Shown: piece by piece, positions 1 through 64,000 of the stretch
How the letters are laid out: every line of letters starts with the position of its first letter
Position numbering within the stretch: position 1 is the stretch's first letter
Assembly: GCF_030733745.1 (NCBI RefSeq)
Contig: NZ_JASHIK010000001.1
Coordinates: forward strand, 372,001 to 436,000
Source of the DNA: Stappia sp. MMSF_3263
GTDB taxonomy: Bacteria > Pseudomonadota > Alphaproteobacteria > Rhizobiales > Stappiaceae
Length of the DNA stretch: 64,000 nucleotides
Direction: 5' to 3'
The notes under the pieces: generated by a model
What the model was told of the DNA's origin: nothing
What the model saw: the letters and a program-made list of their open reading frames with translations, nothing else
The model's database searches: none
Translations under genes and position numbers: made by a program

Positions 1-1
1 C

Positions 2-199
2 CGCCGCGCCGCGACCGAGGGCGAGCTTGCCGCGAAGCTGGCGGAAGCCGAGGCCCGGATAGGGGACGTCAAGCGCGCCGCGCTTGAGAATGTCGGCGAG
101 ATCGCCACCGGCACGACGTCGGAACTGGTCGAGGCCCTGATCGGCAAGGCGCCGACCAAGACCGAACTTACCAAGGCCGTCGAAACGGCGATGAAGTGA
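2..199 (+). CDS. atpF': ATP synthase subunit b' (3' end only)
   Basis: These are the last 65 codons of the second peripheral-stalk b subunit of the F1Fo ATP synthase; the 5' end lies outside the window. The visible part is Ala/Glu/Lys-rich amphipathic helix (AAKLAEAEARIGDVKRAALE) typical of the b/b' dimer, and ends ETAMK. Its stop is 10 bases before atpF, so the two are cotranscribed and translationally close. Identity rests on this context plus helix character; b' versus b is inferred from the order b'-b seen in alphaproteobacteria. Confidence 0.85.
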   Translation, partial: RRAATEGELAAKLAEAEARIGDVKRAALENVGEIATGTTSELVEALIGKAPTKTELTKAVETAMK

Positions 200-209
200 G
201 GACAGCCTG

Positions 210-689
210 ATGGACGCTTCAGCATGGGCTCTGGTCGGCCTCGTCATCTTTCTCGGCCTGATTGCCTATTTCAAGATCCCGGCGACAATCGGTGCGTCGC
301 TCGACAAGCGTGCGGACACCATCCGCAAGGAGCTTGAGGATGCCCGCCGTCTGCGCGAGGAAGCCCAGGCCCTGCTTGCTGACTACCAGCGCCGCCGCCA
401 GGAAGCCGTTTCCGAGGCGGAAGGGATTGTCGCGGAAGCCAAGCGCGAGGCGGATCGCCTGACGCTCGAGGCGAACACCGCCCTTGAGGAAATGATCTCG
501 CGCCGCACGAGCGCGGCCGAGCGCAAGATCGCCCAGGCCGAGAGCCAGGCGATTGCCGAGGTGCGTGGCCGCGCGGCAGACATCGCGATTGCCGCCGCAG
601 AGACGATCCTTTCCAAGAAGGTTTCGGGCGCCGTCGGTGACGATCTTCTGGCCAAGAGCATTGAGGAAGTGAAGTCGCGCCTCAACTGA
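210..689 (+). CDS. atpF: ATP synthase Fo subunit b
   Basis: This is the 159-residue stator subunit b, which anchors F1 to the membrane a-subunit. One membrane segment lies near the amino end (about residues 5-25, WALVGLVIFLGLIAYFKIPA), followed by a long charged helix to about residue 130 (DKRADTIRKELEDARRLREE). Length is normal for the family. It is the last gene of the Fo operon: a hairpin terminator follows 30 bases downstream. Confidence 0.97.
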   Translation: MDASAWALVGLVIFLGLIAYFKIPATIGASLDKRADTIRKELEDARRLREEAQALLADYQRRRQEAVSEAEGIVAEAKREADRLTLEANTALEEMISRRTSAAERKIAQAESQAIAEVRGRAADIAIAAAETILSKKVSGAVGDDLLAKSIEEVKSRLN

Positions 690-718
690 CGCGTCTTGTT
701 CTCTCTCGTTGGATTGAG

Positions 719-746
719 ACGGCCCCGCAAGGGGCCGTTTTCGTTT
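719..746 (+). terminator. Rho-independent terminator of the atp operon
   Basis: ACGGCCCC-gcaa-GGGGCCGT stem followed by TTTCGTTT. It closes the atp transcript and lies just before the 3' end of the convergent rnhB. Confidence 0.85.
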
Positions 747-764
747 GAGGCCGGCATTCTCGAC

Positions 765-1436
765 TCAGGTGCTGTCCCCGGTCGCCGCCTCGATCCAGGC
801 GCGCACCGGGCGGAAGCTCCGGCGATGCAGCGGGCAGGGGCCGAGCCGGTCCAGTGCGTCTGCATGAGCGGCTGTGCCGTAGCCCTTGTGGGCGGCGAAA
901 CCATAGCCGGGATGAACCGCCTCCATCCGCCGCATCAGCCGGTCGCGGGCAACCTTGGCGACAATCGAGGCGGCGGCGATGCACAGGATACGCGCATCGC
1001 CCTTCACGACAGCCTGACCGGGACAAGGCAGGCCCGGCGGTACGTCGCGCCCGTCGATCAGACAGGCGGCGGGGCGCGTCGAAAACCCCCGTACCGCCCG
1101 TGTCATGGCCTCCAGTGTCGCTGCGCGAATGTTCAGCGCATCGATCCGCTTCGGCGAGGCAAAGGCAATGGCGACGGTCGCGCTGGCGAGGATCTCGTCG
1201 TAGAGCCGCTCGCGGTCGCGCTCGGCAAGCGCCTTTGAATCGTCCAGCCCCCGGGGCAGTGCCTTGTGGTCGAGAATGACGGCGGCAACGCTGACCGGGC
1301 CCGCCCACGGGCCTCGACCGGCTTCGTCGATCCCGGCAAGGCGACCCTCGAAACCCGCAGCCAGGCGGGCCTCCTTTCTCGGCGAGAGACGGGAGGGGAG
1401 ATCGAGATGCAGGGCGGTCTGGAGTGAAAAGTCCAT
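765..1436 (-). CDS. rnhB: Ribonuclease HII
   Basis: RNase HII removes ribonucleotides embedded in duplex DNA and degrades RNA in RNA-DNA hybrids. The 223-residue product carries the signature [14 protein letters not shown] (residues 35-48, with catalytic Asp37-Glu38), the DDSK motif (65-68) and a later [21 protein letters not shown] block with the remaining acidic metal ligands. Length matches the family. It is convergent with atpF, and the atpF-rnhB neighbourhood is common in Hyphomicrobiales. The carboxy end shows no clamp-binding motif. Confidence 0.96.
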
Positions 1437-1542
1437 GTCGCATCGTCGGCGGCGGACCGGCGTGCCGCAAGCCGCCTTGCCCTGTCATCCACGGGAACTT
1501 GCCGTCGACGCGACCTGGCTTGGCCGGTTTGACAGCGCGCGC

Positions 1543-2721
1543 TCAGAAGAGCTGCAGCTGGACGCCGCCGGCGGTGGGCCGGATGAAGGCGTCTGTTGCA
1601 AGCGGTTTGCGCGTCCGGTTCAGCCCGAGCCGCTTGCAGGCAAGTGCGAAGCGGTTGGCGAGCTGTTTCGCATAAGGGCCTTCGCCGCGCATGCGCTTGC
1701 CCCATTCCGCGTCATAGTCCTTGCCGCCGCGCATCGAGCGGATCAGGTTCATGACATGGCGGTAGCTGTCGGGCCGGTGGCGCAGCAACCAGTCGCGAAA
1801 CAGGGGGCTGACCTCGATCGGCAACCGAAGCAGGATGTATCCGGCGCCCGCCGCGCCGTTTTGCGAGGCCGCCTCCAGTATCCGCTCCATCTCCGAATCG
1901 GTCAGGGCCGGGATGACCGGCGCCACCATCACCGAGGTCGGTATGCCCGCCTCGGAGAGGCCGCGAACAGCGTCCAGGCGTTTCTGGGGCGTTGCCGCGC
2001 GCGGTTCCATCGTCCGCGCCAGTTTGCGGTCGAGCGTGGTGATCGAGATGGCGACGCGCGCCAGACCGCGCTCTGCCATCGATGCAAGGATGTCGGCATC
2101 GCGCAGCACAAGCGCCGATTTCGTCACGATCCCGACCGGGTGATTGCACTTGTCGAGAACGGACAGGATGTCGCGCATCAGCTTCTGCTCCCGCTCGACC
2201 GGCTGGTAGGGATCGGTGTTGGTGCCGATCGCGATCGTGCGCGGTGTGTATCCGGGACGCGACAGCTCGCGCTCCAGAAGTTCGGCGGCATTCGGCTTGA
2301 CCGTCAGGCGGGTCTCGAAATCCAGGCCCGGCGACAGGCCGATATAGGCATGGCTGGGCCGGGCGAAGCAGTAGACGCAGCCATGCTCGCACCCGCGATA
2401 GGGATTGATGGAGCGGTCGAAGGAAATGTCGGGCGATTCGTTGCGTGTGATGATCGTCCGGGCGCGCTCTTCCTGGAGATGGGTCTTGAACGGCGGCAGC
2501 GTTTCAAGTGTCCCCCAGCCGTCATCGAAGGCCTCGATGCTCTCGCGCTCGTAGCGGCCGGCCATGTTGAGACCGGCCCCGCGACCACGCCCGCGATGCG
2601 CATCGATATCGGCGATATCGCTCTTGACCTCGCTGCTTGGGGAAAGGTCGGGCTTCACCTTTTTGGCACGCATGCCTGTCGCCTGCTCCACTGTCGTCCC
2701 GAATGGGTTGATCAGGAACAT
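1543..2721 (-). CDS. PA0069-family radical SAM protein with clamp-motif tail
   Basis: A 392-residue radical SAM protein of the PA0069 family, related to spore photoproduct lyase. The [4Fe-4S]/SAM cysteines are CEHGCVYC (Cys111, Cys115, Cys118). Upstream is the RGRGAGLNMAGRYE block typical of the family. The protein ends VQLQLF, which fits the QLxLF beta-clamp-binding consensus, suggesting recruitment to replication or repair sites (inference). The substrate is unknown. No clear ribosome binding site precedes the first ATG; Met17 (base 2673) is an alternative start. Confidence 0.9.
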   Translation of the reverse strand: MFLINPFGTTVEQATGMRAKKVKPDLSPSSEVKSDIADIDAHRGRGRGAGLNMAGRYERESIEAFDDGWGTLETLPPFKTHLQEERARTIITRNESPDISFDRSINPYRGCEHGCVYCFARPSHAYIGLSPGLDFETRLTVKPNAAELLERELSRPGYTPRTIAIGTNTDPYQPVEREQKLMRDILSVLDKCNHPVGIVTKSALVLRDADILASMAERGLARVAISITTLDRKLARTMEPRAATPQKRLDAVRGLSEAGIPTSVMVAPVIPALTDSEMERILEAASQNGAAGAGYILLRLPIEVSPLFRDWLLRHRPDSYRHVMNLIRSMRGGKDYDAEWGKRMRGEGPYAKQLANRFALACKRLGLNRTRKPLATDAFIRPTAGGVQLQLF

Positions 2722-2811
2722 ATCAGGAACAAAGGCGACTGAGAACCGGATTCGGCATCGTTCCCGCCTTTCGCGAGCAGATGCCCCGGGTTCTCTTGCC
2801 GGAAAGCGCGA

Positions 2812-2843
2812 CCGCCCCGCCTGGCATTGGTCAGGCGGGGCGG
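2812..2843 (-). terminator. Hairpin downstream of the EF-hand gene
   Basis: A perfect 12-bp stem CCGCCCCGCCTG/CAGGCGGGGCGG with an 8-base loop. Reading leftwards (minus strand) it follows the EF-hand gene stop by about 30 bases. There is only a weak T-rich tail, so termination is likely but not certain. Confidence 0.65.
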
Positions 2844-2873
2844 CGGCATCAGCAGTGGCGATCTGGGAGGGGG

Positions 2874-3104
2874 TTACCCGCCACTGCCGGCAAGAACGGC
2901 AAACTCGGCCTCCGAGAGCGACCCGTTGCGGTCGGCGTCGGCTGCGGAGAAAGCCTCCATCGTGACTTCGGGGGCGACCGCGGTCACCTCGGCATAGGTC
3001 AGGTCACCGCTCTGGTCGGCATCGATGTCCGCGAAGCTGGCTCCCTGAGCGACGGCCGCGCCGGAAAAGGTAACGGCGGCGAGGGCGATGAGCAGTCTCT
3101 TCAT
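2874..3104 (-). CDS. Small secreted EF-hand calcium-binding protein
   Basis: A 76-residue protein. Residues 1-20 (MKRLLIALAAVTFSGAAVAQ) form a signal peptide, so it is exported to the periplasm. Two EF-hand loops follow: DIDADQSGDLTYAE and DADRNGSLSEAE, each with Asp at positions 1, 3 and 5 and a terminal Glu. The start at 3104 is chosen because the signal peptide begins there and GGAAGGAC lies just upstream; an in-frame start at 3152 would add an implausible leader. Likely role is Ca2+ binding or buffering; partner unknown. Confidence 0.85.
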   Translation of the reverse strand: MKRLLIALAAVTFSGAAVAQGASFADIDADQSGDLTYAEVTAVAPEVTMEAFSAADADRNGSLSEAEFAVLAGSGG

Positions 3105-3152
3105 GGTCAGAGTCCTTCCGGTTCTGGCGTGGCACGGCCCTGAGCCGGCCAA

Positions 3153-3428
3153 CCTGTGAGCGGCGTGGGCCGTTCACGGGAAGAAAGGTGAAATCTAAGT
3201 CGGTCTAAAACATGATCGTGAAAAGGAGAATTGGAGAAAATAAAATGTCCATTCTCGGGTAGTTGAGGAGAAATAGGGTTTTATTTTCAATATTCTGAAT
3301 TATTCGACAGATGGTATCAAGTTGAATATAGGGGGATATTCATGATTTATTGTAATTATTATCAGGTGTTGTTTTCAATGATTCAAAATAATACGCGGAT
3401 TCCTTGTCGTTTCCCTGCGGAGAGCCGT
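3153..3428. other. AT-rich intergenic island
   Basis: About 275 bases with no convincing gene. From roughly 3185 to 3410 the DNA is strongly AT-rich, unlike the GC-rich surroundings, with runs such as TAAAATG, TTTTATTTTCAATATT and AAAATAATA. A 34-codon reading frame (3342-3446, plus strand) follows GGGGGA but overlaps the end of the AraC gene and is not called. The stretch may hold the promoter of the EF-hand gene, or be an insertion scar. Confidence 0.6.
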
Positions 3429-4421
3429 TCACATGTAGGCTTTTGATGCGCGCAGCGTGTCGCTCGGGCGTTCGCCATAGGCCTGACGATAGGCGAGCGC
3501 TGCACGTCCCAGATGTGAAAAGCCGCAGGCGTGGATGAGCTCGGTCACGCTGTAATCCCTGTCGCAGGAAAGCAGGCGTTCGCGAAGCAGGGCAAGACGG
3601 CGCGTCTCCAGGGTTGCGGTGATGGTTTCCCCGCAATGCCGGCGGAAGGCGGCCTGCAAGGCCCGGATGGAACAGCCGCAATGACGGGCAAGATCCGCCA
3701 CGTCGAGCGGATCCTCCAGATGGGCGTCGAGATAGTCGAGCGCCCGGGCGATGCGCGCCGGGGGCAGGGGCGTGCGATCTTCGCTCTTCAGCAGCAGCAG
3801 GCGGCGGTTGCTGTCCTGGTTCCAGATCAGGGCCTGGGCAATCGTGTCGCTGATCCTCTCCAGCACGCGCCGGTTTTCGAGGCCGCCCGCTTCCGCCCGT
3901 GCGGCCAGTCGGGAGACCTGGGCGAAGAGCGTGCGGCCGAAGTCGCTATCGAGCCGTACCCGGGGGGAGAACACCAGTTCGCCGACATCCTCCTGCAGGA
4001 GTTCCGAGACCGCGGCCTCGATCGGCGCCCGGTCGAGCATGAGGATCAACTGGCCGCAGGAGGCGCGCCAGCGCATGACGGACGGCTGCGTCGGGGACAG
4101 GAGCGAGGCCGCCTGCCCGGGGCTCGTCTCGGTCGTCCTGCCGCCGCAACGGATCTCGGCCGCCCCCTTCAGCGGGATCTGCAGGAGAAAGAAGCGTTCC
4201 AGGCAACCGGGATCAATCTCGACATCCCCGCCATAGGCGACGTAGTTGATGGATCCGCCGGGAAAACGGCAGTGGTTATGGAGCGCGTTGAAACCCGGAG
4301 CGCGGTCGAGGGGCGCAAGCCGGTGCGCGCAGAAAATGCGGCCGACCTGTTCGGCCGCCTGGTGGACGTCCCGCGTGGCCACCTTCCCGTAGTCGGCAAG
4401 CGGCACGCGCGCCGCCGTCAT
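3429..4421 (-). CDS. AraC-family regulator (AraC_binding_2 type)
   Basis: A 330-residue transcription factor. The amino half is a cupin-like AraC sensor domain (NHCRFPGGSINYVAYGGDVEI and PLKGAAEIRCGG); the carboxy end (about residues 225-325) has two helix-turn-helices (DVADLARHCGCSIRALQAAFRRH and VTELIHACGFSHLGRAALAYRQAYGERP). Start 4421 (MTAARVPL) is preferred over the longer in-frame start at 4496 because similarity-like sequence begins there. It is divergent from the cupin/monooxygenase pair at 4712-6762 and probably controls it; the inducer is unknown. Confidence 0.88.
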   Translation of the reverse strand: MTAARVPLADYGKVATRDVHQAAEQVGRIFCAHRLAPLDRAPGFNALHNHCRFPGGSINYVAYGGDVEIDPGCLERFFLLQIPLKGAAEIRCGGRTTETSPGQAASLLSPTQPSVMRWRASCGQLILMLDRAPIEAAVSELLQEDVGELVFSPRVRLDSDFGRTLFAQVSRLAARAEAGGLENRRVLERISDTIAQALIWNQDSNRRLLLLKSEDRTPLPPARIARALDYLDAHLEDPLDVADLARHCGCSIRALQAAFRRHCGETITATLETRRLALLRERLLSCDRDYSVTELIHACGFSHLGRAALAYRQAYGERPSDTLRASKAYM

Positions 4422-4711
4422 GGCGCACCCGTCATGGCAAATCCGTCCTCTGGAGGCCGGACCGTTTTCGGTCCTTGTTGTCAAAAAGCCTAGCACGGGG
4501 ACCGGGGCCCGTCATCCGCGTCGGCGAGCCGGCAAAATGCGTGGCAAGCTGCGCTTAACGGACAGGGGCAGCGTTTTGCGGATAGACGCCGTGCGCGGAC
4601 ACGCGCTTTCATTGGAGATGCGAACAAGAGCCGGCACCGCGATCAGATGTGCATGCACGGCCCGCACCAGAGGACGGATGCGCGCGATGCGCGCCAGAGG
4701 GGAGACTTCGA

Positions 4712-5212
4712 ATGAGCAAGGCAATCGCCAACATGGTGAAGGTCAACACCGATCCGGGCATCACCCGGGCCGGAACCGGCCATGACGGGGTGGAGTGGAG
4801 CATTCTTGGCCACACCTACTGGATGAAGACGGAAGGCGAGGCCTGCTTCTCCTTCGAGACGCTCGACCCGCCGGGCACGTTCGTGCCGCCGCACGTCCAT
4901 CCGACCCAGGACGAGTTCATCTATGTGCTTGAGGGTCGCTTCGACCTCTATCTCGACGGACAGCACCATCAGGCGCATCCGGGCGATGTCGTGCGCATGC
5001 CGATGGGCATTCCCCACGGCTACTACAATCTCACCGACAAGCCGGCCCGGGCGATCTTCTGGGTCAGTCCCGCGCGCCGCCTGCGCGAGCTCTTCGACAA
5101 CCTGCACAATCTTGGCGATCCGGCGGAAGTCGTGCGTCAGTCGGCCCTGCGCGAAGTCTTCTTCCTCAAGCCCGAGGACATGGTCTTCGATCCGCTCGAA
5201 CTGAAGGTCTGA
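4712..5212 (+). CDS. Cupin-domain protein
   Basis: A 166-residue single-domain cupin. Cupin motif 1 is PPHVHPTQDEFIYVLEGRF (two metal-binding His plus Glu) and motif 2 is GDVVRMPMGIPHGYYN (third His), so the metal site is intact. The start has GAGGGGAGA upstream. It precedes a flavin monooxygenase by 65 bases in the same direction and both are divergent from an AraC gene, which suggests a catabolic or detoxification pair. Could be a dioxygenase, isomerase or sensor; substrate cannot be read from the sequence. Confidence 0.85.
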   Translation: MSKAIANMVKVNTDPGITRAGTGHDGVEWSILGHTYWMKTEGEACFSFETLDPPGTFVPPHVHPTQDEFIYVLEGRFDLYLDGQHHQAHPGDVVRMPMGIPHGYYNLTDKPARAIFWVSPARRLRELFDNLHNLGDPAEVVRQSALREVFFLKPEDMVFDPLELKV

Positions 5213-5277
5213 GCCGGGCGTCTCGCGGTGTGCCCGCCAGGGCGGGCGCCGTTTCCAGGCAAGCAGGGACAGGAACC

Positions 5278-6762
5278 ATGGTCAATCGCAAGCGCGTTTG
5301 CGTCATCGGCGCCGGCGTCAGCGGACTTGCGTCCGCACGCGCCTTTCGGGACAAGGGGCACGAGGTTACCGTGCTCGAACGCAGCCAGGAGCTTGGCGGG
5401 GTGTGGGCCCCGTCGCGCTCCTATCCGGGCATCCGCACCCAGAGCCCGAAGGACCTCTACCGCTATACCGGTCTTTCCATGCCGAAGGATTATCCGGAAT
5501 GGCCGAGCGGGGCTCAGGTGCATGCCTATCTCACGGCGTTCGCCGAACGCTTCGACCTGCTGCCGCTGATCCGCTTCGGCGAAAGCGTCACGGCCATGCA
5601 GCGACGCGACGGCGGTGGCTGGGACCTGGAGGTCGAGAGCCGGGACGGCACCCGCGCTCGCGAGGGCTTCGACTTCGTCGTGGTCGCGAGCGGCACCTTC
5701 ACCGACCCCAACCGCCTGCATCATCCGGGCGAGGAGGCGTTTCTCGACGGCGGCGGGCGCATCCTCCATTCCAGCGAATACACCGATCCGGCGCTGGTCA
5801 GGGGCAGGAAGGTCGTCGTCCTCGGCTTTTCCAAGTCGGCGACGGATGTTGCCGTCAACGCGGTGAAGGAAGGTGCCGAGGAGGTTAGCATCGTCTATCT
5901 GGAACCGGTCTGGCGCGTGCCTTATCGGTTCGGTGGCCTGGTGAATTTCAAGCATATCCTCTACTGCCGCGCCTCCGAGTGCATGTTCCCGCCCTGGAGC
6001 GAGGGACGGGTGGCCCGCACGGTCCGGGCGCTGACCAAGCCGCTTGTCTGGGCCAACTGGCGGGGCCTTGAGACACTCTTGACGGCCCAGTTCGGACTGA
6101 AGCGGCTCGGCTTGCGCCCCGGCCAGCCGATCGAAAGCACCATCGCCTGCGGACTGCCGATCGCCACCGAAGGGTTCTTCGACCTGGTGCGCAAGGGCAG
6201 GATCCGTGCCGTCCAGGGCACGTTCGAGCGCTACGAGAACGGCGAGGTCGTGCTCTCCGGCGGCGAGCGAATCCCCCTCGATCTGGCGATTCAGGCGGTC
6301 GGCTGGAAACTCGGCGTGCCCTATCTCGACGAGGCAACGCGGGAGGCGCTCGTTGCGCCCGACGGCCAGTACCGGCTCTACCGGTTGATCGTCAATCCGG
6401 ATGTGCCGGATCTCGGCTTCGTCGGGTTCAACTCGAGCTTTGCCACCGTGCTGACCAGCGACATCGCCGCCCAGTGGCTGGTGCGCTACGCCGACGGGAA
6501 GCTCGAGAACCAGCCGGATGAGAGGGAAATGACCCGCTGGATCGAGGAACACATGGCGTGGCGCCAGTCGGTACGCCCGGCCGCCCGGATCTATGGCGGC
6601 CTGTGTTCGGCGCCTTACCACTTCCGTCACCTCGACGAACTTCTCTCCGATATCGGCGCCAGCCAGCGCCGGCGGAACCCGCTTGCCGAGACCTTCCTGC
6701 CGCCGGATGCGGAAGCCTATGGCCGTTTTCTCGAAAGCGCCCCGGCCTACTCCGTCAGTTGA
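5278..6762 (+). CDS. Flavin-containing monooxygenase (FMO/CzcO-like)
   Basis: A 494-residue FAD/NADPH-dependent monooxygenase. FAD site: VCVIGAGVSGLASA near residue 12. A second Rossmann motif, VVLGFSKSATDVA (about residues 180-192), marks NADPH binding. GIRTQSPKDLYRYTG and EWPSGAQVHAYL are typical of the FMO superfamily. Such enzymes add one oxygen atom to soft nucleophiles or ketones. Start chosen at 5278 (AGGA upstream); the frame is open further upstream without support. Cotranscribed with the cupin gene and probably under the adjacent AraC regulator. Confidence 0.87.
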   Translation: MVNRKRVCVIGAGVSGLASARAFRDKGHEVTVLERSQELGGVWAPSRSYPGIRTQSPKDLYRYTGLSMPKDYPEWPSGAQVHAYLTAFAERFDLLPLIRFGESVTAMQRRDGGGWDLEVESRDGTRAREGFDFVVVASGTFTDPNRLHHPGEEAFLDGGGRILHSSEYTDPALVRGRKVVVLGFSKSATDVAVNAVKEGAEEVSIVYLEPVWRVPYRFGGLVNFKHILYCRASECMFPPWSEGRVARTVRALTKPLVWANWRGLETLLTAQFGLKRLGLRPGQPIESTIACGLPIATEGFFDLVRKGRIRAVQGTFERYENGEVVLSGGERIPLDLAIQAVGWKLGVPYLDEATREALVAPDGQYRLYRLIVNPDVPDLGFVGFNSSFATVLTSDIAAQWLVRYADGKLENQPDEREMTRWIEEHMAWRQSVRPAARIYGGLCSAPYHFRHLDELLSDIGASQRRRNPLAETFLPPDAEAYGRFLESAPAYSVS

Positions 6763-6771
6763 TGGGTGGGG

Positions 6772-6806
6772 GATACGAAAACGGGGCCGGATTGCTCCGG
6801 CCCCGT
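6772..6806 (-). terminator. Terminator of the metallo-hydrolase gene
   Basis: A perfect 11-bp stem ACGGGGCCGGA-ttgc-TCCGGCCCCGT (6781-6806). On the minus strand it is followed by TTTTCGTATC, as expected for a rho-independent terminator of the leftward gene. It may also stop read-through from the convergent monooxygenase gene. Confidence 0.85.
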
Positions 6807-6832
6807 CGATCTCCGGGCGCAGCCGGGTTCGC

Positions 6833-7801
6833 TCAGAGGGCGAACTGATAAGCGGCGGGTACCCAGCGGTAGCTTTCCCCGGCGGTTTCCAGATAGCCGA
6901 GCGCGGGGAACGGCATGTGATAGCCGGTCACGGGAATCTTCTCCGCGATGATCAGGTCGAACATCGTCTTGCGCGTCGCAGCCGCCTTTTCCTTGTCCAT
7001 GTCGTAGCGCACGTGCCAGTCCGGGCGTTGGATCGACACGACGAAATGGTTGGCGATATCGCCCCAGATCAGGAGCTGCTTGCCGCCACTCGAAAGGTGG
7101 AAGGACATGTGCCCCGGTGTATGTCCCGGGGTGTCGAGGCCCAGGATGCCGGGCACGACTTCCTTGTGGCCGCCGACGAAGGTCATCTTTTCGGCGAGCG
7201 GCTTGACGTTTGTCTGCACCAGCCGCGCGACCCGCTCGGTGGGACCGCTGAGACGGTCCTCATGGGTCCAGAAGTCGAACTCGGTCTGACCTGTCACGTA
7301 GCGCGCGTTCGGATAGGTCGGCACGCCATTGGTCATCAGTCCGCCGATGTGGTCGGGATGCATGTGGGTGAGGACGACGATATCGACCTGCTCCGGGGAA
7401 TATCCGGCGGAGGCGAGTTGCGCCGTCAAAGATCCGTTGTCGCCGCCAAGGCCTGTATCGAACAGCACCAGTTCGGAGCCTGTATTCACGATCACCGGTG
7501 TGAAGCCGTTGACCATCTTGTCGGAAGGCAGGTGGTTTGCTGCCAGCAGCTCCGATACGGCTGCCGCATCCTGGTTCTCGCCGAAGATCGGATGCGGACC
7601 GTCCATGGTGCGGGCCGCATCAAGCATCATGGTGACTTCGAAGTCGCCCACCTTGACGCGGTTGAAGGTGGGGGTGGCGACGCCGAGCATCGGAGCGGCG
7701 GCGCTCGCGCGTCCGCTTGCGGAGATGATGGCAGGCGCGGCGATGGCAGCGGTCGCGGCGCCGGCGATCAATGCGCGGCGGTTCAGGTTCACTACACTCA
7801 T
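6833..7801 (-). CDS. Secreted MBL-fold metallo-hydrolase (Tat substrate)
   Basis: A 322-residue metallo-beta-lactamase-fold hydrolase. The leader contains a twin-arginine motif (LNRRALIAG) and a hydrophobic stretch to about residue 36, so it is exported folded to the periplasm. Zinc ligands: THMHPDH (145-151), His in DTPGHTPGH (227/231) and GD near 248. The fold resembles lactonase/quorum-quenching and glyoxalase-like members, but substrate is not determined. GGGAGG precedes the start. It lies 108 bases downstream of the SMP-30-like gene, same strand, likely one operon. Confidence 0.88.
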   Translation of the reverse strand: MSVVNLNRRALIAGAATAAIAAPAIISASGRASAAAPMLGVATPTFNRVKVGDFEVTMMLDAARTMDGPHPIFGENQDAAAVSELLAANHLPSDKMVNGFTPVIVNTGSELVLFDTGLGGDNGSLTAQLASAGYSPEQVDIVVLTHMHPDHIGGLMTNGVPTYPNARYVTGQTEFDFWTHEDRLSGPTERVARLVQTNVKPLAEKMTFVGGHKEVVPGILGLDTPGHTPGHMSFHLSSGGKQLLIWGDIANHFVVSIQRPDWHVRYDMDKEKAAATRKTMFDLIIAEKIPVTGYHMPFPALGYLETAGESYRWVPAAYQFAL

Positions 7802-7909
7802 GTCCCATATCCTCCCGTCGGGATGCCTGTAACGGTCGAAGCCGAACTTAGGCCCTGGAAGACGCTGGGGAAGCCGTGATCACGCATCCGTGAACGGCCT
7901 CCCTCCGTT

Positions 7910-8803
7910 TCATTGCACAAGGGGAGCCACCAGCACCGTCCCCTCCCGCATCACCGGCACCCAGACCGCTCCGGCGGCGGCGTCCACGGCAAAGTCGGCC
8001 GGCCCGTGGACATCGCGCGGCAGCGACAGCCTTGCCAGTTCTGTTCCGTCTCCGGCGTGCAGCGAGAGGACGCCCGGCGCCGGCGGGTCGAACGACCGCC
8101 AGTCGGAGAGCAGCATCCTTTCGTCCCGCAGCAGCACGAGACCGTCGAGAATGCCATGCGGCCCTCTGTCGAGCTTGCGCACTTGGCCATCCACCGTCAC
8201 CTCGAACAGGTCACCGCCTTCGAACCGGGCGCCGAGACCGACGACGAGGAGCCTGTTCCCGCGTGCGTCCCAGGCAATGCCGTTGGCGCCGGGAATGCCG
8301 GAGGCGACGCTCGTAAAGGCGCCTGTCCCGAGATCGACCCGGTAGACGGCGCCGCGCAGGGTGTCGGTGACGGCAAGCCCTTCCGGCACGCTCGCCAGGT
8401 CATTGAGCAGGCTGGGACCGCCCGCCGGAACGCGTGCCTCGAAGACCTTCCGGCGGGAGGAAATATCGAAGCCGACAATGCGGTCGATGTCGGCGACATA
8501 GAGACGGCCGTCCGCAAGCGCCATGCCCTTGGGCGCGTCGAGCGTCTCGCCGTCCGCCGGGAAGGCGCGCAGGGCGACGACACGTCCTCCCGCGTCCAAT
8601 TCGCTGATGAAGCCGTCGCCGTCATGCCCGGTCGGATCGAGTTTCGCGCCGAGATTGGAGACGAACCTGCGCGGTCCGTCGATCAGCACGCTTTCGGGGT
8701 TGCTGAAGCCTTCGAGGGTCTTGGCAGGTGTGTCTGCCCGAACGCCCGAGCAGGCGAGGGCGACAAGGATGCCGGCAAAAATGGGAGCAAGTGTGCAACG
8801 CAT
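7910..8803 (-). CDS. Secreted SMP-30/gluconolactonase-like beta-propeller protein
   Basis: A 297-residue protein with a signal peptide (MRCTLAPIFAGILVALACSGVRA) followed by a six-bladed-propeller-type sequence (FSNPESVLIDGPRRFVSNLG, GMALADGRLYVADIDRIVGFD, GANGIAWDARGNRLLVVG, HGILDGLVLL). Members hydrolyse lactones or are non-enzymatic. The start at 8803 follows GGAGAG; the frame runs on upstream through the divergent AraC gene but that extension is not real. It is divergent from an AraC regulator and upstream of the MBL-fold hydrolase, so the three form a likely regulated module. Confidence 0.83.
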   Translation of the reverse strand: MRCTLAPIFAGILVALACSGVRADTPAKTLEGFSNPESVLIDGPRRFVSNLGAKLDPTGHDGDGFISELDAGGRVVALRAFPADGETLDAPKGMALADGRLYVADIDRIVGFDISSRRKVFEARVPAGGPSLLNDLASVPEGLAVTDTLRGAVYRVDLGTGAFTSVASGIPGANGIAWDARGNRLLVVGLGARFEGGDLFEVTVDGQVRKLDRGPHGILDGLVLLRDERMLLSDWRSFDPPAPGVLSLHAGDGTELARLSLPRDVHGPADFAVDAAAGAVWVPVMREGTVLVAPLVQ

Positions 8804-8938
8804 CGGTTCTCTCCGGTGATCAGATGAGCGCAGACTAGAGGCCCGGAATGTCACTTGCGGTTCCGTTCCGACCAGGTTTGAACCCGATCCGGTCACACCG
8901 GCTTTGCCGGGCGTCAGCCGATGGCCTAGTCTCGCGCC

Positions 8939-9799
8939 ATGATGGACAACGGTTTTTTGAGAAACGAACTGGCAAGCCGGCTGCGCGAGGGATTGTCGCG
9001 CTTCCGCCTCGAGGGCGTGACCGGAATGTCGGAGCACGCGCCCGGACTGTTCTCCTACTGCGCGCTCGAACGGGAGAGGCTGGCCTGTGTACGGCTTGAC
9101 CAGCCGCTGATCGGCATCGTGCTGTCCGGGGCGAAGGAGGTGTGGCTCGGAGACGTGTCGGAACGGTTTTCCGCCGGAACGGCGTTCGTCCTGCCTGCGG
9201 CGGTCGACCTGGAGATCGTCAACGAGCCCGATGGACGGACGCATCTTTACCAGTCGCTGATCCTGCCGGTCGAGCCGGACATGCTGCCCCAGGTCGGCCC
9301 GGGCGAAACGGCAAGGGTGCCGTCGCAAGACACCTTTGTCGTTCCCCTGACACCCGGGCGGGTCCAGGCCCTGCTGCATGCGGCCGACGCCATTGATGCA
9401 GGACCGGCGGAGGCCGTCCTGCGCACGGCGCGGCTTCACGAACTGCTTGCCCTGCTGCACGACGCACCGGCCGCAAGGCCGCTCTTCGACGTGACGCTCG
9501 CCGAGCGTGTCGCCCGTCTCGTGCGCGCCGAACTGGACAGGAGATGGACGGCAGCCGACATCGCCACGCGTCTGGCCTTGTCGGAATCGACGCTGCGGCG
9601 CCGCCTCGCGGGCGAAGGGCAGGCGCTGTCGGTGATCCTGCGACGCGAGAGAATGGGTGTTGCACGCCGGCTGATCGCGCAAGGCGCGGCAAGCGGAGCG
9701 GCCGGGCTGGCCGTCGGTTATGCGTCAAGGGCGCATTTCGCCCGGGCCTTCCGCGCCACCTTTGGGGTCAATCCGGCCGAGGTGACGTCCCTGTCCTAG
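8939..9799 (+). CDS. AraC-family transcriptional regulator
   Basis: A 286-residue regulator. The amino domain (about 20-130: LDQPLIGIVLSGAKEVWLGD, FSAGTAFVLPAAVDLEIVNEP) is a cupin-like sensor. The carboxy domain has two HTH units, WTAADIATRLALSESTLRRRLAGEGQ and a shorter second helix region ending RATFGVNPAEV. It is divergent from the SMP-30-like gene, its probable target. Its TAG stop is read through the palindrome CTAG, which also supplies the stop of the convergent moaB. Start at 8939 or the next codon (ATGATG). Confidence 0.88.
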   Translation: MMDNGFLRNELASRLREGLSRFRLEGVTGMSEHAPGLFSYCALERERLACVRLDQPLIGIVLSGAKEVWLGDVSERFSAGTAFVLPAAVDLEIVNEPDGRTHLYQSLILPVEPDMLPQVGPGETARVPSQDTFVVPLTPGRVQALLHAADAIDAGPAEAVLRTARLHELLALLHDAPAARPLFDVTLAERVARLVRAELDRRWTAADIATRLALSESTLRRRLAGEGQALSVILRRERMGVARRLIAQGAASGAAGLAVGYASRAHFARAFRATFGVNPAEVTSLS

Positions 9800-10353
9800 G
9801 CCTCGCGCAGCTTGCCGCGCTTCAGGTGCTCGTCCAGTCTCGGCATTATTTCGACGAAGTTGCAGGGCATGTGGCGGTAGTCGAGCTGCCACTTCAGAAT
9901 TCCGTCCCAGGCATCCTTGCAGGCGCCGGGCGAGCCTGGCAGCACGAACACATAGGTCGCGTCGATGACGCCGCCGGTCGCGCGGGACTGGATCGTCGAG
10001 GTGCCGATCTTGTCGTAGGAGATGCGATGGAAGACTTCGGAGAAGCCGTCCATGCGCTTGTCGAACAGCGGCTCGATCGCCTCCGGCGTCACGTCGCGGC
10101 CGGTGAAGCCGGTGCCGCCGGTGGTGATCACCACGTCGACGCCGTCCGACTGGGTCCAGCCCTTCACGACGGTGCGGATCTTCTCCACATCGTCGGTGAC
10201 GATGTCCCGGCCGGCGAGAACGTGACCCGCCTCGGTGATCCGGGTGGCGAGCGTCGTGCCCGAGCGGTCCTCCTCCAGCGACCGAGTGTCAGACACGGTC
10301 AGTACCGCGATGTTGAGAGGGACGAAGGGACGGCTGTCATCAATGCGATGCAT
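9796..10353 (-). CDS. moaB: Molybdenum cofactor biosynthesis protein B
   Basis: A 185-residue MoaB/Mog-type protein that adenylylates or handles molybdopterin on the way to molybdenum cofactor. Motifs: NIAVLTVSDTRSLEEDRSG at the amino end, the nucleotide/MPT loop TTGGTGFTGRDVTPEA, and FVLPGSPGACKDAWDGIL. Start 10353 (MHRIDDSRPF) is preferred, with AGAGGA upstream; the frame is open to 10431. No other moa gene lies nearby. The stop overlaps that of the convergent AraC gene by four bases. Confidence 0.95.
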   Translation of the reverse strand: MHRIDDSRPFVPLNIAVLTVSDTRSLEEDRSGTTLATRITEAGHVLAGRDIVTDDVEKIRTVVKGWTQSDGVDVVITTGGTGFTGRDVTPEAIEPLFDKRMDGFSEVFHRISYDKIGTSTIQSRATGGVIDATYVFVLPGSPGACKDAWDGILKWQLDYRHMPCNFVEIMPRLDEHLKRGKLREA

Positions 10354-10508
10354 GAGCGTGGTGATCCTCTGAGGGACTGCGGGCGGGCAAGACAAGCACG
10401 CGATTGCGGTGCAGGATAGGGCGGTCGGCACCCGCGCGCCAGACGGCGAGCGGTCGCAGGCGCAAGGCGCGGCGGTTGTGCCGCGCCAGCAGGCAGGGAG
10501 GCGAGGGG

Positions 10509-11180
10509 ATGGATTGGACGAGGTCCATCGATGCCTATTGCGAACGGCTCGATCCCGGGTTCTGGGCCGAGCCGGTCAATGCGTTGACCAATGCTGGCTT
10601 TCTCGTTGCCGCCGTTGCTGTCTGGATTTTCTGGCGCGCGGAACAGCAGCGCGATGTGCCACGCACGCCTGCCGGCGACTGGGCAGTGCCCGCGCTCATA
10701 TTCATCCTTTTCGTGATCGGCATCGGATCGTTTCTGTTTCACACCATCGCCACGCGCTGGTCGGCGCTAGCCGATGTGGTGCCGATTGCCGTCTTCATCC
10801 ATTTCTATTTCTTCCTGGCGATGCGGCGCATTCTTTGTCTTGGACTTGTCCTCTCGGTGGCGCTGACCCTTGTCTTCCTGTTCGCAGGCTACGGGGTGGC
10901 GCCGCTGCTTTCCGGGGCGATCGGCTCCTCCGCCAGCTACGTGCCGGCGGCTGTCGCCATCCTGGCTGTGGCCGCGGTGGCCCGCCGGCTCAACCGCGCG
11001 GCGGCAGGCCCGCTTGCGCTCGTCGGGGCGATCTTCATGATTTCCCTTGCCTTCAGGACGGCCGATATCCCATTTTGCCCGTCTTTCCCTTTGGGAACGC
11101 ATTTCGTATGGCATTGCCTGAATGCCGTGGTCCTGTACCTGTTGATTCGCACCCTCATCCGGACGAGCCTGCGCTCGTGA
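10509..11180 (+). CDS. Ceramidase-family integral membrane protein
   Basis: A 223-residue protein with about seven hydrophobic segments. It matches the alkaline-ceramidase/CREST pattern: DPGFWAEPVNALTN near the start, GSFLFHTIATRWSALADVVPI in the middle and GTHFVWHCLNAVVLYLLI near the end, which supply the Ser, Asp and His residues expected for a Zn-dependent membrane hydrolase. The bacterial members are mostly uncharacterised, so lipid-amide hydrolysis is a family inference. GGGAGGCGAGGGG precedes the ATG at 10509. Divergent from moaB. Confidence 0.82.
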   Translation: MDWTRSIDAYCERLDPGFWAEPVNALTNAGFLVAAVAVWIFWRAEQQRDVPRTPAGDWAVPALIFILFVIGIGSFLFHTIATRWSALADVVPIAVFIHFYFFLAMRRILCLGLVLSVALTLVFLFAGYGVAPLLSGAIGSSASYVPAAVAILAVAAVARRLNRAAAGPLALVGAIFMISLAFRTADIPFCPSFPLGTHFVWHCLNAVVLYLLIRTLIRTSLRS

Positions 11181-11277
11181 GAGACGAGGCACCGGTTGGG
11201 GGCGAGTTCGAAGGGGAGGGGAGCGGGTCGATGGTAAGCCGTCGCAAGTTTCGTCAGCCAGCCTCAAGTGGATCGTC

Positions 11278-13581
11278 ATGACCGACAAGAAGACACCGGA
11301 AACGCCCGCCAACGATCTCGACGAGGCAGCTCTCTTCTACCACCGCTACCCGCATCCGGGGAAACTGGAGATCCAGGCGACCAAGCCGCTCGGCAACCAG
11401 CGCGACCTTGCCCTTGCCTATTCACCTGGCGTCGCCGCGCCTTGCATGGAGATCGCCCGCGATCCCTCGCTCGCGGCGGACTATACCGCGCGCGGCAACC
11501 TCGTTGCGGTCATCTCCAACGGGACCGCCGTTCTCGGCCTCGGCGCCATCGGGCCGCTTGCTTCCAAGCCGGTCATGGAAGGCAAGGCGGTCCTGTTCAA
11601 GAAGTTCGCCGGCATCGACGTCTTCGACATCGAGGTCGACGAGCTCGATGTCGACCGCTTCGTCGACGCGGTGGCGGTGCTGGAGCCGACCTTCGGCGGC
11701 ATCAACCTGGAAGACATCAAGGCCCCCGAGTGCTTCATGATCGAGCGCGCATTGCGCGAGCGGATGAACATTCCCGTCTTCCACGACGATCAGCACGGCA
11801 CGGCGATCATTGTTGCGGCCGCCGTCAAGAACGCGCTGGAGCTGGCCGGCAAGGACATCTCCGAGGTGAAAATCGTCGCCTCGGGCGCCGGGGCCGCGGC
11901 ACTCGCCTGCCTCAACCTGCTGGTGTCGCTGGGCGCGCGCCACGAGAACATCTTCGTCACCGACATCGAGGGTGTGGTCTACAAGGGCCGCGAGACCCTG
12001 ATGGACGAGTGGAAATCGGTCTTCGCCCAGGAGACGGATGCCCGCACCCTGGCCGACGTCATCCCGGGAGCGGACGTCTTTCTGGGCCTGTCCGCCGCCG
12101 GCGTGCTGAAGCCGGAGATGGTCGCGAGCATGGCGGAAAAGCCGCTGATCCTGGCGCTCGCCAACCCGCGGCCGGAGATCATGCCGGAGGCGGCGCTCGC
12201 CGTGCGCGACGACGTGATGATGTGCACGGGCCGCTCGGACTATCCCAACCAGGTCAACAACGTCCTCTGCTTCCCCTACATCTTCCGCGGTGCGCTCGAT
12301 GTCGGCGCGACCTCGATCAATGAGGAGATGAAGCTCGCGGCCGTCGCGGCGATTGCCGAACTGGCCCGGGAGGAGCCGTCCGAGATTGCGGCGCGGGCCT
12401 ATGGCGGCGTCAGCGAGACCTTCGGGCCAAAATACCTGATCCCCTCGCCCTTCGACCAGCGTCTCATCCTGCGCATCGCGCCGGCGGTGGCGCGCGCAGC
12501 GATGGAGACCGGTGTCGCCGCCCGGCCGATCGAGGATTTCGACGCCTATCACGACAGGCTCAACCGGTTCGTTTTCCGCTCCGGCCTGATCATGAAGCCG
12601 ATCATCGCGGCCGCCCGTGACAGCGACACGCGCATCATCTACTCCAACGGCGAGGACGAGCGTGTGCTGCGTGCAGCACAGGTGCTGATCGAGGACCGGC
12701 TGGCACGACCGATCCTGATCGGACGTCCGTCGGTGATCGAGGCACGCTGCGAGCGTTTCGGCCTCAGGGTCAGGCCGGGCCGCGAATTCGAATGCATCAA
12801 TCCGGAGGACGATCCGCGCTACCGCGACTATGTCGACAGCCTGCTGTCGCTGATCGGCCGGCGCGGCGTGACGCCCGAGGCGGCGCGCACCATGGTGCGC
12901 TCCAACACCACGGTGATCGGCGCGCTGGCCTTGCATCGCGGCGAGGCGGATGCGCTGATCTGCGGGCTCGAGGGCCGCTACTCCAAGCATCTGGCCGACG
13001 TGCGGGGCATTATCGGCACGGCGCCCGGCGTTCAGGATTTCTCCGCCCTGTCGCTGCTGATCAATTCGGGCGGTGCGACCTTCTTCACCGACACCTATGT
13101 CACCATCGACCCTTGCGCCCGCGAGATTGCCGAAACGACGATGCTCGCCGCCGAGGAAATCCGCCGCTTCGGCATCACCCCGCGCGCGGCTCTCCTTTCG
13201 GCCTCCAACTTCGGTTCACGGGACATGGAGTCGGCGGAAAGGATGCGCGAGGCCCTCGCCATGTTGCAGGAACTTGCCCCCGATCTGGAGGTCGATGGCG
13301 AAATGCACGGCGACAGCGCGCTGTCGGTGGCGATGCGCGGACGGGTGATGCCGGACTCACGCCTGACCGGCGAGGCGAACCTGCTGGTCTTCCCCTCGCT
13401 CGATGCGGCCAACATCGCTCTCAACCTCGTCAAGGTGATGACCGACAGCCTGCATGTCGGCCCGATCCTGCTCGGCACGGCCAAGCCCATGCACATTCTC
13501 ACCCCGTCGGTAACCTCGCGCGGCGTGGTGAACATGTCGGCCTTCGCTGCCGTGGAAGCTCAGACCCGCAGCCGCGCCTGA
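11278..13581 (+). CDS. maeB: NADP-dependent malic enzyme, MaeB type
   Basis: Oxidative decarboxylation of malate to pyruvate with NADP+, linking the TCA cycle to gluconeogenesis. The 767 residues comprise a malic enzyme region to about 430 ([50 protein letters not shown]) and a phosphotransacetylase-like region from about 440 to the end ([37 protein letters not shown]). The second domain is regulatory and lacks transferase activity in studied homologues. Length is normal for MaeB/Tme proteins. It stands alone, 97 bases after the ceramidase-like gene. Confidence 0.95.
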
Positions 13582-13690
13582 CCAGAATTCATTTGCCGGC
13601 TTTGTCATGATCGTGTTGACTCGCGTCATGAAAGCGTCGTCCGGCTGATGCATCCTGACTGGGCCGGAGAGGCGCTGCAGGGTGGAAACG

Positions 13691-14248
13691 ATGGCACATG
13701 TTCTGGTGGTCTACGCGACGACGGAAGGCCAGACGCAAAAGATCGCGGGCCGCGTCGCCGACTGGCTGCGGGCCGCCGGCGACCAGGCGACGCTGGTCGA
13801 TGCCCGCGCCGCCGCGGCGCTTGAGCTCGGCACCTTCGATGCGGCGATCCTGGCCGCCTCGCTTCATGTCGGGCGTCACCAGGCCGAGATGGTCGATTTC
13901 ATTCGCAAGCAGCGCGCCCGGCTCGACCGTGTGCCCACCGCCTTCATCTCGGTCAGCCTGTCGGCGACCTCCAGGCTGGAGGAGGATCTTGCCGGGGCCC
14001 GGGCCGCGGTGGAGGACATGTTCGACGAACTCGACTGGGAGGCAACGAGCGTGCATCTCGCCGCCGGGGCCGTGCACGACCGGCGCATGAGCTTTCTCAA
14101 GCGCTGGGTCATCCACCGGATCCTGCGCGAGAAGGGCGTTTCGATGGATCCGTCCGGCGACATGGAGTTCACGGACTGGGCCGCCCTCGATGTTTTCCTG
14201 CAGACCTTCATGGAACGGGCGAGGACAGCGGGACGCGAATACGCGTGA
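13691..14248 (+). CDS. HemG-like flavodoxin-domain protein
   Basis: A 185-residue flavodoxin-fold protein similar to menaquinone-dependent protoporphyrinogen IX dehydrogenase HemG. The FMN phosphate loop is YATTEGQTQKIA (about residues 8-19); further blocks are FDAAILAASLHVGRHQAEMVDFI and TAFISVSLSA. Start is placed at ATG 13691, with AGGGTGG upstream, rather than the in-frame GTG at 13682. Heme synthesis is the family assignment; a general quinone/flavin redox role cannot be excluded. Convergent with ETF-QO. Confidence 0.8.
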   Translation: MAHVLVVYATTEGQTQKIAGRVADWLRAAGDQATLVDARAAAALELGTFDAAILAASLHVGRHQAEMVDFIRKQRARLDRVPTAFISVSLSATSRLEEDLAGARAAVEDMFDELDWEATSVHLAAGAVHDRRMSFLKRWVIHRILREKGVSMDPSGDMEFTDWAALDVFLQTFMERARTAGREYA

Positions 14249-14269
14249 GGCCGCGCGATGCGCGGCCTC
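14247..14269 (+). terminator. Hairpin at the end of the hemG-like gene
   Basis: GAGGCCGCGC-gat-GCGCGGCCTC, a perfect 10-bp stem that begins inside the stop codon. The tail is CTGACTTGACTT, without a strong T run. Confidence 0.6.
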
Positions 14270-14290
14270 CTGACTTGACTTGCTCGAGGA

Positions 14291-14314
14291 TGAAACCGCC
14301 CGAAAAGGGGCGGT
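14291..14314 (-). terminator. Terminator of ETF-QO gene
   Basis: On the minus strand, ACCGCCC-cttttc-GGGCGGT is followed by TTCATCC, four bases beyond the ETF-QO stop. Confidence 0.7.
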
Positions 14315-14317
14315 GTC

Positions 14318-15997
14318 TCACATGTTCGGGTAGTTCGGTCCCCCGGCCCCTTCCGGCACGGTCCAGGTGATATTGCCGTTCGGATCCTTGATGTCGCAGG
14401 TCTTGCAGTGGACGCAGTTCTGCGCGTTGATCTGGAAGCGCGGGGCGTCCTCGCCTTCCTCGATCCATTCATAGACGCCGGCCGGGCAGTAGCGGTTCGA
14501 GGGGCCGGCGAAGACGTCATGTTCCGACGCCTTCTGCAGTGCCTCGTCCTTCACCTTCAGATGGATCGGCTGGTCTTCCTCGTGATTTGTGTTCGACAGG
14601 AACACGGAGGAGAGCTTGTCGAAGGAGACCTCGCCGTCCGGCTTCGGATAGGCGATGGGGCTGTGCCTGGAAGCCGGCTCAAGGCCTTCGGAATCGCGCT
14701 TGCCGTGCGAGAGCGTACCGAAGAAGGAGACACCGAAAAGCTCGTTGGTCCACATGTCGAGGCCGCCGAGCATGGTGCCCAGCAGCGTGCCGAAACGCGA
14801 CAGCAGCGGCTTGACGTTGCGCACCTTCTTCAGGTCGCGGCCGATCTCGCTCTCGCGCCAGGCAGTGTCGTAGTGACCGAGCTCGCTGTTCGCCTCGCCG
14901 CGCGCGATCGCCGCCGCGACTTCCTCGGCCGCCAGCATGCCCGACAGCATGGCATTGTGCGAACCCTTGATGCGTGGCACGTTGACGAAGCCGGCCGAAC
15001 AGCCGATGAGCAACCCGCCGGGGAAGGAGAGTTTCGGAACCGACTGGTAGCCACCCTCGGTGATGGCGCGCGCGCCGTAGGAGATGCGCTTGCCGCCCTC
15101 GAACGTGTCGCGGATGGCCGGGTGGGTCTTGAACCGCTGGAACTCGTCGAAGGGCGACAGATACGGGTTCTTGTAGTTGAGGTGGACGACGAAGCCGACG
15201 GCGACCTGATTGTCCTCAAGGTGATAGAGGAACGAGCCGCCACCGGTCCTGTTGTCGAGCGGCCAGCCGAAGGAATGCTGGACGAGGCCCGGACGGTGCT
15301 GCTCCGGCGCGACCTGCCACAGCTCCTTGATGCCGATGCCGAATTTCGGGAAATCGCTGTCCTTGTCGAGGTCGAAGCGGGCGATCAGCTCCTTGGCCAG
15401 CGAGCCGCGCACGCCTTCCGCGATCAGCACGTATTTGCCGCGCAGCTCCATGCCGCGGGTGAAACCGGCGTTCGGCTTGCCGTCGCGGCCGACGCCCATG
15501 TCGCCGGTGGCGACGCCCACGACACGGCCCTCGTCGTCGTAGAGCACCTCGGCGGCGGCGAAGCCGGGATAGATCTCGACGCCAAGCCCTTCCGCCTTTT
15601 CGGCTAGCCAGCGGCAGACATTGCCAAGGGAAACGATGTAGTTGCCGTGATTGTTCATCAGCGGCGGCATCATCAGGTTCGGCAGGCGCATGGAGCCCGC
15701 CGGCCCGAGCACGAGGAAATGATCGGCCGTCACCTCCGTCTTGAACGGGGTGTCGGCTTCCTCGCGCCAGCCCGGCAGCAGCTTGTCGACACCGACCGGG
15801 TCGACCACGGCGCCGGAAAGGATGTGGGCGCCGACTTCCGAGCCTTTTTCCAGCACGACGACGGAGAGCTCCTCGCCCTTTTCCGCGGCGATCTGCTTGA
15901 GCCGGATCGCGGCGGACAGGCCGGCCGGACCGGCGCCGACAATCACGACGTCGAAATCCATGCTCTCGCGTTCGCCCAGCGTCTCCGTTTCGCTCAT
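14318..15997 (-). CDS. Electron transfer flavoprotein-ubiquinone oxidoreductase
   Basis: Membrane-associated ETF-QO passes electrons from acyl-CoA and other dehydrogenases, via ETF, to ubiquinone. The 559-residue product has an FAD Rossmann motif (VGAGPAGLSAA, residues 20-30), the redox core, and a carboxy-terminal [4Fe-4S] cluster: CPAGVYEW plus CVHCKTCDIKDP. It ends EGAGGPNYPNM, as usual. Start 15997 follows GAGGGAGAG; the frame extends upstream without coding character. An isolated gene; a palindrome of the LiuR type lies about 100 bases upstream. Confidence 0.96.
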   Translation of the reverse strand: MSETETLGERESMDFDVVIVGAGPAGLSAAIRLKQIAAEKGEELSVVVLEKGSEVGAHILSGAVVDPVGVDKLLPGWREEADTPFKTEVTADHFLVLGPAGSMRLPNLMMPPLMNNHGNYIVSLGNVCRWLAEKAEGLGVEIYPGFAAAEVLYDDEGRVVGVATGDMGVGRDGKPNAGFTRGMELRGKYVLIAEGVRGSLAKELIARFDLDKDSDFPKFGIGIKELWQVAPEQHRPGLVQHSFGWPLDNRTGGGSFLYHLEDNQVAVGFVVHLNYKNPYLSPFDEFQRFKTHPAIRDTFEGGKRISYGARAITEGGYQSVPKLSFPGGLLIGCSAGFVNVPRIKGSHNAMLSGMLAAEEVAAAIARGEANSELGHYDTAWRESEIGRDLKKVRNVKPLLSRFGTLLGTMLGGLDMWTNELFGVSFFGTLSHGKRDSEGLEPASRHSPIAYPKPDGEVSFDKLSSVFLSNTNHEEDQPIHLKVKDEALQKASEHDVFAGPSNRYCPAGVYEWIEEGEDAPRFQINAQNCVHCKTCDIKDPNGNITWTVPEGAGGPNYPNM

Positions 15998-16097
15998 AGC
16001 ACTCTCCCTCTCATGTGCCCTGTGCCTCGCCTTTTCGCGCTTTCTGTTTAGTGCAGCGCGAAAGTCGCTGCAATGTCGATAAGCCAATGACAGGGAT

Positions 16098-16113
16098 ATT
16101 ACGTTTACGTAAA
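16098..16113 (-). promoter_or_regulatory. Candidate LiuR-like operator upstream of ETF-QO
   Basis: ATTACGTTTACGTAAA, containing the perfect palindrome TTTACGTAAA. It lies between ETF-QO and the divergent uracil-DNA glycosylase gene. The pattern resembles motifs reported for the MerR-type regulator LiuR of branched-chain amino acid and fatty acid catabolism, a regulon that often includes ETF-QO. Recollected similarity, not a computed match. Confidence 0.45.
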
Positions 16114-16188
16114 GGGCATATGCATTGGTGCCTGTGCGGTCAAGCCCAGGCAATTGCGCTTCGCCGGTCGATGCGGCACAACAGGGAC

Positions 16189-17190
16189 ATGGAACCAGGA
16201 GAACCGATCGACGACCATCCCGCCGGGGACGCGCAGCTTGCCGGCCCGTCGCGTGAGATGTCGGTTGCCGCCGGTCTTGAGGCGCTGCTCGATTTCTATG
16301 TCTCCGCGGGTGCCGATGCCTGGCTGGAGAGCGGGCCGGTCGATGCCTTCGCGCTCACGGCGCGGCCACCGGTCGCGCGCCATCCCCAGAGCGGGCAGAA
16401 TCAGGGTGCGCAGGACCAGGGCGCACAGAACCATGCCGCCCGGCACGATGCGGTGCCCGCGTCCTTGCGCGCCGCGCAGACAGGGCCGGGGGGCGGGCCT
16501 GCGCAGGAGCACGCCCGTCCGGTGGCCCAGCCGCCAGCCGCCCTGACCACAGCCTCGGGCGCGGTCCTGCCGGGTGACGAGGCCGTTGTCGCCGCGCGCG
16601 ATGCGGCCCGCACGGCGGCAACGCTGGAGGAACTGCGTGAGACGCTCGCCCGTTTCGAGGGATGCAACCTGCGCCTGACGGCCAAGTCGCTTGTCTTTGC
16701 CGACGGGCCGGCCAACGCGCCGCTGATGTTTGTCGGCGAGGCGCCGGGCCGCGACGAGGACCTGCGCGGGGTGCCGTTCGTGGGCCGCTCCGGGCAGTTG
16801 CTCGACCGGATGATCGAGGCGATCGGCCTGACGCGCGGCGACGTCTACATCACCAATGTCGTGCCCTGGCGCCCTCCGGGCAACCGGACCCCGAGCCCGC
16901 AGGAAACGGAGATCTGCAAGCCGTTCGTGTTGCGCCAGATCGAGCTTGTGCGCCCGCGCGTGCTGGTCTTCCTGGGAGGTGCGTCCGCCAAGGCGCTGAC
17001 CGGCGCCCAGGAGGGAATCCTGCGCCTGCGCGGACGCTGGACGCAAATGCCGCTCGGCGACGACGGTGCGATCAAGGCGGTGGCGACGCTGCACCCGGCC
17101 TACTTGCTGCGCAACCCGGTGCAGAAGCGGCTCGCCTGGCGCGATTTCCTGGCCGTGCGCGAGGCGCTTGGGTCCCCGCAGGCCGGCTGA
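16189..17190 (+). CDS. Uracil-DNA glycosylase, family 4-like, cluster ligands incomplete
   Basis: A 333-residue DNA repair protein that should excise uracil from DNA. The catalytic half (about residues 145-330) has GEAPGRDEDLRGVPFVGRSG (motif 1), YITNVVPWRPPGNRTP and LHPAYLLRNP (motif 2). Family 4 enzymes bind [4Fe-4S] through four Cys; here only GCNL and EICKP keep Cys, while the second Cys is Arg and the third (usually VKCRPPG) is Trp. The first ~110 residues are a low-complexity Gln/Ala/Pro linker. Start is 16189, or 16171 just upstream. Confidence 0.88.
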   Translation: MEPGEPIDDHPAGDAQLAGPSREMSVAAGLEALLDFYVSAGADAWLESGPVDAFALTARPPVARHPQSGQNQGAQDQGAQNHAARHDAVPASLRAAQTGPGGGPAQEHARPVAQPPAALTTASGAVLPGDEAVVAARDAARTAATLEELRETLARFEGCNLRLTAKSLVFADGPANAPLMFVGEAPGRDEDLRGVPFVGRSGQLLDRMIEAIGLTRGDVYITNVVPWRPPGNRTPSPQETEICKPFVLRQIELVRPRVLVFLGGASAKALTGAQEGILRLRGRWTQMPLGDDGAIKAVATLHPAYLLRNPVQKRLAWRDFLAVREALGSPQAG

Positions 17191-17303
17191 TCGCCGCGTC
17201 GATGGCGTGCACCATCTTTTTCTTCTCGCCGCCGCCACCTATATGGGCAGAGGCCGGTCTTGCGGCTCGCGTGTTTCCGCCTGTTTGATTGAAGGGATTT
17301 CTC

Positions 17304-18170
17304 TTGTTCGACAGTATCCGCCGACGGCTTCCGGGCAAATGGGGCAATGTGCCGACGACAGTTCCGGTCGTCCGCCTGCAGGGCGCCATCGGCATGGCCT
17401 CGCCGCTTCGCCCCGGCCTGTCGCTCGCCACGCTCGCTCCCGTGCTCGACAAGGCCTTCGGTTTTGAGGCTCCCGCAGTGGCGCTGGTCATCAACTCGCC
17501 CGGCGGGTCGCCGGTGCAGTCGCGCCTGATCCATGACCGGATACGGGAGCTTGCAGGGGAAAAGAAGCGCGAGGTGCTCGTCTTCGTCGAGGACGTCGCG
17601 GCCTCGGGCGGCTACATGCTCGCGGTCGCCGGCGACGAGATCTTCGCCGATGCCAGCTCGATCGTCGGCTCCATCGGCGTGGTCTCCGCCGGCTTCGGCT
17701 TCACCGAGGCGATCGCGAGGCTTGGCATCGAGCGGCGGGTGCACACGGCCGGCGAAAGCAAGGCGATCCTCGACCCCTTCCGTCCCGAGCGGGACGAGGA
17801 TGTGCGCCACTTGAAGACGATTCAGCAGGAGATGCACGAGAGCTTTATCGCCTTGGTCAAGGCGCGGCGGGGAGATGTCCTGTCCGAGGCGCCGGACCTT
17901 TTCTCCGGCCTGTTCTGGACGGGCAGCACGTCCCGCGACCTGGGGCTTGTCGATGGCATCGGCAATATCCGCTCGGTCCTGCGCGCAAGGTTCGGGGACA
18001 AGGTGAGGATGCGGCTCGTGGGCGGCCAGCGGTCGATCTTCTCGCGCAAGCAGGGCGTCGGCGTCTCCGGGGCAAGCCTGCTTTCAGGCGGGTCCTTGAG
18101 CGAAGGCTGGGCCGAGGACGCTGTCGCGACGCTGGAGCAGCGCGCATTATGGGCACGCTACGGACTTTAG
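17304..18170 (+). CDS. S49-family serine peptidase (SppA/SohB-like)
   Basis: A 288-residue peptidase of the SppA/SohB group, which cleaves signal peptide remnants or membrane proteins. The Ser-Lys dyad is visible: Ser101 in VEDVAASGGYM and Lys153 in GESKAILDPFRP. INSPGGSPVQS (64-73) is the oxyanion/ClpP-like loop. There is no signal peptide or membrane helix, so it may be cytoplasmic or peripheral. The start is TTG at 17304, preceded by AAGGGA at six-base spacing. A short conserved-looking gene follows after 31 bases. Confidence 0.9.
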   Translation: MFDSIRRRLPGKWGNVPTTVPVVRLQGAIGMASPLRPGLSLATLAPVLDKAFGFEAPAVALVINSPGGSPVQSRLIHDRIRELAGEKKREVLVFVEDVAASGGYMLAVAGDEIFADASSIVGSIGVVSAGFGFTEAIARLGIERRVHTAGESKAILDPFRPERDEDVRHLKTIQQEMHESFIALVKARRGDVLSEAPDLFSGLFWTGSTSRDLGLVDGIGNIRSVLRARFGDKVRMRLVGGQRSIFSRKQGVGVSGASLLSGGSLSEGWAEDAVATLEQRALWARYGL

Positions 18171-18201
18171 GCTGAAGCGACCCTCAGTCCGGGAGGATGG
18201 A

Positions 18202-18387
18202 ATGGTCAATGTATTTGCAGCAGCGGGACTGGCGATCGGCGGCTACCTGCTTGTCCGTGCCGTTCGCCGGGAAATGGGCCGGGTCGAGAAGAAAGTCTCC
18301 AGGGTCGCCCGCAAGACGCCCGACGGACAGCCGATCAAGACGCTCGAACGGGATCCCGAGACGGGCCGCTACCGGCCGAAGGACTGA
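18202..18387 (+). CDS. Small single-pass membrane protein, unknown
   Basis: A 61-residue protein. Residues 3-20 (NVFAAAGLAIGGYLLVRAV) can span the membrane; the rest is basic and polar (REMGRVEKKVSRVARKT) and ends DPETGRYRPKD. GGGAGG lies five bases before the ATG. It follows the S49 peptidase by 31 bases on the same strand and is probably cotranscribed. No function recognised. Confidence 0.7.
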   Translation: MVNVFAAAGLAIGGYLLVRAVRREMGRVEKKVSRVARKTPDGQPIKTLERDPETGRYRPKD

Positions 18388-18429
18388 GCTCGTGTTCCCG
18401 GGCGCCGATGGTGCCCGGCACTGCGCTGG

Positions 18430-18843
18430 TCAGTGCTCGGTTTCGCACAGGGCGTGATCGGCAAGCGTGTGGATCACGTTGCACTCGCCGACGGTCTCTC
18501 CGTGGCAACTCGCCAGCACCCGCGACAATTCCCCTTCAAGTCTCCGCAACCGTGCGATCTTCTCGCGAATTCCGGCAAGGTGGCCGGCCGCGATCAGATG
18601 GGCCTCCGTGCAGGGCATTTGCGGGTTCTCGCTGAGATGCAGCAATTCTCGGATCGCCTCCAGCGACAGTCCGAGATCGCGGGCATGGCGGATGAAGGTC
18701 AGCCGGTCGCGGGCTGCCTGCGAATAGCGCCGCTGGTTGCCGGCCGAGCGAACCGGCTCATCGATCAGTCCCTGCTGCTCGTAATAGCGGATTGTCGGCA
18801 CCTTCACGCCGCATTGCCGGGACAGTTCGCCGATCGAGTACAT
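18430..18843 (-). CDS. MerR-family regulator, probably metal-responsive
   Basis: A 137-residue MerR protein. The HTH is at residues 1-40 (MYSIGELSRQCGVKVPTIRYYEQQGLI), then GNQRRYSQAARDRLTFIRHARDLGLSLEAI, then a dimerisation helix. Cys residues sit in MPCTEAH, ASCHG, GECNVI and ALCETEH, as in the ZntR/CadR/CueR group, so heavy-metal sensing is likely. No efflux pump lies adjacent. A 7-bp inverted repeat 20-36 bases upstream of the start is a plausible autoregulatory operator. Confidence 0.88.
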   Translation of the reverse strand: MYSIGELSRQCGVKVPTIRYYEQQGLIDEPVRSAGNQRRYSQAARDRLTFIRHARDLGLSLEAIRELLHLSENPQMPCTEAHLIAAGHLAGIREKIARLRRLEGELSRVLASCHGETVGECNVIHTLADHALCETEH

Positions 18844-18862
18844 CGCTGATCACCCTCTCAAA

Positions 18863-18879
18863 TCTCTAGTCTCTAGAGA
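18863..18879. promoter_or_regulatory. Putative MerR operator
   Basis: TCTCTAG-TCT-CTAGAGA, a perfect 7-bp inverted repeat with a 3-base spacer, directly upstream of the merR-like gene. Spacing and size suit a MerR dimer site. The -35/-10 elements cannot be assigned with confidence. Confidence 0.5.
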
Positions 18880-19068
18880 AATTAGGGATGTCCGGCCGCG
18901 TCGGCAAGGTGACAACAGGGACATGAGCGGGAAAGAGGGGCGCATACATGACGGTGGGAGGGCAGTTCGGCCGGGCCGGACATGCCGCCGGACCGGGGCT
19001 GCGCTGTCGCAGCTCCCGGCCTGGGTTCCGGGTAGAGGCCTTGGGCCCGTCCCCGGGAGGGCGAGCCC

Positions 19069-19485
19069 TCAGCGGTAGGTGGCGGTGTATCCGCGGACGG
19101 CGCGCGGGCAGGTCGACTGCACGATCACCGTGCCGTTCGGATAGACATACCGGACCTTGCTGCAATTGTCCGCCGGCGGGCTCTGCACGATGCGCTCGCG
19201 GCCATAGCGCCTGCGGGGGTAGTTCGGCGAGTGGGTCACCACCGCGGCCGCGGTCTCCGAGCCCATGCATTCGCGCGAGGCGCAAAGAATGACGCCGCTG
19301 GCCGGCCCGCGGTGACCCCAGACCTTGCTGCCGCCGCCGCCTGTTGGCGGGGAACTGTCGGTCGCGCTGGTGGTCGCACCACCGCCATTGCCGTTGGTGC
19401 TGGCCTGTGCCAGGGCACCGGTGCTTGCAAGCGCCATGGAAAGGGCGGTCACGCCCGCCAGGGTCAGGGTCTTGAGTTCAAACAT
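19069..19485 (-). CDS. Secreted protein of unknown function
   Basis: A 138-residue exported protein. Signal peptide: MFELKTLTLAGVTALSMALASTGALAQA. A Gly/Thr/Ser-rich linker follows (NGNGGGATTSATDSSPPTGGGG), then a basic domain with four Cys (ILCASRECMG, NCSKVRYVYPNGTVIVQSTCPRAV), which may form two disulfides in the periplasm. GGAGGACGAAGAC precedes the chosen start. Convergent with nothing on its left; divergent from glyQ. Confidence 0.75.
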   Translation of the reverse strand: MFELKTLTLAGVTALSMALASTGALAQASTNGNGGGATTSATDSSPPTGGGGSKVWGHRGPASGVILCASRECMGSETAAAVVTHSPNYPRRRYGRERIVQSPPADNCSKVRYVYPNGTVIVQSTCPRAVRGYTATYR

Positions 19486-19761
19486 GTCTTCGTCCTCCAT
19501 GTCTCCGGCCGCGGAGCCATTCCGCTGGTCCGGCTCTGGATGGCGCGGGGCTTTTCTCCTCCTGTATCGTCATCGCATTTTCATGATGCCGTAGCGGAAG
19601 ATTTAACGCTGTGATGTGCAGCACAGTCGCGGCGAAGGCGGTTCGGTTCGCCCCGGCGCCGGCTCCGCCTTGACGCAGGCGGGCGTTGATGGCACCTCTC
19701 GCCCGGCGCCAGCCGGGGCACGTCCGTGGCTGCGTTCCCGCCGAATTCAAGGACGAGAGAC

Positions 19762-20718
19762 ATGACGAGCGAAGCCGTGCCTGCGCATATGCGGCCCGAG
19801 AACTCCTTCCAGGGGTTGATCCTGACGCTGCAGCGCTTCTGGGCGGACCAGGGTTGCGTCGTCCTGCAGCCCTACGACATGGAGGTCGGTGCCGGCACGT
19901 TTCACCCGGCGACGACGCTGCGCTCGCTCGGGCCGCGTCCGTGGAAGGCGGCCTATGTGCAGCCCTCGCGCCGCCCGACTGACGGGCGCTATGGCGAGAA
20001 CCCGAACCGGCTGCAGCACTATTACCAGTTTCAGGCGATCCTCAAGCCGTCGCCGGAAAACCTGCAGGAGCTCTACCTGCAGAGCCTCTACGCGATCGGC
20101 CTCGATCCGGCCCTGCACGACATCCGCTTCGTCGAGGACGACTGGGAGAGCCCGACGCTCGGCGCCTGGGGACTCGGCTGGGAGTGCTGGTGCGACGGGA
20201 TGGAAGTGTCGCAGTTCACGTATTTTCAGCAGGTGGCCGGGTTCGAGTGCTCGCCGGTCTCCGGCGAACTCACCTACGGGCTGGAGCGCCTGGCCATGTA
20301 TATCCAGGGCGTCGATAACGTCTACGACCTCAACTACAACGGCCGCGAGGGTGCGGAAAAGGTCACCTATGGCGATGTCTTCCTGCAGGCCGAGCAGGAA
20401 TACTCGCGGCACAATTTCGAGCACGCCGACACGGACATGCTGTTCCGCCATTTCAAGGATGCGGAAGAGGAATGCCGCCGCCTGCTTGATGCCGGGGCGA
20501 AGGCGCGCGATGCGGCCGGTGCCGCCGTCCACCAGGTGGTGCTGCCGGCCTACGACCAGTGCATCAAGGCAAGTCATGCCTTCAACCTGCTCGATGCGCG
20601 CGGCGTCATCTCGGTGACCGAGCGCCAGAGCTACATCCTGCGCGTGCGGGAACTGGCCAAGGCCTGCGGCGCGGCCTTCCTGGAGACCGAAGCCGGCGGC
20701 GTCGGCTACTCCGGGTAG
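19762..20718 (+). CDS. glyQ: Glycine-tRNA ligase alpha subunit
   Basis: Catalytic alpha subunit of the alpha2-beta2 glycyl-tRNA synthetase. The 318-residue product begins with [35 protein letters not shown] (written here in part: [12 protein letters not shown]), and has [13 protein letters not shown], the class II motif region [20 protein letters not shown] and a GLERL block. AAGGACGAGAGAC precedes the start; Met10 is an alternative. Unlike many genomes, glyS does not follow at once: about 3.6 kb with a MITE and three genes intervenes. Confidence 0.98.
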
Positions 20719-20748
20719 GTTTTCGCTCGCCGGTACACGCCTGGCATG

Positions 20749-21017
20749 CTAGGGTCAGGACCCATTAAATTGGCGGATATGGTCGGAGCGAATTTGTGCG
20801 GAGGCAAGGAGCAAGGCCGAAGGAAGGCTGAAGCCTTTCAAGGGTTTGCGACACTGACGCCCGTGCAAATTCGCCCGATCCGAAGGACGTTCGATCTGAC
20901 GGCGATCTGCCGCGTCAAAACTCTCGACCGGGGCCCGACCCCGCTCTTCGAGCCTTTCCTAGCATCTCTTGTCATATCAAACGCCATCTTCGTCAATTTA
21001 ACGGGTCCTGACCCTAG
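20749..21017 (+). mobile_element. MITE-like inverted-repeat element, copy 1
   Basis: A 269-base element bounded by imperfect terminal inverted repeats (left GGGTCAGGACCCATTAAATT, right reverse complement GGGTCAGGACCCGTTAAATT), with CTAG at both outer edges, which may be the target duplication. Inside, CGAATTTGTGCG and CGTGCAAATTCG can pair, giving a nested foldback. No transposase. A second copy at 52753-53022 is inverted and differs at about ten positions including one 1-base indel. It lies 30 bases after glyQ and 32 bases before the start of the next gene, so it replaces or carries that gene's promoter. Confidence 0.9.
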
Positions 21018-21049
21018 TTACCGCGATGTTTCCACTGGGAGGCATTGCG

Positions 21050-21535
21050 ATGCAGCGTTTCGTCGTTTTGGTCTTTTCCGCGATTTTTGCGGCAGGTGTC
21101 GCAGCTTCCGCCTCGCCCGCCCTGGCGAGGACCAAGGCGGGGATCACGCCACTGTCCGTCTGCTCCAGCAAGGGCGAGTGGGACAAGCTCAACAGAACGC
21201 TCCAGACCCGCGCCCACGCCTACCACACGGAGTTCCTGGGGCGCATCGACAAGAGCAACCCGAACCGGCAGGACAAGAACGCGGCTGCCCGCAGCGCCCT
21301 TGCGGGCACGAAGAAGGGCCAGTCGGTCGACGTGAACTGCCGTCCGCTGCCGGGCGGCACGGTTCACGTCGACGATGCCGGCGGCTTTTCCGGCTACATG
21401 TGTGTTCGCGCGCCGAAGTGGAAATCCTGCGGCTGGATCCACAAGCGCTATTTCACCGACTACTTCGGCGCCACTTCCGACCCGAAGGTCTGGCGCCGCA
21501 ACCCGCAGCAGGAACTTCTCTTTCTCTATCGATGA
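21050..21535 (+). CDS. Secreted protein of unknown function
   Basis: A 161-residue exported protein. Signal peptide MQRFVVLVFSAIFAAGVAASASPALA, then a polar domain with four Cys (LSVCSSKGEWD, VNCRPLP, YMCVRAP, KSCGWIHKRY) and aromatic residues near the end, which suggests a disulfide-stabilised periplasmic domain. GGGAGG is seven bases before ATG 21050. No family recognised. Expression may depend on the MITE that ends 32 bases upstream. Confidence 0.78.
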   Translation: MQRFVVLVFSAIFAAGVAASASPALARTKAGITPLSVCSSKGEWDKLNRTLQTRAHAYHTEFLGRIDKSNPNRQDKNAAARSALAGTKKGQSVDVNCRPLPGGTVHVDDAGGFSGYMCVRAPKWKSCGWIHKRYFTDYFGATSDPKVWRRNPQQELLFLYR

Positions 21536-21664
21536 GAGACGGTCTCAGCCGATTTCGCCCGGTCGGTGACCTGTGTCACAGTCCGCGCCGCGACGACGGT
21601 TTCAAGTGTCCCGTGCTTGCAGTAGCGTAAGCGCCAATCGCGGACGCAAGGGGACCTTTGCCAC

Positions 21665-22222
21665 ATGGCTACCTGGATCGTGCTCGGGCTGATCGTTCTG
21701 ATCGGCCTCTATCTCGTCTATCTCTACAATGATCTCGTCCGGAAACGGCAGATGGTGCGCGAGGGCTGGAGCGGCATCGACGTGCAGCTGAAGCGCCGCT
21801 CCGATCTCATTCCCAATCTGGTCGAGACGGTGAAGGGCTACGCGACGCATGAGCGCGAGGCGCTGGAAGCCGTGACCGAGATGCGGGCGAGGGCGGCCGG
21901 CATGCCGCGCGACGACGTTGCCGGACGGGCCCAGGCGGAAGGCATGCTGTCCCAGGCGCTGGGCCGCCTCTTCGCCGTTGCCGAAGCCTATCCCGATCTG
22001 AAGGCAAACGAGAACTTCCGTGACCTGCAGGCTTCCATCGAAAAGACCGAGGACGCCCTGCAGATGGCCCGGCGCTACTACAACGGCGCGGTGCGCGCGC
22101 TGAACGTTCTGGTGGAGAGCTTCCCCTCGAACCTGGTTGCCGGTCGCTTTGGCTTCACCCAGGAAGATTACTTCGAGATCGAGGATCCGGCCGACCGGGC
22201 CGTGCCCAAGGTCGCGTTCTGA
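21665..22222 (+). CDS. lemA: LemA-family membrane protein
   Basis: A 185-residue LemA protein: one amino-terminal membrane segment ([22 protein letters not shown]) followed by a helical bundle outside the membrane ([32 protein letters not shown], written across residues 32-63). It ends with the usual [16 protein letters not shown]-type tail. LemA proteins often pair with DUF2207 or TPM-domain proteins, as here (next gene after 11 bases). Role unknown, envelope stress suspected. Confidence 0.93.
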
Positions 22223-22233
22223 AGGGGCGGGTC

Positions 22234-24177
<1,944 letters not shown>

Positions 24178-24303
24178 TTTCGCTGCCGCCCGCGTGCGCG
24201 CGGGGGTGACTTTTTCCCCTGCACTTGCTAACGGACGCGGGATGAAAATCGGATGGCGCGCCAATGGTGTGCTCATCCCGGCCCCAAACTTCGAGATCCC
24301 GCA

Positions 24304-26379
24304 ATGCCCGACCTTCTCCTGGAGCTCTTCAGCGAGGAAATTCCCGCCCGCATGCAGCGCCGCGCGGCGGAAAACCTGAAGCAGCTGGTGACCGATGCGC
24401 TGGTCGACCAGGGCGTGACCTATGAGGGCGCGAAGGCCTTCGCGACGCCGCGCCGCCTGGCACTGCACATCGCCGGTCTGACGGCGGGCTCGAAGCCGAC
24501 CCGGGAAGAGCGGAAGGGCCCGCGCGTCGGCGCGCCGGAAAAGGCGCTCGAGGGGTTCCTGCGCGGTGCCGGGCTTGCCTCCATCGACGAGGCGCAGGTC
24601 GCCTCCGACCCGAAGAAGGGCGACTTCTACGTTGCGGTGATCGAGAAGCCCGGACGCGCGACGCCCGAGATCTTCGCCGAGATCATGCCGGGCATCATCC
24701 GGGGCTTCCCCTGGCCGAAATCGATGCGCTGGGGGTCTGGCTCCTTGCGCTGGGTGCGCCCGCTCCATTCCATTGTCGCGACCTTCGGCCCGGAGACCGA
24801 GGAGCCGGAGGTGATTCCCTTCGAGGTCGACGGCGTCGCTTCGTCGAACATCACGCGCGGCCACCGCTTTCTGGCGCCCGATGCCTTCGAGGTGCGGCGG
24901 CTGGAGGACTATGCCGACAAGCTGGAAAAGGCGAAGGTCGTGCTCGACGCCGACCGGCGCAAGGACATCATCGCCAATGACGCGCGCAATCGTGCCATGG
25001 CTCTGGGCCTGGAGCTGGTCGAGGACGAGGGCCTTCTGGAGGAAGTCGCCGGCCTGGTTGAATGGCCGGTGGTGCTGGTGGGTTCCTTCGAGGAAGCGTT
25101 CCTGGAACTCCCCGACGAGGTCATCCGCCTGACCATTCGCGCCAACCAGAAATGCTTCGTGCTGCGCAATCCCGCAACCGGCCGGCTCTCCAACCGCTTC
25201 GTCGCGGTCTCCAACATCGAGGCCGCCGATGGCGGCGCGACGATCATCGCCGGCAACGAGAAGGTGATACGCGCCCGTCTGTCGGATGCCCGCTTCTTCT
25301 GGGAGACGGACCTCAAGGCGCCGCTCGAAAGCCGGCTGCCCAAGCTCGACAGCGTCGTCTTCCACGAGAAGCTCGGCACGCAGGGCGCGCGGGTGAACCG
25401 TCTCGAGGCCCTGGCCCGCGAGATCGCGCCGCTGGTCGGCGCGGACGCGGAGAAGGCGGGCCGCGCCGCCCGCCTTGCCAAGGCCGACCTGCCGACGCAG
25501 ATGGTCTACGAGTTTCCCGAACTGCAGGGCCAGATGGGCCGCACCTATGCGCAGATGCAGGGCGAAGAGCCTTCGATCGCCCTTGCCATCGAGGATCACT
25601 ACAAGCCGCAAGGCCCGTCAGACGCCGTGCCGGCCGATCCGGTCGCGATTGCGGTTGCGCTTGCCGACAAGCTCGACCTGCTGGCCGGTTTCTGGGCCAT
25701 CGACGAGAAGCCGACCGGCTCCAAGGATCCCTTCGCCCTGCGCCGCGCCGCGCTCGGCGTGATCCGGATCGTGCTGGAGAACGGGCTGCGGCTCGCGTTG
25801 GAATCGCTGTTGGCGCACGCCAATCCGGCAACGGCAAAGGCGAGCCCGCTTGCCGCCGACCTCCTCGCCTTCTTCGCCGATCGTCTCAAGGTACATCTGC
25901 GCGAGCAGGGCGCTCGTCACGACCTCATCGATGCGGTCTTCGCGCTGGAAGGGCAGGACGACCTGTTGATGGTGGTCCGCCGCGTCGAGGCGCTGGGGGC
26001 GTTTCTGGCGACCGAGGACGGAGCCAACCTGCTTGCCGGCGTCAAGCGGGCGGCGAACATCCTGCGCGCGGAAGAGAAGAAGGACGGGGAGGAGATTTCC
26101 GGCCGGCCGCATGCCGACCATCTGGCCGAAAAGGCCGAGATCGATCTTGCCGCCGCCATCGATACCGCCCGCGCCGATATTCGCGAGGCGCTCAAGGACG
26201 AGGACTTTGCCCGTGCAATGACGGCGCTGGCCGGCCTGCGCGCGCCTGTCGACCGCTTTTTCGACGACATTCTCGTCAATGCGGATGACGCGGATCTCAG
26301 GCTCAACCGTTTGCGCCTGCTCGCCGAAATCCGCGAGGCGACGCTTGAGATCGCCGACTTCTCCAGGATTGCCGGCTGA
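24304..26379 (+). CDS. glyS: Glycine-tRNA ligase beta subunit
   Basis: The 691-residue beta subunit, which binds tRNA-Gly. Features: [20 protein letters not shown] at the start, [38 protein letters not shown], and the HD-like region ending with the anticodon-binding helices ([13 protein letters not shown]). Length is normal. Start 24304 has only a weak GAG upstream, but it is the family start. It completes the glycyl-tRNA synthetase whose alpha gene lies 3.6 kb upstream on the same strand. Confidence 0.98.
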
Positions 26380-26398
26380 GGCGAAGGACGGAAGACCG

Positions 26399-26662
26399 CT
26401 ACGGCACCGGGTCGATGCACTGGCATCGCCCGTTGGTCGACACCGACGCCTCGTAGTAGTCGGCCTGCATGGTGACGGAGATCTCGACGATCTGCGTGAT
26501 GACGAAGCCGCAGCTCTTGCCGGCCTCGCACTCGCCGGCAAAGCCGCAGCCGCCGTTGCCTGCCTCCATGACATTGGCGAAGGCGTGCTGCACGGCCTTC
26601 AACGGCGTGCGGCCCAGGCCGCCGGCCTTGACGGCCTGGTTTTCAAGGCTTCCGCATTTCAT
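26399..26662 (-). CDS. Small Cys-rich protein, unknown
   Basis: An 87-residue protein with six Cys: MKCGS, GGCGFAGECEAGKSCG and GRCQCIDPVP. No signal peptide or membrane segment is clear. GGAG lies about 11 bases before the ATG. It is convergent with glyS (19-base gap) and lies downstream of the MFS gene on the same strand. The spaced Cys pattern could bind metal. Not recognised; it might be non-coding, but base usage looks like its neighbours. Confidence 0.5.
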   Translation of the reverse strand: MKCGSLENQAVKAGGLGRTPLKAVQHAFANVMEAGNGGCGFAGECEAGKSCGFVITQIVEISVTMQADYYEASVSTNGRCQCIDPVP

Positions 26663-26739
26663 CCGCGTGATCTCCGGTTGAGGGTGCGGATGAATTCAAG
26701 CAACAGTGGTGACGTTACGTCAACAAGTTTGCCGGCGGA

Positions 26740-27981
26740 TCACTCCGCCGGCGTGCCGGCCAGCCGGGCCACCGGCTCTTCCTTGATCGGCCAGTGGACA
26801 ACGGCGGCAAAGAGCCCGAGCGCGATGCCGAGATACCAGATCACGTCATAGGAGCCGGTCTGGTCGTAGAGCCGGCCGCCCAGCCAGACGCCGAGGAACG
26901 AGCCGATCTGGTGGGAGAAGAAGACGAAGCCGAACAGTGTCGCCATGTAGCGCGGACCGAACATTACCGCCACGAGCCCGGATGTCGGCGGCACGGTGGA
27001 CAGCCACAGGAAGCCCATCGTGCCGGCAAAGACCAGCACCGTCAGCGGCGTCGCCGGTGCCATCAGGAACAGCGTGATCGCCACCGCGCGGCCGATATAG
27101 ATCAGCGACAGGAAATAGGGCTTGGAGAAGCGGCCGCCGATATAGCCGGAGGCGAGCGCGCCGAACACGTTGCAGAAGCCGATCAGCGCGATGGCGATGG
27201 CGCCCCATTTCGGATCGAGGCCGAGATCCGCGATATAGGGCGGTAGGTGCACGGTGATGAAGGCGACGTGGAAGCCACAGACGAAGAAGCCGAAGGTCAG
27301 CAGGATGAAGCCGCGGGTGCCGAAGGCCTCGGCGATGGCCTGCTTCAGGTTCTGGTCGGCGATGCCTGATCCGGCGACATGGGCCGCCGGCTTGCCCCTC
27401 AGCGCGATGGCGAGGAAGGGGACGAGCAACATCAGCCCGCCGAGAATATAGAGCGTCTCCTGCCAGCCGAAGGCGTCGAGCAGACCCTGGCTGAGCGGGG
27501 CGAACAGGAACTGGCCAAAGGAACCGGCGGCGGTGCCGATGCCGAAGGCGAGGGAACGCTTCTCCGGTGTAACGGCGCGGCCGAAGGAGGCGAGCACCAG
27601 CGAGAAGGACGAGAAGGCGACACCGAGGCCGATGAGCACGCCGCCCGACAGATGCAGCACGAGTGGGCTTTCCGCCTGCGCCATGATGATCAGGCCGGCC
27701 ATGTAGAGGACGCCGCCAAAGGCGAGGGTACGGGCGGTGCCGAAGCGGTCGGCGATCATGCCGGCCACCGGCTGCGCCGCGCCCCACACGAGGTTCTGGA
27801 TGGCGAGCGCCAGCGCGAAGATCTCGCGCGACCATCCGCGCGCCTCGGTCATCGGGGCGAGGAACAGGCCAAGCGCCGAGCGCGGGCCGAAGCTGATCAA
27901 TGCGACGAGGCAGCCGCACGCGATGATCAGCGGCAGGCTGACCGCGACGCGCGGCAGCGGGGAGGGGGAGGCGGTTGTCAT
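26740..27981 (-). CDS. MFS transporter
   Basis: A 413-residue major facilitator with 12 predicted helices. It has the family features RSALGLFLAPMTEARGWSR early (OFA/monocarboxylate-porter-like), GMIADRFGTARTLAFGG (loop 2-3 motif A), and GYIGGRFSKP in the second half. Substrate probably a small organic acid or drug, not determinable. Divergent from the LysR gene at 28154, with a 172-base shared promoter region. Confidence 0.9.
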   Translation of the reverse strand: MTTASPSPLPRVAVSLPLIIACGCLVALISFGPRSALGLFLAPMTEARGWSREIFALALAIQNLVWGAAQPVAGMIADRFGTARTLAFGGVLYMAGLIIMAQAESPLVLHLSGGVLIGLGVAFSSFSLVLASFGRAVTPEKRSLAFGIGTAAGSFGQFLFAPLSQGLLDAFGWQETLYILGGLMLLVPFLAIALRGKPAAHVAGSGIADQNLKQAIAEAFGTRGFILLTFGFFVCGFHVAFITVHLPPYIADLGLDPKWGAIAIALIGFCNVFGALASGYIGGRFSKPYFLSLIYIGRAVAITLFLMAPATPLTVLVFAGTMGFLWLSTVPPTSGLVAVMFGPRYMATLFGFVFFSHQIGSFLGVWLGGRLYDQTGSYDVIWYLGIALGLFAAVVHWPIKEEPVARLAGTPAE

Positions 27982-28057
27982 TGTCTGAAGTTCCCGGCGA
28001 AGGGCCGGCGCGATCGCCGGCAGTCTCAGTTGCCGCGACTATGCGTGATTTGATGAC

Positions 28058-28081
28058 ATAAAAATAATGAAACATATTTAT
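28058..28081. promoter_or_regulatory. AT-rich dyad in the MFS-LysR promoter region
   Basis: An imperfect dyad, ATAAAAATAATG-AAA-CATATTTAT (in two halves), sits midway between the divergent MFS and LysR genes. LysR regulators normally bind such sites. Imperfect symmetry keeps this tentative. Confidence 0.35.
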
Positions 28082-28153
28082 CCAAGACATTCGCATCTTG
28101 CATGTAACGAGACCTTCAGGCAGTGACGAAAACGGGTCGAAACGGGAGACGGC

Positions 28154-29044
28154 ATGAATATCGATGATATGCGCGCCCTGGTCGCGGTGGTTGAGGGCGG
28201 TACGCTTGCCCAAGCGGCGGCGCGCCTGCACCTGACCCAGCCTGCCATCACCCGCCGCCTCCAGCGGCTGGAGGAAAGCCTCGGCGTCACCCTGCTTGAT
28301 CGCGACCAGAAGCCGGCTCGCCCGACGGAACAGGGGCGCTCCGCCTATCGTGCCTGCGTCGATATCCTGCGCGCCACCGAGGACCTGCGCCGCGCGGTGG
28401 GGCGCCCGTCCGCCGGTCAGGTGCTCCGTCTGGGTGTGACGCCCGGTGTCATGGATGCGGTGCTGCGGCCGGTCTTCGACGGGCTCGCCCGTGATGTGCC
28501 GGATGGTCGGCTCGATCTGCGCACCGGACCGAGCATCGATCTGCGTGCGGCCCTGCGCGGAGGCGAACTCGACGCGGCGATCGTCTTCCTGCGTGAGGAG
28601 AAAGGCCCCGATCCGCGCGAGACGGCGATTCGCGTCGGCATGGAAGAAGTCTCCGTGGTTGCCGCGCGTTCCGCCGGCCTGCCGGAACGCATGGAACTGG
28701 AGGACCTTGCGGACCATCCTTTCGTGATCAATCCCGACGGCTGCGGATTTCGAACGGGCCTGGAGCATCGTTTCCTGCGTTGCGGCAAGTCGCTCACCGT
28801 CGCCGCCTCCGTCTGGGGCATTCCGCAACAGCTGCAGTTGATCGTCGACGGGGTGGGTATCGGCCTCGTTCCTCGCCGCATGGTGCGTGCCAGCATGGAG
28901 AGCGACAGGCTTCAGATCATCGAAGTCCCCGACTTCACTCCCCGTCTCGCGGTCTGGATGATGACCGCCGGCCATTTGCCGGCTTTGGCGCCTGCGCTTG
29001 AGGCGGTGCGCCGGGCGGCGGAACAAGTCTTTGAAACAGAATAG
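28154..29044 (+). CDS. LysR-family transcriptional regulator
   Basis: A 296-residue LTTR. HTH at residues 1-60 (MRALVAVVEGGTLAQAAARLHLTQPAITRRLQRLEESLG region), then a periplasmic-binding-type effector domain (VLRLGVTPGVMDAVL through AVWMMTAGHLPALAPALEAV). It is divergent from the MFS transporter and probably controls it. Ligand unknown. It precedes the nad genes but is separated from them by 255 bases with their own operator. Confidence 0.93.
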   Translation: MNIDDMRALVAVVEGGTLAQAAARLHLTQPAITRRLQRLEESLGVTLLDRDQKPARPTEQGRSAYRACVDILRATEDLRRAVGRPSAGQVLRLGVTPGVMDAVLRPVFDGLARDVPDGRLDLRTGPSIDLRAALRGGELDAAIVFLREEKGPDPRETAIRVGMEEVSVVAARSAGLPERMELEDLADHPFVINPDGCGFRTGLEHRFLRCGKSLTVAASVWGIPQQLQLIVDGVGIGLVPRRMVRASMESDRLQIIEVPDFTPRLAVWMMTAGHLPALAPALEAVRRAAEQVFETE

Positions 29045-29173
29045 AAATATCTATTCATCCTACAAAATATCGGTGCTGCGACAAGAAAGACATTGGCAAG
29101 GAGCGGGCGCGTGCCTATATATACCCCGTACGAGCATAACCGACGGCTATTGCCGCGTTTTTTAAACGACGGT

Positions 29174-29194
29174 TTATGCTCAAATTGAGCAAAA
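29174..29194. promoter_or_regulatory. Candidate NadQ operator upstream of nadA
   Basis: Perfect palindrome TGCTCAAATTGAGCA (29177-29191) inside TTATGCTCAA..., 106 bases before nadA. A matching half-site GAGCATAA lies at 29132-29139, and TATATATA near 29117 may belong to the promoter. A NadQ-like gene lies at 39617-40582. Assignment rests on recollection of TGAGCATA-type NadQ sites in alphaproteobacteria. Confidence 0.65.
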
Positions 29195-29299
29195 GAAGAT
29201 CCGGAGTTGCCACACGAAGGCGTACTGCCCGGATCGACGCATTGCTCCATGTAGACGGATCGTGCCTCGCGGGCGGTCCGGAAAGCCAGGGAGGTCATC

Positions 29300-30382
29300 A
29301 TGGCCACCATTGCACTCGATATCGGTCACCGTCCCGCCGCCAGCGCCGCATCGGCGCGTGCCTCGGGCTTCGCGCCCCTGGAGCGGCCCGAGCTTGCCTA
29401 CACGCCGGAAGTCGCCGAGGCGACCGCGCCGGTCTACGAGAAGGTCAAGGACTTCATCCCGCAGATCGAGTGGCCGGTGCTGGCGCCGGTGATCCATGCG
29501 ATCAACAAGCTCAAGAAGGAGCGCAACGCCGTCATCCTGGCGCATAACTACATGACGCCGGAAATCTTCCACGGCGTGGCGGATATCGTCGGCGACAGCC
29601 TGGCGCTGGCCAAGGAAGCGGCCAAGACCGACGCGGATGTGATCGTTCAGTGCGGCGTGCACTTCATGGCCGAGACGGCGAAGATCCTCAATCCCGACAA
29701 GACGGTGCTGATCCCGGACATGAAGGCCGGCTGCTCGCTCGCCGAATCGATCACGGCAGCCGATGTGCGCGCCCTGCGCGAGAAGCACCCCGGCGTGCCG
29801 ATCGTCACCTATGTGAACACCTCGGCCGACGTGAAGGCGGAATGCGACATCTGCTGCACCTCGGCCAACGCCGTGCAGGTGGTGGAGAGCCTGGGCGCGC
29901 CGAAGGTGCTGCTCATCCCCGACCAGTACCTGGCCGCCAACGTGGCGCGCCAGACCGATGTCGAGATCCTGACCTGGGCGGGTGCCTGCGAGGTGCACGA
30001 GCGCTTCACCGCAGCCGAGTTGCGTGAGTATCGCGAGATCGAGCCGGAGGTGAAGATCATCGCCCATCCGGAATGCCCGCCGGAGGTGGTTGACGAGGCC
30101 GATTTCACCGGCTCGACCGCCGGCATGATCGACTGGGTCAAGCAGAACCGCCCGGGCAAGGTGATGCTCGTCACCGAATGCTCGATGGCCGACAACATCG
30201 CCTCGGAAACGCCGGGCGTCGATTATGTGCGGCCCTGCAACCTGTGCCCGCACATGAAGCGCATCACCTTGTCGAAGATCCTCGATGCATTGGTCGAGAT
30301 GCGCGACGAGGTGACTGTCGATCCGGTCATCTCGGCCCGAGCCCGCCAGTCGGTCGAGCGGATGATCAATCTCAAGAGCTGA
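29300..30382 (+). CDS. nadA: Quinolinate synthase A
   Basis: Condenses iminoaspartate with dihydroxyacetone phosphate to quinolinate. The 360-residue enzyme has [20 protein letters not shown] (residues 81-100), [10 protein letters not shown] (Cys118), [11 protein letters not shown] (Cys230) and [10 protein letters not shown] near Cys316; these give the three ligands of the [4Fe-4S] cluster, with one open iron site for catalysis. First gene of nadA-nadB-nadC. AGGGAGGTC lies upstream of the start. Likely repressed by the NadQ-like protein when NAD precursors are ample. Confidence 0.98.
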
Positions 30383-30391
30383 CATTTGGTC

Positions 30392-30418
30392 GCGCCCGGA
30401 GCGTACCGCTTCGGGCGC
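30392..30418 (+). other. Stable hairpin between nadA and nadB
   Basis: GCGCCCG-g-AGCG-tac-CGCT-t-CGGGCGC, two stacked stems with single-base bulges, nine bases after nadA. AATTCGTTTGG follows, a weak T tract. It could attenuate or stabilise the nadA message within the 251-base nadA-nadB gap. Confidence 0.55.
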
Positions 30419-30633
30419 AATTCGTTTGGCAAGCCGTGATGCCGGGGTAAGATTGCAGACCGACGGCGGCCTCCGGGCCGGGTCGCTCTGGCCGGCTTTG
30501 CGCGAAAGGCGGAAACGGCCGGGCCATTCGGCTCCCGGCTTTCTCGGCGCATCTGCCTCTGCCTTTACCCGTGGCCGCCAGCCGGCCTTGTCCCTGCCCT
30601 TGGCCTCCATGGCCCTTCCCCGGACGTGAAAAC

Positions 30634-32268
30634 ATGACGTCAGCCCGCCCTGCCACCTCGCATATCGACGATGTCGTCATCCTCGGCGGAGGCCTCACGG
30701 GCCTGTTCTGCGCGCTGAAGCTGGCGCCGCGCCCGGTCACCATCCTGTCCGCCTCGCCGATCGGCGAGGGTGCCTCCTCGGCCTGGGCGCAGGGCGGCAT
30801 CGCCGCCGCCGTCTCCGACGAGGACAGCGCCGCCGCCCACGCTGCCGATACGATGGCCGTCGGCGGCGGACTGTGCGACGAGAAGGTCGTGCGGCTGATG
30901 ACCGAGGAGGCGGGCGAGCGTGTCCGCGACCTGCTCGGTTATGGCGTGCCGTTCGACATGGACCTGGAAGGCCGGCTGCAGCTCTCCCGCGAGGCGGCGC
31001 ATTCGGTCAACCGGATCGTGCGCGTGCGTGGCGACATGGCCGGGCGGGCGATCATGGACGCGCTTGTGGCCGCGGTTCGCAAGACCCCGTCGATACGGGT
31101 CGTCGAGGGATATCTGGGCGAGGAACTGCTGCATGAAGGGCGTCTCGTCACCGGTGTGCTCGCTCGCCGCCGGGGTGACCGCGAGCGGCTTGCCTTTCCC
31201 GCCCATGCGGTGGTGCTTGCCTCCGGTGGCATCGGCCATCTCTTTGCGGTGACCACCAACCCGCCGGAGGCAAACGGCCAAGGCATTGCCATGGCGCTCA
31301 ATGCCGGCGCGGTGATTGCCGATGCGGAGTTCGTCCAGTTTCACCCGACCGCGCTGAATGTCGGCCAGGATCCGGCACCGCTTGCCTCCGAGGCTCTGCG
31401 CGGCGAAGGCGCGATCCTGATCGATTCCGCCGGTCGGCGGTTCATGGAGGAGATCGATCCGCTGAAGGAGCTCGCTCCGCGCGACGTCGTTGCGCGGGCG
31501 GTCTTTGCCGAAACGCTGTCCGGGCGAGGCGCTTTCCTCGACTGCCGGGAGGCGATCGGCGCAGCGTTTCCGGACCGGTTCCCGACGGTGCATGCCGCCT
31601 GCCTGAAGGCGGGTATCGATCCGGTTCGCGAGCCGATCCCGGTGGCGCCCGCCGAGCACTACCACATGGGCGGCGTGCTGACCGATGCCAACGGCCGCAC
31701 CTCGCTCGACAATCTCTGGGCGGCCGGCGAGGTTGCCTCCACCGGCGCCCATGGCGCCAACCGGCTCGCCTCCAACTCGCTGCTGGAAACGGTGGTCTTC
31801 GCCGCCCGCATCGCCGAGGATATCCAGAACCAGATGCCCAATCCGCGTACCGCGCACTGGCCGGGCATCGACGACCATATCCAGGAGCCGACCCGGCGCA
31901 ACGAGGTCGAGCGCGAGGCCATCGGCATGTTGCGGCGGGCAATGGCCACAGGCGTCGGGGTGATCCGCGACGCGGATGGGCTCACCGGAACGCTTGCCGT
32001 CATCGATGCGCTTGAAGCACGCTGCAAGCGCCGCTCGATTCGCAACATGATGACCGCCGGCAAGGCCGTGACCGCCTCCGCGCTGATGCGCCGGGAAAGC
32101 CGCGGCGGGCACTGGCGATCCGATTTCCCTCAAACCGATCCGGCACTGGCCCGGCGGTCCTTCGTCACCCTCAAGGATGTCGAGGCGGCGGTTGCCGCCG
32201 CCCGCGACAGCGAGGTCGGGCGGGCCGCCGTTGCCCGGCTTGCACGTGATGGCGGAGACGAGACATGA
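30634..32268 (+). CDS. nadB: L-aspartate oxidase
   Basis: FAD enzyme oxidising L-aspartate to iminoaspartate for NadA. The 544-residue product has [17 protein letters not shown] (FAD site, about 14-30), [12 protein letters not shown], the [19 protein letters not shown] block, FVQFHPTAL and [12 protein letters not shown] with catalytic Arg/His region, and [21 protein letters not shown]. Length and motifs are typical. The start lies 251 bases after nadA; its ribosome site is weak. Stop overlaps the nadC start (ATGA), so these two are translationally coupled. Confidence 0.97.
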
Positions 32269-33131
32269 GCGCTGCCGGCAATCTTCCGGTTCTGCCCGGC
32301 CTACTGGTCGAGGATGCGGTCCGCGCTGCCCTGTTGGAGGACTGGGGCCGGGCCGGCGACATCACCGCTCAGGCAACGCTGTCCCCGGAGCTTCGCGCAA
32401 GCGCCGTCATCGCCGCCCGCCAGCCCGGTCGTCTCGCCGGTCTTGCCCTGGCCGAGACGGCGTTTCGGTTGAGCGATCCGGCGATCCGCGTCGAGCCGCT
32501 GGTCGGTGACGGTGCGCGACTTGCTCCCGGCGACGTGGTGATGCGCATTGACGGGCCGGCGCGCGCGGTTCTGTCGGCCGAGCGTGTTGCCCTGAATTTC
32601 CTCGGTCACCTGTCGGGGGTTGCGACGGCAACCGGCCTGTTCGCCGACCGGGTCGCGCATACGAATGCTCGCATCGTGTGCACCCGCAAGACGACGCCGG
32701 GTCTGCGCGCTTTCGAGAAATACGCGGTGCGCTGCGGCGGCGGCGCCAATCACCGCTTCGGCCTCGATGACGCGATCCTGATCAAGGACAACCACATCGC
32801 GGTTGCCGGCGGCGTGCGCGCGGCCATCGATGCGGCGCGCGCCTTTGCCGGTCATCTCGTCAAGATCGAGGTGGAGGTCGACACGCTCGACCAACTGCGC
32901 GAGGCGCTTGCCGCGCGCCCGGACGTGGTCATGCTGGACAACATGGTGCCGGCAATGCTGCGGGAGGCGGTCTCCATCGCCAGCGGCGCGGTGCTGCTCG
33001 AGGCTTCCGGCGGCATCACGCTCGACACGGTCGCGGGCGTGGCGGAAACGGGGGTCGACCTGATCTCCGTCGGCTGGATCACCCATTCCGCTCCCGTTCT
33101 GGACCTCGGTCTCGACATCGGTCTCGGCTGA
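32265..33131 (+). CDS. nadC: Nicotinate-nucleotide pyrophosphorylase (carboxylating)
   Basis: Converts quinolinate and PRPP to nicotinate mononucleotide, completing the de novo route begun by nadA and nadB. The 288-residue protein has [59 protein letters not shown] (in two parts here: [20 protein letters not shown]) and LIKDNHI, then [10 protein letters not shown] and [10 protein letters not shown], which bind quinolinate and the phosphates. It overlaps nadB by four bases. Confidence 0.98.
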
Positions 33132-33202
33132 AGCCTCTGGTCGCGGTTGGGGCTCGACAAGTCGGGCGGCATTGGCGAAAGTCTCTGCCGCAAAGGGACG
33201 CC

Positions 33203-33985
33203 ATGCCGAAGTTCGCTGCAAATCTCTCGATGCTCTTCACCGAGCACGACTTCCTCGACCGGTTCCAGGCCGCTGCCGACGCGGGGTTCACGGCGGTGGA
33301 GTTCCTGTTTCCCTACGAATTTCAGCCGGACGAGATCGCGGCCCGCCTGACCGCCGCCGATCTGCAGCTTGTCCTGCACAACTTCCCGCCGGGCAACTGG
33401 GAGGCGGGCGAGCGCGGCATCGCCATCCTGCCGGACCGGGTCGCGGAGTTTCGCTCGGGGGTCGACTGGGCGGTGGCCTATGCGACCGAACTCGGCTGCC
33501 CGCAGCTGAACTGCCTTGCCGGCCTGGCGCCGGCGGGCGTCGACCCTGCCTTGCTGCGCGAGACCCTGATCGACAACCTGAAATACGCGGCTGCGCGGCT
33601 GGAGAAGGCCGGGCTGCGCCTGCTTGTCGAGGCGATCAACATCCGCGACATGCCGGGTTTCTTCCTGCACCATTCGGACCAGGCGATCGCGGTGATGGAC
33701 GAGGTCGGTGCAGACAATCTGTTCCTGCAATATGACATCTATCATATGCAGGTGATGGAGGGGGACATCGCCAACCGGCTGGAACGGCTGCTGCCGCGTA
33801 TTGGGCACATCCAGATCGCCGACACGCCCGGCCGCCACGAGCCGGGAACGGGCGAACTGAATTATCCCTTTCTTTTCGGCCATCTCGACCGGATCGGATA
33901 TGACGGCTTCGTCAGTGCCGAGTACCGGCCCGCGGCGTCGACGGAAGCCGGACTCGACTGGTTCGCCGCCGCCCGGGTCGGCTGA
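33203..33985 (+). CDS. hyi: Hydroxypyruvate isomerase-family TIM barrel
   Basis: A 260-residue sugar-phosphate-isomerase-like TIM barrel matching the Hyi/OtnI group (hydroxypyruvate to tartronate semialdehyde, or 2-oxo-tetronate isomerisation). Markers: FAANLSMLFTEHDFLDRFQAAADAGFTAVE at the start, LVEAINIRDMPGFFLHHSDQA, YDIYHMQVMEGD and GHIQIADTPGRHEPGTGELNYP; Glu, Asp, His and Glu supply the divalent metal site. It stands 71 bases after nadC, same strand. No glyoxylate-pathway partner is adjacent, so substrate remains open. Confidence 0.9.
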   Translation: MPKFAANLSMLFTEHDFLDRFQAAADAGFTAVEFLFPYEFQPDEIAARLTAADLQLVLHNFPPGNWEAGERGIAILPDRVAEFRSGVDWAVAYATELGCPQLNCLAGLAPAGVDPALLRETLIDNLKYAAARLEKAGLRLLVEAINIRDMPGFFLHHSDQAIAVMDEVGADNLFLQYDIYHMQVMEGDIANRLERLLPRIGHIQIADTPGRHEPGTGELNYPFLFGHLDRIGYDGFVSAEYRPAASTEAGLDWFAAARVG

Positions 33986-33994
33986 CGCGCGCTC

Positions 33995-35857
33995 TCAGGC
34001 TGTCGAGCGTAGCGCCGGGTCGGACGGGCGACCCGCCCCTGCTCCCTGACTTTCCAAAGGTGTGCCGATACTGGCGATGGCGAGGCCGTCGGCCTGTGCC
34101 TTGGCGTGCTGCTTCAGCCGGGCGATGTGATTGCTCAGCATGTCCAGATTGTCGATCGCCACGCCCTTGGGAATGTGCAGGACAGCGATCGAGCAGGTCA
34201 GCAGCGGATAGGTCTGCATCCGTCCCGTGCGGTCCTCGGCGAGAATGAAACCCTGCCGGCGGTGTTCGGGACTGTAGAGGCTTTCCACCTGATGGGCGAA
34301 GTCGGCGCGCAGGTCGCGCATGTGCCGGGCGACCTTGTCCCGCGGCCAGTCTTCCAGTCCGACAAAGAAGTCGTCGCCTCCGACATGACCGACAAAGGCG
34401 CGGCCCATGTCCAGTTTCCGCTTGAGCAGTTCGGAGAACAGGATCAGCGCCCGGTCGCCGATGCGAAACCCGTAGGCGTCGTTGAAGGGCTTGAAGTTGT
34501 CGAAGTCGATATAGCACAGGGACCGGTCCCGGTCCGCTCCCGCCCCGGTTCGCACAACGTGGTCGGAGATAGCCGAATTGCCGGGCAGCTTTGTCAGCGG
34601 ATTCTGGTCCTGGGCGATCTGCAGGCGGGCCTCGTTCGAGATCTTCAGGAGCGAGTGGGCAAGCAGGCAGCCGGCATAGCGGCCGCTGCGGGTGATGACG
34701 ATGCCATCCGCCAGCTCTTCCGAACTGACATCGACCAGCCGGGCGAGCGGCGCGTTGATGTCGGCGATCGCACATGGGCGGATGAAACGCCTCAGGTGAT
34801 TGTCGATGGTCGGATTGAGCAGCAGGTCTCGTCCGAAGGACAGGTAGAGGAAGCTCTTCAGGTCAGCCTCGCGGATCAATCCCCTCGGCTCGTTGGCCGC
34901 GTTGACCACGGGAAGGATGGTCTGCTGCGGGTTTGCCTGGAAGATGTCCAGCGCCTGGGCGATGGAGCCGCTTTCGCTGATTGAAGGGATGCGCGCCATT
35001 TCCTTTTCGAGGAAATCGAGATCGGCATGCTTGCGCATGTCCGGGCGGTCCGGCCTGTCGCCCTGAACGGCATAGGCAGGGCGGGCCTGGGTGATGTCGG
35101 TGAAGGGACGCGCGATCAGGTACCCTTGAACGAGATCGCAGCCGACATCGCGGCATGCGCGCAACTCGGACGGGGTTTCGACGCCTTCGGCAACGACGCG
35201 GATGCCGAGAACATGGGCCAGATCGACAACACTGGACACGAACAGCCGCTTGCGGGCGTCGTTCTGCAAGGAGGTGATGAAGAACCGGTCGATCTTCAGG
35301 ATGCCGGGTTCATACTGGTAGAGCAGGCGGAGCTGCGAGTAGCCTTGCCCGAAATCGTCGAGGGCGATGCCGAAGCCGTGGTCGCGTGCGCTGGTGACGA
35401 AGCTGTGCAGGTCGTTCTGGGCGAAGCGCTCGTGGATTTCCGGGATCTCGAGGCATATGTGCCAGGGTGACAGCCCATGGGCGCGGGTGGCCGCCTGCGT
35501 CGCCTCGAGCTGCTCCTGCATTGCCGACAGGTTGCGGGCGTCGATGTTCAGGAACAGCTTGGTTTTTTCGGAAACGTCCATACGGGCGAACTTGGCGATC
35601 GCCTTGCGTCTCAGCAGGCTCTCCAACTCGGCGATGCGGCCGTTGTCCGCGGCATAGTCGAGAACCTCGCGCGGTGAACCGAACCCCAGCCTTCCGAATT
35701 CCCGCAAGAGCGCCTCGTAGCCGAACACCGCGCCGGAATGGATGTCGACGATCGGCTGGAACGCATAGTCCAGCGCTGCCTCGGCCTGCGTCATGAAGAG
35801 CGGCAGGTTACGGGTGGCGCGCAGGGCCTCGGCAATGCCGCCGGCGTTGTCGCTCAC
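33995..35857 (-). CDS. EAL-CBS-GGDEF-like c-di-GMP protein
   Basis: A 620-residue cytoplasmic protein in the order EAL (about 30-260), CBS pair (about 290-420), GGDEF-like (about 440-590). EAL residues look complete: YEALLR, FLNID, LEIPE, LDDFGQGYS, LKIDRF, VVAEGVETP, VQGYLIARP, so c-di-GMP phosphodiesterase activity is expected. The cyclase signature is GGDDF instead of GG[D/E]EF, so synthesis is doubtful and a GTP-sensing role is possible. CBS modules bind nucleotides. Start: GTG 35857, because GAAGGAG lies upstream; the longer in-frame reading is unsupported. Confidence 0.9.
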   Translation of the reverse strand: MSDNAGGIAEALRATRNLPLFMTQAEAALDYAFQPIVDIHSGAVFGYEALLREFGRLGFGSPREVLDYAADNGRIAELESLLRRKAIAKFARMDVSEKTKLFLNIDARNLSAMQEQLEATQAATRAHGLSPWHICLEIPEIHERFAQNDLHSFVTSARDHGFGIALDDFGQGYSQLRLLYQYEPGILKIDRFFITSLQNDARKRLFVSSVVDLAHVLGIRVVAEGVETPSELRACRDVGCDLVQGYLIARPFTDITQARPAYAVQGDRPDRPDMRKHADLDFLEKEMARIPSISESGSIAQALDIFQANPQQTILPVVNAANEPRGLIREADLKSFLYLSFGRDLLLNPTIDNHLRRFIRPCAIADINAPLARLVDVSSEELADGIVITRSGRYAGCLLAHSLLKISNEARLQIAQDQNPLTKLPGNSAISDHVVRTGAGADRDRSLCYIDFDNFKPFNDAYGFRIGDRALILFSELLKRKLDMGRAFVGHVGGDDFFVGLEDWPRDKVARHMRDLRADFAHQVESLYSPEHRRQGFILAEDRTGRMQTYPLLTCSIAVLHIPKGVAIDNLDMLSNHIARLKQHAKAQADGLAIASIGTPLESQGAGAGRPSDPALRSTA

Positions 35858-36182
35858 ATCTGGCTCCTTCGTTCGCCGGCGCCGTTGCATCCGGTCGTCT
35901 GCGCAGTCGGTACCGGTCTCGGGCCGAATCGCGACTGGCGGGCACCAGTCTTGCAGCCGAATGGTGACGGTATGAATGCAGGGAGCCGCGCGGAGCTTCG
36001 CACGAAATCCATGGGATGGCCTTTTCGCCGCAATGAATGATCTAATTCGGAACGTCGTGAATATTCCCGCAGCCGGGCTGCAGGCGAAAAAAGTCATATA
36101 TTCTAATCGTAAAGGGAACCTTGCACGGATCTTGGAGCGGTCCGCCGCGACGTCGCCGGACCGCTCCGGCGAGGCGTCCGGA
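35858..36182. other. Intergenic region upstream of the EAL gene
   Basis: 325 bases between two leftward genes. It holds the presumed promoter of the EAL gene and, at 36134-36167, a strong palindrome behind the SleB gene. AATATATGAC and ACGATTAGAATAT on the minus strand (about 36095-36115) are AT-rich and promoter-like. No gene seen. Confidence 0.5.
36134..36167 (-). terminator. Long palindromic hairpin after the SleB-type gene
   Basis: GGAGCGGTCCG (36134-36144) pairs perfectly with CGGACCGCTCC (36157-36167); the loop itself contains GCGACGTCGC. It is 16 bases past the gene stop. There is no T tract, so it may act as an RNA stabiliser or rho-assisted stop. Confidence 0.5.
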
Positions 36183-37454
36183 TCAGCTCCAGCCGCCGCG
36201 TTTGGTCTTGTAGAAGATGTGCTGGCCGATCTTGTCGAGGCGCTTCATGTAGCGCGCCCAGCGCGGGCTTACATAGGTCGCGTGATAATGGGTGGAGGCG
36301 CCGACCTTTTCCAGATAGCGCTGTCCCGAGACGGTCTCGCGAGCAACCTTCTGAGCCACCTCCCATTCCGGCTTTTCGCTGATCCGGTCGCGGACCCCGT
36401 CGCACGCGAAGGAGAACTGGCAACGGTTGCGCAGGTGTCGGTTCTGGTAGACGACCTTGCAGATGGTTTCCGGGTAGGCCGGGTTGCGAACCCGGTTGAG
36501 CACGACCTGGGCAACGGCCGCCTGACCGTCGACCGGTTCGCCGCGGGCCTCGAAATAGACAGCTTCGGCAAGACAGCGCTGTTCCTTGGCAGTGATCACG
36601 CTGGCGGGAAGGGCGCGGTTGGCCCACCAGAACGGATCGCTGTCCTTGTTGGTTTCCAGTGCCGCCTCGTCGCCTGTGCCCGGCGCGAGCGGATTCCCGC
36701 CAAGCAGCGCCTCGAAGGGGGCGCGGACATTATCCATTCCCTGTGGAGCGTAGGCGGAGGCATAGGACACGCTGGTCGCCGCCACGTTGCGCGCCATGGC
36801 GAGCCTTGCCAGGTCGAGCGGCGAACCCTTGCCGGTCGTTCCGGCGCTGGCGAGCACCGTGCCATCAACGCCTGCAGGCATGTTGGTGCGCACGAAGGCG
36901 ACACGTGGCAGGTCGGCGGAGGTCCGTCCGCCGATCATGCTGGTCATCGTGTAGACCGAGCCGGCGGCGACGCCGACCATCTCACGGTCGGGAGCGAGCG
37001 ATACGTAGCGGTCGCCCTTGGCGGAGCGGTTCACGGGTGTGCGTGCCGGCGGCTGCTTGGGAGCGCTTTCCTTGACGAAGGTCTCCAGTCCGCGCACCAC
37101 GGCCGGGTCCGTACCCGGCGCCGCGTTGGTGATCGCGTAGTCGGGAGTGTCGCCCTTGCGGTCCTGCGAGGCATCGGCAAGGACGAGGGAAGGCGCGACG
37201 CTGCTTGCATGGGGAGCCGCCTCGATCGCCGACATCCAGCGCGGGGCGTTGCCGCGCGTTGCCTCGATCAATGCGGTGATGTCCTGTTGGCCGATGGAAC
37301 CGGACCAGGCGAGATAGACCACCGGAGCAAGCGCGGCGAGGCGCCAGGCAACGGGCCTCTTCGTGCCAAGCGTGTTCCGCCCCGTGCGGGTCGGACCGTC
37401 GGCTCTTCGACGGGGGGCGAGGCGGTGGCCAAGCGTTTGCACCGTGCCAGTCAT
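36183..37454 (-). CDS. SleB-type cell wall hydrolase
   Basis: A 423-residue envelope protein. A membrane anchor or signal lies at about residues 38-55 (WRLAALAPVVYLAWSG). The carboxy domain (about 290-420) is hydrolase_2/SleB: AEAVYFEARGEPVDGQAAVAQVVLNRV (contains the catalytic Glu), RCQFSFACDG, STHYHATYVSPRWA. It should cleave peptidoglycan glycan strands and act in remodelling or division. The middle 230 residues are low-complexity. Start 37454 chosen with GGAG upstream; the frame is open to 37481. Confidence 0.9.
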   Translation of the reverse strand: MTGTVQTLGHRLAPRRRADGPTRTGRNTLGTKRPVAWRLAALAPVVYLAWSGSIGQQDITALIEATRGNAPRWMSAIEAAPHASSVAPSLVLADASQDRKGDTPDYAITNAAPGTDPAVVRGLETFVKESAPKQPPARTPVNRSAKGDRYVSLAPDREMVGVAAGSVYTMTSMIGGRTSADLPRVAFVRTNMPAGVDGTVLASAGTTGKGSPLDLARLAMARNVAATSVSYASAYAPQGMDNVRAPFEALLGGNPLAPGTGDEAALETNKDSDPFWWANRALPASVITAKEQRCLAEAVYFEARGEPVDGQAAVAQVVLNRVRNPAYPETICKVVYQNRHLRNRCQFSFACDGVRDRISEKPEWEVAQKVARETVSGQRYLEKVGASTHYHATYVSPRWARYMKRLDKIGQHIFYKTKRGGWS

Positions 37455-37673
37455 ACGCGGCAACTCCGGTCCATGCGGCAAGAGGTCGGGAACGTCCGGC
37501 GAAGGGGCCGCGACGCGATGTCTAAAGTTGATCCTCGCGGTTTAACCTTGAAAGAGAGTTAATACGGGCGAAATGCCGCCGGATTCCATGATTTCGGGGC
37601 CCTGTACTGAGCCCGGCATGGTTAATGCGGCGGGCCCGAAACAGGCCAAATTGCTCTTGGAAAAGCGTTTTTC

Positions 37674-38360
37674 TTAGAAGGGGCAGATGCTGGCGAACGT
37701 CGTGGGAGCGCCGCCGTTCGGATGACGGATCGTCAGGCGCTCGGCATGAAGCTGAAGCCGGGATGCGCCGTTCTGCGACTCGGGCGTGCCGTAGAGCGGG
37801 TCCCCGAGGATCGGATGGCCAAGCTCGCGCATGTGGACGCGCAACTGGTGCGACCGGCCGGTCAGGGGCTCGAGCAGCACCCGTGTCGCGTGCTCCTCGC
37901 GTGTCAGCACCCGCCAGTTCGTGAGTGCCGCCCTGCCGGCCTCGCGATCGACCATCTGCCGCGGCCGGTTCGGCCAATCCGTGCAAAGCGGCAGGTCGAC
38001 CGTGCCGCTATCCTGCGCGATATGGCCTGCGACCCGCGCGACATAGGCCTTGCTGACATGGCGGCGTTCGAACTGCAGGCCGAGATGTCGGTGGGCCGCA
38101 GCGTTCAGCGCCAGCACCATCACGCCCGACGTATCCATGTCGAGCCGGTGGACGATGCGCGCTTCGGGATAAAGAAGCGCGGCCCGCGCCGCGACGCAGT
38201 CGGCAAGCCACGGGTGCTTGCCAGGCACGCTCAAAAGCCCGCTGGGCTTGTCGACGACGAGCAGGTCAGGGTCGTGATGCAGAACGACCAGCAGCGGCTC
38301 GCGCGGCGGCGCGTAGACGCGGTCGGGAAGCGGCAAGCCTGGGGGCGTTTGTTCCTGCAT
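37674..38360 (-). CDS. RluA-family pseudouridine synthase
   Basis: A 228-residue synthase converting uridine to pseudouridine in rRNA or tRNA. HRLDMDTSGVMVLAL carries the catalytic Asp; DLLVVDKPSGLLSVPGK is the amino-terminal motif and LTGRSHQLRVHMRELGHPILGDPLYG the substrate-binding motif. No S4 domain is present and the size is close to E. coli RluA, so 23S U746/tRNA U32-type specificity is likely but unproven. GGGGGC precedes the start at 38360. Confidence 0.92.
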   Translation of the reverse strand: MQEQTPPGLPLPDRVYAPPREPLLVVLHHDPDLLVVDKPSGLLSVPGKHPWLADCVAARAALLYPEARIVHRLDMDTSGVMVLALNAAAHRHLGLQFERRHVSKAYVARVAGHIAQDSGTVDLPLCTDWPNRPRQMVDREAGRAALTNWRVLTREEHATRVLLEPLTGRSHQLRVHMRELGHPILGDPLYGTPESQNGASRLQLHAERLTIRHPNGGAPTTFASICPF

Positions 38361-38431
38361 GCCCCCACATAACGGCCGGCGCGCGCCGTGCAAAGGGCCA
38401 TCGGTGACGCGGGCGGACGGGACCCTGCCTT

Positions 38432-38920
38432 TCAGCGCGCCTCGCCTGCGGGAAAGATCATGCAGGTCTCGACCCCATGGGCGACGAGCTTGCCGTTGCC
38501 GTCGACCAGGCGGGCCTCCGAGGTCGCCATGCGGCGGCCGCGATGCAGCACCCTGCCGTCGCAGACCAGCCGCCCGCTCGTCTCGAACACGGGGCGTACG
38601 TTGTTCACCTTGAACTCGACCGTCGTGTAGCCCTCGCCGGGGGCGAGCGTCGTGTGCACCGCGCAGCCGAGGGCCGAATCGAGGATCGTCGCGATCCAGC
38701 CGCCATGCACGGTGCCGAGAGGATTGTAGTGGTCGAAGGACGGCTCTCCTTCGAAGCGGGCGAAATCGGCATCGACCTGCGTCAGGACGAAGTTCATCGT
38801 CCGGCAGATCGGCGGGGCGGGCAGGCGACCCGCGATCATGCCGCGCAGTTGCTCCAGCCCGCTTAAGGAGGCCGCCTCGGCGGGATCGGCAAGGCCGAAG
38901 GTGCGGTCACCGAAATCCAT
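38432..38920 (-). CDS. PaaI-family hotdog thioesterase
   Basis: A 162-residue hotdog-fold acyl-CoA thioesterase. FDHYNPLGTVHGGWIATILDSALGCAV holds the HGG active-site motif (given here in part: LGTVHGGWIATILDSALG), and GEGYTTVEFKVNNVRPV follows. Substrate unknown; family members hydrolyse aromatic or medium-chain acyl-CoAs. Start 38920 follows GAGGAACG. It is divergent from the MarR gene, with an 18-bp palindrome 18 bases upstream of this start, so MarR control is very likely. Confidence 0.9.
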   Translation of the reverse strand: MDFGDRTFGLADPAEAASLSGLEQLRGMIAGRLPAPPICRTMNFVLTQVDADFARFEGEPSFDHYNPLGTVHGGWIATILDSALGCAVHTTLAPGEGYTTVEFKVNNVRPVFETSGRLVCDGRVLHRGRRMATSEARLVDGNGKLVAHGVETCMIFPAGEAR

Positions 38921-38937
38921 CGCATCGTTCCTCGTTT

Positions 38938-38955
38938 TATGTGCATATGCACATA
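38938..38955. promoter_or_regulatory. MarR operator 1 (18-bp perfect palindrome)
   Basis: TATGTGCATATGCACATA is a perfect palindrome in the thioesterase-MarR divergent region, 18 bases before the thioesterase start. Binding here would repress the thioesterase gene. It shares the TATGCAC/GTGCATA core with a second site at 39052-39069. Confidence 0.75.
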
Positions 38956-39051
38956 TACATGGACGCGGCTGCCGTGCAAGGCGTCCGAAAGCCGCGTTCC
39001 TGTCTCGGGGCATGCTCAGGGAGGAAGATTTCGAGGCCGTTGTCCGGTAAG

Positions 39052-39069
39052 TGCGTGCCTATGCACGCA
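39052..39069. promoter_or_regulatory. MarR operator 2
   Basis: TGCGTGC-CTAT-GCACGCA, a 7-bp inverted repeat containing CTATGCAC, related to operator 1. It sits 25 bases before the chosen marR start, a position suited to autoregulation. Confidence 0.65.
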
Positions 39070-39093
39070 ACTTTGTCCGTGTTACCTTGCGGC

Positions 39094-39636
39094 ATGAACG
39101 CCAGCCTCTTCTGCTCCTGTCACCGCCTGCGTCGCGCCGGCCGCGCCGTCACTCGGCTTTATGAACACGCGCTCGCGGACAGCGGCCTGACGCCGCAGCA
39201 ATTCGCCGTGCTGGCGAGCCTTGCCTATGACGGGGCGCGAACCGCGTCGGAACTGACCGAGCGGGTCGGGGCGGAGCGCAGCACGCTGACCCGGGCGATC
39301 GACCGGCTTCAGGCGGCCGGGCTTGTCGAGACCGGCCCGGCCGAAGATCGCCGCGAGCGCCGCGTCGCGCTGACCGGTTCTGGCCGCGAGCGACTTGCGC
39401 AAGGTGTCGCAGGCTGGCGCCGGGCGGAGGGCACCATGCGCCATGCCATGGGGCCCGAACGGGTGGCGCTGCTCTGGGAACTGCTGTCGGAGGCCGAGGC
39501 GGCGACGACGCAATACGATCCGGACAAGGCTCGCGGGGTGCGCCAGGCCAAGGTCGCGGCGTTGCAGGGGGATGCCGGGGGCGGAGCCGACGGGGAGGCC
39601 GCGGCCGCAAGCGAAACTACCGCCCGCCGACTCTGA
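39094..39636 (+). CDS. MarR-family transcriptional regulator
   Basis: A 180-residue winged-helix regulator. CRLRRAGRAVTRLYEHALADSGLTPQQFAVLASL (residues about 8-42) leads to the recognition helix region TASELTERVGAERSTLTRAIDRLQAAGLVE and the wing DRRERRVALTGSGRERL. The start at 39094 (MNASLFCSCHR) is preferred because an upstream ATG at 39061 would fall within the operator. The tail after residue 145 is Ala/Gly-rich. Likely regulates itself and the divergent thioesterase through two palindromes. It overlaps the 3' end of nadQ by 20 bases. Confidence 0.9.
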   Translation: MNASLFCSCHRLRRAGRAVTRLYEHALADSGLTPQQFAVLASLAYDGARTASELTERVGAERSTLTRAIDRLQAAGLVETGPAEDRRERRVALTGSGRERLAQGVAGWRRAEGTMRHAMGPERVALLWELLSEAEAATTQYDPDKARGVRQAKVAALQGDAGGGADGEAAAASETTARRL

Positions 39637-40582
39637 GGCCGAGGGCCGGGCGTTCCTTCAGCACCTCGTGGCGGAAGCGGAACAGCGCAGCCGGTCGGCC
39701 ACCGGTCTGGGTGGAGGTTTCGCCGGTCGGTTCGACCAGGTCGCCCTTTTCAACCAGGCGGCGAAAGTTCTGCTTGTGCAGATGCCGGCCGGAGATCGCC
39801 TCGACGCAGCGCTGCAGGTCGGTCAGCGTGAAAATATGCGGCATCAGCTCGAAGACGAGCGGCCGGTATTTCAGCTTCGTGCGCAACCGCGAGATGGCGG
39901 TGGCCAGGATGCGCCGGTGGTCGTAGAGCATCGGCTGGCCGAGGCCGGGCAGGTCGCCGCGCTTCAGGGCGGCCGGGCGGCCGTCGCGGCGCGCTTCCTC
40001 CAGAAGGCCGGCCTCGTAGAGAAGCTCGTAACGGTCAAGGACCCGCTCCTCGTTCCACATCCCGTCCTGGATGTTGAACGCCTGATGCACCTGCTCGCCG
40101 CGCGAGCGTGCCCGGGGCGGGCTGTCGCGCGGTATCGGCGCGGAGGTCCAGGCTTCCAGCGCCGGCAGGATTTCCTGCTGCACCACGGCCGGCATGCCGG
40201 ACCGCCAGTCTTCCCAGGGAAAGAAACTGTACCATGATCGCCATTGGGCGTTCTGCAGCGTCAGGGCCTCGTCCGAGCGCAATGTCTGCCGTGCAAGGGC
40301 CAGATAGCCGACGGAGACCACGTGCGGGCCCGCGTCCGAATGAATGTGGTGACGGCCGCGATCGCCGAATGTGTAGAGCTGCTCGACATAACCGAGCTTC
40401 AGCGCGGTCTGCTCCTCCACCCATTCGCGCAGGCCGATCTCGAACGTGCGGTGGCGTGTCGGGTCGAACGGGCCGAAGGGCAGCGACTGGGCCGGGTTCT
40501 CCGGCTTCGCGGCAATGGTCAGGACCTGCGGCTGGGGATCCGCAACGGAGACGATGACGGCGTTGAGGCCGATCTCGATCAT
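39617..40582 (-). CDS. nadQ: NadQ-like NAD biosynthesis regulator (Nudix-like plus winged helix)
   Basis: A 321-residue protein with a Nudix-related amino half (to about 145) whose box is degenerate (GPFDPTRHRTFEIGLREWVEEQ; REWVEE retained, other positions lost), and an NrtR-type winged helix at about 225-310 (ELMPHIFTLTDLQRCVEAISG, HKQNFRRLVEKGDL). This layout is that of NadQ/COG4111, an alphaproteobacterial repressor of nadABC. Its probable operator lies before nadA at 29177-29191. The start overlaps the upstream phosphatase stop (ATGA), so they form one unit. Assignment by architecture and context. Confidence 0.8.
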   Translation of the reverse strand: MIEIGLNAVIVSVADPQPQVLTIAAKPENPAQSLPFGPFDPTRHRTFEIGLREWVEEQTALKLGYVEQLYTFGDRGRHHIHSDAGPHVVSVGYLALARQTLRSDEALTLQNAQWRSWYSFFPWEDWRSGMPAVVQQEILPALEAWTSAPIPRDSPPRARSRGEQVHQAFNIQDGMWNEERVLDRYELLYEAGLLEEARRDGRPAALKRGDLPGLGQPMLYDHRRILATAISRLRTKLKYRPLVFELMPHIFTLTDLQRCVEAISGRHLHKQNFRRLVEKGDLVEPTGETSTQTGGRPAALFRFRHEVLKERPALGLRVGGR

Positions 40583-41103
40583 GGGCGATCCGTGGCGGCG
40601 GCGATATCGAGCGTGAAGGGCGTTCCCTCGAAGGCGTCGGCCCCCCGGCCGATCGCCTTCACCGCCGCCGTCATGCGACCCTCGCGCCCGAGCAGCGTGT
40701 CGGCCAAGGCCACCAGGCGGGCATTCGGCGTCGCCGATGGCGAGGCCGTGCGCAGGGCCTTTGCCAGCGTGACCTCGCTGGCATGCGGGGAGAGCGCGCA
40801 GGCGCTGATATAGGCGGCGGCCGTGGACCGGCTGATGCCGGCGAAGCAATGGATCACCATTGGTTGCGCCCGGTCCCAGCTGCCGACGAAGTCGAGAAGC
40901 TGGCGCACATGTATCTCGCCCGGCGGGGTCAGGCCCTCGGCCGGTGCGGTGATGTCGTTGAAGGCGAGAAAAAGATGATCGTCGGCGGCAATGCTCTGGG
41001 GGCGGCGCACCTCGGTTCCCGCGCTGATCAGGGTCACAAGGCGACGGGCGCCGGTGCGCTCGACGGTTTCCGACAGACGCGCCAGCGAACACACGGTAAT
41101 CAT
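40579..41103 (-). CDS. Protein tyrosine phosphatase-like protein
   Basis: A 174-residue protein of the dual-specificity/tyrosine phosphatase fold. The P-loop HCFAGISRS (residues 85-93) has the catalytic Cys86 and Arg92; Asp50 (AFNDIT) is a candidate general acid. It begins MITVCSLARLSETVERTGAR, as in cytoplasmic rhizobial homologues. It is the first gene of a unit with nadQ (four-base overlap), so it may be linked to NAD or nucleotide metabolism, but its substrate is unknown. Confidence 0.87.
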   Translation of the reverse strand: MITVCSLARLSETVERTGARRLVTLISAGTEVRRPQSIAADDHLFLAFNDITAPAEGLTPPGEIHVRQLLDFVGSWDRAQPMVIHCFAGISRSTAAAYISACALSPHASEVTLAKALRTASPSATPNARLVALADTLLGREGRMTAAVKAIGRGADAFEGTPFTLDIAAATDRP

Positions 41104-41198
41104 TGCCCCTCCTGCGATTTGACCGGTGCCGCAGCTTCCGGATCCGTTCCGGGGCGCGACTCGTCCTTGTCCTTATCTAGGGCAGCAGGCAGCGCCTG

Positions 41199-41849
41199 TC
41201 ACCGCGCTGGTGAGCAGGCGCGCCGCGCCGCTTCGATTTCCTCGAAACGCTTCAGGAAAAGCAGTTGTGCCTTCGCCGCCGGCAGTGCGGTCAACCCGAG
41301 CCTTGGGGACTGTCCGCTGGCGGGGATGAAACCGCTGGGCTGGCCGAAGATCCGCGCGGCTTCCTCGTCGTCGAAACCGGCCAGTTCCACCGCCTCGAAA
41401 TAGGCCGCGACGGTGTCCGCCTTCTTGGTCAGCACGCGGGTCTTTTCGGGAATGATCGCGGGCAGGGCGAAGCGGAGATGGATCGCTGCCTGGAGGCGCG
41501 CCTCGATCTCCTTGTAGTTGCCGCCCATCACCGCCTTGAACGGTGAGATCATGTCGCCGATCACATATTCCGGCGCATCATGCAGCAGCACGCAAAGGCG
41601 CTCGTCGGCAGACAGGCCCGGTTGCAGCCGCCGCGCCAGCTTTTCCACCAGCAGCGAGTGCTCGGCGACGGAAAAGGCGTGGTCGCCGACGGTCTGGCCG
41701 TTCCAGCGCGCCACCCGGGCCAGTCCGTGGGCGATGTCCTCGATCTCGACATCGAGCGGGGAGGGATCGAGCAGGTCGAGGCGCCGGCCCGACAGCATGC
41801 GCTGCCAGGCGCGCGGTTCGCCCGCCGTTCTTTTCGGCGCGCGGCTCAT
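41199..41849 (-). CDS. HD-domain phosphohydrolase (YfbR-like)
   Basis: A 216-residue HD-superfamily enzyme. Metal ligands: GDHAFSVAEHSLLV (His57 and His64 region) and LLHDAPEYVIGD (His90, Asp91), with a downstream Asp in KKADTVAAYFEA. YfbR-type members are deoxynucleoside 5'-monophosphatases. It lies 95 bases upstream of the phosphatase-nadQ unit on the same strand and 13 bases downstream of ygfZ, so all four may be cotranscribed. Confidence 0.87.
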   Translation of the reverse strand: MSRAPKRTAGEPRAWQRMLSGRRLDLLDPSPLDVEIEDIAHGLARVARWNGQTVGDHAFSVAEHSLLVEKLARRLQPGLSADERLCVLLHDAPEYVIGDMISPFKAVMGGNYKEIEARLQAAIHLRFALPAIIPEKTRVLTKKADTVAAYFEAVELAGFDDEEAARIFGQPSGFIPASGQSPRLGLTALPAAKAQLLFLKRFEEIEAARRACSPAR

Positions 41850-41862
41850 GGGAGCGGCGCCC

Positions 41863-42819
41863 TCACGCGTCGTCCTCGCCGCTGCCCGTTTGCTGCGGCC
41901 AGGTGAAGCGCGCGAACTCCGGCAGGACGAAGGCCAGGGCAATGCCGTCCGCGGTGACGTCGGCGCCCCGCGCGAGCGCGCCGGCAACGCGGTCCAGCCG
42001 TACCATCGCAAGGCCCTGGTTGCCGGCGACGCTGCCCAGCGTTCCGGCTGGCTTGCCATCGGCAAGGATATCCGTCCCGCTTCGGGGCAAGGAGGTCTCG
42101 GCGCTTGCCTTGACGATACGGCGCCGGGCGGTGCCGCGATGCTGCATCCGGCTGACGACCTCCTGGCCGACGAAGCACCCCTTGTCGAAGGCAACGCCGT
42201 TGAGGTCGTCCATGTCCGCGTCGTGCGGGAAACTGTCACCGGGGGTGAAGTCGAACGGGGCTTCCGGCAGGCCGAATGCCACACGCCGCGCGTGATAGGC
42301 GGAGGCGGAAGCTTCGGGAAAACCGTCGAGCCCGCCGGCCGGTTCGATGGTTTGGCAGGTGCCCTGCCCGGCGGCGGGGACGTAGACGCGCCAGCCGAAG
42401 CCTGCAAGGCGCGGATCGGCCATGGCAATACTGTTCACCGCCTCCGGCTTGCCGCCCCATGCGGCAAGCACGGTCCGTTCGCCCGAGACGTCCTCGATCT
42501 CCACCTTGGCGCGCAGCCGGTAGAAACCGAGCCGTTTTGCAAGGTCGGCGATCTGATCCCGGTTGGCTTCGATCAGGTAGCCGTCCCCGTGGCCGACGAT
42601 CAGGAAATCGAACAGGATCTTGCCCTGTGGCGTCAACAGCGCGCCATAGCCGCCGGTCTTGGCATCGACCTTGTCGAGGTCGCAGGTCAGGAGGTTCTGC
42701 AGGAAGTCATGCGCATCCGGCCCGCCGACACGGACAAGGCCGCGCCAGTCGAGCCTCGCGGCGGCCCGTGTCGCGCCCTGCGTGGCCGCGGAATTCTCGC
42801 TGATGCCGGTCATGTTCAT
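41863..42819 (-). CDS. ygfZ: Folate-binding protein YgfZ (iron-sulfur repair)
   Basis: A 318-residue GcvT-like protein that binds tetrahydrofolate and supports assembly or repair of certain Fe-S enzymes such as MiaB. The signature KGCFVGQEVVSRMQHRG (Cys215 within K-G-C-F-x-G-Q-E) is intact. The amino part has GPDAHDFLQNLLTCDLDKV. Start at 42819 has GAGGACAG upstream; the codon two further on is also ATG. Followed after 13 bases by the HD-protein gene. Confidence 0.93.
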   Translation of the reverse strand: MNMTGISENSAATQGATRAAARLDWRGLVRVGGPDAHDFLQNLLTCDLDKVDAKTGGYGALLTPQGKILFDFLIVGHGDGYLIEANRDQIADLAKRLGFYRLRAKVEIEDVSGERTVLAAWGGKPEAVNSIAMADPRLAGFGWRVYVPAAGQGTCQTIEPAGGLDGFPEASASAYHARRVAFGLPEAPFDFTPGDSFPHDADMDDLNGVAFDKGCFVGQEVVSRMQHRGTARRRIVKASAETSLPRSGTDILADGKPAGTLGSVAGNQGLAMVRLDRVAGALARGADVTADGIALAFVLPEFARFTWPQQTGSGEDDA

Positions 42820-43153
42820 TTCTGTCCTCGAGACAAGTGGCGGCGCGTGCGCGGCGCGACTCGCCATCGTTCCGCCCCGCTCATGGCGACATAGGCCGGA
42901 TCTTACGGGTCAACAAGGTTCCGGCAAGGCCCTGACCGAAGGTGATGGCCCTGTCGGCCGGTTCCATGCCGGCGCCGCCACGGCTCGCGGGGACGGCGAT
43001 CGGCAGCCCGGACGAATGAGGGGAACGGTCCTTTGCGGAAATGATGATGAGCCGAAAATTCGACACGCTTTGTTACGAGTTGCACATTAGCATGTGATGT
43101 CTTCGATCCGCTCCGCCGGTCGCTCCGGCCCAGCGCTTTCAGGTCGTTCCGCC
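42820..43153. other. Divergent intergenic region, ygfZ / amidotransferase
   Basis: 334 bases between divergent genes. It must hold both promoters. TTGTTACGAGTTGCACATTAGCAT (43070-43093, split here) is the most AT-rich part and could contain the amidotransferase promoter. Short open frames here lack coding character. No riboswitch or RNA gene recognised. Confidence 0.4.
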
Positions 43154-43978
43154 ATGTGCCGTCTGGCTGCCTATCTCGGTGCCGAAATTCCGCTGGAAAA
43201 CATCATCGCCCGCCCGCGCCACTCCCTGCTCGTGCAGAGCCAGGATGCGCAGGAGGCGAAACTGCGCGTCAATGGCGACGGCTTCGGCATCGCCTGGTAT
43301 GGCCACCTGCCCGAGCCGGGCCTGTTCAAGGACGTGCTGCCGGCCTGGGCCGACACCAACCTTCCGAGTGTGTGCCGTCTGGTGCGCTCCCGGCTCTTCC
43401 TTGCCCATGTGCGGGCGGCGACGACAGGCGCTGCCTCTCGCGACAATTGCCACCCGTTCGCCCACGGGCGCTGGGCCTTCATGCATAATGGCTGCATCGG
43501 CAATTTTGCCGCCCTGCGCCGCGACATGGAAGCCTGCATTGCCGACGAGTTCTATGCCACGCGGCGGGGTACGACCGATTCGGAGCTCTTCTTCCTGCTG
43601 CTGCTGAGCAACGGTCTCGAGACGGATCCCAAGGCGGCGCTCGACGCGACACTCGCCCGGCTGCTCGAGATCGCCGGACGGCGCGGCACGCGCGGCGAAC
43701 CGATCCGCCTGACCTGCGCCTTCAGCGATGGCGAGCGCATCTTCGCCTTCCGTTTCGCCGATGACGGCCGCGCGCCCTCGCTATACCTGTCGGATTGCCT
43801 CGATCACGGCGGCCGGGCCTTCGCTTCCGAGCCGCTGGAAGGCCCTTGCGCGCGCTGGCGTGTCGTGGAGCCGGATATCCTGTACGAACTGGGCAATGAC
43901 GGCGTTGCCGTTCATGCGATCAATCCGTCCCACGGCGCGGGGGACCTGGAACGCCCGGTGCGTTCGATGTCGTCCTGA
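43154..43978 (+). CDS. Class II glutamine amidotransferase (YafJ-like)
   Basis: A 274-residue Ntn hydrolase domain without a synthetase partner. The start is fixed by MCRLAAYLG: Cys2 becomes the amino-terminal nucleophile after Met removal. Further motifs are NGDGFGIAWYG, FLAHVRAATTGAASRDNCHPFAHGRWAFMHNG (in part: HVRAATTGAASRDNCHPF), and GTTDSELFFLLLL. These fit the YafJ/EgtC-like group. An upstream in-frame GTG (43094) would bury the nucleophile and is rejected. The deacylase gene follows after 39 bases. Confidence 0.92.
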   Translation: MCRLAAYLGAEIPLENIIARPRHSLLVQSQDAQEAKLRVNGDGFGIAWYGHLPEPGLFKDVLPAWADTNLPSVCRLVRSRLFLAHVRAATTGAASRDNCHPFAHGRWAFMHNGCIGNFAALRRDMEACIADEFYATRRGTTDSELFFLLLLSNGLETDPKAALDATLARLLEIAGRRGTRGEPIRLTCAFSDGERIFAFRFADDGRAPSLYLSDCLDHGGRAFASEPLEGPCARWRVVEPDILYELGNDGVAVHAINPSHGAGDLERPVRSMSS

Positions 43979-44017
43979 GCGGGAAACTTCCGCAACGAGC
44001 TGCCCTGAAGCGAGGTC

Positions 44018-45322
44018 ATGATGCTGGACGCCACCCTTGCCCGCGACATTCTGGGCGCGGTCGATGAAGGCTTCGAGGACCAGATCGCCTTCACCGAGGC
44101 CCTGATCCGCTTTCCCTCGCTGCGCGGGGCGGAAAAGCCGGCACAGGATTTCATCGCCGGCGAGCTGGAACGGCGCGGCTATGCGGTCGACAGCTTCACC
44201 ATCGACATCGACAGGATCCACGACCATCCGGGCTTCTCGCCAGTGGTTGGCGTCGACTACGCGCAGGCCGTCAATGTGGTCGCAACGCACCGTCCGCGCC
44301 GCGAAACCGGGCGCTCGCTGATCCTCAACGGACACATGGACGTGGTGCCGGAAGGGCCACACGAGATGTGGGAAATCTCGCCGCCCTTCGTGCCCAGGCG
44401 TGTCGGCGACTGGCTATACGGGCGCGGCGGCGGCGACATGAAGGCCGGCATTGCCGCAAATCTCTTTGCCCTCGACGCGCTGCGCCGTCTTGGCTACCAG
44501 CCGGCGGCCCGTGTGCATTTCCAGAGTGTCGTCGAGGAGGAATGCACCGGCAACGGCGCGCTCGCCTGCCTCGTCGAGGGTTACACGGCCGATGCCGCGA
44601 TCATCCCAGAGCCCGTCGACGAACGCCTGGTGCGCGCCAATGTCGGCGTGCTCTGGTTCGACGTCGATGTCGCCGGCCATCCCGTGCACGTGCGCGAGGC
44701 CGGTTCCGGCGCCAATGCCATCGAGGCGGGCTATCGGGTCATCGCTGCACTGAAGGATCTGGCCGAGGCCTGGAACGCGGAGAAGGACGCTCATCCGCAG
44801 TTTGCCGGTGTCCATCATCCGATCAACTTCAACGTCGGCAAGATCGAGGGCGGCGACTGGGCCTCGTCCGTGCCGGCCTGGTGCCGGCTGTCCTGCCGCA
44901 TTGCCATCTATCCGGGCGACGATCCCGCCGCTCGGGCGCGCGAGATCGAGGCGCATCTGGCGAACGTTCTGGCCGATGACGCCTTTCTCGGCAACCGGCC
45001 GCCGAAAGTCACCTGGAACGGCTTCTTCGCCCGCGGCTATGTGCTGGAAGAGGGAAGCGAGGCGGAGGCGGCCCTTGCCCGAGCGCACGGGCTCGCCGCC
45101 GGCAGCGCGCTTTCGAGCTTCGTTTCGCCGGCCTATCTCGATGCGCGGGTCTTCGTCATCTATGCCGGCATGCCCTGCCTCGTCTACGGGCCTCTCTCGG
45201 AGAGCGTGCATGGTTTCGACGAGCGCGTCAGCCTTGCCTCGATCCGGCGGGTGACCGGCGCCGTCGCGCTGTTCATCGCCGAATGGTGCGGACTGGAGCC
45301 GGTGGCTGGGCCGGGCGACTGA
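44018..45322 (+). CDS. ArgE/DapE-family M20 deacylase
   Basis: A 434-residue zinc-dependent amidohydrolase of peptidase family M20. Ligands and catalytic residues: ILNGHMDVVPEG (His, Asp), GRGGGDMKAG (bridging Asp), VVEEECTG (catalytic Glu pair), IIPEP and a late ESVHGFDERV (His). It probably removes an acyl group from an amino acid or a pyrimidine intermediate; specificity is open. ATGATG at the start: either codon may be used. It follows the amidotransferase by 39 bases. Confidence 0.92.
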   Translation: MMLDATLARDILGAVDEGFEDQIAFTEALIRFPSLRGAEKPAQDFIAGELERRGYAVDSFTIDIDRIHDHPGFSPVVGVDYAQAVNVVATHRPRRETGRSLILNGHMDVVPEGPHEMWEISPPFVPRRVGDWLYGRGGGDMKAGIAANLFALDALRRLGYQPAARVHFQSVVEEECTGNGALACLVEGYTADAAIIPEPVDERLVRANVGVLWFDVDVAGHPVHVREAGSGANAIEAGYRVIAALKDLAEAWNAEKDAHPQFAGVHHPINFNVGKIEGGDWASSVPAWCRLSCRIAIYPGDDPAARAREIEAHLANVLADDAFLGNRPPKVTWNGFFARGYVLEEGSEAEAALARAHGLAAGSALSSFVSPAYLDARVFVIYAGMPCLVYGPLSESVHGFDERVSLASIRRVTGAVALFIAEWCGLEPVAGPGD

Positions 45323-45345
45323 GCGAACGTTGACGGGAAACGCGG

Positions 45346-45375
45346 AAGGCCCCGCATCCGGCGATGCAGGGCCTT
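45346..45375 (+). terminator. Hairpin after the M20 deacylase gene
   Basis: AAGGCCC-c-GCATC-cggc-GATGC-a-GGGCCTT, a nearly continuous 12-bp stem 24 bases past the stop. It lies between convergent genes and may serve both. No T tract on the plus strand. Confidence 0.6.
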
Positions 45376-45433
45376 GCATGTGTGCGGGGAAGGATGTGGG
45401 CCGACCGTGTCTGCTGGCGCGGTTGCGCCTGCG

Positions 45434-46192
45434 TCAGGCAGGGCTTGGCAGCGAACCGCGTGAGCCGCCAAGGGCCGCGGAGATGCTGGCGATGCGGGCG
45501 CTTGCCGGGATCGGCCGGATCGTGAACAGGCGGGGAATACGGCTCTGGCCGGCATCGTTCGCCAGCGCCATCAGCGACTCGATCTGCTCGCCGACGCGGC
45601 GATGGGTTTCGGTCTCGATGCGGATCCGCCGCCAGACGTGGCGCTGGATGACCAGGTCCATGCAGGCCTTGATGTCGCCGATGAGGAATTCCAGGTCGAG
45701 CGTCGGCAGGCCGAGATAAGCCCTCAACTCGTCGAAGATGCTTCTCAGCACCGCCGCATAGGCAAGGTCCTCGGACGCCGGCCGCAACTCGTTGATGTCG
45801 AGGCACTGGATCTGTGCCTCCTCGCGGGCTGTCTCGATGAAGGCGGCCAGCTGCGTGCTGGTCAGTTTCGCGGAGCCGTCTTCCAGCGACAGTTGCTTCA
45901 TCAGGAGCGAAGCCTCGAAGATGTCGAGAATCCGGCGCGACAGCAGATGCACCAGCTCGCGCAACGCACGCTCCTGCGCCGGGTTGCATTCGATGAAGTT
46001 CATTTCGACGATGTCGAAAAGTCCGGCCTCGAAGGTCTCGCTGATGTTGCGGAAGCAGGGATGGTGCTGGAGCAGGCGGTTCACCACCGGCAGGGCGTCG
46101 GCCTCGACAGGACAATCCGACATGCGGATCTCGGTGATGTCGGTGAAGAGGTTCGGGCTCTTGCGCTCCACGCCATTCTGCGGTTTGAACAC
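45434..46192 (-). CDS. Unknown cytoplasmic protein
   Basis: A 252-residue protein, mostly alpha-helical, with no membrane segment or signal. Visible blocks: FKPQNGVERKSPNLFTDITEIRMSDCPVEADALP at the start (given in part: SPNLFTDITEIRMSDC), FRNISETFEAGLFDIVEMNFIECNPAQER, and YLGLPTLDLEFLIGDIKACMDLVIQRHVW. GTG at 46192 is chosen as the start because GAAGGAG lies eight bases upstream; the longer frame to 46435 has poor coding character. No family recognised. Divergent from the L,D-transpeptidase gene. Confidence 0.65.
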   Translation of the reverse strand: MFKPQNGVERKSPNLFTDITEIRMSDCPVEADALPVVNRLLQHHPCFRNISETFEAGLFDIVEMNFIECNPAQERALRELVHLLSRRILDIFEASLLMKQLSLEDGSAKLTSTQLAAFIETAREEAQIQCLDINELRPASEDLAYAAVLRSIFDELRAYLGLPTLDLEFLIGDIKACMDLVIQRHVWRRIRIETETHRRVGEQIESLMALANDAGQSRIPRLFTIRPIPASARIASISAALGGSRGSLPSPA

Positions 46193-46529
46193 GGCAATCT
46201 CCTTCGCCGGCCCGTTGTCCGGGCGACGTTTCTGGTCGTCTTGTCTTTTGGGTTTTCGGCCGGGAAAGCCGTCTTGGTTAAAAGATTCCGAATCGTGATC
46301 TGAGTCGCAATCGGGAAATGACCGCGCGAAGCAAGGATATTTTGCATTCGCAAGAGGTTTTGTGTGGACAATGGCGAATCGGTTGCAGTCTCCAACCGCA
46401 CCCTTTGTGATCGCCATCACGGCAATTTGAGTCAAACACGCCCAAATCTTGTCGAAACTAACGTCGGATTCACGGTTTTGCGGTTAGATGCAGTCGCGCC
46501 GTAGAAATCCAAGGGTGAAGGTTGGGCGG
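46193..46529. other. Divergent intergenic region before the L,D-transpeptidase
   Basis: 337 bases carrying the promoters of the unknown gene and the transpeptidase. It is less GC-rich than average around 46260-46480 (for example GATTCCGAATCGTGATC and TTTTGTGTGGACAATGG). No gene or RNA element recognised. Confidence 0.4.
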
Positions 46530-47798
46530 ATGATCGAGACTTTGAAGACCATGGGTGGCATGTCGAAGGGCGTTTTTGCCGGACAGGTGACGGCTGTTGC
46601 CGTCGCGGCCCTGCTGGCGCTGGGCACGCTGCCGGCGAGCGCGCGGGACGGCAAGGCGATGACGCCTGTCGCCGGTGGCGTTGCGGGCATCGGCGGTCAG
46701 GATGCCCTGTCCGAAGCGCCGCTGCAGATCCTCGTTTCGCTGTCCGACCAGCAGTTGGAGGTTTATCGCGGCACGCGTCTCGTGGAAACCACGAGGATCT
46801 CGTCGGGCAAGGCCGGCTACGGCACGCCCACGGGCGTCTTCAGCATTCTGGAAAAGCGCCGGCGACATTTTTCCAACATCTACGACAACGCGCCGATGCC
46901 CTATATGCAGCGGCTGACATGGTCCGGTATCGCCCTGCATGAGGGGCGCGTGCCGAACTATCCGGCCTCGCATGGCTGTGTCCGCCTGCCGCGCGGCTTC
47001 GCCAAGGAACTCTTCGCCATGACGGGACGGGGCGGTCACGTCATCGTCACGCGCGAGAAGACCCGCCCGAGCGAAATCGTTCACGCCTCCCTGCCGGCCC
47101 TGCGCCTGCCCGAAACGACGGTGGCGAGCCTCGACGTCGGCCTGCGCCCCGCGCTTCCCGGGCCCGTCGAGGACAGCGCGTCCGACACGGTCGGGGCGAT
47201 CGGCATGCCCGAGGCGACACTGGAATTGCCGCGCGAGCCGCTGCGCATCCTCGTCACCCGGACAAGCCCGCAGGAGCGCTTGCGCGACCTGCAGCGCGTG
47301 CTCGACCGGCTCGGCTACGAACCCGGCCCGGTGGACGGCGTGATCGGCCGCAAGACGCGAGCCGCGATCCGCCTGTTCCAGGAGGGGGCCGAGCTTCCCG
47401 TCACCGGCGAGCCGACGGACGTCGTTCTCAAGGCTCTCTATGCCGAGGCCGGCGAAGCGGGCCCGGCGACCGGCCGGCTTTACGTTCGGCGCAAGTTCAG
47501 GGAAGTGTTCTCCGCCAATGTGGTGCTGAAGGATCCGGATGCGCCGCTCGGCACCCATCTCTTCACCGTTATCGGCGGTGTCGGGCAGGGCGAGACGGCG
47601 CGCTGGATGGGCGTTGTCGCGGATGCGGCCGAAAGCGTCACCCCGGCCAGCGTGCTCGACCGCTTCGAATGGAGCGACGATGCCCGTGCCTTCGTCGAGG
47701 CAAACCTTGCGCTCGGTTCCTCGCTGATGGTCACCGACCGTCCGTTCCGCCTGCATTCGGGACTGGGCACCGATTTCGTGGTGATGACCCGCCAGTAG
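46530..47798 (+). CDS. Periplasmic L,D-transpeptidase
   Basis: A 422-residue enzyme that forms 3-3 peptidoglycan cross-links or attaches proteins to the wall. Signal peptide about residues 14-38 (FAGQVTAVAVAALLALGTLPASA). The YkuD/ErfK domain spans about 64-190, with the catalytic motif ASHGCVRLP (His148, Cys150). A peptidoglycan-binding domain follows near 245-305 (LRDLQRVLDRLGYEPGPVDGVIGRKTRAAIRLFQ, in part). The last 110 residues are unassigned. Start 46530 follows GAAGG. Confidence 0.93.
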   Translation: MIETLKTMGGMSKGVFAGQVTAVAVAALLALGTLPASARDGKAMTPVAGGVAGIGGQDALSEAPLQILVSLSDQQLEVYRGTRLVETTRISSGKAGYGTPTGVFSILEKRRRHFSNIYDNAPMPYMQRLTWSGIALHEGRVPNYPASHGCVRLPRGFAKELFAMTGRGGHVIVTREKTRPSEIVHASLPALRLPETTVASLDVGLRPALPGPVEDSASDTVGAIGMPEATLELPREPLRILVTRTSPQERLRDLQRVLDRLGYEPGPVDGVIGRKTRAAIRLFQEGAELPVTGEPTDVVLKALYAEAGEAGPATGRLYVRRKFREVFSANVVLKDPDAPLGTHLFTVIGGVGQGETARWMGVVADAAESVTPASVLDRFEWSDDARAFVEANLALGSSLMVTDRPFRLHSGLGTDFVVMTRQ

Positions 47799-47834
47799 GG
47801 GGCGAGGGGCCGGCTCGTCTCTCCGGTTCTGACC

Positions 47835-48218
47835 CTAACTGTCCTCGCCGACCGTGACGTCGACGCGGTCGGCATAGAAGGCGACATGCCCGGCGATCTC
47901 GGCGACCTCATCATAGGGTGTCTCGTAGCTCCACCCGGCGTTCTCCACCTCGCTGTCGGGGGCATCGACATTCCAGTAGGTCGCCTCGCCCTTGAACGGG
48001 CAGCGTGTCGAGTGGGCGGAGCGTACCAGCCAGTCCGTGCGGATGTCAGCCTTGGGCAGGTAGTGGACCGGCGGATAGCCGCTCTCGCGCACGATCACGC
48101 TGTTGCGGCTCTCCGCCAGGGGGATGCCGTTGATGCTGACGCGGATGCGTTCATCGGACCGGTGCAGAGTGATCTTGTGGTCCGGATGACGTGCGAAGCC
48201 CGGGGCCGGATTGGCCAT
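47835..48218 (-). CDS. DUF427 domain protein
   Basis: A 127-residue DUF427 protein (nucleotidyltransferase-like small beta fold). Typical blocks are IRVSINGIPLAESRNSVIVRESGYPPVHYLP, STRCPFKGEATYWNV and WSYETPYDEVAEIAGHVAFYADRVDV (each family-diagnostic, here quoted in parts only). Function unknown. GGGAG precedes the start. Its TAG stop belongs to TAGGGTCAGAACC on the minus strand, which resembles the MITE terminus. Confidence 0.88.
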   Translation of the reverse strand: MANPAPGFARHPDHKITLHRSDERIRVSINGIPLAESRNSVIVRESGYPPVHYLPKADIRTDWLVRSAHSTRCPFKGEATYWNVDAPDSEVENAGWSYETPYDEVAEIAGHVAFYADRVDVTVGEDS

Positions 48219-48233
48219 GATATCGTCTCCCGA

Positions 48234-48920
48234 TCAGTCGCCTGCGACGAAGTAGTGCAGCGTTCCGTCCGGACCTATGCCAACCCGGTAGAACGTCCAG
48301 GCACCGGTCGTCTCCATTTCGGCAAGATCGCCTGAGGTGACGATGCGATACATCTCCACCTTCTGCTCGTTGCTCAGCCGTGCGAGCGGCATGCGCGCGA
48401 AATAGGGCCAGATGTACATTTCCTGCGCGGTGCCCTTGTCGGCATGAACATAGCCGGTTTCCAGCAGCTCCGTCAGGATCGCGAGGATTTCCAGCCCTTC
48501 CGGGTCGCCGGAAGCCGATTTCAGATACTCGATCGGGTCGGTCATCTCGCCGAAGGTCAGGGTCGGCATCATCTCGTTGCCCTCAAGCACCATGCGCAGC
48601 CGCTCCAGGTCGCCGGCATGGGCGGCTTCGAGCAACTGGGCACGGGTGCGGGCGACCGCCTTGGGCAGGTCCGCGTCCCCGTAGAACACTTCGGGCAAGT
48701 GGACAGGCTGCGCGCCATAGGCGCCGGAGGCCGCCGTGCCCGGTTCGGCAAAAGGCTCTTGGGGCGCCAGGTCTTCGGCCGGGATTTTCTGCGTTTCGAC
48801 GGCCTCCTCGGTCGGCTGGACCTGGATCCGTTCGGTCTGAACGCTCGCGGCGCCGGCAGGCAGGGCGCAGGTGGCGGCAAGCAGGCCGAGGGCGACGGCA
48901 AGGGAGCGGACCGGTAGCAT
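48234..48920 (-). CDS. Secreted protein of unknown function
   Basis: A 228-residue protein with signal peptide MLPVRSLAVALGLLAATCALPAGA, an acidic linker rich in Glu/Pro/Ala (VQPTEEAVETQKIPAEDLAP), and a helical carboxy domain (ARTRAQLLEAAHAGDLERLRMVLEG, EGLEILAILTELLETGYVHADKG, EMYIWPYFARMP). The helical part resembles ankyrin-type repeats loosely. It may be periplasmic or anchored. It lies 15 bases upstream of the DUF427 gene, same strand. Confidence 0.75.
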   Translation of the reverse strand: MLPVRSLAVALGLLAATCALPAGAASVQTERIQVQPTEEAVETQKIPAEDLAPQEPFAEPGTAASGAYGAQPVHLPEVFYGDADLPKAVARTRAQLLEAAHAGDLERLRMVLEGNEMMPTLTFGEMTDPIEYLKSASGDPEGLEILAILTELLETGYVHADKGTAQEMYIWPYFARMPLARLSNEQKVEMYRIVTSGDLAEMETTGAWTFYRVGIGPDGTLHYFVAGD

Positions 48921-49131
48921 GGCAATCCTTTCGGGTCCCGGTTCAGGCTGATGCGTGGACCCTATACCACGCCGCGGCGCGTTGAAATCACAGGATCGCG
49001 AGACGCGCTCCCGGTCGGAACGGGCAAAAAATCAGCTTGTACGGTTGAGCTTGCGCAAGGCGGTCGCTAGGGATGGGCGGCAGGGAGCGCCCGCGTGGAG
49101 GCGCGGGAACAGACGACGGGGACGAACGTCT

Positions 49132-49761
49132 TTGCAGGAACCGTTCTTCTTCCTGGTAGGTCTGGGGGTCGGGCTGGCGACCAGCGCGCCGGTCGGGCCG
49201 ATCAACATTGCCGCCATACAGCGGGCCTTGCGGTCGGGCTTTCTTGCCGGGTTCTGCGCCGGCCTCGGCGCGGTGCTCGCAGACGGCCTCTACGCGAGCT
49301 TCGCCGCCTTTGGCGTGACCGCCGTGTCGGATTTCGTCGACGAGAACAGTGCCATCATCCAGACGGTCGGCGGGTTGCTGGTCATCGTCTTCGGGATCCG
49401 CATCCTGTTGAGCCGGCCGCACTTGGAAAATGACGAGGAACCGTCGCCGAGTCTGGTGTCGGGGATCGCCACGGGATTCGTCATGACAGTGACGAATCCC
49501 GGTGTCGTGCTGGGCTTCCTGGCAATCTTCGGAAGTCTGGGAAAATGGGCGCCGGACCCGGGTGATTATGTAGGGGCGGCGATGCTCGTCGCCGGCGTCC
49601 TGACCGGCGCGCTCTCCTGGTGGGTGATGCTTTCGGCGCTGGTCTCGCGGCTGCGCCTGCGGATGAACGACACCTGGCTGTTGTGGATCAACCGGGGCGC
49701 GGGGGCCGCACTGATCGCCTTCGGCGTCGCCATATTCCTGCACCAATACGTGCTCGGATAG
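49132..49761 (+). CDS. LysE/RhtB-family exporter
   Basis: A 209-residue exporter with six membrane segments. TSAPVGPINIAAIQRALRSGFLAGFCAGLGAVLADGLY (in part: SAPVGPINIAAIQRALRSGF) is the LysE signature; TNPGVVLGFLAIFG follows in helix 4. Substrate is probably an amino acid or metabolite. There is no ATG near the family start; TTG at 49132 with GGGGACG upstream gives the usual length, while the ORF extends further upstream without coding character. Divergent from the secreted protein gene at 48234. Confidence 0.85.
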   Translation: MQEPFFFLVGLGVGLATSAPVGPINIAAIQRALRSGFLAGFCAGLGAVLADGLYASFAAFGVTAVSDFVDENSAIIQTVGGLLVIVFGIRILLSRPHLENDEEPSPSLVSGIATGFVMTVTNPGVVLGFLAIFGSLGKWAPDPGDYVGAAMLVAGVLTGALSWWVMLSALVSRLRLRMNDTWLLWINRGAGAALIAFGVAIFLHQYVLG

Positions 49762-49876
49762 AGCTGCCCGCAACCGTCATCCGTCTTTTCGACGGGCAGT
49801 GCCCTGAGGGCGTCGAGGGTCCGGCAGGTTCCCTTGCTCGGCAATGAAGCCATTCGGCCGCACCGCCCCGGCTGGT

Positions 49877-50149
49877 TCAGTGCATCGGCTTGAAGATCGT
49901 GTAATCGCCGCGCCGCACCCGCTCCGGCAGCCCTTCGGCGAGCTGGGCAACGGCCTCCTCGCCAAACGAGGCAACGAGATCGGCAAACGCGGTGAACAGG
50001 GCCGCATGGGCAACGGCGGCCGAATCGATGCCGTCGGCGACGGCTTCCGCGAAGGCATCATCGATATAGCCGAGCGCCATCCGGCGGATATCCTGGTCGG
50101 TGACCGGACCTTCGTCGAACTCGAGATCGGTGTTCTCTGTGTCTTGCAT
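49877..50149 (-). CDS. Small acidic protein, unknown
   Basis: A 90-residue acidic protein (MQDTENTDLEFDEGPVTDQD at the start; carboxy end RVRRGDYTIFKPMH). No membrane segment or signal. GGCGGG lies eight bases upstream of the ATG. Single gene between convergent lysE and the TIGR02301 gene. The sequence is helical with many Ala. No function recognised. Confidence 0.6.
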   Translation of the reverse strand: MQDTENTDLEFDEGPVTDQDIRRMALGYIDDAFAEAVADGIDSAAVAHAALFTAFADLVASFGEEAVAQLAEGLPERVRRGDYTIFKPMH

Positions 50150-50295
50150 GGTTGACCCGCCTGTGCCTGCCGGAAGCTGGATTCCGGTATGTGCTTTGAC
50201 GGCTACTGTGCGTGAGTCGGGCGCGAACCGTAAAGAAAAGCTTAAAATCTTCGCTAAATTCCCGCAGTTATGGTTAACGCGGCGAAAGTATCCGC

Positions 50296-50727
50296 TCAAC
50301 GATTGTAGCGGGTGGTGACGTTGCGGATCAAAGCGCCGCCCTCGTCGATATAGCGGGCCAGCGCTTCTTGCGCCGCCGGTGTGCATCGCCGGTAAACCGA
50401 TGAAAAACCTCGATATCCCTGGTTGAAACGTTCGATGAACCGCCGCTCGCGTTCGTCGTCCTGCACTTCCGCATCGAGCAGGGACTGCATCTGGTCGCGC
50501 CACAGGCTGCCGTCGGACGACCCGCACAAGGGACGCAGGTAGTGCAGGGCGCCGAGGATCTCGGAGAGCCGCATCAGGTTCGTCTCATAGGGAGGGTCTT
50601 CCACCCGTGCGGCGTCCTGGGCCGGCGATTGCCCCGACATCAGCAAGGCAACGGCAAGCGCCGCGCAACACAGGAGAGGCGCGAGGCGGAAAGAAGCGGG
50701 GAAGGGGGCTCGGAAGCGCGGCGTCAT
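50296..50727 (-). CDS. TIGR02301-family secreted protein
   Basis: A 143-residue exported protein of a Hyphomicrobiales-type family. Signal peptide region FRLAPLLCCAALAVALLMSGQSPAQ, then PPYETNLMRLSEILGALHYLRPLCGSSDG, a block I recognise as family-diagnostic (quoted here in part: LMRLSEILGALHYLRPLC). Function unknown. Start at 50727; the TTG at 50763 is less likely. It lies 85 bases downstream of the NUDIX gene on the same strand, a pairing seen in related genomes. Confidence 0.8.
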   Translation of the reverse strand: MTPRFRAPFPASFRLAPLLCCAALAVALLMSGQSPAQDAARVEDPPYETNLMRLSEILGALHYLRPLCGSSDGSLWRDQMQSLLDAEVQDDERERRFIERFNQGYRGFSSVYRRCTPAAQEALARYIDEGGALIRNVTTRYNR

Positions 50728-50812
50728 GCCCGGCAAGATGCGTCGGCGCGACAGGTTGCGCAAGCCATTGTGGCGAGCGCCGGACGTGCTGCCGGCAGTG
50801 ATTGGTCGCGCG

Positions 50813-51250
50813 TCATCTTTCCCGGACCGCCGCGAGACGCAGGATCCGCGCCGCGGTTCCCGGCGTCATCGTCAGTCCGTCCAGTTCGGCAAGCCCGACA
50901 AAGGCGGCGGCCTCCGCGTCATCGCCCGCAACAGGGAGGCCGCCGCCCGCTGTTCCCCTGAACACGGCGATGACGAAGTGGTGGCCGCCGTTCTCCGCCT
51001 CGGGCGGGCCGATCGCCTCGACCAGTTCCACCGGCCGGGACTCGATCTGTGCGGCAAGGCCGGTTTCCTCGGCCAGTTCGCGCCGGGCCGCCTCGTGCAG
51101 GCTCTCGCCAAACTCGACGGATCCGCCCGGCAGGCTCCAGTGGCCGCGAAAGGGCTGCTTGCCGCGCCGGACCAGCAGAACGCGATCCTTGTCGAGGATC
51201 AGCACGCTGACGCCAAGGCGCGGATGAGGGAGGGCGGATGCGTCGTTCAT
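50813..51250 (-). CDS. NUDIX hydrolase
   Basis: A 145-residue NUDIX enzyme. The box is complete: GGSVEFGESLHEAARRELAEETG (residues 42-64, shown here only to identify it; the REUxEE core is RELAEE). The fold begins LGVSVLILDKDRVLLVRRG. Substrate could be a nucleoside diphosphate derivative (MutT-like) or NADH; not resolvable. Start at 51250. Followed downstream by the TIGR02301 gene. Confidence 0.9.
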   Translation of the reverse strand: MNDASALPHPRLGVSVLILDKDRVLLVRRGKQPFRGHWSLPGGSVEFGESLHEAARRELAEETGLAAQIESRPVELVEAIGPPEAENGGHHFVIAVFRGTAGGGLPVAGDDAEAAAFVGLAELDGLTMTPGTAARILRLAAVRER

Positions 51251-51320
51251 GGTCGGCGAGAATGCCACGCCGGGTGAGCGGGGCAAGCGGCTTGTCGCGA
51301 CCCTGGCGGGAGCAGGCCGG

Positions 51321-51827
51321 TCAGGCGAAGAGCGCGTCGATCTCGGCCTGCGAATCGGTTTCGACGGTTTCCGCAGGGTCAAGGTGGCCGTGGATGATGC
51401 CGCTTGCCGTGGCGATCAGGGGTTTGATCTCGTCCGCCGTCTCGCGCGCGATCGCATCGGCGAGCGGAGCGATATCCGCTGCGTCGCGCAGCCGGCCCTG
51501 TTTCTCGCAGACCGCCGTGTTGAGCGTCGCGACCACGTCGCGCAACGCGCGCCGAACGGCGGCGGGAGCGGCATGGAACGCCTCGATCGCGAGGTTCTTC
51601 TCGGCGAAATTGGAAGCCTCGAAATGCTGCTCGTAGCTCAGCGGCTGCCACTCCAGCACCTCCTCGGCGCATTCGGGCATGGCCGGAAGCATCTCGAGCA
51701 TCATGACCACTTCATTGAAATGGTTCAGATAATCGGTGGCGAGACCGGTGTGCGGATTGATATTGGCGGCGACAAGCCTGTCAGCCGACAAATCTCCCTC
51801 GCCCAAGATCATTTCCGCCAAGCTCAT
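51321..51827 (-). CDS. Unknown protein, acidic, helical
   Basis: A 168-residue protein without signal peptide. Features: SLAEMILGEGDLSADRLVAANINPHTGLATDYLNHFNEVVMMLEML (in part: LATDYLNHFNEVVMMLEMLP), then helices and an acidic tail ending SQAEIDALFA. The sequence DYLNHFNEV resembles a conserved hypothetical of alphaproteobacteria. GGAAAGGCGG lies upstream of ATG 51827. Divergent from the SRAP gene. Function not recognised. Confidence 0.7.
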   Translation of the reverse strand: MSLAEMILGEGDLSADRLVAANINPHTGLATDYLNHFNEVVMMLEMLPAMPECAEEVLEWQPLSYEQHFEASNFAEKNLAIEAFHAAPAAVRRALRDVVATLNTAVCEKQGRLRDAADIAPLADAIARETADEIKPLIATASGIIHGHLDPAETVETDSQAEIDALFA

Positions 51828-51945
51828 GTGCCGCCTTTCCGGACAGTTCATGGCGAATCTATCGTCATCGGGTTTCAATTTGCCTAATTCATGGAATGCG
51901 ATACCAACGGGCAGGAGCAATCCCGGGGACACAAGGAGAGCGGCC

Positions 51946-52743
51946 ATGTGCGGACGTTTCGCGCTCAAGCAGAGTCCGGCCGAGGTCAGCGCGCTGTTCG
52001 GATATCGCGGCGATGCGCCAGGTGCGGATTTTCCGCCACGCTACAACATCGCGCCGACACAGCCGATTGCGACCGTGCGCCTTTCCCATGGCGAGCGTCG
52101 CTTTGCGCTCGTGCGCTGGGGGCTCGTTCCCGGATGGGTCAAGGATCCGGCAGCCTTCTCGCTGCTGATCAATGCGCGTGCGGAGACGGCGGCGGACAAA
52201 CCGTCCTTCCGTGCGGCCGTGCGCCATCGTCGCTGCCTCGTGCCGGCCTCCGGCTATTATGAGTGGCACCGCCCGGAAACGGGCGAGAAGACGCCCTATT
52301 ACATTCGCCCGCGCGACGGCGGCATCGTCGCCTTCGCCGGTCTCTGGGAGGAATGGTGCGATCCCGATGGCGGCGAGATCGAGACCGGGGCCCTTCTCAC
52401 CGTCCCGGCAAACGCTGCGCTCGCACCGATCCACCACCGCATGCCGGTCGTTGTCGCGCCCGAGGACTTCGATACCTGGCTCGATGTCGGAGGTACTCCG
52501 CTGAAGGAGGCGCTGGCGCTGCTGCGCCCTGCCGCCGGTGACCTGTTCGAGGCGGTGCCGGTTTCCGGACGGGTCAACTCGGCGCGTGAGGACGACCCGG
52601 CACTGACGACGCCGGTGGCCGCAACGGTACCATGCGCGCCCGCCGAGACGGACACGCAGGCCCCGGCGGACAGGACGAGCCGGGCAACACGCCGGGCCAC
52701 CGGCAGCGCCAGGCCAGACACGGGCCAGCTCGATCTTTTCTAA
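51946..52743 (+). CDS. yedK: SRAP protein (YedK/HMCES-like) with QLDLF tail
   Basis: A 265-residue SRAP-domain protein that covalently shields abasic sites in single-stranded DNA through a Cys2 thiazolidine. Residues: MCGRF (Cys2), YNIAPTQP (Asn34), NARAET (Arg77/Glu79 region), YYEW (Glu106) and HHRMP (His164). A low-complexity tail (about 220-260) ends in QLDLF, the canonical beta-clamp-binding pentapeptide. AAGGAG precedes the start, and Cys2 fixes it. The human counterpart HMCES also carries a clamp-binding PIP box at its end. Confidence 0.93.
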   Translation: MCGRFALKQSPAEVSALFGYRGDAPGADFPPRYNIAPTQPIATVRLSHGERRFALVRWGLVPGWVKDPAAFSLLINARAETAADKPSFRAAVRHRRCLVPASGYYEWHRPETGEKTPYYIRPRDGGIVAFAGLWEEWCDPDGGEIETGALLTVPANAALAPIHHRMPVVVAPEDFDTWLDVGGTPLKEALALLRPAAGDLFEAVPVSGRVNSAREDDPALTTPVAATVPCAPAETDTQAPADRTSRATRRATGSARPDTGQLDLF

Positions 52744-52752
52744 ACCTGGCAG

Positions 52753-53022
52753 CTAGGGTCAGGACCCGTTAAATTGACGAAGATGGCGTTTGATATGACA
52801 AGAGATGCTAGGAAAAGCTCGAAGAGCGGGGTCGGTGCCCCGGTCGAGAGCTTTGACGCGGCAGATCGCCGGCAGATCGAACGTCCTTCGGATCGGGCGA
52901 ATTTGCACGGGTGTCAGCGTCGCAAGCCCTTGAAAGGCCTCAGCCTTCCTTCGGGCTTGCTCCTTGCCTCCGCACAAATTCGCTCCGACCATATCCGCCA
53001 ATTTAATGGGCCCTGACCCTAG
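52753..53022 (-). mobile_element. MITE-like inverted-repeat element, copy 2
   Basis: A 270-base copy of the element at 20749-21017, in opposite orientation and about 96% identical by eye (about nine substitutions and one 1-base indel). It has the same termini and CTAG at both edges. It lies between the SRAP gene and the 3' end of the FAD oxidase gene; the TAG stop of that oxidase lies in the right-hand CTAG. No transposase; short ORFs inside are not conserved in frame between copies. Confidence 0.9.
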
Positions 53023-54497
53023 AGCACGCGTCCCGGATTGAGCGTGTTGTTCGGGTCGAAGGCAGCCTTGATACGGCGCATCAACTCAAGCTCCACCGGG
53101 CTCTTGACCTCGGCGAGCAGTTCGCGCTTCAGCCGGCCGATGCCGTGTTCGGCCGAGATGGAGCCTCCGAATTTCAGCACGATCCCGTGGACGAGCGCGT
53201 TCATCTCGTCCCAGCCGGCCAGGAAGGCAGCCTTGTCGGCGCCTATCGGCTGGCTGACATTGAAATGGATGTTGCCGTCGCCCATGTGGCCGAAGGGCAC
53301 TGGCCTGCAGCCGGGCACCAGCGCCTCGACGGCGGCGATCGCCTCCTCGAGAAAGGCTGGAACGCTTGCGACAGGCACGGAAACGTCGTGCTTGATCGAT
53401 CCGCCTTCCTCGCGCTGCACTTCCGACATGCCGTGGCGCAGGTGCCAGAAAGCGGCCGACTGCGCCACCGATTCGGCAAGCGCTGCATCTTCCACCAGGC
53501 CCGCCTCGTAGGCCTCGCCGAGGATGGTTTCCATCAGTGTCCGCGTCGGGGTCTCGCTGCCGTCCTCTTCCGTGCCCGAGGACAGTTCCATCAGGACATA
53601 CCAGGGGGAGGGGGCCTGCAGCGGATCGCGCGCGCCGGCCAGGTGACGGACCGAGAATTCAAGCCCGACACGCGGCATCAGCTCGAAGCCCGTGAGCATC
53701 GCGCCGGCGCGGGCCCGCGCCCGGGAAAACAGCGCCAGCGCGTCCCGCGGCGAAGCGATTCCCGCAAAGGCGACGTCCTGGGCACGCGGTCGGGGGAAAA
53801 GCTTGAGGACAGCGGCCGTGACGATGCCGAGCGTGCCTTCCGAACCGATAAATAATTGTTTCAGATCGTAACCGGTATTGTCTTTCCGCAGCCCTCTCAG
53901 CCCCTCCACGATGCGTCCGTCCGGCAGCACCACTTCCAGTCCGAGAACCAGGTCGCGGGTGTTGCCATAGGCGAGCACGGCAGTGCCTCCGGCATTGGTG
54001 GCGATGTTGCCGCCGATCTGGCAGGAGCCCTGGGAGCCAAGCGTGAGGGGGAAGAAGCGGTCGGCTTCCGCGGCTGCGTCATGGATTGCCTGCAACGTGC
54101 AGCCGGCTTCGACGGTCATCGAAAAGCCCTCCGCATCGATCTCGCGGATGCGGTTCAAACGGCCCAGGCTGAGGACGATTTCCGTAGCGGAATCATCGGG
54201 TATCTGCCCACCAACGAGACCCGTATTGCCCCCTTGCGGAACGATCTTCAGGCCGCTCGCGTCGGCATGGGAGAGGATCGCGGCGACCTCGTCCCGGCTG
54301 CCGGGCCGCAGCACGACCGGGGTCTTGCCGACATAAAGGTCGCGCCACTCGCGCAGGTAGGGCGCGGTGTCTGAAGCTGCGACAAGCGCGTTGCGGGCGC
54401 CGACGATGTCGACGAGGGGGGCGAGGAGTGCGGTGTCGGGCATGGCGGCGGGACCGGCGTCTGGCATGTGAGGGAGGAAAATTCGACGGTCACGCAT
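53019..54497 (-). CDS. FAD-linked oxidase (2-hydroxyacid dehydrogenase type)
   Basis: A 492-residue GlcD/D2HGDH-like flavoprotein oxidising 2-hydroxyacids. FAD domain: VLRPGSRDEVAAILSHADASGLKIVPQGGNTGLVGGQIP (in part: GLKIVPQGGNTGLVGGQIP), LGSQGSCQIGGNIATNAGGT. Carboxy domain: FGHMGDGNIHFNVSQP (His ligands) and SAEHGIGRLKRELL, ending FDPNNTLNPGRVL. Start 54497 has GGGGAAA upstream; Met11 and Met19 are alternatives. Its TAG stop lies in CTAG at the edge of the MITE. Substrate (lactate, glycolate, 2-hydroxyglutarate) cannot be told. Divergent from fabI. Confidence 0.92.
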   Translation of the reverse strand: MRDRRIFLPHMPDAGPAAMPDTALLAPLVDIVGARNALVAASDTAPYLREWRDLYVGKTPVVLRPGSRDEVAAILSHADASGLKIVPQGGNTGLVGGQIPDDSATEIVLSLGRLNRIREIDAEGFSMTVEAGCTLQAIHDAAAEADRFFPLTLGSQGSCQIGGNIATNAGGTAVLAYGNTRDLVLGLEVVLPDGRIVEGLRGLRKDNTGYDLKQLFIGSEGTLGIVTAAVLKLFPRPRAQDVAFAGIASPRDALALFSRARARAGAMLTGFELMPRVGLEFSVRHLAGARDPLQAPSPWYVLMELSSGTEEDGSETPTRTLMETILGEAYEAGLVEDAALAESVAQSAAFWHLRHGMSEVQREEGGSIKHDVSVPVASVPAFLEEAIAAVEALVPGCRPVPFGHMGDGNIHFNVSQPIGADKAAFLAGWDEMNALVHGIVLKFGGSISAEHGIGRLKRELLAEVKSPVELELMRRIKAAFDPNNTLNPGRVL

Positions 54498-54669
54498 ATC
54501 ACATTTTCCCCGTCGGTCGATCCGTGCGGGAGACCTGTCAGTGGCTTGAAGCGGCTAGGGGGCTGTGCCATACGAACCCGTCCCGGCCGGCGGTTATGGT
54601 TCGGGCGCGGATACGCGGGTCGGGTTCGGCCGAAATCATCCGCGATTTTTGGCGTGCAGGAGACATAGC

Positions 54670-55491
54670 ATGGCGATGACACAGGGACTGATGGCTGGAA
54701 AGCGCGGGCTTATCTTGGGCGTCGCGAACAATCGGTCCATCGCTTGGGGGATCGCCAAGGCGCTCGCCGACGCGGGTGCGGAAATCGCACTGACTTATCA
54801 GGGAGATGCCTTGCGCAAGCGGGTCGAGCCCCTGGCGGCGGACCTTGGTGCCACGGTCGCCGGTCATTGCGACGTGATGGACGAAGCCTCCATCGACGCG
54901 GTGTTCGACAATCTCGCCAGGACCTGGGGCAAGATCGACTTTCTCGTCCATGCGGTGGCGTTTTCCGACAAGGACGAACTGACCGGGCGCTATGTCGACA
55001 CGTCCCCGGAGAACTTCCGCAACACGATGCAGATCTCCTGCTATTCGTTCACTTCCGTCGCGCAGCGCGCCGAAAAGCTGATGACCGATGGCGGCTCTAT
55101 GCTGACGCTCACCTACTACGGCGCCGAGAAGGTGATGCCGCATTACAATGTGATGGGCGTGGCCAAGGCGGCGCTCGAGGCAAGCGTGCGCTACCTCGCC
55201 GCTGATCTCGGCAAGAAGCGCATCCGGGTCAACGCGATCTCCGCCGGGCCGATCAAGACGCTTGCGGCATCCGGCATCGGCGATTTCCGCTATATCCTCA
55301 AGTGGAACGAGTACAATGCGCCCCTGCGCCGTACCGTAACCATCGAGGAAGTGGGCGACGCCGCCATGTTCCTGCTGTCCGACCTCGGACGCGGCATCAC
55401 CGGCGAGATTCAGCATGTCGACAGCGGCTACCATATCGTCGGCATGAAGGCCGTCGACGCGCCGGACATCACCACCGTGGTCAAGGACTGA
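54670..55491 (+). CDS. fabI: Enoyl-[acyl-carrier-protein] reductase, NADH
   Basis: Last reductive step of fatty acid elongation. The 273-residue SDR has [20 protein letters not shown] (cofactor), the Tyr159-(6)-Lys166 pair in [13 protein letters not shown], and [16 protein letters not shown]. This is the triclosan/isoniazid target fold; no resistance change is obvious. GGAG precedes ATG 54670; an in-frame GTG at 54565 is rejected. Followed by a histidine phosphatase gene, a common Hyphomicrobiales order. Confidence 0.97.
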
Positions 55492-55581
55492 TCCGACCGC
55501 GACTTTTCCAGTTCTCGAATCCTGTGGCCCGGGTGGAGTGCTTCCGCGCGGGCCTTGGATCGTCTGTTTGATGGAGGTTCG

Positions 55582-56208
55582 ATGAGCAGCGCCGATACGG
55601 GCATTGCGCGTCTTGTCCCCCCGTTCATGGTCTTCATCCGTCACGGCCAGACCGACTGGAACGCGGAAGGACGCATGCAGGGGCGGCGGGATATCCCGCT
55701 CAACGATACCGGTCGCATCCAGGCACGCCGCAACGGCGCGGCCCTGCGCGACTACTTCGCCGACAAGGGCATCGACAAGAACGAGCTTTCCTATTTCGTC
55801 TCCCCCCTGTCGCGGGCGGTCGAGACGATGGAACTGATTTGCGATGAGCTCGGCGTCGAAGCGGATCTCTGCCAGCGTGACGAACGGTTGCTGGAGATCA
55901 CGTTCGGAGCCTGGGAAGGTTACACGATCCCCGAGCTTGCCGAGCGCACGCCGGAACTGGCTGCGGCGCGCAAGGCCGACAAATGGGGTTTCGTGCCACC
56001 CGAAGGGGAGAGCTACCGGATGCTGTCGAGCCGCATCGATGCGTGGCTCGCAACCCTGACGCGCCCGTCCGTGGTCATCTCGCATGGCGGCGTCATGCGT
56101 GTCCTGCAGGGGCGCCTGCGATCGCTTCCGAACCAGGATATCCCCGGCTTGGACATCCCGCAGGACCGCATGCTGGTATGGACCGGCAGCGAGGTCGACT
56201 GGGTTTGA
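55582..56208 (+). CDS. Histidine phosphatase-family protein
   Basis: A 208-residue phosphoglycerate-mutase-like enzyme. Phosphohistidine site: FIRHGQTDWNAEGRMQGR (His21), with a second active His in VISHGGVMRV. The region SPLSRAVETMELI is typical. Likely a cofactor-dependent phosphatase rather than a true mutase. GGAGG is seven bases before the ATG. It lies 90 bases after fabI. Confidence 0.92.
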   Translation: MSSADTGIARLVPPFMVFIRHGQTDWNAEGRMQGRRDIPLNDTGRIQARRNGAALRDYFADKGIDKNELSYFVSPLSRAVETMELICDELGVEADLCQRDERLLEITFGAWEGYTIPELAERTPELAAARKADKWGFVPPEGESYRMLSSRIDAWLATLTRPSVVISHGGVMRVLQGRLRSLPNQDIPGLDIPQDRMLVWTGSEVDWV

Positions 56209-56271
56209 GGCCGCGACCGGGATCGCAAGCGGACGGCATTGCCGCCGCTGCGCCGGCCGGGAGAGCTTCGT

Positions 56272-56532
56272 TCAGTTGAGGATCTGGACGTCGGTGAGCG
56301 TCTTGGCGCTGCCGCCCTCGTCGAAGAAGACCAGCACGCGCATGCCTGACTTCAGGTCGTCGACGAAAAAGTCGACCGGAATCTCGTAGCTGGTGCCGTC
56401 CGACAGGACGAGCTTGCCGGTGTCCGGCTGGATCTCGACGATCGTTGCCTCGACTTCGCCGGCCCAGGCGACGCCTGCCGTCATCATGCACAGCGCCAGG
56501 GTTGCCAGCGTCTTTGAAAGGATGCGCTTCAT
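56272..56532 (-). CDS. DUF1344 secreted protein
   Basis: An 86-residue exported protein. Signal peptide MKRILSKTLATLALCMMTAGVAWA, then a small beta-rich DUF1344 domain: EATIVEIQPDTGKLVLSDGTSYEIPVDFFVDDLKSGMRVLVFFDE (quoted in parts: VEIQPDTGKLVLSDG). Common in Rhizobiales, function unknown. GGAGACG precedes the ATG at 56532. Convergent with the histidine phosphatase. Confidence 0.85.
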   Translation of the reverse strand: MKRILSKTLATLALCMMTAGVAWAGEVEATIVEIQPDTGKLVLSDGTSYEIPVDFFVDDLKSGMRVLVFFDEGGSAKTLTDVQILN

Positions 56533-56774
56533 TCTCGTCTCCGTGGACCCGCCCGCTTGGCGATCGGGCAGGATCGAACAAAACCTGCGCGTCGGCGTCA
56601 AGAGGTTGAGGCGTCATGGCGCGGGCAGGATATGCTGTCACTAACGTGTGTTCGACACGACTTTGCGCAACCATCCCCACGTTAAGGCCGTATAGGCTCT
56701 TGAGGGCTGCGGCCGGCGCGTGGATCGTCAAGGTCGAACGGGGGACGTTGGTACGGGTCAAGGATGGCGTTTCG

Positions 56775-57983
56775 ATGGCGGAAGTGACCGAGGGAACCGA
56801 GGGCTTTTACGAAGGCCTGCCGGTCTTCAGCGATTTCGGACGGGTCAGTGAGGCGGATGCCTTCGCGCCGTTGCCGGACGACTGGACGCTGCTGGTCGCG
56901 GACATCGTGCGCTCGCGCGACGCGGTCGCGGCAGGACAGTACAAGACCGTCAACATGGTCGCAGCGGCTGTCGTCACGGCGGTGCTGAACGCGGCAGGAC
57001 GCGCCGATCTTCCCTTCGTCTTCGGCGGCGACGGGGCGATGGCCGCCGTGCCGCCATCGCTTTCCCGGGCGTCGTCGGAGGCCCTCGTCCGCGTTCGGGT
57101 CATGGCGCGGGAGACTACCGGGCTCGACCTGCGCGTTGCCGCGATCCCTGTGCGCGATCTCAGGCGGCTGGGTGCCGACCTGCGTGTCGCGAAGTTCGAA
57201 CTGAGCCTCGGCAACAACCTCGCCATGTTCTCCGGCGGCGGCATCGAACTGGCCGACACGATCCTCAAGGACGAAACCCGCGTCGCCCCCTATCGCCTCA
57301 CGGAGAGCAGCGCCGCCGGTCCGGCGCCGCTCGACGGGCTCTCCTGCCGCTGGGAGGCGCTGCCGGCCGAGCGCGGCCGCATGGTGACCTTGATCCTGCG
57401 TCCGGCGAGCGGCCGCGTGGAGGATCTGAAGCAACTGCTTTTCGACCTGCGCTCGCTGCTCGGTATCGACCTTGCCGCCTCCGATCCCGCCAGCGCGCCG
57501 GTTCGCCGAAGCTCGCTGAAGTTCCGGTTTCCTCCTTCGGGCCTGGCACTGGAGGCCCGCATGCTGGGCTGGCGAAGCGGTACCTGGCGAGCTTACCTGG
57601 GCGGGTTCCTCGCCTCGCTCGCCTTCGTTTTCGGAGTTCTCACGGGGCGGCGGCTCGGTCCGTTCGAACCGCGCAAGTATCTGCGCGAGGTCTCCTTGAA
57701 CACCGATTTCCGCAAGTTCGATGACACGTTGCGCCTGGTTCTCGATCTTGACGCTCGCGAGACGACAGCGCTCTCCGACTATCTTGCCCGTGGCGAGGCG
57801 GAGGGGCGGCTTGTCTACGGCATGCATGTCTCTCATTCCGCGTTGATGACGTGCCTCGTCTTCAGCATCGAGCAGAGCCGGCACATTCACTTCATCGACG
57901 GGGCAGGGGGAGGCTTCGCGCGCGCTGCGGTCGACTTCAAGGCGCGTCTTGCGGCGATGGAGCCGCCGGCGGTGGCGGACTGA
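56775..57983 (+). CDS. DUF3095 protein (cyclase-like)
   Basis: A 402-residue DUF3095 protein. The amino part has WTLLVADIVRSRDAVAAGQYKTVNMVAAAVV, VFGGDGAMAAVPP and LRVAKFELSLGNNLAMFSGGGIELAD, which recall nucleotide cyclase catalytic domains. One possible membrane segment lies at about 275-295 (LGGFLASLAFVFGVLTGRRL). Biochemical function unknown. Start 56775 has AAGGATGG upstream; the frame is open to 56616 without coding character. Precedes aroC. Confidence 0.82.
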   Translation: MAEVTEGTEGFYEGLPVFSDFGRVSEADAFAPLPDDWTLLVADIVRSRDAVAAGQYKTVNMVAAAVVTAVLNAAGRADLPFVFGGDGAMAAVPPSLSRASSEALVRVRVMARETTGLDLRVAAIPVRDLRRLGADLRVAKFELSLGNNLAMFSGGGIELADTILKDETRVAPYRLTESSAAGPAPLDGLSCRWEALPAERGRMVTLILRPASGRVEDLKQLLFDLRSLLGIDLAASDPASAPVRRSSLKFRFPPSGLALEARMLGWRSGTWRAYLGGFLASLAFVFGVLTGRRLGPFEPRKYLREVSLNTDFRKFDDTLRLVLDLDARETTALSDYLARGEAEGRLVYGMHVSHSALMTCLVFSIEQSRHIHFIDGAGGGFARAAVDFKARLAAMEPPAVAD

Positions 57984-58081
57984 AGACCTTCGGGGCTCTT
58001 TTTACGGTTTCCCTGCGGCGCAGGCCGAACTAGAAGACCTGTGCAAGACTGCATTCGCGAACCCCCGCCCGGACAAAGCCG

Positions 58082-59167
58082 ATGTCGCACAACACCTTTG
58101 GTCACCTTTTTCGCGTCACGACCTGGGGCGAGAGCCACGGCCCCGGGCTTGGCTGCGTCATCGATGGCTGCCCGCCGCTGATCGAGATCTCCGAAGCCGA
58201 GATCCAGGCGTTCCTCGACAAGCGCAAGCCGGGCCAGTCGCGGTTCACCACCCAGCGCCGCGAGGCCGATACGGTGCGGATCCTGTCCGGCGTCATGAGC
58301 GATGACGAGGGCGTGCTGCGCACCACCGGGACCCCGATCTCGCTGATGATCGAGAATACCGACCAGCGCTCCAAGGACTATGGCGAGATCCGCGAGAGCT
58401 ACCGGCCCGGCCACGCGGATTTCACCTATGACGCCAAATACGGCATTCGCGACTATCGCGGCGGCGGGCGTTCGTCGGCCCGCGAGACGGCCGCGCGTGT
58501 CGCCGCCGGCGCCATCGCCCGCAAGGTGCTCCCAGGCCTCGTCCTGCGTGGCGCGCTGGTCCAGATCGGCCCGCACAAGGTTGACCGGTCGCGCTGGGAC
58601 TGGAGCGAGATCGGCAACAACCCCTTCTTCTGCCCGGACGCGACCACTGCGGCGCGCTGGTCCGATTATCTGGACCAGATCCGCAAGGACGGGTCGTCGG
58701 TTGGCGCCGTCGTCGAGATCGTCGCCGAGGGAGTTCCTGCCGGTCTCGGCGCGCCGATCTACGGCAAGCTTGACCAGGACATCGCGAGCGGCCTGATGTC
58801 GATCAACGCGGTCAAGGGCGTTGAGATCGGCAACGGGTTCGAGGCGGCGACATTGACCGGCGAGGAAAATGCCGACGAGATGCGCATCGGTGCGGACGGC
58901 AGGCCACTGTTCCTGACCAACAATGCCGGCGGCGTGCTCGGCGGCATCTCTTCCGGCGAACCGGTGGTCGCGCGCTTCGCGGTCAAGCCGACATCCTCCA
59001 TCCTCACCCCGCGCAAGTCGGTGACCCGCTCGGGCGAGGAGGTCGATGTGCGCACCAAGGGCCGCCACGATCCTTGCGTCGGCATTCGCGCGGTGCCGGT
59101 TGGCGAGGCCATGGTCGCCTGCATCCTCGCGGATCACTATCTGCGCCATCGCGGCCAGGTCGGGTGA
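58082..59167 (+). CDS. aroC: Chorismate synthase
   Basis: Converts 5-enolpyruvylshikimate-3-phosphate to chorismate, the branch point of aromatic amino acids. The 361-residue protein has the amino motif [70 protein letters not shown] (in part: [18 protein letters not shown]) and [17 protein letters not shown]-dependent, cytoplasmic. Length normal. Confidence 0.98.
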
Positions 59168-59236
59168 TTTTCAGTATTACTGAATTTTGAAATATTTTTC
59201 GTTGTCACTGAATTTTCTGTTGGCTAGAATGCCGGC

Positions 59237-60556
59237 ATGCGTCTGGATGCTTGGCTCTCGATCAACAAGGAAACCCGCTCGGCCTTTGCCCGGCGCGCCG
59301 GCCTGTCGCCGGCGGCGGTGACTGCCTTGTGCAACGATCCTGGCGTCTGGGTGTCGCGCGACAGCGCGGAACGGATCGCGGCGGCCACTGGCGGCGCCGT
59401 GACCCCGAATGACCTTCTCGGCTTGAAAGGATCCAAGGAATTGGACATGTCCCAGACCCGTGTCGCGGAGGCGATCCGCGCATTCGAACGCGGCGAGATG
59501 CTCGTCGTTACCGATGATGACGATCGTGAGAACGAGGGCGATCTGGTTGTCGCCGCTTCGCTGATCACGCCCGAACAGATGGCGTTCATGGTCCGCCACA
59601 CCTCCGGCATCGTCTGCGCGCCGATGACGCGCGATGCGGCGCGGCGGCTGCGGCTCGACCCGATGGTCGCCGACAATGACGCGCCGCTCTCCACGGCCTT
59701 CACCATTTCCGTCGACTATCGCCACGGCCTGACCACGGGTATTTCCGCCGAGGAGCGTTGCTCCACCGTGCGCGGGCTTGCCAATCCGAATGCCGGTGCG
59801 GCCGATTTCGCCCGCCCGGGTCACATCTTCCCGCTTGTCGCCCGCGAGGGCGGGGTGCTGATGCGCTCCGGCCATACCGAGGCGGCGGTCGATCTCTGCC
59901 GTCTTGCGGGCCAGCCGGAAGTCGGTGTGATTTCCGAGCTCGTCAACGATGACGGCACCGTCAAGCGCGGCGACCAGGTGGTGGCGTTCGCGGCCGAGCA
60001 CGGGCTGAAGGTGGTGTCCGTCGCCGACCTCATCTCGTGGCGGCAGCGCATGGAGCGGCTGGTGGAGCGGGTGGCCGAGCAGCCTGTCGACACCATTGCC
60101 GGTCCCGCATACGCGGTTACCTATTCGACGCCCTATGACCCGATGCATCATGTCGCCGTCGTCTATGGCGACATTCTCGACGGTCGCAACGTGCCGGTTC
60201 GCCTGCAGCTGGAATCGGTGCTCGATGACGTTTTCGGCGACACGCGGGTGATGGACGATGTCATGCGCGATTTCGCCGCGCGCGGCCGCGGGGTGGTCGT
60301 TTATCTCCGGGAAGGCTCCGTCGGCGTGGCGCGCCAGGCGCGGCGCGCGCGCACCGACCTGATGGCGGCCGAGGACGAGGAGCACCAGTCGGCGCAGGCC
60401 CGCGAGGAGCAATGGCGCGAGGTCGGGCTCGGCGCGCAGATCCTCAAGGATCTCGGCGTCAATTCGATCACGCTCCTGGCCTCGCGCCAGCGTCACTATG
60501 TCGGCCTGGAAGGCTTTGGCATCGTCATCGAGGGCACGGAGATCCGGGAGGGATAA
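59237..60556 (+). CDS. ribB: HTH-RibBA fusion: DHBP synthase with degenerate RibA part
   Basis: A 439-residue protein in riboflavin synthesis. Residues 1-68 look like a Cro/C1-type HTH (FARRAGLSPAAVTALCNDPGVWVSRDSAERIAAATGGAVTP). The DHBP synthase domain starts at Met71 (TDDDDRENEGDLVVAA, HTSGIVCAP, RPGHIFPL, GHTEAAVDL), which makes 3,4-dihydroxy-2-butanone 4-phosphate. The last ~190 residues resemble GTP cyclohydrolase II but lack the zinc cysteines (VRLQLESVLDDVFGDTRV). AAGGAATTGGAC before Met71 could also allow an internal start at 59447. Confidence 0.92.
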   Translation: MRLDAWLSINKETRSAFARRAGLSPAAVTALCNDPGVWVSRDSAERIAAATGGAVTPNDLLGLKGSKELDMSQTRVAEAIRAFERGEMLVVTDDDDRENEGDLVVAASLITPEQMAFMVRHTSGIVCAPMTRDAARRLRLDPMVADNDAPLSTAFTISVDYRHGLTTGISAEERCSTVRGLANPNAGAADFARPGHIFPLVAREGGVLMRSGHTEAAVDLCRLAGQPEVGVISELVNDDGTVKRGDQVVAFAAEHGLKVVSVADLISWRQRMERLVERVAEQPVDTIAGPAYAVTYSTPYDPMHHVAVVYGDILDGRNVPVRLQLESVLDDVFGDTRVMDDVMRDFAARGRGVVVYLREGSVGVARQARRARTDLMAAEDEEHQSAQAREEQWREVGLGAQILKDLGVNSITLLASRQRHYVGLEGFGIVIEGTEIREG

Positions 60557-60574
60557 TCCCGCGTCTGCCGCCGC

Positions 60575-60597
60575 TGTCCGGCCTTGTGGGCCGGACA
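60575..60597 (+). terminator. Hairpin terminator of ribB
   Basis: TGTCCGGCC-ttgtg-GGCCGGACA, a perfect 9-bp stem 19 bases past the ribB stop. It is followed by CATTCGGGCC, so the T tract is weak. Confidence 0.6.
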
Positions 60598-60622
60598 CAT
60601 TCGGGCCGGCGAGTGAGCCGGC

Positions 60623-60753
60623 AAAAAAAGAGGCCGTGCGCAGGCACGGCCTCAAGTCGATCACTGTGCACGTGGCCCCATCGACCACAACCTCTGTTTA
60701 GTAGGTTTTGCTCTTGTGTCCATCACCCTCAGGGGTGAGGTTGACGGAGATTT
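60623..60753 (-). ncRNA. Candidate small RNA, antisense in the ribB-dxs gap
   Basis: The minus strand ends with GAGGCCGTGC-ctgc-GCACGGCCTC (60630-60653) followed by TTTTTTT, an excellent rho-independent terminator, but no leftward gene precedes it. Upstream on that strand are further stems: TCACCC/GGGTGA (60723-60738), AACCT/AGGTT (60689-60707) and GTCGAT/ATCGAC (60656-60685). A promoter-like TTCAAG-16-GATATT (60787-60760) would start transcription near 60753, giving about 130 nt. Not matched to any known RNA family. Confidence 0.45.
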
Positions 60754-61001
60754 TCCCGGAATATCATCACTTTCGACAGGGCTTGAATTACTTAAGGTTG
60801 CATGACGATAACGGCAAGGCTATCGCGTGCAGCCGTGATGATGCCGATTCCCGAGCGGGCGCCGCCGACCGTTGCGGTCGCACGACCGGCACCTGCAAGC
60901 AGCGTATTTGCGCACTATATGGTCATGGTGGTATTGAGCGCCTTGGCGAGATCCGCGCAAGCGGTGCCGAAACCAAGCGACGAACCTCTGGGACCGCCCT
61001 C

Positions 61002-62921
61002 GTGTACAAACGCCCCGACACCCCGCTTCTGGACACCGTGGTAACCCCGCACGACTTGCGGCGGCTGCCGGAGCGCGACCTGCGCCAGTTCGCCGATGAA
61101 CTGCGGGCGGAGGTGATCGACGCCGTCTCGGTGACCGGTGGCCATCTGGGGGCGGGCCTTGGCGTCGTCGAGCTGACCACGGCGCTCCATTATGTCTTCG
61201 ACACGCCGGACGACCGGCTGATCTGGGACGTCGGCCATCAGTGTTACCCGCACAAGATCCTGACCGGCCGGCGCGACCGCATCCGCACCCTGCGCCAGGG
61301 CGGCGGGCTGTCCGGCTTCACCAAGCGCTCGGAGAGCGAATACGACCCCTTCGGCGCGGCCCATTCCTCGACCTCGATTTCCGCCGGCCTCGGCATGGCC
61401 GTGGCGCGCGACCTTGAGGGGCGCAAGAACAACATCATCGCCGTCATCGGCGACGGAGCCATGTCCGCCGGCATGGCCTACGAGGCGATGAACAATGCCG
61501 GCGCGCTTCATTCCCGGTTGATCGTCATCCTCAACGACAACGACATGTCGATTGCCCCGCCGGTGGGGGCGATGAGCGCCTACCTTGCGCGCCTTGTCTC
61601 CGGCCGTGCCTACATGACCCTGCGCGATGCGGCCAAGCAGCTCGCCAAGGCGCTGCCGCGCCAGCTCAAGGAAAAGGCTGCGCGGGCGGAGGAATACGCC
61701 CGCGGCTTCTGGACCGGGGGCACGCTGTTCGAGGAACTCGGCTTCTATTATGTCGGACCGGTCGATGGCCACAATCTCGATCATCTCCTGCCGGTGCTGA
61801 AGAATGTCCGCGACACCCACCAGGGACCGGTGCTGATCCATGTCGTCACCCGCAAGGGCAAGGGCTACGAACCGGCGGAAAATTCCGCTGACAAGTATCA
61901 CGGCGTCGCCAAGTTCGATGTCGTCACCGGCAAGCAGTCGAAGCCCAAGGCGAACGCGCCGAGCTATACCCGCGTCTTTGCCGAGAGCCTGATCGAGGAG
62001 GCCCGCCACGACGAACGCATTGTCGGCATCACGGCGGCGATGCCCGACGGCACCGGACTTGATCTCTTCGGCGAGGCCTATCCCGCCCGTACCTTCGATG
62101 TCGGCATTGCCGAGCAGCACGCCGTCACCTTCGCCGCCGGCATGGCGAGCGAGGGCTACAAGCCGTTCTGCGCCATCTACTCGACCTTCCTGCAGCGCGC
62201 CTATGACCAGGTGGTGCACGACGTCGCGATCCAGGGCCTGCCGGTGCGTTTTCCCATCGACCGCGCCGGCCTTGTCGGCGCCGATGGCCCCACCCATGCC
62301 GGCAGCTTCGACACGGCCTATCTCGCCTGCCTGCCCGGCTTCGTGGTGATGGCGGCCGGCGACGAGGCGGAGCTGAGGCACATGGTGGCAACGGCTGCGG
62401 CCTATGACGAGGGACCGATTTCCTTCCGCTATCCGCGCGGCGAGGGTGTCGGCATCGAGCTGCCGCAGCGCGGCCAGATGCTGGAGATCGGCCGCGGCCG
62501 TGTGCTGCGCGAGGGCAGCAAGGTGGCGCTGCTCTCCTTCGGCGGCCGACTGGCGCAATGCCTGCTCGCGGCCGACGAGCTCGATGCGGCGGGTCTTTCG
62601 ACCACCGTCGCCGATGCCCGCTTCGCCAAGCCGCTCGACGAGGACCTGCTCGTTCGGCTTGCCCGCGAGCACGAGGTTCTGGTGATCGTGGAGGAAGGCT
62701 CGGCCGGCGGCTTTGCCTCCCACGTCCTGCACCGGCTGGCCGAACGCGGTCTGCTCGACGCGGGACTGAAGGTGCGGCCCGTTTGCCTGCCGGACCGCTA
62801 TCTCGATCACGACAAGCCGGAGCGCATGCATGCCGAGGCCGGGCTGGACGTGAAGGGCATCATGGCGACGGTGTTTTCCGCTCTCGGCAAGGACGCGGCC
62901 GCCGCAGCACGCCTCGCCTGA
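61002..62921 (+). CDS. dxs: 1-deoxy-D-xylulose-5-phosphate synthase
   Basis: First enzyme of the MEP isoprenoid pathway: pyruvate plus glyceraldehyde 3-phosphate to DXP, with thiamine diphosphate. The 639-residue product starts near [18 protein letters not shown] and carries [17 protein letters not shown], the ThDP/Mg motif [37 protein letters not shown] and [13 protein letters not shown]. Start is GTG 61002 by family length with GGGA upstream; the TTG frame at 60708 is not real. Confidence 0.97.
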
Positions 62922-62928
62922 GGAGGCG

Positions 62929-62993
62929 TCGCGAGAGCTATGCGCATGGGTCGGGACGCCATGCGTAGCATCGTCATTGACAGTCTCTCGCGA
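62929..62993. repeat. 65-base foldback after dxs
   Basis: TCGCGAGAG (62929-62937) pairs with CTCTCGCGA (62985-62993); inside, GCTATGCGCATGG pairs imperfectly with CCATGCGTAGC. This two-part foldback could be a terminator or an RNA stabiliser of the dxs transcript, or a REP-like repeat. Confidence 0.55.
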
Positions 62994-63003
62994 ATGTTGA
63001 AAC

Positions 63004-63028
63004 GGTCGCCCTGATGCACCGGGCGACG
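63004..63028 (+). terminator. Hairpin between dxs and the MFS gene
   Basis: GTCGCCC-tgatgcacc-GGGCGAC followed by GGCTTTCAG. It is terminator-like and lies between dxs and the next gene. Confidence 0.5.
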
Positions 63029-63109
63029 GCTTTCAGTCGCCGTCGCTGCTTGTCATTGCACGGGATCGACCGTGCGCACCTGCGAGCCAGATCAGGAAAG
63101 AGCGCGACC

Positions 63110-64000
63110 ATGGCGCAGACGCTGGCCCCGGTATCGGCCCTTCTCATCGCCATCGCCCTGCTCGTCACCGGGCACGGCCTGCAAAGCACCCTGCTGCCGC
63201 TGGCCGGCTCGCAGGCGGGCTTTTCCGATCTTGCGGTCGGCCTGGTGTCATCGAGCTATTTCTTCGGACTGGTGCTGGGCTGCCTTGGCGCGCCCTATGT
63301 GATCATGCGTGCCGGTCACATCCGCGCCTTTGCCGCGCTGGTGTCGCTGATGTCGGCTGCCGCGATCTTCCATCCCCTGATGGTCGACCCGCTCGCCTGG
63401 AGCCTGATTCGCATCGTCTCCGGCTTCTGCCTCGCCGGTTTTTACATGATCGTCGAAAGCTGGCTCAACGAACAGGCTTCCAACGAGAACCGCGGCACGA
63501 TCATGTCGATCTACATCGTGCTGGTCTATGCCGCGATGACCGCCGGCCAGATATCGCTGACGGCGACCGACATCTCCACATTCGTACCCTTCGCCATCGC
63601 TTCCGTGGCCGTTAGCCTGGCGGTCATCCCTGTGTCGCTGACCACCGCCAACCAGCCGGCGCCGATCACGGTGGTGCGCTTCCGTCCGGTCAAGCTCTAT
63701 CGCAATTCGCCGACGGCGCTTGTCGCGGTGCTGCTGATCGGCGTGACGCAGGGTGGGCTGTGGATGCTGGCACCGCTTTATGCGATCCAGATCGGCCTTT
63801 CCACCAACAACGCGGCCTATTTCGCCGCGGCGGTCGTCGGCGCGGGAGCGATCTCGCAATGGCCCATCGGCCGCCTGTCCGACCGGTTCGACCGCCGTCT
63901 CATCCTGCTCGGCCTTGCGGTGAGTGCGGTGTTCGTCAGCATCGTCTTCATGACGGTTCCCATCGGCGGTGTCGGCGTGGCGCTCATGCTCGCCCTGCTC
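63110..64000 (+). CDS. MFS transporter, YcaD-like (3' end cut by window)
   Basis: The first 297 codons of a major facilitator that runs past the window end. At least eight hydrophobic segments are seen, starting LAPVSALLIAIALLVTGHGL; FCLAGFYMIVESWLNE (about residues 105-120) and GQWPIGRLSDRFDRRLILLG-type motif A near residue 245 fit the YcaD/UMF1-like MFS group. AGGAAAGAG precedes the ATG. Substrate unknown. Confidence 0.88.
   Translation, partial: MAQTLAPVSALLIAIALLVTGHGLQSTLLPLAGSQAGFSDLAVGLVSSSYFFGLVLGCLGAPYVIMRAGHIRAFAALVSLMSAAAIFHPLMVDPLAWSLIRIVSGFCLAGFYMIVESWLNEQASNENRGTIMSIYIVLVYAAMTAGQISLTATDISTFVPFAIASVAVSLAVIPVSLTTANQPAPITVVRFRPVKLYRNSPTALVAVLLIGVTQGGLWMLAPLYAIQIGLSTNNAAYFAAAVVGAGAISQWPIGRLSDRFDRRLILLGLAVSAVFVSIVFMTVPIGGVGVALMLALL

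Follow-up and report, generated by a model that had tools for sequence, protein, structure and literature searches.

The SRAP gene, its core and its tail

The window, a stretch of 64,000 nucleotides from the genome of Stappia sp. MMSF_3263, contains a gene of the SRAP family, which is read divergently from a conserved neighbor with a NUDIX hydrolase gene behind it. The features of this region are the following:

51946–52743, + strand: SRAP gene (HMCES/YedK family), 265 aa (open reading frame; PF02586, E 6.9e-72; fold match to HMCES/YedK)
51946–52581, + strand: SRAP catalytic core, residues 1–212 (Pfam profile and YedK alignment)
52582–52725, + strand: variable C-terminal extension, residues 213–260 (YedK alignment, model confidence, relatives)
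52726–52740, + strand: QLDLF, putative beta-clamp-binding motif at the extreme C-terminus (translation, conservation, published consensus)
51324–51836, − strand: conserved gene, no Pfam hit reaching the cut-off, divergent from the SRAP gene
50813–51292, − strand: NUDIX hydrolase gene

The translated protein starts with MCGRF and ends with DTGQLDLF, and an alternative upstream GTG start would extend it to 335 aa. The Pfam profile PF02586 covers residues 1–212 (profile positions 1–213 of 214) and has its single match in the 5.02-Mb assembly here. The residues Cys2, Asn76, Glu106 and His163 align with Cys2, Asn75, Glu105 and His160 of the E. coli YedK, in which Cys2 is the cross-linking nucleophile and Glu105 and His160 are the acid–base catalysts (PMC9436759); altogether 72 of 222 residues are identical between the two proteins. 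An AlphaFold2 model built from 25 sequences has a mean pLDDT of 86.1, and its best Foldseek matches are the crystal structures of human HMCES, the Bacteroides SRAP protein BT_1218 and YedK, with E-values from 4.3e-22 to 1.0e-16. The NCBIfam subfamily PRK09951.1 was considered and rejected, since the score of 85.5 against a cut-off of 349 places the protein outside that model. By profile, catalytic residues and fold, the protein is a member of the SRAP family, and from the conserved residues we infer that it caps abasic sites covalently.

In the alignment YedK ends at about residue 224, so that the Stappia protein continues for some 41 residues beyond it. The confidence of the model drops from about residue 230, with pLDDT values below 50 at residues 244–254 and 258–265, and the end of the tail is therefore probably disordered; both the length and the sequence of the extension differ among SRAP relatives. 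The terminal QLDLF, located at the end of this low-confidence, accessible segment, fits the clamp-binding motif given as Q-phi-x-[L/M]-[F/L] in a review of the bacterial sliding clamp (PMC11139829). The same source names QLDLF as the strongest clamp peptide known and states that the affinity of the motif may be increased by negatively charged neighboring residues or a free terminal carboxyl group, and that Ala or Gly at the second position of the motif lowers it. The first-pass annotation of this DNA had described an SRAP (HMCES-like) protein with a flexible tail of about 45 residues and a terminal QLDLF matching the clamp consensus, and each of these elements is borne out by the profile, the retained catalytic residues, the fold matches, the residues past the YedK end and the translation.

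Among 31 order-level loci, which come mostly from one family and extend no further than 1.5 kb from the match to the core, the divergent gene at 51324–51836 was matched in 28 and the NUDIX hydrolase was found near the SRAP gene in 26, and a FAD-linked oxidase lies downstream of the SRAP gene in many. The NUDIX hydrolase is a possible nucleotide-sanitizing partner of the SRAP protein. The product of the divergent gene has a tail of its own that ends in QAx[IV]DA[LM]F in 24 of the 28 rows that could be read (7 of 35 were misread), an end that presumably resembles the CheY-binding peptide of FliM.

The SRAP proteins encoded in SOS operons described by Aravind et al. 2013 (PMC3765255) belong to the same domain family, but the Stappia gene, unlike those, is not located beside imuB-like or dnaE2-like genes, which are found together on another contig, C44. 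A box of the type GTTC-N7-GTTC or GAAC-N7-GAAC was found within 250 nt upstream of the SRAP gene in none of 24 loci (27 were tried, and 3 had no start by the pattern used), and no promoter or terminator match was obtained in the SRAP region. SOS control of the gene was accordingly dropped as an explanation, there being neither a box of these two types in the 24 loci nor an SOS operon, and the name "SOS response associated" is not borne out by these tests.

Conservation of the terminal motif

SRAP relatives were searched for Q-x-x-[LM]-[FL] within the last 12 residues, with the expected counts derived from 400 shuffles of each tail. In the home order the motif is present in 50 of 55 proteins versus 0.26 expected (57 of 61 genomes matched, and G027 and G044 were left out as their genes are in pieces), and if L, I, V, M or F is demanded at the second position, 43 of 55 still comply and 12 fail. 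The five non-carriers include two near misses, namely a QFDLF followed by eight further residues and a QLSFF. At the class level the motif is found in 24 of 58 SRAPs (7 in the strict form) versus 0.19 expected, in a set drawn from 62 matching genomes out of 115 after exclusion of the own genome, which is counted in the order set, and of G126, G153 and G146 (no ORF at threshold). Further alphaproteobacteria have it in 7 of 16 SRAPs (0.05 expected; 8 low-scoring genomes of 24 left out) and the remaining Pseudomonadota in none of 18, by the main pattern and a wider one alike (3 low-scoring genomes left out of 21 matching ones outside the sister class), so that both of these sets lean to better-scoring genes. 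Another, sister class of the phylum, for which all 10 matching genomes were used, has the motif in 5 of 10 SRAPs versus 0.07 expected. Gammaproteobacteria was considered as the class of genome G186 and ruled out on the count of only 48 genomes, which points to some smaller class, "Magnetococcia-like" being a guess.

The wider pattern, which also allows F at the fourth position and covers the last 20 residues, is matched by 52/55, 26/58, 8/16 and 5/10 of the home-order, class-level, further alphaproteobacterial and sister-class proteins, respectively. Its occurrence follows the length of the tail, as among the 129 alphaproteobacterial SRAPs it is present in all 63 with tails of at least 31 residues, in 17 of 23 with tails of 21–30 residues and in 6 of the 43 whose tails do not exceed 20 residues, and the approximately five residues of the motif itself are too few to explain this association. 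The first-pass annotation had named a lack of conservation of the tail motif in relatives as the outcome that would speak against it, and the 50 of 55 home-order proteins and 63 of 63 long tails are the opposite of that outcome. The survey of alphaproteobacterial tails that it had proposed gave a divided answer, with the motif frequent in the home order and patchy across the class, where its absence from 34 of 58 proteins means that it is not universal in Alphaproteobacteria.

Lower-scoring second SRAP copies were left out of these counts. Those of the home order have the motif in none of 13 scored ORFs, some of which are partial (L061 and L069 are in pieces and were excluded), and in one genome, G100, a second copy carries the motif and the best-scoring copy does not (L163 is the second copy). 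SRAP relatives also occur in 66 phage records, where among the 30 matches listed the alignment ends by query residue 216, before the tail, and in 2134 plasmid records.

A tree of 122 SRAP cores without their tails, which included 7 of the 18 other Pseudomonadota, requires 25 changes of the motif label, whereas shuffling of the labels gives 40.4 (none of 500 shuffles as low), and its well-supported branches force at least four changes, with 60 of 119 inner branches weak. A number of changes so far below that of the shuffled labels suggests that the motif is inherited but labile; it is frequent in the home order and patchy in the class, and the tree does not separate gain from loss. In the metagenome-assembled planctomycete L085 (Phycisphaera), the SRAP protein ends in QGGLFEG, a possible independent gain outside the Pseudomonadota.

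A possible tether to the sliding clamp

The single DnaN found in the genome is identical to the E. coli DnaN at 17 of 18 listed pocket residues, and the exception, Val344 replaced by Gly, falls on one of two pocket positions that are called not conserved (PMC11139829). The two DnaE-type polymerases of the genome carry internal QNDMF and QLPLF motifs, and the latter polymerase, encoded beside the imuB-like gene, is taken as DnaE2. DinB and ImuB are usually clamp clients, and the DinB-like and ImuB-like ORFs of the genome have no motif by a simple pattern. The arrangement in the SRAP protein is like that in the known clamp-motif proteins Pol II, Pol IV, Pol V, Pol III alpha, MutL and Hda, in which Q-phi-x-[LM]-[FL] is often placed in a flexible end; the clamp peptide of the E. 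coli Pol II ends in GQLGLF (PMC11139829).

It is thus very probable, as judged from the sequence, that the Stappia protein is an active SRAP enzyme which links to abasic sites via Cys2 and is tethered to DnaN by the terminal QLDLF on its flexible tail. Through Cys2, the core would form a covalent thiazolidine link with abasic sites of single-stranded DNA, while the terminal motif would hold the protein at the sliding clamp. Held in this way, the shield would stay at forks and gaps, in which a loaded clamp sits next to abasic sites of the single-stranded template, and such a site could be capped before it breaks or an error-prone polymerase passes over it. The catalytic part of this mechanism rests on the protein family and the tether on the conservation of the motif, and we infer both the binding to DnaN and a benefit at forks. 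SRAP function as such evidently does not require the tether, given the motif-free proteins in 34 of 58 class-level and 18 of 18 other Pseudomonadota cases and the E. coli YedK, which shares the fold and the four active-site residues with the Stappia protein and, unlike it, ends with the core and has neither tail nor motif.

The conserved end could have other causes. Hydrophobic C-termini can act as degrons, and the end might be a degradation signal for ClpXP or a similar protease that limits the persistence of the protein, for which, of the 51 home-order motifs that lie no more than ten residues from the end, 45 form the very C-terminus, and several short class-level tails have a hydrophobic LF or LL end without Gln (PTLF, PRLL, PKLL, RMLL). 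The motif is, however, elsewhere trailed by 1, 2, 6 or 8 extra residues, and Gln is kept in most long-tailed members, a constancy that is partly built into the search pattern; a degron is thus quite improbable, although the short LF and LL ends are not well explained by clamp binding. Docking of the peptide on another repair partner, such as a translesion polymerase, RecA or an SSB-binding surface, appears improbable as well. A role of SRAP-like proteins as subunits of Y-family polymerases has been proposed (PMC12926913). Acidic residues are also common just ahead of the motif; over 91 motifs, they make up 110 of the 455 residues at the five preceding positions. The Q, L/M and F/L positions nevertheless fit the clamp consensus, with the second position often non-aliphatic outside the home order, and no proline–phenylalanine end, in which SSB-type tails terminate, occurs among the tails read.

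That the motif is a chance or compositional end of a tail which is of low complexity and varies quickly is extremely improbable in view of the 50 of 55 observed, where shuffling of the tails gives 0.26. The motif codons of Q, D, L and F moreover differ by synonymous changes across 13 genomes of the genus, with the residues unchanged, and the second position alone alternates, between L and F. Among mechanically called ORFs of the window and 54 loci, 2 of 492 have such an end, one of them the SRAP protein in its extended reading, which leaves 1 of 491; this control, which retains just the longest ORF where several overlap, therefore did not pick up one further gene of the window, described below. 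At the DNA level, the pattern Q-[LF]-x-[LF]-F-stop occurs at 2 places in the 5.02-Mb genome, both of them ends of family-matched genes in the window, compared to 14 places for the backward pattern, so that the raw count alone indicates no enrichment.

For clamp tethering outside the home order, the second position of the motif is of some concern, as many class-level motifs have G or A there (QGSLF, QASLF). Such weaker-looking variants receive some support from published models in which a QSSLF motif of PolA2 occupies the pocket of the clamp (PMC12926913). It seems fairly likely that the SRAP proteins of Alphaproteobacteria and of the sister class are constitutive clamp clients by way of a gained disordered tail, independent of the end of HMCES, and that tethering arose more than once. 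Constitutive recruitment through the clamp also fits better than SOS regulation.

Human HMCES, which has the SRAP fold in common with the Stappia protein by the Foldseek matches, bears a C-terminal PCNA-binding motif (PIP box). This is a point of general background, and no PIP box is described in the literature passages that mention HMCES; the clamp would be PCNA for HMCES and DnaN for the Stappia protein. The interpretation given in the first-pass annotation is as a whole partly supported, and the convergence with HMCES that it had proposed rests on that motif. At replication forks, HMCES shields abasic sites (PMC9436759). The literature passages on SRAPs offer no explanation of how a bacterial SRAP reaches abasic sites at forks, and YedK has no recruitment tail. 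Bacterial SRAP genes have been linked to polB2 neighborhoods (PMC11791011). The main text of the clamp review PMC11139829 contains no occurrence of SRAP or YedK and that of PMC3765255 none of "clamp", and among the matches listed from the open-licence literature, by titles and the starts of abstracts, no report of a clamp-binding motif in SRAP proteins of bacteria was found. If these SRAP proteins do bind DnaN, the bacterial clamp would gain a new class of client, and a bacterial parallel to the recruitment of HMCES to PCNA would emerge.

A second clamp-like end in the window

The other gene of the genome with a Q-[LF]-x-[LF]-F-stop end also lies in the window:

1543–2721, − strand: PA0069-family radical SAM protein, ends in QLQLF, beside ribonuclease HII (NF033668, E 1.2e-169)
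2716–2730, − strand: LexA-like box GTTC-N7-GTTC, overlapping the ATG at 2721 in the own genome

No open-licence paper was found that mentions "PA0069" and "radical SAM" together, and a radical SAM protein, maybe not of the PA0069 family, is reported as part of LexA regulons in Gram-positive bacteria and Balneolaeota (PMC7739468). In 30 loci taken from 37 genomes with a match, GTTC-N7-GTTC is present upstream of the gene in all 30 and lies 113–169 nt before the profile start in 29. As a control, the box was found in 41 of 180 overlapping segments of 700 nt from these loci, a number of which include the site itself, and in the window the pattern is seen four times versus 1.84 expected, so that the fixed position of the box carries more weight as evidence. 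The Q-[LM]-x-L-[FL] end is likewise kept in 30 of the 30 genomes read, in one case followed by three residues, and the PA0069-family radical SAM protein looks like a second clamp client.
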